A stretch of 45,477 nt of DNA from an uncultured Candidatus Actinomarina sp. (GTDB taxonomy: Bacteria > Actinomycetota > Acidimicrobiia > Actinomarinales > Actinomarinaceae): NCBI GenBank assembly GCA_902510965.1, contig CABXDM010000004.1, forward strand, positions 1 to 45,477. The letters run 5' to 3'. The translations under genes were made by a program, and so were the position numbers. Below the pieces are notes generated by a model, which saw nothing but the letters and a program-made list of their open reading frames with translations, made no database searches and was not told where the DNA came from. Below are positions 1 to 45,477 of the stretch, piece after piece (within the stretch, counting starts at the first letter, position 1; every line of letters begins with the position of its first letter).

Positions 1-1
1 G

Positions 2-556
2 AAAGTTATGGGAGGTCAAAGCACATACATCCCATTAAAAGTAAACAGTGCTGGTGTTATTCCAGTCATTTTTGCCACAAGTGTTTTGTTCTTTCCGGCA
101 CTAATTGCTACATCTTTACCTCAAGACAACTCAATAACTGCAGGAATTAGAAATTGGATTGATGTTAATCTCGCTAACTCACAAGGAACAAGTTGGTTTT
201 ATATCTTTTTTCTTGGAATGTTAATCATCTTCTTTACATATTTTTATACAACAATTCAGTTTGATCCAGTAAGGCAATCTGACATGATCAGACGTCAGGG
301 TGGTTTCGTACCTGGAGTTAGACCGGGTATATCTACAACAAATTACCTTTCACATATCGTTAGCAGAATTACTCTGCCTGGTTCAGTTTTTCTTGCATCT
401 GTTGCGGTTCTTCCTTCTATTGCTTCAGCAATTTGGGATATCCCACTCGGATTCGGGGGGATATCAATATTAATTACTGTAGGTGTTGCATTAGAAACTA
501 TGAAACAAATAGAAAGTCAATTAAGCATGAGAAATTATGAAGGGTTTATTGATTGA
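2..556 (+). CDS. secY: Preprotein translocase subunit SecY (5'-truncated by window edge)
   Basis: GGQSTYIPLKVNSAGVIPVIFA motif typical of SecY C-terminal half; followed by adk-map-infA as in ribosomal-protein operons; frame open to window edge. Confidence 0.95.
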   Translation, partial: KVMGGQSTYIPLKVNSAGVIPVIFATSVLFFPALIATSLPQDNSITAGIRNWIDVNLANSQGTSWFYIFFLGMLIIFFTYFYTTIQFDPVRQSDMIRRQGGFVPGVRPGISTTNYLSHIVSRITLPGSVFLASVAVLPSIASAIWDIPLGFGGISILITVGVALETMKQIESQLSMRNYEGFID

Positions 557-1113
557 CCAATATTATTATTTTTCTGGGACCTCCAGGTGCCGGAAAGGGA
601 ACACAAGCATCAAGATTAGCCGAAGATAACAACCTTGCACATATTTCTACTGGGGATATGTTGAGAGGTCATGTCTCTAATAATACAGAATTAGGTAAAA
701 CAGCAAAATCGCTTTTAGATGAAGGGAAACTTGTTCCAGATTCACTTGTTATCGAGATGCTCATTGAACGATTAAATGCAGATGATTGTAAGAATGGTGC
801 AATCCTTGATGGTTTTCCAAGGACTTTAGCTCAAGCCAAAAGTCTTGAAACATTAAATGAAAACTTCTCCATTAGCAAAGTTATCGTATTTGAAGCTGAA
901 CAAAATGAATTGATAAAGAGAATTTTGCATCGTGGTGAAACTTCTGGACGAGGCGATGACACAAAAGAGTCAATTAGTGTTCGTTTGGATGTTTATAAAG
1001 AAGATACCGAGCCACTAATTGAGTATTACGACAAAGGTAATTTAACTGTAAAAATTAACGCTGTAGGAGAAATTGATGATATATACAATCTCATATCAAG
1101 GAGTTTTAGTTAA
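553..1113 (+). CDS. adk: Adenylate kinase
   Basis: GPPGAGKGTQA P-loop, STGDMLR, DGFPRTLAQA motifs; TTG start overlapping secY stop. Confidence 0.96.
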   Translation: MTNIIIFLGPPGAGKGTQASRLAEDNNLAHISTGDMLRGHVSNNTELGKTAKSLLDEGKLVPDSLVIEMLIERLNADDCKNGAILDGFPRTLAQAKSLETLNENFSISKVIVFEAEQNELIKRILHRGETSGRGDDTKESISVRLDVYKEDTEPLIEYYDKGNLTVKINAVGEIDDIYNLISRSFS

Positions 1114-1860
1114 ATGATTACTTTTAAATCCCAGGAAGATTTTCTGAACATGGAAAAAGCAGGACGTATTGTTGCAACTATACATTCTGAGTTACGTGAA
1201 GCATCAACTCCAGGTATACCACTTACTACTCTTGATGAACTAGCTAAAAGTATTGTAGAAAAAAGTGGTTCTACTTCAAGCTTTTTGGGATATATGGGAT
1301 ATCCAGCTTATATCTGCGCATCTCCAAATGATGTTATTGTCCATGGAATACCTGGTAAATACATATTAGATGAAGGAGATATTCTATCTATAGACGTTGG
1401 TGTTTCAGTTAATGGATATCATGCTGATGCTGCACTCACCTACGGTGTTGGAAAAATTTCTGCTGAAAACCAAGCATTAATCGACGTAACAAGAGATGCC
1501 CTATATGCAGGCATTGCGTTAGTTGGAGATGGACAAAAGCTCGGAACAATAGGAAATAAAATAGAAAAAATTGGAAACAAATTTTCTTATGGAGTTGTTA
1601 AAGAATATGTTGGTCATGGAATAGGTCTTGAAATGCATGAAGATCCTCAAGTACCCAACTATGGAAAAAAGAATCAAGGATTTACTCTCAAAAAGGGGAT
1701 GGCTATATGTATAGAGCCAATGTTCAATATAGGTTCTGCTCAAACGAAAGTTGACGATGATGAGTGGACAGTCAGAACTTTTGATGGAAGTAATTCAGCT
1801 CATTGGGAGCATACGATAGGGATAATGGACGATGAGGTACGAATATTTACAGAAAAGTAA
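1114..1860 (+). CDS. map: Type I methionyl aminopeptidase
   Basis: VHGIPG, DVGVSVNGYHADAALT, GHGIGLEMHEDPQVPNYG, EPMF motifs. Confidence 0.96.
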   Translation: MITFKSQEDFLNMEKAGRIVATIHSELREASTPGIPLTTLDELAKSIVEKSGSTSSFLGYMGYPAYICASPNDVIVHGIPGKYILDEGDILSIDVGVSVNGYHADAALTYGVGKISAENQALIDVTRDALYAGIALVGDGQKLGTIGNKIEKIGNKFSYGVVKEYVGHGIGLEMHEDPQVPNYGKKNQGFTLKKGMAICIEPMFNIGSAQTKVDDDEWTVRTFDGSNSAHWEHTIGIMDDEVRIFTEK

Positions 1861-1925
1861 TTTTAAAAACATGTTGGTAATAGTTTTTAATCGCACTATT
1901 CTGATTTATCGGTCCTAATTACAAG

Positions 1926-2156
1926 GTGATTTTGGTAGAAAAAGAGAAAAATATAATAAAGGTTCAGGGAACAGTTACTGAAACTTTGCCAAACGCATCT
2001 TTTAAGGTCGAGCTTGAAAGCGGTGCAGAAATTCTTGCACACGTGTCAGGAAAAATGAGAATGAGGTATATAAGAATACTTCCTGGAGACATGGTAGATA
2101 TGGAAGTATCGCCATACGATCCTACAAGGGGTAGGATAACTTGGAGACATAAATGA
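1926..2156 (+). CDS. infA: Translation initiation factor IF-1 (start may be GTG 1926 or TTG 1932)
   Basis: [45 protein letters not shown]; conserved context. Confidence 0.95.
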
Positions 2157-2269
2157 AAGTTAAATCAAGTATTAAAAAGAGGGGTCCTGGCGACCAGATT
2201 GTTAGGCGTAAAGGTAAGCTGTACGTAATCAACAAAAAAAATCCTCGAAATAAACAAAGGCAAGGCTAA
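2153..2269 (+). CDS. rpmJ: 50S ribosomal protein bL36, Cys-free (zinc-independent) form; missing from ORF track
   Basis: Manual translation ATG 2153 to TAA 2267-2269: [38 protein letters not shown] (38 aa); lies between infA and rpsM. Confidence 0.92.
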
Positions 2270-2272
2270 AGA

Positions 2273-2650
2273 ATGGCAAGAATTTCTGGAATTGATATTC
2301 CAAGAGACAAAAGGGTTATTGCATCCTTAAGATACATTCATGGTGTTGGAGCTAAAAGATCTTCCGACATTTGTACAGATTTAAAAATAGACCCAAGTAC
2401 AAGAGTAAGTAATTTAACAAATGATGAAGTTGCGCAAATAAGAAAATATATTGAGGCGAACTTTAGAGTAGAGGGAGATCTTAGAAGAGACGTTTCTCAA
2501 AACATTCGTAGAAAGACAGAAATAGGTACATATCAAGGTTTAAGACATAGGACAGGTTTGCCTGTAAGAGGTCAAAGAACACATACAAATGCCAGGACAC
2601 GTAAGGGTCCTAGATTTGCAATAGCAGGTAAGAAAAAGGTAACTAAATAA
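2273..2650 (+). CDS. rpsM: 30S ribosomal protein uS13
   Basis: [15 protein letters not shown]..., [17 protein letters not shown]. Confidence 0.97.
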
Positions 2651-3033
2651 TGGTTGAAACAAAATCAAAGAAAAAAAATAAAAAGAATATACCTTCAGGA
2701 GTAGCTCATATAAAAGCAAGCTTTAATAATACAATCATAAATATTTCAGACTCAAATGGTGAAACAATTGTTTGGACTTCAGGTGGATCAGTAGGTTTTA
2801 AGGGATCAAGAAAATCTACACCGTATGCAGCACAAGTCGCAGCAGAAGAAGCAGTAAGAAGAGCAACAGAATTTGGTGTTCACAAATTAGATATCATTAT
2901 TAGTGGCACAGGTGCAGGAAGAGAAACTGCTGTAAGAACTTTACAAAATATGGGTATGGATGTTGGAACCATCAAAGATATTACTCCCACCCCTCACAAT
3001 GGCTGCAGGCCAAAAAAGCGCAGGAGAGGATAA
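2650..3033 (+). CDS. rpsK: 30S ribosomal protein uS11
   Basis: [34 protein letters not shown]. Confidence 0.97.
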
Positions 3034-3647
3034 TGGCCAGATATACAGGACCCAGAGTAAGAATATCAAGAAGAATTGGATTTAATGTATTTGAGAACAA
3101 AAAAGGTGATAAGGCCCTCCAAGACAGACCTTACCCACCCGGAGAAAATGGCAGAAAAAGAGTTAGAGAAACTGACTATGGTACGCAGTTAAAAGAAAAG
3201 CAAAAAGTAAGGTATATGTATGGAATTTTAGAAAAACAATTTCGAAATTACTACAAAGAAGCTTCTCGAATGTCAGGTATCACCGGAGAAAACTTATTAG
3301 TACTTTTGGAGTCAAGGTTAGATAATGTTATTTATAGAGCTGGATTTGCTTCTACAAGGCCTCAAGCACGACAAATAGCTTCTCATAGACATCTAAAACT
3401 TAACGGTTCACTAGTTGACATCCCTTCTATTCAAGTGAAACCTGGAGATAAAATAGAATTAAAAGACAGTAGTCAAAATATGATCATTGTTCAACACACA
3501 ATTGATACCGGTCAAGATAATGAAATACCTTCATGGTTGTCAGTTGATAACAATAAGAAGACTATTGAAGTCTTATCTCTACCTTCAAGGGGAGACATAA
3601 GTCATCAAATAGAAGAACAGTTAATCGTAGAGCTTTATTCAAAATAA
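3033..3647 (+). CDS. rpsD: 30S ribosomal protein uS4
   Basis: [25 protein letters not shown]4 domain RLDNVIYRAGFASTRPQARQ. Confidence 0.97.
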   Translation: MARYTGPRVRISRRIGFNVFENKKGDKALQDRPYPPGENGRKRVRETDYGTQLKEKQKVRYMYGILEKQFRNYYKEASRMSGITGENLLVLLESRLDNVIYRAGFASTRPQARQIASHRHLKLNGSLVDIPSIQVKPGDKIELKDSSQNMIIVQHTIDTGQDNEIPSWLSVDNNKKTIEVLSLPSRGDISHQIEEQLIVELYSK

Positions 3648-3668
3648 AAATTAGAGAGGAGAATTAAA

Positions 3669-4628
3669 TTGCTAATACTACAAAGACCTGAAATATCTCA
3701 AGAAGAATTGAGTACAAACAGAGCAAAGTTTACAATTGAACCACTAGAACCAGGATTTGGTTTAACTCTTGGTAATACCATGAGAAGAGCTTTATTGTCC
3801 AGAGTTCCTGGTGTCGCTGTTACTGGAGTCAAAATTCAGGGTGTGAACCATGAATTTACATCAGTCCCTGGTGTAGTTGAAGATGTTTTAGATTTATTAT
3901 TAAACCTAAAACGACTTGTTCTGCATGTAGAAGATCAAGAAAACCATACCTTAACCGTTAAGGCAAAAGGCCCAGGAGATGTTACAGCCGCACAAATACA
4001 GTGTCCCGCTGGCGTAGAGGTTGTGAACACCGACCTAAAAATTTGTACCCTTTCTGGTGATGCGACTTTAGATATGGAAGTTTCAATTGCTCATGGGGTA
4101 GGGTATCGTTTAGCTGATAAGAACAAAACTAGCGATTCAAGTTTCATTCCTATTGATTCAATATTTTCTCCAATCGTAAAAGTAAGTTACGGGGTATCAC
4201 CAACACAAGTTGGTCAAGTTACAAACTATGACAAACTTACCTTAGACGTTGAGACTGATGGATCAGTAGCACCTAGTGAGGCAATGTCATCTGTAGGGAA
4301 AACTCTTGGTGAATTATGGAAACTTTTCGCTGACATTGATGAAGGAATTGGTCTCGAGTTAGGCGAGCTAACAGTATCTGAAGGAAGTTCTCCAGATTTA
4401 TCAATTTCTGTTGATGCATTAGATTTATCTGAGAGGCCAATGAACTGTCTAGGCAGAGAAAATATTACTACTGTTGGACAAATCTTAGAATACACGGAAG
4501 ATGATCTTTTGAATCTAACTAACTTTGGTCAAAAAAGCCTTGATGAGCTTGTTGCAAAGTTAGATGAATTAGGATTAAGTTTACCAACTAGCTCTGATTT
4601 GGACTCTGAGGAAAACGCGGATGCCTAA
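3669..4628 (+). CDS. rpoA: DNA-directed RNA polymerase subunit alpha
   Basis: [31 protein letters not shown]; alpha-CTD helix-hairpin-helix at the C-terminus. Confidence 0.97.
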
Positions 4629-4971
4629 ACCAACAAAGGGAAAAAGACTAGGTGGCTCTGCCTCGCATGAAGATCAAATTATTAGTAATTTAGTTAGGTC
4701 ACTCATTCAGCATGAAAAGATTGAAACAACTATAACTAAAGCTAAAGTTGTTAAACCTTATGCAGAAAAAGTTATAACAAAAGCAAAAAAAGGAACATTA
4801 CACGACAGACGACAAGTCTTAAAAATGATTCAGGATAAAGCTGTTGTTGCTAAATTATTTGAAGAAATTGGTCCCAAGTATCAAGAGAGAAACGGTGGAT
4901 ACACAAGGATCACAAGAACAACTTATCGAAAGGGCGATGGTACAGAGCTAGCTGTACTAGAACTAGTTTAA
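4621..4971 (+). CDS. rplQ: 50S ribosomal protein bL17
   Basis: [35 protein letters not shown]. Confidence 0.96.
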
Positions 4972-4972
4972 A

Positions 4973-5518
4973 TTGAGTACTTTCAGGGATGTCTGGAAAA
5001 AGTTTCAAGCATTTCTAAAGTTCAATCCCTCCTTGATCCAAAATATTGTTAACGATAGATATGAAAGTGGCAATGCCTTTTTAATTGTTATCACAAGTCT
5101 TACCTCAATATACACAGCACTTTTTATCACAACTAGATTTTCAAACTTCTTTGATATTGTTTTTTATGGAATATTAGATGGTGCATTCGCCTGGATAATA
5201 TCGAGTTTGGGAATGTGGTTTATTTTATCCAGAGTTTTTAAAGAAAATTTAGACATAAACAGTGTTTCAACAATGACTGGTTATGCACATGGAATTGTAG
5301 CTGGAATCTCTTTTGTTATATTGCTTCAAAGTTACTTGAATCTAAGTGCAAGAATTATTGAAATTTTAATATTGAGTATTTTTTTGTGGCTCTTCTACAC
5401 AATTTCAAGAAGTTTAGAAATTGGATTTTTTGTTGAAAAACGAAATTCTAGAATTGCTGCCTCTGTCTTTATCGTTATACTTATTTGGACTTCAGGTCCT
5501 CTAAAAATATTTTTCTAA
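4973..5518 (+). CDS. Hypothetical multi-pass membrane protein, Yip1-like topology
   Basis: 181 aa, about 5 hydrophobic segments; TTG start; tightly packed between rplQ and truA. Confidence 0.6.
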   Translation: MSTFRDVWKKFQAFLKFNPSLIQNIVNDRYESGNAFLIVITSLTSIYTALFITTRFSNFFDIVFYGILDGAFAWIISSLGMWFILSRVFKENLDINSVSTMTGYAHGIVAGISFVILLQSYLNLSARIIEILILSIFLWLFYTISRSLEIGFFVEKRNSRIAASVFIVILIWTSGPLKIFF

Positions 5519-5519
5519 C

Positions 5520-6245
5520 TTGAAAAACTATAAGATAGTAATTTCATATGATGGAAATAATTTCCATGGTTTTCAAAAGCAGCCAAAGGACTTTACAGTT
5601 CAGGAAGCCTTGGAAGCAGCATTAGATAAGCTTTTAACTTCATACCAACTAACCTATGCCGGGAGAACAGATAAGGGTGTCCATGCTAAGCAACAAGTTT
5701 TAAGCGTTACTACAAGTGACCTATTAACGGATTCTTTTAAAGAATCATTAAATGCATTAGTAGGCAAGAATATTTATATAAAAAAGATTACATTGGCTAA
5801 TAAGAATTTTCATCCTAGACACGATGCAAAACAAAGAACGTACAAATATTTTGTTAATACTCCCAGTAATTATGAAGCTTATAACCTGGGTTATAGTTAT
5901 TTTGTAAAGAATGAATTAAGTATTGTAGAACTGAATCTTATTGCAAAATCTTTCATAGGAAAAAATAACTTTACTAATTATTCAAAACTGAGAATTGATC
6001 AGAATCCATTACGTGAAATTGCTCTCAGTAAATGGACCAAGAACAGTCAGTATTTTATTTACACGATCACTGGAAATTCTTTTTTACACAACATGGTTAG
6101 GTCCATAGTAGGTGTACAGTTGGCAGCATTTGATGGAAAGTTGGAAAGTAAATCTATTGATACTTCTCTAAAAACTCCGCTTGAACAAAGATTCAAACAT
6201 GTTGCACCGCCAGAAGGTTTGTATCTTTGGAATATTAAATACTAG
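5520..6245 (+). CDS. truA: tRNA pseudouridine(38-40) synthase TruA
   Basis: ISYDGNNFHGFQKQP, YAGRTDKGVHAKQQV, FLHNMVRSIVG. Confidence 0.95.
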   Translation: MKNYKIVISYDGNNFHGFQKQPKDFTVQEALEAALDKLLTSYQLTYAGRTDKGVHAKQQVLSVTTSDLLTDSFKESLNALVGKNIYIKKITLANKNFHPRHDAKQRTYKYFVNTPSNYEAYNLGYSYFVKNELSIVELNLIAKSFIGKNNFTNYSKLRIDQNPLREIALSKWTKNSQYFIYTITGNSFLHNMVRSIVGVQLAAFDGKLESKSIDTSLKTPLEQRFKHVAPPEGLYLWNIKY

Positions 6246-6305
6246 TTTTCATAAATATCAGTAACCTTTATACTTAAAGCTCGTTACAATCCAATAGGTT
6301 TATAA

Positions 6306-6767
6306 ATGAGTACAAAAACGACATTCAAAGGAATAGAAGCTTCTGATAGAAGTTGGCATGTAGTTGATGCGAGCAATCTTCCAGTTGGTAGATTAGCTAG
6401 TGAGATTGCACAAATTTTAAAAGGTAAACACAAGCCACAGTATGCACCACACTTAGATGTTGGAGATCATGTTGTTGTAATTAACGCAGATAAAATTCAA
6501 GTTACATCTAAAAAGCCAGAACAAAAAATGTACTATAGACATTCAGGGTATCCCGGCGGAATAAAAGAAGAATCCTTTAACGCACTCAAAAAACGTAAAC
6601 CTGAATTAATCATTGAAAAAGCTGTTTGGGGAATGCTTCCAAAAAATAGGCTAGGAAGAGCAATTATTAAAAAACTTCATGTATATTCCACAGATACCCA
6701 TCCTCATGAAAGTCAAAACCCCGTAGAATTAAGTTTCAATATAAAGAAGGTTGCAGATAATGAGTGA
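6306..6767 (+). CDS. rplM: 50S ribosomal protein uL13
   Basis: WHVVDASNLPVGRLASEIAQILKGKHKPQYAPHLDVGDHVVVINA. Confidence 0.96.
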   Translation: MSTKTTFKGIEASDRSWHVVDASNLPVGRLASEIAQILKGKHKPQYAPHLDVGDHVVVINADKIQVTSKKPEQKMYYRHSGYPGGIKEESFNALKKRKPELIIEKAVWGMLPKNRLGRAIIKKLHVYSTDTHPHESQNPVELSFNIKKVADNE

Positions 6768-7149
6768 AGCAATATTAGGCACAGGGAGAAGAAAAAGCTC
6801 TGTGGCAAGAGTAAGACTCACCGAAGGTACTGGTGAATATACCTTTAATGGCAAGACAATGGAACAATACTTCCCAAGCCCAAATATGAGAATGAGGGTA
6901 AACAAACCTTTTAATGTTGTTGAAATGGATAAGCAGTTTGACTTACACGTGACTCTAAATGGAAGTGGATTGTCTGCACAAGCTGATGCGGTTGCCTTAG
7001 GAATTTCTAGAGCTTTAATACAATTTAATCCAGAGCTAAGAGCAAAACTCAAAAAAGCAGGGTTACTCACAAGAGACTCCAGAAAAGTTGAGAGAAAGAA
7101 ATACGGACTTAAGAAAGCTAGAAGAGCCGAGCAGTTCACTAAAAGATAA
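6760..7149 (+). CDS. rpsI: 30S ribosomal protein uS9 (ATG 6760 preferred over ORF-track 6751)
   Basis: GTGRRKSSVARVRL, C-terminal ARRAEQFTKR; ATGAGTGA overlaps rplM stop. Confidence 0.96.
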   Translation: MSEAILGTGRRKSSVARVRLTEGTGEYTFNGKTMEQYFPSPNMRMRVNKPFNVVEMDKQFDLHVTLNGSGLSAQADAVALGISRALIQFNPELRAKLKKAGLLTRDSRKVERKKYGLKKARRAEQFTKR

Positions 7150-7156
7150 TCTCTCA

Positions 7157-8461
7157 TTGAAAAAACATTTTGGTACCGATGGCATTAGGGGTATCCCTGA
7201 AGAATCCCTTACCGAAGAAATAGTCTCAAAAGTTAGTGCTTCTGTCGAAAAAATATTAAAGCCTAAATCAATAGCTTTGATTACTGACACTCGGAGTTCT
7301 TGTGAAGTAATTGCTAAGTGGATAAGTAATGGTTTTAGCAGTGAAGTACATATTCTCAACTATGGAATTCTACCATCGGGATCAATGCCCATACTACTTA
7401 ATGAGCTCAATCATGATATGGGAATTATCATTTCTGCTTCGCACAATCCAAGTGAATACAATGGAATAAAGTTGATTGATAAAAATGGATCTAAATTGGC
7501 AGATGAAGTTGAAATTTCAATCGAAGATACAATGGATACGATTGGATTACCAAGTAAATCTTCTCAAATAGAGGATTCGCACTTAGGTTATGAGCAGTAT
7601 AAAAACTTTCTTGACTCAATAAATGACGTAGATTTCTTACAGTTCAATTTAGTAATTGACTCAGCTAATGGTTCTGCTTACAAGGTGATAAAAGATTTAG
7701 TTTTAGATCAAAATGCTACTGCAACTTTTATTGCAAATGAACCAAATGGTGAAAATATAAATGAATATTCTGGTGCAACAAATACCAAGAATCTTATAAA
7801 TACTATGAAAAATGGGCAACTAGGTATCTCTTTTGATGGCGATGCAGATAGATTAATTATGATTGATGAAAATAAAGAAGTTGCTAATGGGGACGTCATC
7901 ATCGCGTTACTAGCTAATTATCTTTCAGAAACTAAACAATTAGAAAATCAAAGTGTTGTTAGTACAGTTATGTCCAACTATGGATTTAAAGTAGCTATGA
8001 AAAATAAAAATTTTAATTTGATTGAAACTCCTGTAGGTGATAAATATGTAGCGGAGTCTATGAAGAAGCATGATGCAGTTCTTGGAGGAGAGCAGTCTGG
8101 GCATATTATTTTTTCTAAATATTTACCAGTAGGAGATGGATTAGTAACTTTTCTTCTTACCTTGAAGGCACTCAATTATTTCAAAACAACGCTTGCAGAA
8201 TTTAGAAAACAAAATATTCAAGAATATCCACAAAAATTAGTAAACATAAAGTTACAAAATCAGCTAAATAAAGAAGAGCTTGAGTTCATTAATCAGATTG
8301 CATTTGCTCTGTCCAATAAGAGAGACTTGGATGGTAGATATCTTATAAGAAACTCTGGGACGGAACCTTTGTTAAGAGTTTTAGTTGAAGCTAAAAATAG
8401 TGATGAAATGGATGCTTTTCTTGATGAGTTACTTATTAAAATTAATGGCTACCTCAATTAA
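7157..8461 (+). CDS. glmM: Phosphoglucosamine mutase (TTG 7157 preferred; ORF-track start 7088 lies inside rpsI)
   Basis: KKHFGTDGIRG N-terminus; ISASHNPSEYNGIKL active-site loop; FDGDADR; RNSGTEPLLRV. Confidence 0.93.
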   Translation: MKKHFGTDGIRGIPEESLTEEIVSKVSASVEKILKPKSIALITDTRSSCEVIAKWISNGFSSEVHILNYGILPSGSMPILLNELNHDMGIIISASHNPSEYNGIKLIDKNGSKLADEVEISIEDTMDTIGLPSKSSQIEDSHLGYEQYKNFLDSINDVDFLQFNLVIDSANGSAYKVIKDLVLDQNATATFIANEPNGENINEYSGATNTKNLINTMKNGQLGISFDGDADRLIMIDENKEVANGDVIIALLANYLSETKQLENQSVVSTVMSNYGFKVAMKNKNFNLIETPVGDKYVAESMKKHDAVLGGEQSGHIIFSKYLPVGDGLVTFLLTLKALNYFKTTLAEFRKQNIQEYPQKLVNIKLQNQLNKEELEFINQIAFALSNKRDLDGRYLIRNSGTEPLLRVLVEAKNSDEMDAFLDELLIKINGYLN

Positions 8462-8472
8462 AATATCTTCGT

Positions 8473-8478
8473 TATAAT
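8473..8478 (+). promoter_or_regulatory. Candidate -10 box (TATAAT) for glmS transcript
   Basis: Perfect TATAAT 7 nt upstream of 8485; no clear -35. Confidence 0.5.
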
Positions 8479-8497
8479 TATATTAACGAGCAAATAT

Positions 8498-8624
8498 AGC
8501 GCCAGACCTTGAAAAAGGTGACGAGGAAGTGTGTTATCGAAAATTCGGCGGATGCATACTCGGCTCTACAGTCGTAATAAATTGTTTAAAAACAGAGAGA
8601 AATCTTTGAACAGAAGCAATTTAA
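8498..8624 (+). ncRNA. glmS ribozyme: glmS self-cleaving ribozyme/riboswitch; predicted cleavage between A8498 and G8499
   Basis: Core AGCGCC..GACGAGGAAGTGTGTTATCGAAAATTCGGCGGATGCATACTCGGC matches the glmS ribozyme consensus; P2 ACCTT-GAAA-AAGGT (8506-8519); GTGTG/CATAC pairing; CGGCT/AGTCG pairing; P4 TAAATTG/CAATTTA (8578-8584/8617-8623); directly upstream of glmS. Confidence 0.95.
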
Positions 8625-8664
8625 CGTAGTCTAATTTCAACTTGCTCGTTGGAATGGAGATAAT

Positions 8665-10461
8665 ATGTGTGGCATTATTGGGTATTCGGGCCCTAAGCAA
8701 CCTTTACCTATTTTATTGGAAGGACTATCTAGATTAGAATATCGTGGCTATGATTCAGCCGGTATTGCAATAACAGATGGCCCAAATCTAACTATCGAAA
8801 AAAAAGAAGGTAAATTACAAGTTTTAAAAGACCATTTACTTAATAAAGAAATTAATGGGAATATTGGAATTGGTCACACTCGATGGGCAACACATGGTGT
8901 TCCAAGTGATGAAAATGCTCACCCCCATTATGATCGCAATAAAGATTTTGCAATAATACATAACGGTATAATCGAAAATTATGCCGAAATGAAAGAAGAA
9001 CTACAAAGTGATGATTATCAATTTGAATCTGAAACAGATACAGAAGTTGTAGCAGTTGAATTGAGTAAGCAATGGACAGGTAATCTTTTGGAAACCGTCT
9101 GTAAGGTAGCTAAAGAACTTGATGGAACTTATGCACTTGTAGTTACCACAACAAAGCAGTCTGACACTATAGTCGCAGGGAGAATGATGAGCCCATTAGT
9201 TCTTGGGGTGGGAGAGGGAGAAGTCTTTCTTGCTTCAGACTCAGCAGCAATACTTGAGCACACAAATAAGATGATCTTCCTAGAGAATGGAGATTTTGTT
9301 GAGATTAAAGATGGCAGTTATCAATTATTTGACATCAACATGAATAAAATATCAAGAGAAGTTCAAGAGATTGATTGGGAAGTCTCTGAAGCAGAAAAAT
9401 CAGGCCATGACCATTTCATGTACAAAGAAATACTTGAACAAGCAGAAGTAATTGAAAGGACAATAACTGGACGTTTAGAGATTGGGTCAGAGGAAATCCC
9501 TGTCGACTTAAATAAGGCCAAACAATTTGAAAAAATATGGATTGTTGCGTGCGGTACTGCTTACCATGCTGGATTATTCGGTAAGGATTTGTTTGAAAAA
9601 GTCTTAGGAGTTCCAGTTAGTGTAGAACTTGCATCAGAATTTCGATATCGGGAACCTATAGTTGGTGAAAATGATTTAGGTATCGTTATTTCTCAATCTG
9701 GAGAAACAATGGATACCATTGCAGCAACAGAACTCCTTAAAGAGAACAATGCTCATGTTCTCGCTCTAGTAAACGTTGTCGGTAGCTCTCTTGCTAGGAT
9801 GGCTGACAGTGTGTTATATCTTCATGTAGGGCCAGAAATCGGTGTAGCCTCAACAAAAGCGTATTTAGGAATGCTTGTTGGGCAACTTCTTTTAGCTAAG
9901 CACTGGGATGAATCTGAGAATCTTGAAACAACTTTTGATGAGATTAAACAGTTACCTTTTTTGATCAAAGAAACTTTGAAATGTGAATCTCAAATTAAAG
10001 AAATATCAAAATCAATTAATGAGAAGAAAGATATTTATTTTATTGGTAGGGGATTGGACTATGCATTAGCAGCAGAAGGCGCATTAAAATTAAAAGAAAT
10101 ATCCTATCTACATGCAGAAGCTCTTGCGGCTGGTGAACTTAAACATGGCACCTTAGCTTTGATAGAGAATGGCACACCAGTAATTGTTACTGCCAGTCAA
10201 CATCACCTTCTTGATAAGACAACAAGTAATGTTCAGGAGGTCAAAGCAAGAGGAGCATATGTAATTGCAATAGGAGACAACTCATCAAAGAAATTGCAAG
10301 ATATTTCTAATGATTACGTCACTCTTCCAGAAGCAAGTGAAATGTTATCAACAATTGTGTCAATTATTCCACTTCAATTCATTGCATATCATGTTGCAAA
10401 TTTGAACGGTGAGTCTATTGATCAACCTCGTAACTTAGCTAAATCAGTAACGGTGGAGTAG
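8665..10461 (+). CDS. glmS: Glutamine-fructose-6-phosphate aminotransferase (isomerizing)
   Basis: MCGIIGYSG N-terminal nucleophile Cys; GHTRWATHG; two SIS domains; C-terminal NLAKSVTVE. Confidence 0.98.
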   Translation: MCGIIGYSGPKQPLPILLEGLSRLEYRGYDSAGIAITDGPNLTIEKKEGKLQVLKDHLLNKEINGNIGIGHTRWATHGVPSDENAHPHYDRNKDFAIIHNGIIENYAEMKEELQSDDYQFESETDTEVVAVELSKQWTGNLLETVCKVAKELDGTYALVVTTTKQSDTIVAGRMMSPLVLGVGEGEVFLASDSAAILEHTNKMIFLENGDFVEIKDGSYQLFDINMNKISREVQEIDWEVSEAEKSGHDHFMYKEILEQAEVIERTITGRLEIGSEEIPVDLNKAKQFEKIWIVACGTAYHAGLFGKDLFEKVLGVPVSVELASEFRYREPIVGENDLGIVISQSGETMDTIAATELLKENNAHVLALVNVVGSSLARMADSVLYLHVGPEIGVASTKAYLGMLVGQLLLAKHWDESENLETTFDEIKQLPFLIKETLKCESQIKEISKSINEKKDIYFIGRGLDYALAAEGALKLKEISYLHAEALAAGELKHGTLALIENGTPVIVTASQHHLLDKTTSNVQEVKARGAYVIAIGDNSSKKLQDISNDYVTLPEASEMLSTIVSIIPLQFIAYHVANLNGESIDQPRNLAKSVTVE

Positions 10462-10469
10462 ATTAATTT

Positions 10470-11558
10470 ATGGATAGAGGATACATTTATGTCAATAAAA
10501 ATAATTTTCGACATAATATTGACTATTTGAACAACCTCACGGATAGAGAACTTTGTATTGTTGTTAAGGCTAATGCATATGGTCACGGTATAGATTGGAC
10601 TGTCAATACAGCTATAGATTCAGGAGTAGTATGGTTTGCTGTCGCAACAATAGACGAAGCCATTTTAGTCAGAAGTATTTCAGACGATATTAGAATTCTG
10701 CTACTTTCAGAACCAGCTGTTTCAGAATTAGAAAAATTAGCCATTCACAATATTGACACAACTGTATACAACGAAACCTTTATTGAGGCTTTAGGTGAGT
10801 CACAGCACTCATTCAATGTACACCTTAAAATTGATACTGGCATGCATAGAGTTGGGTGCAGCCCAGATAAATTTGATATGTTATATGAAAAAATTTCATC
10901 TTTCAACAATTTAGCTCTAGAGGGTATCTGTACACATTTCCCTGTTGCAGATACGGATGAGAGACAAACGAATCACTCCGTGAAAATATTTAAGGAGACA
11001 ATCTCAGCTGTTGATATAGAAAACCTTTTAATACATGCCGATAACTCAGCATCTACTACTTACAATAATGAAAAGATTTTTAATATGACAAGGGTTGGAT
11101 TAGCTGCTTATGGGCACAGTATATCTCCTGTTAGTATTGCTAGTGAATTAAAACCAGTAATGGAAATAAAAACTCGAATATCAAATATCCAAATCAGAAA
11201 AAAAGGAGAATCTGTTTCATACGGTAAAGCACTCATTCTAGAAAAAGATGCTTTAATTGCTACTGCTCCGATTGGGTATGGAGATGGATATCCTTGGAAC
11301 TCTTTTCCGGACGGGAAGGTAATAGTCAATAACAAGTTTTGTAGGTTGATAGGTAGGGTCACAATGGATCAAATTCTATTTGACATAACAGGAATGGAAG
11401 TAGAAATTAATGACGAGGTAACTATTTTAGGAGTATCGCTTGATAGCAGCATTGAGATTTCTATTAAAGATATTGCAGAATGGAATAACACCATTGAGTG
11501 GGAAATACTTACCAATATTAAAGACAATCGATTAAATCGAGTTGAAATTGAGAACTAA
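10470..11558 (+). CDS. alr: Alanine racemase
   Basis: VVKANAYGHG PLP-lysine motif; LKIDTGMHRVG; GRVTMDQILFDIT. Confidence 0.94.
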   Translation: MDRGYIYVNKNNFRHNIDYLNNLTDRELCIVVKANAYGHGIDWTVNTAIDSGVVWFAVATIDEAILVRSISDDIRILLLSEPAVSELEKLAIHNIDTTVYNETFIEALGESQHSFNVHLKIDTGMHRVGCSPDKFDMLYEKISSFNNLALEGICTHFPVADTDERQTNHSVKIFKETISAVDIENLLIHADNSASTTYNNEKIFNMTRVGLAAYGHSISPVSIASELKPVMEIKTRISNIQIRKKGESVSYGKALILEKDALIATAPIGYGDGYPWNSFPDGKVIVNNKFCRLIGRVTMDQILFDITGMEVEINDEVTILGVSLDSSIEISIKDIAEWNNTIEWEILTNIKDNRLNRVEIEN

Positions 11559-11952
11559 AGAGTTAAAACAAGATGATTTAAAAAAATTTGCTGAACAGTT
11601 TATTTTAGACTTAGCAGTCCCCTCAGTACTTGGACTAAAAGGAAATCTGGGTAGTGGCAAAACTACTCTGGTAAAGAGCTTTATTCGTGCATTGGGAGTT
11701 GAGGAAAAAGTTACGTCACCAACATTCAATATTGTTAGAACTTATAAAAAAGAAGAGTTGACTATTTATCATGTGGACCTTTATAGATTATCTTCCATAC
11801 ATGAATTTTATGATTTAGACTTGCCTCTAAATGAGGAGGATACATTATTTTTTATTGAGTGGTCTGATATGATTCCGGAATCAAAATCTACAGAGTGGAG
11901 ATTTTTAGATATAGAGATTGTTGATGAGATAACAAGGAAAGTAAGATATTAA
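11542..11952 (+). CDS. tsaE: tRNA t6A threonylcarbamoyladenosine biosynthesis ATPase TsaE
   Basis: LKGNLGSGKTTLVKSFIRALGVEEKVTSPTFNIV, HVDLYRL; TTG start. Confidence 0.92.
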   Translation: MKLRTKELKQDDLKKFAEQFILDLAVPSVLGLKGNLGSGKTTLVKSFIRALGVEEKVTSPTFNIVRTYKKEELTIYHVDLYRLSSIHEFYDLDLPLNEEDTLFFIEWSDMIPESKSTEWRFLDIEIVDEITRKVRY

Positions 11953-11954
11953 AT

Positions 11955-12659
11955 ATGTATAAATTATCAATCTCTACCTCAGGTTCTTTTATTTCTGCTT
12001 GTCTTCACGAAGAGAAGTTAGTTGGGAGCTTAATATTTCAATCTGATCAAGGATCTACCAATTTGTTGCTAAATGAAGTAGATGAGTTATTAGTAAAAAC
12101 AAATGTAGACAAGAGAGATCTTGAAGCAATATATTTAGATACAGGACCTGGTTATTACACTGGACTCAGAATAGGTTATTCAGTGGCTCAAGGCATTGGA
12201 GGAACACTTGGAATTCCATTAGTCCCAGTAAATGGCCTTGATTCACTAGCATTTTCGGCTCATACAAGCCATAGAAAGATTTGCGCCATAGTAGACATTA
12301 AAAGGAATGAATTTGCATTCTGCACCTATAAACCGGTTCCTGGTGGGGTAGTCAGAGAAACTGAGCCCGAAATTTTAGACACTGAAACTCTAAAACTAAA
12401 ATTTGCTGAGGATGTTGAAAAAAAACTTTTAGTTGGTAACTGGGACTTAATTTCTGAAAATGATTTACCAAATGATAGCAATACAAAATTAGCTGATCCA
12501 AAGATTGTAACCGCAGAGACAATCCACGCAGTAGGCGAAAGAATATTTCAAAATAATAAGTATCCGAACTTCAATGAAATCCCTATTAACTATATGCGTG
12601 AGCCAGATATTTCACTTTCACAGACATCACTTGAAAAAAAGGTTGAGTTTAATGATTGA
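11955..12659 (+). CDS. tsaB: tRNA t6A biosynthesis protein TsaB
   Basis: DTGPGYYTGLRIGYSVAQG; followed by rimI-tsaD. Confidence 0.9.
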   Translation: MYKLSISTSGSFISACLHEEKLVGSLIFQSDQGSTNLLLNEVDELLVKTNVDKRDLEAIYLDTGPGYYTGLRIGYSVAQGIGGTLGIPLVPVNGLDSLAFSAHTSHRKICAIVDIKRNEFAFCTYKPVPGGVVRETEPEILDTETLKLKFAEDVEKKLLVGNWDLISENDLPNDSNTKLADPKIVTAETIHAVGERIFQNNKYPNFNEIPINYMREPDISLSQTSLEKKVEFND

Positions 12660-13095
12660 GAATGTATCTTTATGTGATTTAAAAATGTCAAAAGAGCTTG
12701 AAGAAATAGAAAATGAGATATTCACTACAGCCTGGCCAAGTGAGACCATAAAGCAAAAAATTAATAATAAAGAATTTCAGTATTGGGTATATAAAAAAAA
12801 TGACAAGTTGGTTGCTTATTTAGGAGTTCAGTTTATTAATGACTTTATAGAGATACTAGGTATTGGGGTAATTGAAGAATACAGAATGAATGGAATTGCT
12901 GGAGAACTTATGAATGAGCTTTTAGACTTTTTTAAAAAGTCTTCTTATCTAAAAATAATATTAGAAGTACGTGAATCAAATGACACAGCAAAAAACTTAT
13001 ATACAAAATTGGGTTTTAACAAAATATCCAAAAGAAAAAATTATTATAAAAACGAGGATGCTGATATTTATTTAAAGGAAAAGGTCTATGTATAA
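12652..13095 (+). CDS. rimI: Ribosomal-protein-alanine N-acetyltransferase RimI-like GNAT (ATG 12652 preferred)
   Basis: IEILGIGVIEEYRMNGIAGELM, LEVRESNDTAKNLYTKLGF; between tsaB and tsaD. Confidence 0.87.
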   Translation: MIENVSLCDLKMSKELEEIENEIFTTAWPSETIKQKINNKEFQYWVYKKNDKLVAYLGVQFINDFIEILGIGVIEEYRMNGIAGELMNELLDFFKKSSYLKIILEVRESNDTAKNLYTKLGFNKISKRKNYYKNEDADIYLKEKVYV

Positions 13096-14089
13096 AGATA
13101 AAGTTATCTTAGGTTTTGAAACAAGTTGTGATGAAACGGCTATTGCGATTATGAAAGATAGCAAACTACTAGTCAATAAAATATCTTCACAGGTAGACAT
13201 ACATGAAAAATTTGGGGGAGTTGTTCCAGAAGTTGCATCTCGAGCTCATTCAGAAATGATACGCAACTTATTTCACACATCACTCAACGAAGCACAGTTA
13301 GAACTTTCAGATATTGATATTGTTGCTTCTACAGATGGCCCAGGACTAGTAGGTAGTCTTGTTGTTGGCTACAATTTTGCAAAATCAGTTGCGTGGTCTT
13401 TAGATAAGCTATTTTTACCGGTAGATCACATGGTGGGGCATTTAAGTGCTCCGTTGATAGAATACCCACAACTAGAACCGCCATTTCTTTCTTTACTAGT
13501 TTCCGGTGGGCATACACAAATTGTTTTAGTTGAAGAGTGGGGAAAGTATGAACTTTTAGGAACCACTATAGATGACGCTGCGGGAGAGGCTTTTGACAAA
13601 CTTTCAAGATATTGTGGATTTGGCTTTCCAGGAGGACCTGCAATACAAAAGATAAGTGAGGGTGGAGATGAATCAAAGGTACCCCTTCCAAGACCAAAAC
13701 CTTCAGGGGAGTTTGATTATTCTTTTTCTGGTCTTAAAACAGCAGCTGTTTATTACCTTCAGGACTTGAAAAAAGAGGATGAGGTTTCAAGGAAAGATTT
13801 TGCTGCTTCATATCAAGAAGCTATAGTTGACTCTTTAATGGGAGTATTTAAAAAAGCTGTAAGAGAAACAAAAGTACCAACAATATCTGGTGGTGGTGGA
13901 GTAATGGCAAACAAAAGGTTAAGAGAAAAATTAAGTACTTTTGCTGAAGAAGAGAGTAAAAATATATATATTCCATCACCAGCACTATCTACTGATAATG
14001 CAGCAATGATATGTAGTGCAGCACAAATGAATTTAACTACGAAAGACCTTAACATCAATGATGTAAGGCTTTCTTCCATAATTAATTGA
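13088..14089 (+). CDS. tsaD: tRNA N6-adenosine threonylcarbamoyltransferase
   Basis: LGFETSCDETAIAI, RAHSEMI, HMVGHLSAPLIE, LLVSGGHTQIV, ISGGGGVMANKRLR. Confidence 0.97.
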   Translation: MYKDKVILGFETSCDETAIAIMKDSKLLVNKISSQVDIHEKFGGVVPEVASRAHSEMIRNLFHTSLNEAQLELSDIDIVASTDGPGLVGSLVVGYNFAKSVAWSLDKLFLPVDHMVGHLSAPLIEYPQLEPPFLSLLVSGGHTQIVLVEEWGKYELLGTTIDDAAGEAFDKLSRYCGFGFPGGPAIQKISEGGDESKVPLPRPKPSGEFDYSFSGLKTAAVYYLQDLKKEDEVSRKDFAASYQEAIVDSLMGVFKKAVRETKVPTISGGGGVMANKRLREKLSTFAEEESKNIYIPSPALSTDNAAMICSAAQMNLTTKDLNINDVRLSSIIN

Positions 14090-14165
14090 TAATTAAAATA
14101 CATTTATAAACGCAACCGTATTAAATTTTCTTATGTACAAAAAAAATATTTAGGAGGTAATGTAA

Positions 14166-14459
14166 ATGAATCTTCAACCTTTAGGAGACAGAGTTGTAGT
14201 TAAAGCTATGTCTGAAGATGAAATGAAAACAGCATCAGGAATTTACATTCCTGACACAGCTAAAGAAAAACCACAAGAAGGTGAAGTCGTAGCTGTAGGG
14301 CCAGGAGAGCCTAACGATGCTGGAGAAAAAGTAAAGCCAGATGTTGAAACAGGAGACAAAGTTGTCTATTCAAAATATGGTGGAACAGAAATCAAAGTCG
14401 ACGGACAAGAATACTTGATCTTATCAAGTAGAGATATTCTTGCAAAAATTACTAAGTAA
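14166..14459 (+). CDS. groES: Co-chaperonin GroES
   Basis: [13 protein letters not shown]..., [24 protein letters not shown]. Confidence 0.97.
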
Positions 14460-14471
14460 TAGGAGATATAA

Positions 14472-16103
<1,632 letters not shown>

Positions 16104-16125
16104 TTACATCAAAAATTTAAAAATG

Positions 16126-16151
16126 GAGCGGATTTAGGTCCGCTCTTTTTT
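16126..16151 (+). terminator. Rho-independent terminator after groEL
   Basis: GAGCGGA-loop-TCCGCTC then T-tract. Confidence 0.88.
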
Positions 16152-16167
16152 ATAGTAAGCTAAAAAT

Positions 16168-16509
16168 ATGATAGGAATTCGAGGAGCAATTGCTGAGGTA
16201 CAAAATACTTCAGAGAACATTATTCAATCGAGTAAAAATCTTTTTACTGAAATCCTTGAAGTAAATAATTTAGAAATTGATAAAATTATTTCAGTTTTAT
16301 TTACACTTACACATGATTTAACAGAAGCATTCCCAGCTAAAGCACTGAGAGAACTTGGGCATACTACTATTCCCGCAATAGATACTTTAGCTCCAAATAT
16401 AGAACATGACTTAAAGGGTTGCATACGAATATTGGTTCACTACGAAGATAATGTGAATGTTAAACACGTTTATTTAGGAGAAGCTAAAAAACTTCGTCCA
16501 GACCGATAA
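16168..16509 (+). CDS. aroH: Chorismate mutase, AroH type
   Basis: IGIRGAIAEVQNTSENI, VLFTLTHDLTEAFPAKALRELG, CIRILVHYE. Confidence 0.92.
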   Translation: MIGIRGAIAEVQNTSENIIQSSKNLFTEILEVNNLEIDKIISVLFTLTHDLTEAFPAKALRELGHTTIPAIDTLAPNIEHDLKGCIRILVHYEDNVNVKHVYLGEAKKLRPDR

Positions 16510-16515
16510 AAGTAA

Positions 16516-16521
16516 TTGGCA
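16516..16521 (+). promoter_or_regulatory. Candidate -35 box (TTGGCA) for the attenuator/aro operon transcript; candidate -10 TAAGAT 16538-16543 or GATAAT 16541-16546
   Basis: 5/6 match to TTGACA with plausible -10 hexamers 16-19 bp downstream. Confidence 0.4.
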
Positions 16522-16550
16522 AAGTGAATAAAGATGGTAAGATAATCACA

Positions 16551-16595
16551 ATGAAACTAAACAATACTTTTTTTTACTTTAGTGAGCACATATAA
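16551..16595 (+). CDS. Candidate Phe/Tyr-rich leader peptide, MKLNNTFFYFSEHI*
   Basis: ATG AAA CTA AAC AAT ACT TTT TTT TAC TTT AGT GAG CAC ATA TAA; clustered aromatic codons FFYF just upstream of an intrinsic terminator that precedes DAHP synthase. Confidence 0.75.
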   Translation: MKLNNTFFYFSEHI

Positions 16596-16619
16596 GTTGC
16601 CCTAAAGTTGTGTTGTAAT

Positions 16620-16645
16620 AAATCGGGCAAAAGCCCGATTTTTTT
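16620..16645 (+). terminator. Attenuator terminator hairpin upstream of aroF
   Basis: AAATCGGGC-AAAA-GCCCGATTT 9-bp stem with T7 tract, 15 nt upstream of the aroF start. Confidence 0.9.
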
Positions 16646-16659
16646 ATTTAGGAGAAGAA

Positions 16660-17676
16660 ATGATAATTGTAATGAAACAAGCGGCCTCTGAGGAAGATGT
16701 CGAGAAGGTTAAAAGTAAAGCTATAGAACAAGGTCACGAACCTCTGACTATATTTGGCGTTGAAAGAACTGTCGTCGCCGTGAGTGGGAAAGTTATTGAA
16801 GATAATAGAGCCATTATGAGACTTTTAGATAATGTTCATGAGGTAATTCCTATAGGTAGGCCATACAAGCTAGCAAGCCGCAGTTATAAAGAAGAAAATA
16901 CTCAAATTAAGATCAAGGACTTAATTATCGGAGGAAGTGAGCTGGCTCTTATTGCAGGACCAGACAGTGCAGAAACAAAGGAACAAACTCTTGAAACAGC
17001 TGAGGCTGTTGTAGCTGCAGGAGGTAATGGATTAAGAGGAGGTGCTTTTAAGCCAAGAACATCCCCATATAGCTTTCAAGGATTAGGTGAAGATGGTTTG
17101 AAAATGCTCAAAGAGGCTTCAGATATAAATAACCTTCCTTTATTCAGTGAAATAATGGATACTCAGCATTTATCAATGATGGAAAAATATGTTGATGTTC
17201 TTCAAGTTGGAGCTAGAAACATGCAAAACTTTAAGTTGTTAGAGGCAGTAGGTGAATCTAAGCTACCTGTTCTACTTAAAAGGGGAATGAGTGCAACTTT
17301 AGAAGAACTCTTACTTGCTTCTGAATATATTTTAGCTCGAGGAAATGAAAATGTGATGTTGTGTGAAAGAGGTATAAGAACCTATGAGACAGCAACAAGA
17401 AATACATTTGATGTAAATGCTATACCCTTTCTTAAAATGAACTCACACCTACCAGTTATTGCCGATCCAAGTCATGCAACTGGAGACAGTAAGCTTGTTG
17501 AGCCTGTTGCTCTAGCAGCTATTGCAGCAGGGGCTGACGGACTTTTGATTGAGATTCATCCAAGACCAGATGAAGCTCTTTGTGATGGCCCTCAAGCATT
17601 AGTTCCCACGCAGTTAAATGAGTTAAGCAAAAAAGTTAGCTCTATTGCAAAAGTAGTAGGAAGAACACTTAACTAG
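16660..17676 (+). CDS. aroF: 3-deoxy-7-phosphoheptulonate (DAHP) synthase, type I-beta with N-terminal ACT-like domain
   Basis: IAGPDSAETKEQ, LRGGAFKPRTSPYSFQGLG, PVLLKRGMSATLEE, CERGIRTYE, VIADPSHATG. Confidence 0.95.
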   Translation: MIIVMKQAASEEDVEKVKSKAIEQGHEPLTIFGVERTVVAVSGKVIEDNRAIMRLLDNVHEVIPIGRPYKLASRSYKEENTQIKIKDLIIGGSELALIAGPDSAETKEQTLETAEAVVAAGGNGLRGGAFKPRTSPYSFQGLGEDGLKMLKEASDINNLPLFSEIMDTQHLSMMEKYVDVLQVGARNMQNFKLLEAVGESKLPVLLKRGMSATLEELLLASEYILARGNENVMLCERGIRTYETATRNTFDVNAIPFLKMNSHLPVIADPSHATGDSKLVEPVALAAIAAGADGLLIEIHPRPDEALCDGPQALVPTQLNELSKKVSSIAKVVGRTLN

Positions 17677-17678
17677 AA

Positions 17679-18509
17679 ATGAAATCAGTAAGAGTTTATG
17701 GGCTTGGCCTTATGGGAACAAATCTTGGGCTTAAATTACTTAGTAAAGGGATAAAAGTCTACGGTGAGGATGTCAACACTAAATCACTCGAGAGAGCATC
17801 TAACCTGGGAATTGATGTAGCTAATTCATCACAGGCAGTTGATTTGGCTATTCTTGCTATGCCTATAAATAGTATTGTATCAACTCTTAGTTCAGACAAA
17901 TTAATTGCTAATACCAAAGCAATAATTGATATAGGTGGGACAAAGGAGAAGATTTGCAATTTAATGGATAGTTACGAGGTTCCATCAATTGGTGGCCATC
18001 CAATGTGTGGTATTTCGGACAATAGCTCATGGGAACCTGACCCAGAAATTTACAATGGAGCTACATTTTTATTGTGCGAAACCAAGTCAATGGATCCTAC
18101 GTCAAGAGAGATTGTTCTTGAGATGATTCAATTATTAAACTCTAAGGAAGTCTGGATTGATAGAACTCATCATGATGAGATAATTTCGATTACTAGCCAT
18201 CTTCCACACTTAATAAGTACAGCTCTAGTTGGCACTGCTAGAGATAACTATGAGATAAATGAAATTATGGGTATGGCAGCTGGTGGTTTTGACGGAGCTA
18301 CAAGACTTACTAGAACTAATCCTGAGATGATAAAAGACATGTATGACACTAATTCTGAAAATATTAATAAATTCCTTAAATATTTCTTAAGTGAATTAAT
18401 GGAATTAGTTGACCTACAAGAAAGAGATGAACTCATTAGTTATTTAAATAATTCTGTCCATTGGAGAAGGGCATTATCTGACAAATTTGGGGAAAGACCA
18501 CTAAGTTGA
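17679..18509 (+). CDS. tyrA: Prephenate dehydrogenase
   Basis: YGLGLMGTNLGLKL Rossmann; GGHPMCGI; HHDEIISITSHLPHLIS. Confidence 0.9.
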   Translation: MKSVRVYGLGLMGTNLGLKLLSKGIKVYGEDVNTKSLERASNLGIDVANSSQAVDLAILAMPINSIVSTLSSDKLIANTKAIIDIGGTKEKICNLMDSYEVPSIGGHPMCGISDNSSWEPDPEIYNGATFLLCETKSMDPTSREIVLEMIQLLNSKEVWIDRTHHDEIISITSHLPHLISTALVGTARDNYEINEIMGMAAGGFDGATRLTRTNPEMIKDMYDTNSENINKFLKYFLSELMELVDLQERDELISYLNNSVHWRRALSDKFGERPLS

Positions 18510-19783
18510 ATCCTGAAAAAAAGCTTTCAGGTGAAATTTCCCTTATAGGTGATAAGTCAATTTCTCACAGATCTATAATATTTGGATCCATAGCTGAGGG
18601 AGTATCTGAGTTTTCTAATGTTCTAATATCTGGAGATACAACCGCAACTATTGAAATCTTCAACTCTTTAGGCGTAAACATAGAGGTTAAAGAACACAAT
18701 ACTCTCGTTATTCATGGCGTAGGGCTTAACGGTCTATCTAAGTCAAAACAGGCCCTAGATGCAAAAAGTTCAGGAACCACTGCCCGTCTTCTAACAGGTT
18801 TGCTTGCTAGGCAAAACTTTTCCTCAGAGTTGATCGGAAGTAGTCAATTAAGTAAAAGACCAATGGGAAGGGTCATTAATCTTTTAACTGAGCATGGTTC
18901 AGGTATTAAATCTAATGAAGGGTATTTACCAATAAAGTTTGAACAAACAGAATCTGCATTCAACACTATAAATACAATTGTTCCTAGCGCACAGGTAAAA
19001 AGTGCCTTAATTATAGCTTCTTTATATCACCCAGAACCAACTGTAATAACAGAGGACGTTCCCACAAGAGACCATACAGAGAGGATGCTTTCACATATGG
19101 GAGTGGGGTTAGTCAGGATGGGTTCATCTATCACTGTTCCTCCCAACCAGATTTTGAAACCTAGCAGTTTTAGGATACCCTCAGATATATCATCTGCAGC
19201 CTTTCTTATTGCAATAGGTATTTTGTCGTCAGATAAAATAGTTCTCAATAAAGTTCTTATCAATGAAAGGCGTATTGGTTTTCTCAAGATTCTAAAAAGA
19301 ATGAATGCGAACATCACAATTAGCAATATCACTGAAGTTGGAAATGAACTAATAGGCGATATAGAAGTTATTAAGTCAGAATTAATAGCTACACAGATAG
19401 AGCCTGATGAGATTCCCGACCTAATTGATGAGATTCCTTTATTGACCTTTTTAGCATCTCAAGCAGAAGGAGAGACAACTTTGAGAGGTGCCGAGGAGTT
19501 AAGAATAAAAGAATCGGATCGTCTTGAATCTATGAAAGAGTTTATACAAACCCTAAATGGAAAAATTAAAATGTATCCTGATGGATTTAAAATAACAGGG
19601 AAGCAAAATTTAGATGCGGGAGTCATCAAAACAAAAGATGATCATAGGATTTCGATGACAGCTTTAGTAGCTAACTTAACCCTTAGTAAGAAAATCCTTC
19701 CTGATAATATTCAATGTATTAACGATTCGTATCCTTCGTTCTTTGATGATATAAACAAAATAGGTGGTGAGATAATTGAATAA
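18506..19783 (+). CDS. aroA: 3-phosphoshikimate 1-carboxyvinyltransferase
   Basis: GDKSISHRSIIFGSIAEG, AKSSGTTARLLTGLL, SAQVKSALIIASL, RIKESDRL, DDHRISM. Confidence 0.96.
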   Translation: MNPEKKLSGEISLIGDKSISHRSIIFGSIAEGVSEFSNVLISGDTTATIEIFNSLGVNIEVKEHNTLVIHGVGLNGLSKSKQALDAKSSGTTARLLTGLLARQNFSSELIGSSQLSKRPMGRVINLLTEHGSGIKSNEGYLPIKFEQTESAFNTINTIVPSAQVKSALIIASLYHPEPTVITEDVPTRDHTERMLSHMGVGLVRMGSSITVPPNQILKPSSFRIPSDISSAAFLIAIGILSSDKIVLNKVLINERRIGFLKILKRMNANITISNITEVGNELIGDIEVIKSELIATQIEPDEIPDLIDEIPLLTFLASQAEGETTLRGAEELRIKESDRLESMKEFIQTLNGKIKMYPDGFKITGKQNLDAGVIKTKDDHRISMTALVANLTLSKKILPDNIQCINDSYPSFFDDINKIGGEIIE

Positions 19784-20561
19784 ATTTGGAGTACTTGGTT
19801 GGCCTCTGACGAATACATTTTCACCACAGATACATGAATTGTTATTTGTTCACACTGGTATTAAAGGTTCTTACAGTTCAATCAGAGAAGAAAATATTAA
19901 TCAAGAAACTATTTTAAAAATAAATCAAGGCTTTGATGGATACAACATTACAATTCCACACAAAGAAAAAATACTGAATTTAGACAATACTGCAATCCTT
20001 AGTAAAAGTGTTTTAGAAATTGGAGCTTGCAATACGGTTTTAATTAAAAATTCAAGAATGTATTTATTCAATACTGACTTTTCTGGCTTTAGGGACTTTC
20101 TAGATATGATTGATCACAACTTTAATAATAAGGAAGTGTTAATTCTTGGTTCTGGTGGAAGTTCAAAGGCAATAGCATATTCTTTAAAACTATTAAATAT
20201 TAAATATCACATCGTAAGTCGATCACTTAGAGATAATACTATTTCATATAATGATGTTCCTAATTTCAGTTCTAAAATAGGAATGGTCATTAACACAACC
20301 CCTGTAGGCATGCCGCCATATGAAAATGCTGAACTACCAATAAAGTGGCATGAATTAGTTAATTTACAAACTGTAATCAATCTCGGTTATGGTCCAGAAA
20401 ATACTTTTTTAAATAATTTTGATGATTCAATCTTAAAATATGATGGATTGGGAATGTTAATCTGTCAGGCTATAGAGTCTTTTAATATATGGACATCTGC
20501 AGCAGTTAGTACAAGTAGTATTTATGGTGAAGTGTTAAATAAATTGGAAGGTGAAAAGTGA
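19776..20561 (+). CDS. aroE: Shikimate dehydrogenase
   Basis: GVLGWPLTNTFSPQIHE, GYNITIPHK, GACNTVL, NTTPVGMPP. Confidence 0.94.
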   Translation: MNKFGVLGWPLTNTFSPQIHELLFVHTGIKGSYSSIREENINQETILKINQGFDGYNITIPHKEKILNLDNTAILSKSVLEIGACNTVLIKNSRMYLFNTDFSGFRDFLDMIDHNFNNKEVLILGSGGSSKAIAYSLKLLNIKYHIVSRSLRDNTISYNDVPNFSSKIGMVINTTPVGMPPYENAELPIKWHELVNLQTVINLGYGPENTFLNNFDDSILKYDGLGMLICQAIESFNIWTSAAVSTSSIYGEVLNKLEGEK

Positions 20562-21730
20562 TTAGATATCTAACCGCAGGCGAAAGCCACGGACCCGAGT
20601 TAACTGGAATTCTAGAAGGGATACCCGCTGGTTTCAATATTTCGAAAAAATATATAGATAGCTTTTTACAGAGGAGACAAAAAGGTGTTGGTTCCGGGGG
20701 CAGAATGAACATTGAACAGGATGAAGTTTTAATTAGTTCAGGAGTAGTTAATGGAGTTTCTACTGGAGCGCCAATTGCTATACGAATATTAAATAAAGAT
20801 TGGAAAAACTGGAAAGATAAGGATATAGACCCCTATGTAGTACCAAGGCCGGGACATGCAGATTTAGTTGGAACAGCAAAGTATAACCATGAAGATATCA
20901 GATTAGTCTTAGAAAGAGCAAGTGCCAGAGAAACTGCTATGAGAACTGCAATAGGAGCGATTGCAGCAGAGGTTCTGGAAGAACTAGGGATTGAAGTTAC
21001 AGGTTACGTATCAGCAATAGGAGACATCACCTATCAAAATAACATTAAAGATAAAATCGAGAGGGATAAAGTTACAGAGTCTGATGTTGGATGTCCTGAG
21101 ACTGCAACTAGTAAATTGATGGAAGAAGAGATTCTTTCAGCAAGAAAAAATAAGGATACCCTTGGGGGCTCCATAACATGTGTAGCAACAGGAGTTCCAG
21201 CTACAATTGGTAGCTTCGTACACTGGGATAAAAAACTTGATGCAATTCTCGCAAAACAGTTTATGTCTGTTCAAAGTGTAAAGGCTGTCGAGATTGGAAA
21301 AGGAGTTGATATTGCTAAAAAATTTGGTACAGAAGTTCAAGATCAATACTCTCTAGATGGAAAAAAAATAACCAAGATTTCGAATAACCTCGGAGGTTTT
21401 GAGGGAGGTATGACAAATGGTGAAGAATTACACATCACGGCATATTTAAAACCAATTAGCACTACTTTAACCCCGATAAGCAGCATAGATTTAGCCGAAA
21501 AAATTGAAACTGAAACAGTCTATGAACGTTCTGATACATGTGCTGTGCCAAGAGCTATACCAATATTTGAAGCAATCATGGCATTTGAAATATTAAATAA
21601 CCTATTAATCAAAACAGGAGGAGATCATAAAAAAGAAATAACTCAAAGTTTCAACAACATTCCGAAACTTGAAATTGACGAATTCGAGATAAAAAATGAA
21701 TTATGGAGTATGAAATACGATGTCGAGTAA
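20558..21730 (+). CDS. aroC: Chorismate synthase
   Basis: TAGESHGPELTGILEGIPAG, RPGHADLVGTAKY, ERASARETAMRTAIGA. Confidence 0.97.
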   Translation: MIRYLTAGESHGPELTGILEGIPAGFNISKKYIDSFLQRRQKGVGSGGRMNIEQDEVLISSGVVNGVSTGAPIAIRILNKDWKNWKDKDIDPYVVPRPGHADLVGTAKYNHEDIRLVLERASARETAMRTAIGAIAAEVLEELGIEVTGYVSAIGDITYQNNIKDKIERDKVTESDVGCPETATSKLMEEEILSARKNKDTLGGSITCVATGVPATIGSFVHWDKKLDAILAKQFMSVQSVKAVEIGKGVDIAKKFGTEVQDQYSLDGKKITKISNNLGGFEGGMTNGEELHITAYLKPISTTLTPISSIDLAEKIETETVYERSDTCAVPRAIPIFEAIMAFEILNNLLIKTGGDHKKEITQSFNNIPKLEIDEFEIKNELWSMKYDVE

Positions 21731-22232
21731 TACAGCTTTTTTAGTTGGGTTTATGGGTTCTGGAAAATCTTCTATTTTAAATATCTTAAAACTGAATACA
21801 GAAATTCATACTATTGACTTAGATGACTTTGTATTAAGCGAAAGTAAAGATGATTTAGAAAGTATTGAGCAATTGTTTGAAAAACACGGAGAGGAATATT
21901 TTAGAGACTGTGAAGTTAAAGCTTTTCAGAAAATTTATCAAAATCCCAACACAGTGGTTTCTCTTGGTGGAGGATCGATGATATCTAGCCCTATTAAATC
22001 TGCGGTATTAAAATCCGAACGTGCTTTTTACTTAAAAAATGAATTTGAAAATCTATGGAAAAATATTAAAGACAGTAAAAGACCGTTAGTAACTACCGGA
22101 AAAGATAATGTAATGAAAATTTATCTTGATAGACTTCATACATATAAGCACTGTAAAAATACAATCGACATGTCTAAACATAGTCTTCAAGAAGCTTCAG
22201 AAATCATCATCAAGCGACTAGGTTGGGTATAA
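21720..22232 (+). CDS. aroK: Shikimate kinase
   Basis: LVGFMGSGKSSI P-loop, IDLDDFV, VSLGGGSM. Confidence 0.92.
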   Translation: MSSNTAFLVGFMGSGKSSILNILKLNTEIHTIDLDDFVLSESKDDLESIEQLFEKHGEEYFRDCEVKAFQKIYQNPNTVVSLGGGSMISSPIKSAVLKSERAFYLKNEFENLWKNIKDSKRPLVTTGKDNVMKIYLDRLHTYKHCKNTIDMSKHSLQEASEIIIKRLGWV

Positions 22233-22233
22233 A

Positions 22234-23241
22234 TTGCAAGAATCAAATGTCCAATACTTTAAAAACTTAAATGAATTACTGATTTATTGTGATAAATTAA
22301 CCGAGGACAAAATCTCTAGGACCTACATTGATAAACAAGTTTTAGTTAAATTTCCGCAACTTAAAAAATTTTCCAAAGAATTTAAAGAGATTGAAATTAA
22401 AGAAGATAAAAAAAATCTAGATACTGTATCAAAAATTTGGGAAGATATGTTTGAGAAGTCCATACAAAGAAGTTCAACTGTCTTATGCATCGGGGGAGGA
22501 GCATTATCCGATGCTGTTGGATTTGCTTCAAGTACATATAAAAGAGGTACTGGACTTGTAATAATCCCTACAACACTTTTATCAATGGTTGATGCTGCAC
22601 ACGGTGGAAAAAATGGAATTAATACTACACACGGAAAAAATCAAATTGGAACTTTTATGATGCCTGATCAGGTATTAATCTGCCCAGAGTTTTTAGGAGA
22701 ACTACCAGAAAAACAAATTAAAAATGGGTTGATTGAATTAATCAAAGCAGGATTCTTAAAGAGTCCTGAATTAGTTCAACAGGTTTATGAGACCGATATC
22801 TCGAAAGTTAATATCGAACTTATAAAAGCAGCAGTAGACATTAAAAACGAAATAATAAAAAATGACTTTAAAGAAAGTTCTGAGAGAATGTATTTAAACT
22901 TTGGTCATACTATTGGACATCTAATTGAGGTAGATTCCAAACATAGTATTCCCCACGGCGAAGCAGTAGGTATAGGAATTTTAAAAGCCCTAAAAATATC
23001 GGAAAAAATGTGTAATTTAGATAAAAATATTTCTGACCATTTTGAAAATTTTCTAAAAAAGTTAGACCTTAATGTAGATTATAAGTTTAGTAGTAATCCA
23101 GAACAGCTTAAAGAATTATTGTTTAATGATAAAAAATTTTCTAAGGATATTGTGAAGTACGTTCTTCTTGAAAATATTGGAAATCCAGTTTTAGTTGATT
23201 TCAACTTAAATGATTTACTTAACGAGGTAACCTATGCATAA
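22234..23241 (+). CDS. aroB: 3-dehydroquinate synthase (TTG start)
   Basis: IGGGALSDAVGFASSTYKRGTGLVIIPTTLLSMVDAAHGGKNGINT; NFGHTIGHLIE; HGEAVGIG. Confidence 0.95.
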   Translation: MQESNVQYFKNLNELLIYCDKLTEDKISRTYIDKQVLVKFPQLKKFSKEFKEIEIKEDKKNLDTVSKIWEDMFEKSIQRSSTVLCIGGGALSDAVGFASSTYKRGTGLVIIPTTLLSMVDAAHGGKNGINTTHGKNQIGTFMMPDQVLICPEFLGELPEKQIKNGLIELIKAGFLKSPELVQQVYETDISKVNIELIKAAVDIKNEIIKNDFKESSERMYLNFGHTIGHLIEVDSKHSIPHGEAVGIGILKALKISEKMCNLDKNISDHFENFLKKLDLNVDYKFSSNPEQLKELLFNDKKFSKDIVKYVLLENIGNPVLVDFNLNDLLNEVTYA

Positions 23242-23665
23242 AATACTTGTGGTTAATGGTCCAAATATTAATATGTTAGGAATTAGAGAGCTAGATAAGT
23301 ATGGAAAAACTTCTTATCAAGAACTAAAGGACATCATACAAGATTATTCGATTGATAAATTTCATCTAGAAACCTATCAATCAAACGTTGAAGGGGAAAT
23401 TGTATCAAAGCTTCATAAAGCAATAGAAGAGGATATAGACGGCCTAATAATTAACCCAGGAGCATATACACATACCAGTATTGCAATTAGAGATGCGCTA
23501 GCGATACTTAAGATACCCTCAATTGAAGTACACATTAGTAATATAAAAAACAGGGAAGATTTTAGACAAGTAAACTTAATATCAGATTTTTGTGATTTGA
23601 CTATCACTGGAAAAGGTATCGATGGCTATATCGAGGCAATCGATTATTTATATGAAAAATATTAA
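23234..23665 (+). CDS. aroQ: 3-dehydroquinate dehydratase, type II
   Basis: VVNGPNINMLGIRE, YQSNVEGEIV, IINPGAYTHTSIAIRDAL, EVHISN. Confidence 0.96.
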   Translation: MHKILVVNGPNINMLGIRELDKYGKTSYQELKDIIQDYSIDKFHLETYQSNVEGEIVSKLHKAIEEDIDGLIINPGAYTHTSIAIRDALAILKIPSIEVHISNIKNREDFRQVNLISDFCDLTITGKGIDGYIEAIDYLYEKY

Positions 23666-24470
23666 TAAAATATATTATCAAGGCTCAAAAGGTTCTTATT
23701 CAGAGTCTGTTTTAAAAAGCTATTTTCCTAATAAGCAATACGTTGAATGTCAGACTTTCAGAGAGGTTGTTGCCCAGGCGGGTGAAGATAATTATGGTTT
23801 ACTCCCTGTTGAAAATTCACTGGTAGGGACTGTTGTAGATTCTTACGAAAATTTAATTCAGAGTGAATTAAATGTGTACGGAGAGTTCAAGAAAAAAATT
23901 ACACACGCACTTATCGGATTAAAAAATTCAAAAATTGAAAATATTGAAAGAGTTATTTCTCATCCACAAGCTCTTCAGCAATGTAGCAACTTTTTACAAG
24001 ACATGAATGTACAACTTCAACCAGTTTTTGATACAGCTGGAAGTGTCTTAAGTTTATTAGATGAAGAATCTGAAACTATCGCTGGAATTGCAGGGGAGCA
24101 TTTTGAAGATGATCATCGTTTTAAAGTTCTAAAAAAAAGCATTTCAAATCATGTAGAAAACTATACTCGTTTCTTTCTTGTCGGGGATCAAGATCCTAAT
24201 CTTGAGGTATCTAAAAATAAAAGATCCGCAATATTGATAGCAGATGACAAGCCTGGCTCATTACTCTCTGCTCTGAAAATATTTGAGGAGACTAACGTTA
24301 ATTTAACAAAATTAGAATCTAGGCCGATCATTGGAAGTCCGTGGGAGTATAAATTTTATATTGATTACCAAAACTCTGTTGCTGATATTGATACTCAATT
24401 GAAAGATAAATTAGATTTGGTAACAAAAAAGTTTAAAATAATAGGTAGATACGGAACTATTGACCTTTAA
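23652..24470 (+). CDS. pheA: Prephenate dehydratase (ATG 23652 preferred)
   Basis: YYQGSKGSYSE, LLPVENSLVGTVVDSYENL, SHPQALQQCSNFL, ESRPIIGSPWEYKFYIDY (ACT-like domain). Confidence 0.93.
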   Translation: MKNINKIYYQGSKGSYSESVLKSYFPNKQYVECQTFREVVAQAGEDNYGLLPVENSLVGTVVDSYENLIQSELNVYGEFKKKITHALIGLKNSKIENIERVISHPQALQQCSNFLQDMNVQLQPVFDTAGSVLSLLDEESETIAGIAGEHFEDDHRFKVLKKSISNHVENYTRFFLVGDQDPNLEVSKNKRSAILIADDKPGSLLSALKIFEETNVNLTKLESRPIIGSPWEYKFYIDYQNSVADIDTQLKDKLDLVTKKFKIIGRYGTIDL

Positions 24471-25533
24471 ATTTCCAGCTTGAACCTGTTTTATTGTCTT
24501 CAATTGTTATATCAAGGTTATCGAGTAGATCCCGAATTTCATCAGATTCACTATATTTCTTTTCAATCCTAAATTTATTTCGCAAATTAATAATTTCTAA
24601 TATTGTTTTATCAAATAAAGTTGTAAAGTCATTATTATTTTTTATCTCTAAGTTAAGTTTTGCTATCTCTTTTTTGAGAGAATTTACATCAATATTATCT
24701 GAAGAGGTTTTTTTAGGTTGCTGCTCTTTCTTATTTGTTGCTTGAAGAATGCTTTGTAATTCTGAAAGTGAATATTCGTTTCCTGCTTCAAAAACTTTCT
24801 GACCATTACTTGTCTTAACTGTAACTGATCCAATTCCATCGACACTGAATATTTCCTTTTCACCATTGATCACAAGTGCAGTATGTTCATCAATTCCTAA
24901 AATATTTGTATACTCCCCATCAATTAGCATATTTAATCTATTTTTACCTATATAGCTACAGCTTGTATCGTGATTACCACCCTCTTTATTATTAAAATGA
25001 GGAACAACTGTACAACTTAACCCATAAAGCTCAAGTGTATTTAACCCTTCTTCCCAGAAAGGAGTCATTCCAACTTTGTATATTTCATAAACTGGGATTG
25101 TTTTCTCTCCCAAAGTAGAAGCAGCTGCGCTTGAAAATACCGCGTTCTTACCATCCTTTAGATGATTCGTAATTACATTTGGGATGTCTGAATGTAACCA
25201 TGTTTTAGAAGCATAGCTAGGACTACCAGGACCAGAAAATATGAAATTTGAACTTTTGAGCTGTTCAAGCATTTCAAAATATTCAACCGAGTCAATATTA
25301 TTAGTATTTCTTAAACTAGCTAATTTAATTTCTATCTGGACACTTTTTTTAAAAAAGAGTTGTAATTTATCAACGAGTACATTTGCATTTTCTTGAAATC
25401 CAAAAGGAGTATCTATTAAAAATGCATTTACCTGGTTGTCTAACATTTCAACAAACTTTCTGTGAACAGAAACAAGCGCAGGACTAGTTTCTCCTGAACC
25501 CATGATTGCAATGCTACCTTTAACTATTTCCAT
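24457..25533 (-). CDS. Peptidase S51/type-1 GATase-like domain fused to a CysS C-terminal-like domain
   Basis: N-term IAIMGSGETSPALVSVHR... IFSGPGSPSYASK..., AVFSSAAASTLGE; C-term ILEIINLRNKFRIEKKYSESDEIRDLLDNLDITIEDNKTGSSWKF resembles the CysRS C-terminal domain. Confidence 0.7.
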   Translation of the reverse strand: MEIVKGSIAIMGSGETSPALVSVHRKFVEMLDNQVNAFLIDTPFGFQENANVLVDKLQLFFKKSVQIEIKLASLRNTNNIDSVEYFEMLEQLKSSNFIFSGPGSPSYASKTWLHSDIPNVITNHLKDGKNAVFSSAAASTLGEKTIPVYEIYKVGMTPFWEEGLNTLELYGLSCTVVPHFNNKEGGNHDTSCSYIGKNRLNMLIDGEYTNILGIDEHTALVINGEKEIFSVDGIGSVTVKTSNGQKVFEAGNEYSLSELQSILQATNKKEQQPKKTSSDNIDVNSLKKEIAKLNLEIKNNNDFTTLFDKTILEIINLRNKFRIEKKYSESDEIRDLLDNLDITIEDNKTGSSWKFKGQ

Positions 25534-25585
25534 TTAAACTATTATAGGGATTTCTTGAATCTTCCATAAAATGTATAATTAAAGT

Positions 25586-26584
25586 ATGTTAAAACTTATT
25601 ATTAAGATTCTTGAAGTTTTCACTTTGGATTACATACCTAAGTTCCCAATTTCTATGAGAACACGCCTATTTTACATAATTTTGCCTCTCAGAAAATATA
25701 GAGATAAGATCCGCATGAGCAAACCAGTTAATCAGGTAACTTACCAAGAAAGAGTTGAATTCGCAAAAGTTTCTCGTGACGGTATAAATTATTCTGGGAT
25801 TAAATTAAATGAATTTCATCCAGATATCGAGATAACAAAGATGGAAAATGCTAAATTCAATACTCACAAGCTAAGTCCAAAGAATCCTAAAACAGATGCA
25901 TATGCAATATATTTTCATGGAGGAGGTTATTATTCTGGAAGTGTAATCTCTCATAAGAATCTGTTATCTCAAATAACAGCATCAATAAATATGGTTACTT
26001 ATATATTTGAATATAGACTCTCTCCTGAAGCGGTATTTCCAAATGCGCACGATGATGCAAAAGAAATAGTTACATTTCTAGATAATATTGAAGAAGGTAA
26101 GAATTCAATATGGATAGGTGAATCTGCTGGTGGTGGATTAGCAACTGGATTATGCGTCGATGACAAATTCTCACTTAGACCTAAAAAACTAGTACTTATG
26201 TCGCCATGGCTAGATTTATCTGATAAAAATAAAGATAGAAATTTTCTCAAAAACAAAGATATTTTAATTTTATTAGATGGGATGCACATGATGGGGGAGT
26301 ATTATTCAGGAGATCATGATCCGTCAAATCCAATTCTCTCGCCTGTTTTTGCAGATATAAAATCATTTCCAGATGTTCTAATTCAAGTCTGCTCTAATGA
26401 GTTGCTTTATAATGATGCAGTTGAATTCTCCAAAAAATTAGAATTGATCAACAGTAAACATGAGTTACAAGTTTGGGATGATTTGTGGCATGCTTGGCAA
26501 TTCTTTCCTATTAAGGAAGCAGAAGAGGCAAGGGAAAAGATAACAAAATTTATTAATACAGAGTCTTACTCTTCATCTAAGTGA
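25586..26584 (+). CDS. Alpha/beta hydrolase (HSL-like esterase)
   Basis: YFHGGGYYSGS oxyanion motif; WIGESAGGGLATGL nucleophile elbow; C-terminal DLWHAWQFF His. Confidence 0.88.
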   Translation: MLKLIIKILEVFTLDYIPKFPISMRTRLFYIILPLRKYRDKIRMSKPVNQVTYQERVEFAKVSRDGINYSGIKLNEFHPDIEITKMENAKFNTHKLSPKNPKTDAYAIYFHGGGYYSGSVISHKNLLSQITASINMVTYIFEYRLSPEAVFPNAHDDAKEIVTFLDNIEEGKNSIWIGESAGGGLATGLCVDDKFSLRPKKLVLMSPWLDLSDKNKDRNFLKNKDILILLDGMHMMGEYYSGDHDPSNPILSPVFADIKSFPDVLIQVCSNELLYNDAVEFSKKLELINSKHELQVWDDLWHAWQFFPIKEAEEAREKITKFINTESYSSSK

Positions 26585-27312
26585 TGTAATGCAAACCCGT
26601 AGGGGAGCTCTAATCGATTTTCCTTCATTACCTTATTGTTAGTAAGCAAATCTTTTGTTTTTCCATTTTCTGTTATTAATCCACTATTAACAACAATACT
26701 TTTTGGACAAATTTCTAAGGCCATCGGCAAATCGTGAGTAACAAGAACTATAGAGATTTCTAATGACAGTAATATATCAATTAATTCTCTTCGTGAAGAG
26801 GGGTCAAGATTTGAGCTGGGCTCATCAAGCACCAAAAGCTGGGGCTTAGATGCAAGGACACTAGCAATAGCGACTTTTCTTTTTTGTCCAAAGCTCAGAT
26901 GATGTGGAGCTTTTTCCTGATAATCATTCATTCCAACCATTTTTAATGCTTCTTCAGCATTCTCTCTACTGGCCTCTTCTGAAAACCCAAAATTCTTTGG
27001 ACCAAACATAACATCTTCTAAGACAGTAGGCATGAACAACTGATCGTCAGGATCTTGAAAAACAACGCCTACTGTTTTTCTAATTTCAGCTAAATTATCT
27101 TCAACAAACTCTAAATTATTTAATTTAATAGAACCATCCATTTCACCAAGGATGCCGTTTAAATGAAGTATTAGGGTAGTTTTTCCTGCACCATTTGGTC
27201 CAAGTATTCCGAGAGAATCACCCTCTTCAAGGTCAAAGCTAATTTCATTAAGAGCTTTATAGCCGTCTGGATATTCGTAGGTTAAATTAGAGATTTCTAA
27301 ATACTTACTCAT
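26566..27312 (-). CDS. Energy-coupling factor/CbiO-type ABC transporter ATPase
   Basis: GPNGAGKTT Walker A, LSFGQKRKVAIA signature, LLVLDEPSSNLDP Walker B. Confidence 0.93.
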   Translation of the reverse strand: MSKYLEISNLTYEYPDGYKALNEISFDLEEGDSLGILGPNGAGKTTLILHLNGILGEMDGSIKLNNLEFVEDNLAEIRKTVGVVFQDPDDQLFMPTVLEDVMFGPKNFGFSEEASRENAEEALKMVGMNDYQEKAPHHLSFGQKRKVAIASVLASKPQLLVLDEPSSNLDPSSRRELIDILLSLEISIVLVTHDLPMALEICPKSIVVNSGLITENGKTKDLLTNNKVMKENRLELPYGFALHHLDEE

Positions 27313-28070
27313 AAGCTAATATCCAAGACTAAAACGAAGACTGATATTGTTGTGAGAAACATTAGATAATTTGATTTGGTATATTCTCTATCTTGTAATT
27401 CAATCACACCGGTAAAACCTCTTGAAATCATTGAAAGATAAACTCTTTCACCACGTTCGTAGCCTCTAATTAGCATAGCTCCTGAGGCATAGGCTATGGG
27501 AAGTAAAGTCTTAATGCCCTTTTCTATATAGCCTCGAGATTGCATTGAAATTTTTACTCTTTTAAATTCATCTATAAAAACATCAATGTATCTGATAGAA
27601 AAGGACATTATTGCGATTATTATTGAGGGCAATCTAAGCTTCTGAAGTCCATAAATTATTTCAATGTTAGTAGTTGTGGCAGTAAGAATAATTCCCATTG
27701 AAAGACCAGCTGTAGCTTTAAAGAGTATTGCAAACATCTCTAGTAGGCCAGTTTTATAGATATCGAAGGTAAAGATAGTTGTAACTACATCATTATTACC
27801 ACTGCTTAAAAAGGGCAAAAATAGTGCAAATAAGATGAAGGGAATATCTAAAGTTAGTCTTTTGAGATAAGTCTTGATCGGAATTTTTGAATATCTAATA
27901 ATAAGAAAAACTATGAGTGTATGGGACAGAATTTGAATGGGATTAATAATTTTTGAAAAAGCAATTGAAATGACAATCAACAATACAGAAAGAATTTTAA
28001 GTTGAGGACTTATGCTATGGAGTTGTGATTTACCATGAAGAGATAAATGATGAGAATGTGTTGTTTGCAT
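27309..28070 (-). CDS. ECF transporter T component (CbiQ/EcfT family) with His-rich N-terminus
   Basis: Membrane protein with SMQSRGY and SMISRGF Ala-Arg-Gly-type motifs; next to the ATPase; N-term MQTTHSHHLSLHGKSQLH. Confidence 0.88.
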   Translation of the reverse strand: MQTTHSHHLSLHGKSQLHSISPQLKILSVLLIVISIAFSKIINPIQILSHTLIVFLIIRYSKIPIKTYLKRLTLDIPFILFALFLPFLSSGNNDVVTTIFTFDIYKTGLLEMFAILFKATAGLSMGIILTATTTNIEIIYGLQKLRLPSIIIAIMSFSIRYIDVFIDEFKRVKISMQSRGYIEKGIKTLLPIAYASGAMLIRGYERGERVYLSMISRGFTGVIELQDREYTKSNYLMFLTTISVFVLVLDISL

Positions 28071-28083
28071 AAGTTCATATTAA

Positions 28084-28098
28084 TGCAAACAGTTTGCA
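28084..28098. promoter_or_regulatory. Candidate Fur-family operator, perfect 7-1-7 palindrome TGCAAAC-A-GTTTGCA
   Basis: Inverted repeat in the 38-bp gap between the fur-like gene and ECF T gene; a third half-site GTTTGCAT at 28063-28070 spans the T start codon. Confidence 0.5.
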
Positions 28099-28108
28099 AA
28101 TAGAATAA

Positions 28109-28525
28109 TTATTTACAGTTTCCGCAGGCTCCAGAATAAATAAAATTATTATGGATTTTTGTAAACTGTGTCTCTTGGATCAACAGGCTATTAATTTTAT
28201 TGTAGGTCTTAGAGCTAACATCTAAAATTTTATTACAATTTATACATATTATGTGCATAGTGTTCTCATTATTTTTTAAAAAATAAATTCCTGAACCGTG
28301 CGCTTGATGAAGGTGTGCTATTAATCCTATTTCTCCCAATAGTTCTAAAGTTCTGTAAACAGTAGCAAGGTCTATATTTGAATTTTTTTTAATTACCTTC
28401 TGGTATATTTCGTCAACAGTAAAGTGTGCGTGTCCAGATTCTTCAAGAATTTTACATATAAGTTCTCTTGATTGTGTTACTCTATGACCTTTTTTCTTAA
28501 TCTGACTTATCAATTCCATGTTCAA
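28109..28525 (-). CDS. Fur family metalloregulator (Fur/Zur/Nur type unresolved)
   Basis: GHRVTQSRELICKILEES, HFTVDEIYQKV, LATVYRTLELL, HIICINCNKILDV Cys motif, C-terminal SGACGNCK. Confidence 0.92.
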   Translation of the reverse strand: MNMELISQIKKKGHRVTQSRELICKILEESGHAHFTVDEIYQKVIKKNSNIDLATVYRTLELLGEIGLIAHLHQAHGSGIYFLKNNENTMHIICINCNKILDVSSKTYNKINSLLIQETQFTKIHNNFIYSGACGNCK

Positions 28526-28558
28526 AGTATAATTTACTTGAACCAGAAAATTAATTTT

Positions 28559-29032
28559 ATGAAAAATTCAATTATTAAAATACTAAACAGATATAGCTTA
28601 ATTTATTTACCATTTGGATGGGTTGTTGGTCTGGCAGTCATTTTCATTGCTTATAAGCCTATTGCTATTTTATATTTTTTAAGCTTTGTAGTATTGGGTT
28701 CATTTTTTGGTCTCTATTTATTTACTTCAAATAGAGGTAAAGTTATAGATGATCATGACTTTGCAGCAAGTCCATTCACAATTATTGAGTATTATTCCGA
28801 TTATTGACTTGGATGTAGTGCTTCAAAATTCATAGTTAATGAATTCAAAAAAAACAAACCAGAAATCCCAATTGTCTCTGTCAATGCTTCAAAGAAGGAT
28901 TACAACGAGATAGTTGAGAAGTATGGTTTAGAATTTACACCAACTTATGTTCTCGTTGATAATAATGCTGAAAAAATTTATAAAAGAGTCGGTAATTTCA
29001 AACTAGAAAAATTCACATCCCTTACAATATAA
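28559..29032 (+). CDS. Candidate selenocysteine-containing membrane-anchored thioredoxin-like protein; in-frame TGA 28805-28807 read as Sec in UxxC
   Basis: N-terminal TM segments, then FTIIEYYSDY-(TGA)-LGCSASKFIVNEFKKNKPEIPIVSVNASKKDYNEIVEKYGLEFTPTYVLVDNNAEKIYKRVGNFKLEKFTSLTI*; open frame after TGA; cis-Pro TPTYVLVD typical of Trx fold. Confidence 0.72.
28827..28845 (+). promoter_or_regulatory. Candidate bacterial SECIS-like hairpin
   Basis: AATTCAT-AGTTA-ATGAATT 7-bp stem, 5-nt loop with G at loop position 2; starts 19 nt after the TGA. Confidence 0.45.
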
Positions 29033-29368
29033 TTAAGCTATTTTATCACCAACAGATGCATTTATTTCTGGTGACAATAGTTCAACTGTACGATCTTTAG
29101 AAATTGAACCCAATACCAAGCATTGACTCATTATTGGACCAATTTGTCTGTCACCAAGATTAATTATTGCGATACATTTTCTACCAAGGAGTGATTTTTT
29201 ACTGTAATTTGTCACTTGAGCACTAGTTTTCTTAATTCCAATTTCTTTTCCAAAATTTATTTTGATAATATAGGAAGGATTTTTCGCTTCAGGAAAGTCT
29301 AGAACATCAAGAATTTCACCAACTCGAATATCTAGTGAAGTGAAATTTTTTAAGTTATCCTGTCCCAT
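29033..29368 (-). CDS. tRNA-binding (EMAP-II/CsaA-like) domain protein
   Basis: LDIRVGEILDVLDFPEAKNPSYIIKINFG, VTNYSKKSLLGRKCIAIINLGDRQIGPIMSQCLVLG. Confidence 0.85.
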   Translation of the reverse strand: MGQDNLKNFTSLDIRVGEILDVLDFPEAKNPSYIIKINFGKEIGIKKTSAQVTNYSKKSLLGRKCIAIINLGDRQIGPIMSQCLVLGSISKDRTVELLSPEINASVGDKIA

Positions 29369-29396
29369 AATTCAAAGTTAATTGCATAATTAAGGG

Positions 29397-29936
29397 ATGT
29401 CAAAAATTCTATTACTTTCAGCTGGTACTTCAGAAAATTCTGGTAATAAAAAGGCAGCTCAGTATGCATCAGGATATTTAGAAGAAAAAAAAATTAAAAC
29501 ATATCTATTTGATAATCTATACAGCGAAATACCTTTCATATTAGAGGGCGGTATAGTCCAACCAGATAAAATTATTGAGATTAGAGATGCTCTAATTGAA
29601 TGTGATCAAATAATAATTTTTAGTCCAGTTTTTAATGGTGGATATGCGTCTCATCTTAAAAATACACTAGATTGGCTCTCCCTTGCGTTTAATGAATATA
29701 AGTACAATGAACTTTTTCAAAATAAAAAAGCAGCAATTGTTTCTGCGGTACTCGGCAAAGGCGGAAATTCTTATGATGCTTATAGTTCACTTTCGAGCCA
29801 ACTTGAGAATTATGGTTTAAACGTTTTTAAAGACTTTTATTTATTTTCCTCAGAAAATAACTTAGATAAAAAGCTTGAAGAAAGTACTCAGCATCCAGAA
29901 TTTAATACTTTCTTAGATGAGTACTTAGGAAGCTAA
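29397..29936 (+). CDS. NAD(P)H-dependent FMN reductase/flavodoxin-like protein
   Basis: ILLLSAGTSENSGNKKAA, IIIFSPVFNGGYASHLKNTLDWLS. Confidence 0.85.
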   Translation: MSKILLLSAGTSENSGNKKAAQYASGYLEEKKIKTYLFDNLYSEIPFILEGGIVQPDKIIEIRDALIECDQIIIFSPVFNGGYASHLKNTLDWLSLAFNEYKYNELFQNKKAAIVSAVLGKGGNSYDAYSSLSSQLENYGLNVFKDFYLFSSENNLDKKLEESTQHPEFNTFLDEYLGS

Positions 29937-30650
29937 GTTCTCACTTACTTTTAAATAAATCAAATTAGTAAGTTCGTCAATATCATAATCTTCTATATTT
30001 GTAATTGGATCTAATATTTGGACATGAATTTTTCCAGATTTAAACCAAACTGATCCCTTGATCATTAAGTTGTGTGAATTGTGTGTTACAACAGGAATAA
30101 TTGGTAAATCAAACTGTTTAGCAACATGTGCCGCCCCTTTTTTAAAAGGGAGCAAGTCTTTTTGATTACTTCTTGTGCCTTCAGGAAAGATCATTATGGA
30201 GTTTTTATTGTCAATAACCCTTTGAATTGACTCATTAATTTTTGGAAGATTCATTTGAGCATTTTTTCTGTCTATTCTAGGTAGGCCAAGAACCTTAAGA
30301 GCACGACTTAATATAGGTATTCTAAAAAGCTCAGTCTTAGTAAGAAATCTAATTGAAACGGGTAAGGCGGTGATGTGAGTAAATATATCAAGAGTAGAAG
30401 GATGATTAGATATAACAACATAGCTCTGAGATGCGTCTATTTTTTCGGCACCGGTAACTTTTAAATCAATCCCTGCAGCTATTAATCCCGATAAACCAAA
30501 AATGTTATATAGTTTTGTACCCAGTATCTTACCGTTAGGTAAAAAGGAAGCGAAGATAATTACTAATAAAAGTATTCCAAAAAAGGTTATATATAAAGGA
30601 AATAACATAAATGTCCGGAGCATGTCTTTAGGAGTTATTTGAAGACTCAT
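29925..30650 (-). CDS. 1-acyl-sn-glycerol-3-phosphate acyltransferase (PlsC family)
   Basis: ISNHPSTLDIF (HX4D), FPEGTRS motif. Confidence 0.9.
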   Translation of the reverse strand: MSLQITPKDMLRTFMLFPLYITFFGILLLVIIFASFLPNGKILGTKLYNIFGLSGLIAAGIDLKVTGAEKIDASQSYVVISNHPSTLDIFTHITALPVSIRFLTKTELFRIPILSRALKVLGLPRIDRKNAQMNLPKINESIQRVIDNKNSIMIFPEGTRSNQKDLLPFKKGAAHVAKQFDLPIIPVVTHNSHNLMIKGSVWFKSGKIHVQILDPITNIEDYDIDELTNLIYLKVSENLAS

Positions 30651-30704
30651 AAAGCTATCTTATACATATTTTTTAATTTTCTATTAATAAGTAATTATAA
30701 CAAT

Positions 30705-31298
30705 TTACCTAAGGTCAAAATAAGGAATGACTAATTGGACAACTGGTCCAATTGATATGGCTATTACAACTGAAGATAAACCAACAGTTCCACCAAGTAA
30801 CCAACCCAGAGTTAGTGCAGTGACTTCTATTACGTTCCTAGCCATTCCAATTTTTAATCCCTTGCTTTCGAGACCCACCATTACGCCGTCTCTTGGTCCA
30901 GAACCCATGTCTGCTCCAACATATATTGCAGTTCCAGAGCCTATACATAGTATTCCTATAAAGACAAATATCCACTTAAGGACTAAAGTTTCTGCATTAA
31001 GATCTAAACTAATTACTAAATCTGCAACAGTCCCTATCCAGAAAATATCAACAAGTGTTGCAATTCCAGGTTTTTGTTTAAGTGGTATCCATAAAAGTGT
31101 TACAAAAATGCCTGTAGCTATGATTGCATTCCCAAAGGTGAGGTTTGTATTAAGGGAGATACCTTCGTGAAACACTCCCCATGGCCCTAGCCCCAATTTT
31201 GACGAAAAATTTAATGCAACGCCGGTACCGATTAAAGTTGTGCCTACTAATACTTGTATTACTTTTCTTGAGGTTAAAGCCATATTCAAATCTAGCAT
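30705..31298 (-). CDS. YczE/YyaS/YitT-like integral membrane protein
   Basis: GTGVALNFSSKLGLGPWGVFHEGIS; ADMGSGPRDGVMVGL; multiple TM segments. Confidence 0.75.
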   Translation of the reverse strand: MLDLNMALTSRKVIQVLVGTTLIGTGVALNFSSKLGLGPWGVFHEGISLNTNLTFGNAIIATGIFVTLLWIPLKQKPGIATLVDIFWIGTVADLVISLDLNAETLVLKWIFVFIGILCIGSGTAIYVGADMGSGPRDGVMVGLESKGLKIGMARNVIEVTALTLGWLLGGTVGLSSVVIAISIGPVVQLVIPYFDLR

Positions 31299-31334
31299 TT
31301 TATGTCTTTAAAGAATCAGTACTACAATAAAAAT

Positions 31335-32042
31335 ATGAAAAAATTATTAATCTTAATTCTATTCTTCTCATTCTGTTCATCTCAAGATACAGTATCAGAT
31401 GAGGAGTTATCTGTTGAAAGTACAATTTTAGAGATTCAAGAAACTGATGATACATCCACAACAACAAGTATTGAGGTTACTCAACTGGAATCTTTTGATG
31501 GAGCCATATACACAGTGAATAAAGAATTAAGTACAGTTAGCTACCTTGCGCCTAAACAATTTCTCAATGCAAATTTAGAGATAGTAGAGGGGATAACTAA
31601 TGAAGTTTCTGGAGATTTCGAATTAACCCTAGGAGAGTGTGATTTAGCTGATTCTTGTTTACAGGTTAGAAACTTATCCATAACTGCCGATTTATCGACA
31701 TTAAAAAGTAGTAGCAGTATAAGAGATAGTGCCATCAAGACTAAATGGCTAGAGTCAAAGATCTTCCCAAATGCGGTTTACAGTGTTGATGAAATTGTAT
31801 TACCAAATAATAATTTTGACTCCAAAATAGACGAGACAATAGTTGGCGTTCTCAGTATCAGAAATATTGAGATAAACGTACCTTTTTCAATAACAGCTTT
31901 TATGGAGGATGATAAGGTTTATGTTACAGGCGTAACTGAAATTGATACAACCTGGTTTGGCTTTGATGCACCTACAAAATTTAACGCATGGGAAGTTTTA
32001 AACCCTATAGGTATAAAGATATCGATAGTAGCTGAAAAATAA
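31335..32042 (+). CDS. YceI-like domain lipoprotein (ATG 31335 preferred)
   Basis: MKKLLILILFFSFCSSQ lipoprotein signal; YTVNKELSTVSYLAPKQFL...; NIEINVPFSITAFMEDDKVYVTGVTEIDTTWFG. Confidence 0.72.
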   Translation: MKKLLILILFFSFCSSQDTVSDEELSVESTILEIQETDDTSTTTSIEVTQLESFDGAIYTVNKELSTVSYLAPKQFLNANLEIVEGITNEVSGDFELTLGECDLADSCLQVRNLSITADLSTLKSSSSIRDSAIKTKWLESKIFPNAVYSVDEIVLPNNNFDSKIDETIVGVLSIRNIEINVPFSITAFMEDDKVYVTGVTEIDTTWFGFDAPTKFNAWEVLNPIGIKISIVAEK

Positions 32043-32045
32043 GAA

Positions 32046-32561
32046 TTGAAATCACACCTCGTATATGAAGATTTAAAACTTCCTTACAAAATACACGACG
32101 AGCCTTATGCAGCTGTCTCGATTTTAGTGTACAAAGAAAAAGAAGTTCTTTTTATTAAAAGATCAAATGATATGCCAACCCATAAAGGCCATATTGCTTT
32201 TCCTGGAGGAAAAAAAGAACAAAGAGATTTAAATATTGTAGAAACTGCTGTGAGGGAAGCATCCGAAGAGCTATTAATTTTAAAAAATGATGTTGAACCC
32301 TTTGGTGTCCTAGAACCAGTCGACACAATAGAATTTAAATACAATGTTTTTCCTATTTTATGTAGGTTGCATAAAAAACCAGAATCCTTCAACAAGTCAG
32401 AAGTACAGGAAATTTTTTTCGTTTCTATTGATGAATTAAGTAATCAACAAAACTGGAGGTTTAGAGGAATTTATCCAAATGATTGGATATTTAAAATCCA
32501 TAATGAGACTCTCTGGGGTGCAACAGCAAAAATGACACGGGAGTTACTTGGCTTGGCGTGA
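32046..32561 (+). CDS. NUDIX hydrolase, CoA pyrophosphatase-like
   Basis: HIAFPGGKKEQRDLNIVETAVREASEELLI NUDIX box. Confidence 0.9.
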   Translation: MKSHLVYEDLKLPYKIHDEPYAAVSILVYKEKEVLFIKRSNDMPTHKGHIAFPGGKKEQRDLNIVETAVREASEELLILKNDVEPFGVLEPVDTIEFKYNVFPILCRLHKKPESFNKSEVQEIFFVSIDELSNQQNWRFRGIYPNDWIFKIHNETLWGATAKMTRELLGLA

Positions 32562-33458
32562 ATTGGTGAGTTCATCTTTTACAGCTAGATAAAGAGAGAT
32601 AAATATCATTGTCAAAGTGACAAAAAATATATTACTTATAACTTCGTCTAGAAAAATGTACCCAACTATTATTCCAACAATTGGAACAACATAATCAACA
32701 AGAGTTGTAAACGTAGCGGAAAGTCTTTTGATGGTGTAAAAAAATAACGAGTAGTTGAAAATATCTATAAAAACTAAACCAAGAAGCTTCAAAATCTCTG
32801 GCTGGGTTAAAAGTACCACTCTTCCACCAAGGAAATTGAATAATACTATTGAGATGAGGGTTGCAGCAATCCACTGTGTTAAGAGGTATGTTTTTGCTGG
32901 AATAATTTGTGAATCTTTTTTATTTGTAATATTACTTATTGCTAGACCCTGAACCCCAAGTAAGGCTAACAATCCACCAATTAAAAGACTACCTTCCTCA
33001 GACAGTCCTGTTACCCCAGATAAAAATAATGCAATTAACCCTAGTAATCCTATTGCAACAGATGAAACTTTTAACTTAGTAATTTTTTCTTCCTTGTAAA
33101 AAAAATATACCCAAAATACTGTAAACATAGGAATTGTTGAAATAAATATACTTTGTAATCCAGACGAGATATTTTTTAAAGCATATATAAAAGTCCATCC
33201 TGGAATAAATATCGCAAGAAAGCCGGTCCAACTACCTCTTAATAGGTAATTAAAATTTATTTCAGATTTAAATTCCCTAAAGCAGTAGAAAAAAAGAATC
33301 AGTGTAACAATTGTGATACGAGATGTGACAATATAAATTTCTTCAACACCATCAATAAGTAGACTTCTATTAAGTAAACCGTGAAAACCAAATAGTGAGC
33401 CAATCAATATAATATTCCTTAATCCTGAGTATGGAGACATTGTATATTCAGGTTTCAT
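32544..33458 (-). CDS. EamA/DMT family transporter
   Basis: About 10 TM segments; PMFTVFWVYFFYKEE, VVPIVGIIVGYIFLDE. Confidence 0.88.
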   Translation of the reverse strand: MKPEYTMSPYSGLRNIILIGSLFGFHGLLNRSLLIDGVEEIYIVTSRITIVTLILFFYCFREFKSEINFNYLLRGSWTGFLAIFIPGWTFIYALKNISSGLQSIFISTIPMFTVFWVYFFYKEEKITKLKVSSVAIGLLGLIALFLSGVTGLSEEGSLLIGGLLALLGVQGLAISNITNKKDSQIIPAKTYLLTQWIAATLISIVLFNFLGGRVVLLTQPEILKLLGLVFIDIFNYSLFFYTIKRLSATFTTLVDYVVPIVGIIVGYIFLDEVISNIFFVTLTMIFISLYLAVKDELTNSRQAK

Positions 33459-33498
33459 AAGCTACTCCAAATTGATTTAAGACATTAGAATAGCAGAT

Positions 33499-34470
33499 AT
33501 GAAAACTGTTTTTTCTGGCATACAGCCAACAGGAAAAGTTCACTTAGGAAACTTTTTGGGCGCAATAAAAAATTGGGTCCATCTATCAAATGAAGAAAAT
33601 AAAAACTTTTTTTGTGTTGTAGATCTTCATTCCATTACAACACACCCAGATCCCAAGGAATTGAAATCCAATATTGAACAGACTCTTAAGTTGCTAATTG
33701 CTGCCGGCATAAATTTAGATAATTCAATTATTTATGCACAAAGTAGTGTCCCTCAACATGCATATTTATCATGGATACTCTCAAGTTTTTGTCAAGTTGG
33801 AGAACTTCAAAGAATGACACAATACAAAGAAAAAGCTGACAGTCTTGGGAGTCATGCTGGGATTTTTACATATCCTGTGCTTATGGCATCTGATATATTA
33901 ATTCATAAAGCTAATGAAGTACCAGTAGGAGATGATCAAACGCAACACTTGGAGTTAACTAGAAATATCGCCGAAAGGTTTAATAATAAATATGGAGTAG
34001 TTTTCCCTTTACCTGAAAAATCTTCTGGAAAATCTGGGGCTAGGTTAATGTCATTGAAACATCCTGATAGTAAAATGTCTAAAAGTTCAGATGATATCAA
34101 TGGCACAATTTATTTTGATGATGATAAGGATACAATAATGAAAAAATTTAAATCATCGGTTACAGATTCAGACGATATTATTCAATATAATTTAAGTGAA
34201 AAAAAAGGGATAAGCAATCTCATAGACATATATGCTTCTATAAATGGGCTGTCTCATAAGGAAGTCGAAAAAACATTCACAGATTCCCGGTATGGAGAAT
34301 TTAAAATGGCAGTTGGTGAATGTGTCGCAGATTACTTAAACCCAATTAATCTTAAATTTACAGAACTTGAAAAAGAAAATATTTCGGAAATAGTCAAAAT
34401 CAATCTTCAAGAGGCCCAAACTTCTGCAGAAGTAACGATAAAAGAAGTAAATAATATTCTAGGTCTCTGA
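33499..34470 (+). CDS. trpS: Tryptophanyl-tRNA synthetase
   Basis: SGIQPTGKVHLGNFLGAIKNW, VGDDQTQHLELTRNIA, KMSKS. Confidence 0.97.
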   Translation: MKTVFSGIQPTGKVHLGNFLGAIKNWVHLSNEENKNFFCVVDLHSITTHPDPKELKSNIEQTLKLLIAAGINLDNSIIYAQSSVPQHAYLSWILSSFCQVGELQRMTQYKEKADSLGSHAGIFTYPVLMASDILIHKANEVPVGDDQTQHLELTRNIAERFNNKYGVVFPLPEKSSGKSGARLMSLKHPDSKMSKSSDDINGTIYFDDDKDTIMKKFKSSVTDSDDIIQYNLSEKKGISNLIDIYASINGLSHKEVEKTFTDSRYGEFKMAVGECVADYLNPINLKFTELEKENISEIVKINLQEAQTSAEVTIKEVNNILGL

Positions 34471-34474
34471 AATC

Positions 34475-36610
34475 ATGGTTAATAATCTACCTATTCCAGA
34501 AGAGTGGAAGAGTCTAGTTAACGAAAAGCAAAAAGAAGCAATTGAATATACAGATGGACCATTACTTATAGTTGCTGGAGCGGGATCTGGTAAAACAAGG
34601 GTATTAACATATAGGTACGCGCACTTAGTCATGAACTGTTCAATAAACTACTCAAATATATTAGCAATTACTTTCACCAACAAAGCAGCAAACGAAATGA
34701 AGGAAAGAATTAGTAAGCTCTTAGGTTTGGATGTTTCACCTAAATGGATTTCAACATTTCATAGTTCTTGTGTAAAAATTTTACGCACACATGGCCAGTT
34801 AATTGGATATAAAAGTAATTTTACAATTTACGATCAATCAGATTCTTCAAAATTGATAAGGAATTGTATGAGAGAAAATAATGTGGATCTTAAACAATAT
34901 TCACCTAGAAGATTTCAAGCCGCTATTTCTGGATTAAAAAATATGAGAACTAGTCCAGGGGAAGCAATTGAATTTGCTGAAACTTTTTTTGATGTAAAAG
35001 TTGCTGAAATTTATACCTCTTATGAAAAAAAATTAATGTTAGCCAATTCAATGGATTTTGATGATTTGTTAATTAAAACAGTAGATTTACTTGAAACAAA
35101 TGAAGAAGCATTAAAATTTTGGTCATCGAAGTTCCAATATATTATGGTCGATGAATATCAAGATACAAACCTGGTGCAGTATAAGTTAATAGAACTTCTA
35201 TCTTCTAGGCATAAAAATTTGTGTGTAGTGGGGGATTCAGATCAAAGTATTTATGCATTTAGAGGTGCAGATATAAGAAACATACAAGAATTCGAAAAAG
35301 ATTTCCAAAATGCAAAAATTATTACCTTAGATAAAAACTACCGATCTTCTCAAAATATTTTAGATATTGCAAATGCAGTAATTTCAAACAATCCAAGAAC
35401 ACAGGATAAAAAGTTATGGACTGACAATTCAAGCGGGATGGATGTAAATGTAGCAGAATTCAGCTCAGAAAGAGATGAGGCAAAATGGATTACCTCTGAA
35501 ATACAGGAGATTTTAAAAAAGGACAAAAAAATGGAAATTGCTATTTTTTATAGAACAAATAATCAATCAAGAATATTTGAAGAAGAGTTAAGACGTAATA
35601 GCATTAATTATAAAATTGTTGGAAATGTAAGATTTTACGATAGAAAAGAAATAAAAGATATACTTTCGTATCTAAATTATTTAGTAAATCCTGATGACAC
35701 GGTTTCCTTTGAAAGGGTTCTTAATGTTCCAAAAAGAGGGATAGGGGAATCCACTTTACAAAAATTAAGAGATTTCTCTAGTTCAAAGGACTTATCGGTT
35801 TCGAATGCACTAGATGATTTTGAAAGTTTAGATTTCTTGTCAGCACGAATTCTTAATAAGCTTCAAGAATTTAAAGACTTAATAATAGATTTAAAAGGCC
35901 ACGCAATAAAAGGTCCTTCAGAAGCAATTATCAAAACCTTAGAGCTAACAGGATACAAAAATCAGCTAATTAAAGATAGCACACTTGAATCCCAAATGAG
36001 AATCGAAAATCTTGATGAACTAATTAACTCAGCTTTCGAATTTGAAAACCTTTACGAAGAAGATGTTGATGATCCTTATATAGTTCTTAGAGATTATTTA
36101 GAATCTCTAGCTTTGTTCACAAACACTGACAGTATAGAAGATGAAGATAATGTATTGTTGATGACCTTACATAACGCAAAAGGTCTTGAATTTCCTTATG
36201 TTTTTATGACTGGTATGGAGGAAAATATTTTTCCTAGTCAAAAATCAGAAAGTGAATTTGAAGTACAAGAGGAAAGAAGGCTATGTTATGTGGGAATGAC
36301 CCGTGCTGAGCAAAAACTTTATTTAACCTACTCTCAAACAAGAACGCTATGGGGAGGTACTACGTATAATTTAAAAAGTCGATTTTTAGATGAATCAGAA
36401 AACTTTTTTCAAGAAATCAAAGTTAAAGATTTTAGTGCCACTTCAGCTACCTCACCTGGGATTGGAAAAGTAGGAAATACTGTCACACATGAAAAATATG
36501 GAAAAGGATTAATTGAAGAAATTTCAGGCAATGAAATTACTATCAATTTTGGTGGTGAATGGGGTGTTAAATATCTAGATATAGAGTGGGCCCCGTTAAA
36601 ATTTGATTGA
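34475..36610 (+). CDS. pcrA: UvrD/PcrA-type SF1 DNA helicase
   Basis: LNEKQ-like Q motif, AGAGSGKTRVLTYR, VDEYQDTN, GDSDQSIYAFRGA, LMTLHNAKGLEFP. Confidence 0.94.
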   Translation: MVNNLPIPEEWKSLVNEKQKEAIEYTDGPLLIVAGAGSGKTRVLTYRYAHLVMNCSINYSNILAITFTNKAANEMKERISKLLGLDVSPKWISTFHSSCVKILRTHGQLIGYKSNFTIYDQSDSSKLIRNCMRENNVDLKQYSPRRFQAAISGLKNMRTSPGEAIEFAETFFDVKVAEIYTSYEKKLMLANSMDFDDLLIKTVDLLETNEEALKFWSSKFQYIMVDEYQDTNLVQYKLIELLSSRHKNLCVVGDSDQSIYAFRGADIRNIQEFEKDFQNAKIITLDKNYRSSQNILDIANAVISNNPRTQDKKLWTDNSSGMDVNVAEFSSERDEAKWITSEIQEILKKDKKMEIAIFYRTNNQSRIFEEELRRNSINYKIVGNVRFYDRKEIKDILSYLNYLVNPDDTVSFERVLNVPKRGIGESTLQKLRDFSSSKDLSVSNALDDFESLDFLSARILNKLQEFKDLIIDLKGHAIKGPSEAIIKTLELTGYKNQLIKDSTLESQMRIENLDELINSAFEFENLYEEDVDDPYIVLRDYLESLALFTNTDSIEDEDNVLLMTLHNAKGLEFPYVFMTGMEENIFPSQKSESEFEVQEERRLCYVGMTRAEQKLYLTYSQTRTLWGGTTYNLKSRFLDESENFFQEIKVKDFSATSATSPGIGKVGNTVTHEKYGKGLIEEISGNEITINFGGEWGVKYLDIEWAPLKFD

Positions 36611-36662
36611 AATTCTTACCATGCATAAATTAATGAACTATATATAATTTGTAAGTTAAATT

Positions 36663-37796
36663 ATGGATTTATTTGAATATCAGGGAAAATCACTTTATGC
36701 AAACTATGATATTGCACATCCAAATTCTTTTCTTGTAAATAAAATTGAAGATTTAGAACATGGTTTCAATTTAAATTACCCTGTTGTTGTTAAAGCCCAA
36801 GTCCAAGTTGGAGGTAGGGGGAAAGCTGGTGGTATCAAATTAGCCACTAATAATGATGAACTCATTACGCACACTAATGAAATTCTTGGAATGGACATCA
36901 AAGGCCACACTGTTGAAAAAATCTTGATTGAAGAGGCTTCTGATATAAAAGAGGAGTACTACTTATCATTTACTCTTGATAGGTCAGAAAAAAAATATTT
37001 AATGATGTTAAGCGCAAAGGGTGGAATGGATATTGAGGCTGTTGCTGAAGAAAATCCAGACGATCTAACAATGATTCACATAGATCCCTCTAAAGAATTA
37101 GATGAAGCCGTGTTAATTGATGCAATAACTAACTCCAAGTTAAATCTTGATTATGAATCTGATTTAGTGGAAATAATAACTAGATTATTCAAACTATTTA
37201 TTTCTGGTGATTGTGACTTAGTAGAGGTAAATCCATTAGCAATAACTAGTAGCGGGGTAATGGCGTTAGATTCTAAAGTTTCATTGGATATGAATGCAAA
37301 ATATAGGCACGAAGACTTTGATCAAATTGAAAAAGATATACCAATTCCTCCTTCAGAAAAGTCTGCAAAAGAAAAGGGCTTAAATTTTATTAAACTTGAT
37401 GGCTCAGTAGGCATCATTGGCAACGGGGCAGGACTTGTTATGTCAACTCTTGATGTTGTAGCTGAATATGGTGGCAGTGCTGCTAATTTCCTAGACATAG
37501 GAGGTGGGGCAAAAGCAGAAACTGTGAGTGCTGCGCTAGAAGTTCTAGAAACAGATGACTCAGTGTCCAGTGTTTTTATAAATATATTTGGGGGAATAAC
37601 AAGATGTGATCTTGTTGCGCAAGGAATTGTAGAAGCAACTAAAGGAAAAGATCTTAAATGGCCAATAGTGATTCGACTTGATGGAACAAATGCTACAGAG
37701 GGATTAAAGATTCTCAGAGATAACCCTAATGAGAAAATAATTATTACTGAAACTATGAATGAAGCAGCTGAGTTATCCGTGAAAGGAAATAGATAA
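36663..37796 (+). CDS. sucC: Succinyl-CoA ligase subunit beta
   Basis: [43 protein letters not shown]. Confidence 0.97.
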
Positions 37797-38665
37797 TGGC
37801 AATACTCATAGATGAAAATTCAAAGGTGGTTGTTCAAGGAATAACTGGAAGAGAGGGTCAATTTCATGCTCTCAGAAATAGAGATTATGGAACAAAGATA
37901 GTCGCAGGAACTCGTCCTGGCAAAGGCGGAGAGCAAGTAGAGTCAATCCCTATATTTAATACAGTACAAGAAGCAATTGATGAAACAGGCGCAAATGTTG
38001 CTCTAACTTTCGTACCACCTGCTTTTGCAAAAGATGCTGTTCTTGAAGCTGCTTATGCAGACTGTCAGTTAATTGTTTGTATAACGGAAGGAATTCCTGC
38101 CAAAGATGAAGCTGAAATGTACAATCTAATTAAAAACAACACTAAATCTAAATTGCTTGGACCTAATTGTCCTGGTTTAATTTCTCCTGGAAAATCAAAC
38201 GTTGGTATTATGCCTCATGAAATTACACTTCCTGGAAACGTAGGAGTTGTATCTAGGTCAGGAACACTAACTTATCAAGCTGTACATGAATTAACTCAAT
38301 TAAATATCGGCCAATCAACATGTATTGGAATTGGTGGAGATCCAGTTCCAGGAATGTCATTTATAGATATTCTTAAAGAATATCAAGAAGATGAAGAAAC
38401 AAATGCCATAGTAATGATTGGTGAAATAGGAGGAACTGCTGAAGAGGAAGCGGCTGAGTATATTAAAAATAATATAACTAAGCCAGTAGTTTCATACATT
38501 GCAGGTGTAACAGCCCCTCCAGGTAAAAAAATGGGTCATGCGGGAGCAATTGTTTCTGGTAATAAAGGTACGGCAAAAGCCAAAATGGAAGCTTTAGAGG
38601 AAGCAGGAGTATTAGTTGTTAGCAATCCAACAAAGATTGGAAAAGCGGTAAAGGAAGTAATCTAA
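37796..38665 (+). CDS. sucD: Succinyl-CoA ligase subunit alpha
   Basis: [34 protein letters not shown]. Confidence 0.97.
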
Positions 38666-39894
38666 TGGTTGAAAATTTGAATAGAAGCGAATTAAATATT
38701 GCAATTAATAAAACTAGAGAGTCTTTTGATACAGATAATCCAACGGTTCCATTTATAGAAGGTGATGGTATTGGAATAGATATATGGCCAGCATCACAAT
38801 CAGTTTTTGATGCAGTTGTAGAAAAAGCTTACAACGGTGAAAGAAAAATTAACTGGGTTGAAGTTTTAGCTGGGCAAAAAGCTTACGATACTGTATCAGA
38901 ATGGTTACCTAAAAAGACATTAGATACTTTTGATGAACATGGAGTGGGAATAAAAGGTCCTTTAACAACTCCAGTTGGAGAAGGTATAAGATCAATAAAT
39001 GTTGCAATAAGACAAGAACTGGACCTTTATGTATGCTTAAGGCCAATAAAGTACTTTAAGGGGATTGAAACACCAACGAAAAGTCCTCAAGACGTAGATA
39101 TTGTGCTCTTCAGAGAAAATACAGAAGATGTTTACTCAGGTAAAGAATTAGAAGAGGGCAGTGATGAAGTTTTAAAATTAAATAGCTTTCTTGAAGATGA
39201 ATTTGGTTGGAAAATTCGAAAAGATAGCGGAATAGGCATAAAGCCAATCTCCAACACTGGATCAGAAAGACTTATAAGAGCTGCTATCAATTTTGCTGCA
39301 GAAAATGGAAAGAAAAATCTAGCTATTGTTCATAAAGGCAACATTATGAAATTTACAGAGGGAGCTTTCAGAAAATGGGGCTATGAGTTAATAGAGCGAG
39401 AATTTTCAGATGTTGCTGTTTCGTGGGAGGATTCAAATGGTAATCCAGGTGATAAAATATTGGTGCAAGATGTTATAGCTGATGCTTTCTTACAGCAGAT
39501 ATTGATTAAACCCCAAGAATTTGACGTTATTGCAACTACCAACTTAAACGGAGACTATGCTTCCGATGCATTAGCAGCACAAATAGGGGGAATAGGTATA
39601 AGTCCAGGTGGGAATATTAATTATGAAAATGGGAAAGCAGTTTTTGAGGCAACACATGGTACAGCTCCAAAATATGCTGGAATGAATAAAGCAAATCCTG
39701 GCTCATTGATTCTATCAGGTGAAATGATGTTCAGGTATATGGGATGGAATGAAGCTGCAGACTTAATAATTACTAGCATGGAAAAGTCAATTCTCGAAGG
39801 AAATGTTACTTATGATCTTGCAAGAGGAAGAGAAGATGCAACTATTCTATCAACCTCTGAATTTGCAGATTCTCTTGTCCGAAACATACAATAA
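38665..39894 (+). CDS. icd: Isocitrate dehydrogenase (NADP-type, E. coli-like)
   Basis: [51 protein letters not shown]. Confidence 0.95.
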
Positions 39895-39912
39895 GATTAT
39901 TGAAAGGAAGTT

Positions 39913-40851
39913 GTGAAAAAAGTTACAGTAGTTGGCGCAGGTAAATATGGCTCGATGACCGCTTTACGGGTTGCAGAATACAATTTAGCAAGCGAAGTTG
40001 TAATGACAGATATAGTGGAGGGCTTGCCCCAGGGGCTTGCTTTAGACATAAATCAGTCAAGATTCGTTGAAAAATTTGATACAAAAGTTTCTGGTACCAA
40101 TGATTATAAAGAAACAGCTGAAAGTGATGTAGTTGTTATCACTGCAGGTTTGCCTCGAAAACCGGGGATGTCACGTATGGACCTACTAGAAGTAAATGCT
40201 GGAATTGTTACTGATGTTACTAAACAAATATTAGAGCATTCCGAAGATCCAATAATAATTGTAGTTACAAATCCTTTAGATCAGATGACAACTCTAACTG
40301 CTGAAGTTTCAAAACTCTCCAAAGGCAGAGTTATAGGTCAAGCGGGTATTCTTGACTCTTCTAGGTTTGCATACTTCATATCTGAAAAACTAAATGTTAA
40401 GATGAGTGACGTTTATGCTCTAACACTAGGTAGCCATGGTGAGACAATGGTCCCAGTACCGTCTCTTTGCACAGTTAGTGGTGAGCCACTAGTTGATATT
40501 TTATCTGAAAAAGATATTGATGAACTTGTGAAAAAAACTTCGGAAGGTGGAGCTGAAATAGTTGGGCTTCTCAAAACAGGAAGTGCTTATTTTGCTCCAG
40601 CATCCTCTGCAGCAACTATGGTAAAGTCAATAATCTCTGATTCAAATGAAGTTTTTCCAGTATGTGCATGGCTTGAAGGGGAGTATGGAATAAATGATGT
40701 TTATCTTGGAGTCCCTGCAAAACTTGGTAAAGGTGGAGTCACTGAAGTTGTAGAATATGACTTAACCACAACTGAGCTAGATGCATTAAGAGAAGCTTCA
40801 AAAGCGGTAAAAGACAAGGTTTCCGAGCTTAATAGCATAAATAGTCAATAA
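39913..40851 (+). CDS. mdh: Malate dehydrogenase (LDH-like type)
   Basis: VTVVGAGKYGSMTALRVAE, VVITAGLPRKPGMSRMDLL, VTNPLDQMT, LGSHGETMVP. Confidence 0.95.
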   Translation: MKKVTVVGAGKYGSMTALRVAEYNLASEVVMTDIVEGLPQGLALDINQSRFVEKFDTKVSGTNDYKETAESDVVVITAGLPRKPGMSRMDLLEVNAGIVTDVTKQILEHSEDPIIIVVTNPLDQMTTLTAEVSKLSKGRVIGQAGILDSSRFAYFISEKLNVKMSDVYALTLGSHGETMVPVPSLCTVSGEPLVDILSEKDIDELVKKTSEGGAEIVGLLKTGSAYFAPASSAATMVKSIISDSNEVFPVCAWLEGEYGINDVYLGVPAKLGKGGVTEVVEYDLTTTELDALREASKAVKDKVSELNSINSQ

Positions 40852-40915
40852 AATCAGCCTTTTAATAAAAAAAGCCATTAATTATTGAATAATAAGATAA
40901 TTTATTTAAAAAAAC

Positions 40916-40921
40916 TATAAT
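40916..40921 (+). promoter_or_regulatory. Candidate -10 box (TATAAT) of the HU gene
   Basis: Perfect TATAAT in the 109-bp gap, 40 nt upstream of the start. Confidence 0.4.
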
Positions 40922-40960
40922 TAGCATATAGTAAAACGCAATAAGAAAGGCAAAACAGCT

Positions 40961-41233
40961 ATGAATAAAGATCAATTAGCAAGCGTTGTAGCAGCAGAAG
41001 TAGGGTTGTCACAGACAGACGCTAAAGCAGCTGTGGAAGCAGTGTTTGGCGGAATAACAAACGGAATGAAAAATGGCGATAAAGTAAGTATTGCTGGTTT
41101 CGGACAGTTTGAATCAAGATACAGGGCTGCAAGACAAGGGAGAAATCCAGCGACAGGTGAAACAATCCAAATAGCTGCTAAAAATGCACCAGCATTTAAA
41201 GCTGCAAAAGGATTAAAAGATAGTCTAAACTAA
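40961..41233 (+). CDS. hup: HU family DNA-binding protein
   Basis: MNKDQLASVVAAEVGLSQTDAKAAV, GFGQFESRYRAARQGRNPATGETIQIAA. Confidence 0.96.
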   Translation: MNKDQLASVVAAEVGLSQTDAKAAVEAVFGGITNGMKNGDKVSIAGFGQFESRYRAARQGRNPATGETIQIAAKNAPAFKAAKGLKDSLN

Positions 41234-41253
41234 GACATCTTAAAACCTTATTG

Positions 41254-41284
41254 AAAAGACGGCTTAGCCGTCTTTTCTTTTTTA
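41254..41284. terminator. Bidirectional rho-independent terminator between hup and the sdh operon end
   Basis: AAAAGACGGC-TTA-GCCGTCTTTT 10-bp stem with T-rich tract; convergent genes. Confidence 0.9.
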
Positions 41285-41572
41285 TTTAAGTAAATCTAAG
41301 TTACCCTTAATTTTAATTTTTTCATCGAACATTAAGTCTTCTGGATGCTTTACATTATCCCTAAGCTCAAAGAAAGTTGATTCTTCCATCTTTATTGTTA
41401 AGTTTTCCACATTGTTTTCTGAATTTGTGTTCTCTTCGAGAGTCCCTAAATTTATATTCCAAACATTATCTTGAGACGTTATTTGTAGATATATCTTGTT
41501 TAGATTCTCTTTTTTATTTATGTTTAAATTTTGTGTAATAATTTCGAGATAGTTTATTATTTCTTTGTTCAA
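41282..41572 (-). CDS. SCP-2 sterol-carrier-like domain protein
   Basis: WNINLGTLEE...NLTIKMEESTFFELRDNVKHPEDLMFDEKIKIKGNLDLL resembles the SCP2 fold signature; last gene of sdh operon. Confidence 0.6.
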   Translation of the reverse strand: MNKEIINYLEIITQNLNINKKENLNKIYLQITSQDNVWNINLGTLEENTNSENNVENLTIKMEESTFFELRDNVKHPEDLMFDEKIKIKGNLDLLK

Positions 41573-42264
41573 TTATTTAGTAGAGTTTCTCTTTTAACAT
41601 CTTCAATTGCTTTTGTTACTTGTATGCCCCTTGGACATGCACTTGTACAGTTAAAAGCAGTACGGCATCTAAATGCTCCGTTAACATCTTTCATGATTTC
41701 TAGTCTTTGCTTAGATCCCTGGTCTCGTGAGTCCATTACGAATCTATGAGCATTAACAATTGCTGCTGGACCAATGTATGAGTCAGCAGTCCAAAAGACA
41801 GGACAGCTTGTAGTACAAGCAGCACAGAGAATGCATTTTGTTGTATCTTCAAATTTATCTCTATCTTCAGGTGATTGAAGTCTTTCTCTATCTCCTGGTT
41901 CATCATCATTGATTAAAAATGGCATAACCTTTTTGTAACTATCAAAAAATGGTTCCATATCTACTATTAAATCTTTTAATACGGGTAAGCCCCTTATTGG
42001 TTCGATTTTGATCGGATTGCTTACTTCCTTTACTAATACTTGGCAGGCAAGCATGTTTTCACCATTTACTACCATTGCATCCGAACCACATACGCCATGA
42101 GCACAAGACTTTCTGAATGAGAGCGATCCATCTTCAAACCATTTTATTTTGTGGAGTAAATCAAGGATTCTTTCCTCTGGTTCAGCATCAACTTTGTAAT
42201 ATTCCCAATGTCCCTTTTTATCATTCTCGGGGTCATATCTTAATATTTTTAAATCAATTTCCAT
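41569..42264 (-). CDS. sdhB: Succinate dehydrogenase iron-sulfur subunit
   Basis: SFRKSCAHGVCGSDAMVVNGENMLAC; CILCAACTTSCPVFW; FNCTSACPRGIQVTKAI. Confidence 0.97.
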   Translation of the reverse strand: MEIDLKILRYDPENDKKGHWEYYKVDAEPEERILDLLHKIKWFEDGSLSFRKSCAHGVCGSDAMVVNGENMLACQVLVKEVSNPIKIEPIRGLPVLKDLIVDMEPFFDSYKKVMPFLINDDEPGDRERLQSPEDRDKFEDTTKCILCAACTTSCPVFWTADSYIGPAAIVNAHRFVMDSRDQGSKQRLEIMKDVNGAFRCRTAFNCTSACPRGIQVTKAIEDVKRETLLNN

Positions 42265-44006
42265 TAGTATTTTCTTTCCATTGGTTCATACTTTCCAAGT
42301 TCAACATCTTTATATTCTAGTTTTACAGAATCACCATTTTTAAATGCAAACGAGTGTTTCATAAACTTTGTGTCATCTCTATCTGGGTAATCTTCTCGTG
42401 AGTGAGCTCCTCTTGATTCTTTTCTTGCTAAAGCACTAGCTACAGTTGTATCGGCCATATCTAGTAAGTAATCAAGCTCAATTGCTTCAAGGAGTTCACT
42501 GTTGAATACCTTGCTCTTGTCTGAAATAGTAACATTTTTGTATCTTTCTCTTAAGTCAGAGAGAATTTCTGTTTGATTGTCTAAAGTCTCTTTAGATCTG
42601 AAAATTTTAGCATTTTCTTCCATAGAATCTTGTAGTTCTGATCTGATTTTAGCCACTGAAAATTCTGTAGTGTGTTCTTTTTCCATAAACCCAGAAATTT
42701 TGTTTGATAAATCATCTGCAGCTGATTCATTAAGAGGGGAGGCCTTAGTACTAGATACGTAATCAACCATACTTTGTCCAGCTCTTTTACCAAAAACAAC
42801 AATATCTAATAAAGAGTTAGTCCCTAAACGATTTGCTCCATGAACACTAACACAGGCAGCTTCACCTGCTGCATAGACTCCCTCAATGACGCCTCCTTTA
42901 TGATCACTAAGAACTCTACCATTAACATCAGTAGGGATACCTCCCATTGCATAGTGAGCTGTTGGTTGAACTGGAATAGGGTCATTTATTGGTTCTATCT
43001 TTACATACGTTCTAACAAAGTCTGTTATATCAGGAAGTTTTTTCATAATAGCTTCCTCACCTAAGTGGGTTAAGTCGAGGAATACATAGTCACTATTAGG
43101 ACCTGCACCGTTGCCTGCACTTATCTCGGTTGCTATTGCTCTTGAAACCATATCTCTTGGTGCTAAATCTTTAATAGAAGGTGCATATCTTTCCATAAAT
43201 CTTTCACCATCCTTGTTTCGAAGAATGCCTCCTTCACCTCTAGCAGCTTCAGATAGGAGTATTCCAAGTCTGTAGATTCCTGTCGGGTGAAATTGATAAA
43301 ATTCCATATCTTCAAGAGGAATACCTTTCTGATACAGCATGCCAGGTCCATCTCCAGTGAGAGAGTGTGCATTTGAGCTGACTTTGAAAATCTTACCAAA
43401 TCCACCGGTTGCAAATGTTACTGCTCTTGCTTCAAAAACGTGTAGATCACCAGTTGCGATTTCATATGCTACTACACCTTTACAAACACCGTCTTCAATT
43501 TTTATATCTAAAACTTGAAATTCATCAAAAAACTCGACACCCATAGACACGCATTTCTGATATAAAGTTTGGAGGATCATATGTCCTGTTCTGTCAGCTG
43601 CATAACATGCCCTAAAAGCAGGTGCAGCACCTTCTTTCACTGTATGACCACCAAATCTTCTTTGAGCAATCTTTCCGCTTTCTAATCTACTGAATGGGAG
43701 TCCCCAATGTTCTAATTCAACCACTGCATCAATAGCTTCTTTACATAAAATATCTACAGCTGGTTGGTCTGCTAAGTAATCAGAACCCTTTACTGTATCA
43801 AAAGCATGCCAATTCCAATTATCTTCTTCTACATTTGCTAAGGCTGCACTCATTCCACCTTGAGCTGCACCAGTATGAGATCTTGTAGGGTAGAGTTTGG
43901 TGATTACTGCAAGTTTCATTGTAGGTGCTGCTTCAATAGCAGCCCTAAGACCTGCTCCACCAGCTCCAACAATTATTCCATCAAAGGAATGTTTGACTAT
44001 CTTCAT
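42264..44006 (-). CDS. sdhA: Succinate dehydrogenase flavoprotein subunit
   Basis: IIVGAGGAGLRAAIEA; RSHTGAAQGGMSAAL; HPTGIYRLGILLSEAARGEGG; GANRLGTNSLLDIVVFG. Confidence 0.97.
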   Translation of the reverse strand: MKIVKHSFDGIIVGAGGAGLRAAIEAAPTMKLAVITKLYPTRSHTGAAQGGMSAALANVEEDNWNWHAFDTVKGSDYLADQPAVDILCKEAIDAVVELEHWGLPFSRLESGKIAQRRFGGHTVKEGAAPAFRACYAADRTGHMILQTLYQKCVSMGVEFFDEFQVLDIKIEDGVCKGVVAYEIATGDLHVFEARAVTFATGGFGKIFKVSSNAHSLTGDGPGMLYQKGIPLEDMEFYQFHPTGIYRLGILLSEAARGEGGILRNKDGERFMERYAPSIKDLAPRDMVSRAIATEISAGNGAGPNSDYVFLDLTHLGEEAIMKKLPDITDFVRTYVKIEPINDPIPVQPTAHYAMGGIPTDVNGRVLSDHKGGVIEGVYAAGEAACVSVHGANRLGTNSLLDIVVFGKRAGQSMVDYVSSTKASPLNESAADDLSNKISGFMEKEHTTEFSVAKIRSELQDSMEENAKIFRSKETLDNQTEILSDLRERYKNVTISDKSKVFNSELLEAIELDYLLDMADTTVASALARKESRGAHSREDYPDRDDTKFMKHSFAFKNGDSVKLEYKDVELGKYEPMERKY

Positions 44007-44398
44007 AATTTACTCACAAAAGCCACAATAACATAAGTTCCTAAAATAAAGAAAACAGTGCTTGTCACATAAAGTACTGATAATGAGAGTTTCCTAACAG
44101 TTTGATCCGATATATTGTCATGAAGGACTACCCTGAGTCCATTTGTACCATGAAGAAGACTTAAGGCTAAAAGTAACCAGTCAAAAGCTCGCCAATAAGG
44201 TGTATCCCATCTTGCAGCAACAAATTCATAATCAAGGTTAAGAGTATCATTGAATACATGCATAATGAACATATGTCCTACTGCCAGAAGTACAAGTAGT
44301 AGTCCACTGACTCTCATAAAAAACCATGCGTACAACTCGAAACTAGATCCTGCTAGAGGTGGCTGCCTTCGGCCCCAGTCTGTCCTTTGAGTTTTCAT
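44003..44398 (-). CDS. sdhD: Succinate dehydrogenase membrane subunit
   Basis: FMRVSGLLLVLLAVGHMFIMHVF; LHGTNGLRVVLHD. Confidence 0.88.
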   Translation of the reverse strand: MKTQRTDWGRRQPPLAGSSFELYAWFFMRVSGLLLVLLAVGHMFIMHVFNDTLNLDYEFVAARWDTPYWRAFDWLLLALSLLHGTNGLRVVLHDNISDQTVRKLSLSVLYVTSTVFFILGTYVIVAFVSKL

Positions 44399-44402
44399 AT
44401 CC

Positions 44403-44858
44403 CTACTTCCAATCCGGAATAGGTCTTACAATACAATCAGTGACGGTGGTTCCTGGTGAACTTTTCTCTAAACATAAATCAAAATATGAATCTACCATTT
44501 TGTATGTAGAGGGAACAAAAACACCGATAAAAATTACTAAAGATATTACATTAAGCTGTTTTTGATAATCAGAACCTTTTCTCCATAGATCTACTGTAAT
44601 TATTCTAAGACCATTTATCGCATGTGCTAACACTGCTCCAAATAAGCCTATTTCAGCTACTCTAAAATAAAAATTCTTGTATATTGCTTCAGCACCCTCA
44701 TAAACCTCAGGTCCTAAAAGAATTAAAGCTGTTGATATGATATGCAGTAAAAGATATCCAAATAAAGCTACACCAGTAACTCTATGAAATATGTAGAGCC
44801 ACATGCTTGTCTTACCTTTGTAAATTCCTCCAGAGGAAACTAATTTTTGATTAGGCAT
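44403..44858 (-). CDS. sdhC: Succinate dehydrogenase cytochrome b556 subunit
   Basis: SMWLYIFHRVTGVALFGYLLLHI; HAINGLRIITVDL. Confidence 0.92.
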   Translation of the reverse strand: MPNQKLVSSGGIYKGKTSMWLYIFHRVTGVALFGYLLLHIISTALILLGPEVYEGAEAIYKNFYFRVAEIGLFGAVLAHAINGLRIITVDLWRKGSDYQKQLNVISLVIFIGVFVPSTYKMVDSYFDLCLEKSSPGTTVTDCIVRPIPDWK

Positions 44859-44914
44859 TATTTAATTATCCTACATATCTAAAATTACGCTAAATTAAAT
44901 GAAGAATTAGCCCC

Positions 44915-44956
44915 TTGACAATTGTTGTAAAACTATATAGATTACACACATGTAAT
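44915..44956 (+). promoter_or_regulatory. Candidate whiB promoter: TTGACA (44915-44920), 17 bp, TAGATT (44938-44943), overlapped by inverted repeat ATTACA-CACA-TGTAAT (44941-44956)
   Basis: Consensus -35, 17-bp spacing, plausible -10, and palindrome over -10/TSS. Confidence 0.6.
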
Positions 44957-44981
44957 TTAGTTTTCTATATAAGGAGCAAGG

Positions 44982-45263
44982 GTGGAAAATTCAAAAATGG
45001 AAGATCTAATTGGAGGAATGCCTTCATGGACTGAGGAAGCAAACTGTAAGGGTGCAGACGCCGATATATTTTTCCCCGAGAGAGGTGCTTCAACAAGAAA
45101 AGCCAAGTCTATTTGTAGAGCCTGCAACGTCCAAGAAGATTGCCTAGAATTTGCCATAGAGCAATCTGAAAAGTTTGGTATATGGGGCGGACTCTCTGAA
45201 AGAGAACGGAGACGTATCAAAAGACAGAGAGTACAAAGTTTTGATATTAGGGAAGTTAGTTAA
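44982..45263 (+). CDS. whiB: WhiB-family iron-sulfur transcriptional regulator
   Basis: EANCKG...CRACNVQEDCLEFAIEQSEKFGIWGGLSERERRRIKRQ: four Cys plus GIWGG turn. Confidence 0.95.
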   Translation: MENSKMEDLIGGMPSWTEEANCKGADADIFFPERGASTRKAKSICRACNVQEDCLEFAIEQSEKFGIWGGLSERERRRIKRQRVQSFDIREVS

Positions 45264-45477
45264 AAGCCAAAACTTTCTTTATATTCACTAAAGTCTCTCT
45301 CAACACCAATTTCATCACTTTTGATTATTTCAGTGATTACATTATTTTCATCAGTTATGTAAGAGTACCTTAAAGAAATACCAGCTTTTTCATGGAAGCA
45401 ACCAAATTTTTGTGACACTGCTCCATGAGGCCAAAAATCCGCAAGTATTGGAAACTCAATACCATAATGTGCAGCCC
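45260..45477 (-). CDS. Peroxiredoxin (AhpE/AhpC-TSA-like), C-terminal part; truncated by window end
   Basis: Manual reverse-strand translation: AAHYGIEFPILADFWPHGAVSQKFGCFHEKAGISLRYSYITDENNVITEIIKSDEIGVERDFSEYKESFGF*. Confidence 0.82.
   Translation of the reverse strand, partial: AAHYGIEFPILADFWPHGAVSQKFGCFHEKAGISLRYSYITDENNVITEIIKSDEIGVERDFSEYKESFGF

Follow-up and report, generated by a model that had tools for sequence, protein, structure and literature searches.

The 45,477-nucleotide stretch of DNA that we analysed (the window), from an uncultured Candidatus Actinomarina sp., contains a gene, here called trx-Sec, that almost certainly encodes a selenoprotein: SelB and a hairpin downstream of an in-frame UGA would insert selenocysteine (Sec) at residue 83 of a membrane-anchored thioredoxin with a ULGC active site, the redox domain of which most likely lies in the cytoplasm. 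The original prediction of a candidate selenocysteine thioredoxin draws support from the Sec machinery of the genus, the conservation of the TGA, purifying selection downstream of it and a covarying stem-loop. The features of the locus are as follows.

28109 to 28525, minus strand: Fur-family regulator (PF01475), divergent neighbour given for context only; same order in the 30 loci compared
28559 to 29032, plus strand: trx-Sec gene, predicted membrane-anchored seleno-thioredoxin of 157 residues; frame open through one TGA, as in 33/33 genus homologues
28598 to 28651, plus strand: predicted transmembrane helix 1, residues 14-31 approximately (hydropathy; AF2 helix 2-31)
28664 to 28726, plus strand: predicted transmembrane helix 2, residues 36-56 approximately (hydropathy; AF2 helix 34-58)
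28766 to 29023, plus strand: thioredoxin-fold domain, residues 70-155 approximately (PF00085; AF2 model matches PDB thioredoxins)
28805 to 28807, plus strand: UGA codon for the proposed Sec83, with which the redox motif ULGC begins; TGA in 30/30 aligned homologues and in G001
28814 to 28816, plus strand: TGT codon for Cys86, the putative resolving Cys of ULGC; invariant
28827 to 28845, plus strand: SECIS-type stem-loop with a 7-bp stem (28827-28833/28839-28845) and the loop AGTTA (28834-28838); covariation, silent-site peak
28940 to 28942, plus strand: CCA codon of cis-Pro128, in the TPT motif facing the active site; invariant
29033 to 29368, minus strand: CsaA-like tRNA-binding protein (NF007494/PF01588), conserved neighbour given for context only

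Between the ATG at 28559 and the TAA at 29030-29032, the trx-Sec frame is interrupted by a single in-frame TGA (28805-28807), in the context EYYSDY-U-LGC-SASKF, with the TPT cis-Pro motif downstream. The original description of the TGA, TAA, Cys and cis-Pro was confirmed, as was the continuation of the frame to the TAA; the statement that it stays open for 75 more codons was right about the open frame and wrong about the count, there being 74 sense codons before the TAA is reached. The ORF caller predicted a gene at 28472-28807, running from an upstream TTG to the TGA, and the alignment of homologues places the conserved start at ATG 28559. Since a standard ORF caller ends trx-Sec at the UGA, truncation and mis-annotation of the protein are likely. 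Among 104 long TGA-ending ORFs of the window's genome, none has an open stretch of at least 75 codons beyond the TGA, which argues that the arrangement in trx-Sec is not a chance extension.

The comparison within the genus covered 42 genomes, of which 33 carry the gene, the window's own (G000) among them; the latter is a Candidatus Actinomarinales draft of 810 kb in 37 contigs, 67% complete, and another Candidatus Actinomarinales genome has an almost identical locus (L031; 99% protein identity). Each of the 33 homologues has exactly one in-frame TGA, at protein identities reaching down to 47%. In the 31 homologues read in detail, comprising all 30 that were aligned and G001, the most divergent, the TGA occupies the same codon; two further homologues have one TGA each. 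No version with Cys (TGC or TGT) at this codon was seen among the 33, and the nine genomes without trx-Sec are also without the CsaA-like neighbour, so that the stretch is either missing from these drafts or was lost together with its neighbour, rather than persisting in a Cys form. Over the first 25 codons past the TGA, nucleotide differences at the first, second and third codon positions amount to 0.16, 0.05 and 0.40, and on this pattern of substitution the C-terminal half, beyond the TGA, is under purifying selection. The sequence decay after the TGA that would have marked a pseudogene was not seen; the 74 downstream codons are conserved.

A search of the phylum recovered remote homologues outside the class, most of them with a TGA, and TGA was present in 7/7 distant homologues aligned; two remote relatives, G450 and G598, carry Cys at the site (CPPC). 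Alignment of relatives at this codon, TGA throughout the genus and Cys in remote homologues, therefore agrees with the original placement of the TGA at the first redox Cys. The gene order ECF ATPase, CbiQ, Fur, trx-Sec, CsaA-like protein and FMN reductase is kept at the 30 loci examined, of which one is incomplete at a contig end. In the window, the genes for the ECF transporter ATPase, CbiQ and the Fur-family regulator occupy 26566-28525 and are divergent from trx-Sec, at a distance of about 35-40 bp.

The candidate SECIS stem-loop begins 22 nt after the start of the TGA, has the genus sequence AATTCAT-AGTTR-ATGAATT and coincides with the peak of silent-site conservation in trx-Sec, the gene-wide maximum in the genus lying at codons +6 to +12 past the TGA (five-codon windows). 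Within the genus alone, RNAalifold and single-sequence folds were unconvincing because the sequences are too similar, and covariation was limited to one pair. The stem, initially placed from the genus sequences, was later recovered in distant homologues (seven aligned) at the identical distance, with stems that include AGTCCAT/ATGGGCT and AGCCCAT/ATGGGCT. Pairing holds in 93.8% of cells across the 16 sequences, and six of the seven pairs show compensatory change; none of 500 shuffles was as good, and slid controls scored far lower. The invariant columns are the UGA, the TG of the Cys codon, the G-U at loop positions 2-3 and one A. As judged from these alignments, the covariation of the stem is decisive only once the distant homologues are added. 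A covariance model (R1) run on G000 found the trx-Sec locus at an E value of 5e-12 (next best, 0.28); its training set contained the locus's own sequence, so this search tests specificity only.

The bacterial SECIS model specifies a loop of 3-9 nt with a G in the first two positions and frequently a G or U next to it, a stem of 4-16 bp, a distance from UGA to loop of 16-37 nt and an energy limit of -7.5 kcal/mol (PMC13188914). The geometry of the trx-Sec hairpin falls within these bounds (5-nt loop AGTTR, 7 bp, 26-nt spacing), and the predicted element matches the model except for its weak folding: the AU-rich minimal hairpin, at -3.5 kcal/mol in G000 and -5.8 in G013, misses the energy limit, which three distant homologues satisfy (-8.6 to -12.8 kcal/mol). 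Some bacterial SECIS elements depart from the model, according to the same review (PMC13188914).

Sec machinery is present in the genus. A tRNA-Sec with the anticodon TCA is present in the window's own assembly (75 bits) and in 40 of the 42 genus genomes; in a sample of 346 genomes from the class, this genus included, 221 have one above the cut-off, which indicates that Sec use is common around the genus. SelD, which carries its own in-frame TGA, is likewise encoded in the window's assembly and by 40/42 genomes of the genus. Its gene in G000 (contig C3, 21535-22572, plus strand; locus L116) has the TGA at the active site, in the context GSG-TGA-ACK. A selA gene scores above the cut-off in 34/42 genomes and adjoins a selB-like ORF; the best of these ORFs reaches 223 bits, below the NCBIfam selB cut-off of 242, so the selB-like name rests partly on position. 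The window's own assembly has tRNA-Sec and SelD, and neither selA nor selB was found in it, an absence that we attribute to its 67% completeness and to the end of contig C10, which in synteny falls shortly before the place of selA and selB in G037; both were found in the genus.

A first scan for UGA-UGA matches between G000 and G037 yielded mostly shadow-frame matches and was redone keeping the best frame per position; matches in rRNA or tRNA regions, in shadow frames or near the ends of ORFs were then set aside by inspection. SelD, an AhpD-like protein and trx-Sec were left, and these three are a minimum because genes missing from the incomplete G000 fell outside the comparison. The AhpD-like gene occurs in 33/42 genus genomes, each time with at least one in-frame TGA. 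In G000, this peroxidase-related protein (contig C9, 22746-23351, minus strand; loci L130 and L237; NCBIfam TIGR01926) has a CxxU motif (ECEY-TGA), and the sequence 3' of the TGA can fold as a hairpin with a GGTC loop.

The joined product was said to be thioredoxin-like and membrane anchored, and both descriptions are supported. It passes the PF00085 cut-off (25.2 versus 23.5 bits), and the AF2 model (mean pLDDT, 78) contains a thioredoxin-like domain whose best PDB matches are thioredoxins; U83 and C86, of the CxxC-type motif, and the cis-Pro P128 are conserved in the homologues. The two predicted transmembrane helices support an anchor. The mean number of K and R residues is 4.2 at the N terminus, 0.2 in the short loop and 1.6 in the stretch after helix 2, a distribution that, by the positive-inside rule, would put both ends of trx-Sec in the cytoplasm, and the redox domain probably faces the same compartment. 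Read from sequence, the remote homologues G618 and G492 have two transmembrane segments as well, and several others resemble lipoproteins or single-pass proteins, a form in which the domain would sit outside the membrane.

Taken alone, the window is compatible with a nonsense mutation, a pseudogene or a sequencing error at the active-site Cys codon, and the ORF caller does place the end of the gene there. That 33 separate genomes share one in-frame TGA, to 47% identity and with the downstream half under purifying selection, makes such an origin wholly implausible, as the original prediction had leaned towards saying; the conservation of the TGA across the genus refutes it. A genome-wide alternative code, with UGA read as Trp or some other ordinary amino acid, would likewise give an open frame, but the 104 long ORFs that end in TGA have no comparable extension, in-frame TGA amid conserved protein remained after inspection only in SelD, the AhpD-like protein and trx-Sec, and the remote homologues have Cys, not Trp, at the site. 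On the TGA-ending ORFs and the Cys of the remote homologues, we reject recoding of this kind, which was rightly thought improbable from the outset and now has virtually no likelihood.

Two further explanations accept that the UGA is special. The Sec tRNA might recode it while Cys or another residue enters part or all of the product, and Cys could conceivably be inserted under selenium scarcity; against this, 40/42 genomes retain SelD, the maker of the selenium donor and a UGA protein in its own right, and none of the trx-Sec homologues in the genus was seen with TGC or TGT. We consider such misinsertion very unlikely. Slightly less so, though still improbable, is a UGA that serves mainly as a selenium-dependent switch, such that without selenium an 82-residue peptide with two transmembrane segments is released to a role of its own. 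The 82-residue product would be a clean transmembrane hairpin, and its transmembrane segments are moderately conserved, but the best conserved stretch of the protein comes after the UGA.

We therefore return to trx-Sec as a full-length selenoprotein. SelB carrying Sec-tRNA(UCA) would bind the hairpin just downstream of the UGA at 28805, selenocysteine would enter at residue 83 to create the ULGC active site, and the N-terminal hairpin of two transmembrane helices would hold the thioredoxin domain, which most likely faces the cytoplasm. Oxidised substrates (disulfide, sulfenic or peroxidatic) would then be attacked by Sec83, and Cys86 would resolve the mixed selenenylsulfide. We infer that the inserted residue is Sec, and likewise the topology, the reductase direction and the substrate. 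The protein is probably a reductase with Sec83 as nucleophile and Cys86 as resolving residue, and its substrates probably belong to peroxide or sulfoxide defence at the membrane. G000 also encodes an ordinary WCGPC thioredoxin and TrxB, so trx-Sec would be an addition to this pair, not a substitute. The neighbours of two homologues point to redox or peroxide defence: in G571 (L256, C5:45500-48500), a TrxB-like flavoprotein comes directly after the seleno-thioredoxin homologue, which is lipoprotein-like, and in G347 (L251, C26:1-2800), three UGA proteins stand in a row, the trx-Sec homologue between a peroxiredoxin (TPV-U-T) and a formate dehydrogenase alpha-like protein (RI-U-H), the latter name being our reading of its sequence.

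Sec-containing thioredoxin (Trx, PF00085, UxxC) is a family in a review of the prokaryotic selenoproteome (PMC13188914), and such thioredoxins occur in marine metagenomes (PMC1088965, PMC2398784). Like them, trx-Sec combines a thioredoxin domain, predicted Sec in place of the N-terminal active-site Cys and a downstream SECIS of the bacterial type in marine bacteria; unlike them, it has two N-terminal helices as a membrane anchor, its motif is ULGC, and none of its homologues in the genus was seen with Cys at the site. It scores 24.2 bits against the thioredoxin equivalog TIGR01068, far below the cut-off of 96.8, and no NCBIfam model exceeded its cut-off for trx-Sec. The hypothetical selenoprotein GOS_C (NF045500) is likewise a marine Trx-like UxxC selenoprotein, with its function unassigned (PMC2398784), but NF045500 is not among the models matching trx-Sec, even at a lax threshold. 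A membrane-linked thioredoxin domain is also shared with the C-terminal domain of DsbD and the DsbD-like selenoprotein TsoB, a likeness seen in weak profile matches of a two-transmembrane relative and weak PDB sequence matches to DsbD; however, trx-Sec is too short for the DsbD membrane core or a rhodanese domain, and its domain is predicted to be cytoplasmic, whereas theirs are periplasmic.

The biology is thus of a known type, that of Trx-type UxxC selenoproteins; the evidence here is strong, and no earlier report was found for this order. The search for Sec use in Actinomarina or Actinomarinales took in a set of open-access papers, and metagenomic studies may hold reads of trx-Sec under 'Trx'. 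Selenate reduction has been described for a sister order of Actinomarinales. Whether the anchored seleno-thioredoxins constitute a previously unnamed actinobacterial family, in which Sec is favoured over Cys across distant lineages and which in streamlined Actinomarina supplies one of only about three proteins that justify retention of the whole Sec machinery, is a proposal that we regard as evenly balanced. Candidatus Actinomarina is abundant in the surface ocean and has a very small genome. Sec machinery kept for a handful of redox proteins would tie selenium supply to the fitness of Actinomarina and make this lineage a case for studying what Sec costs an organism with a streamlined genome.
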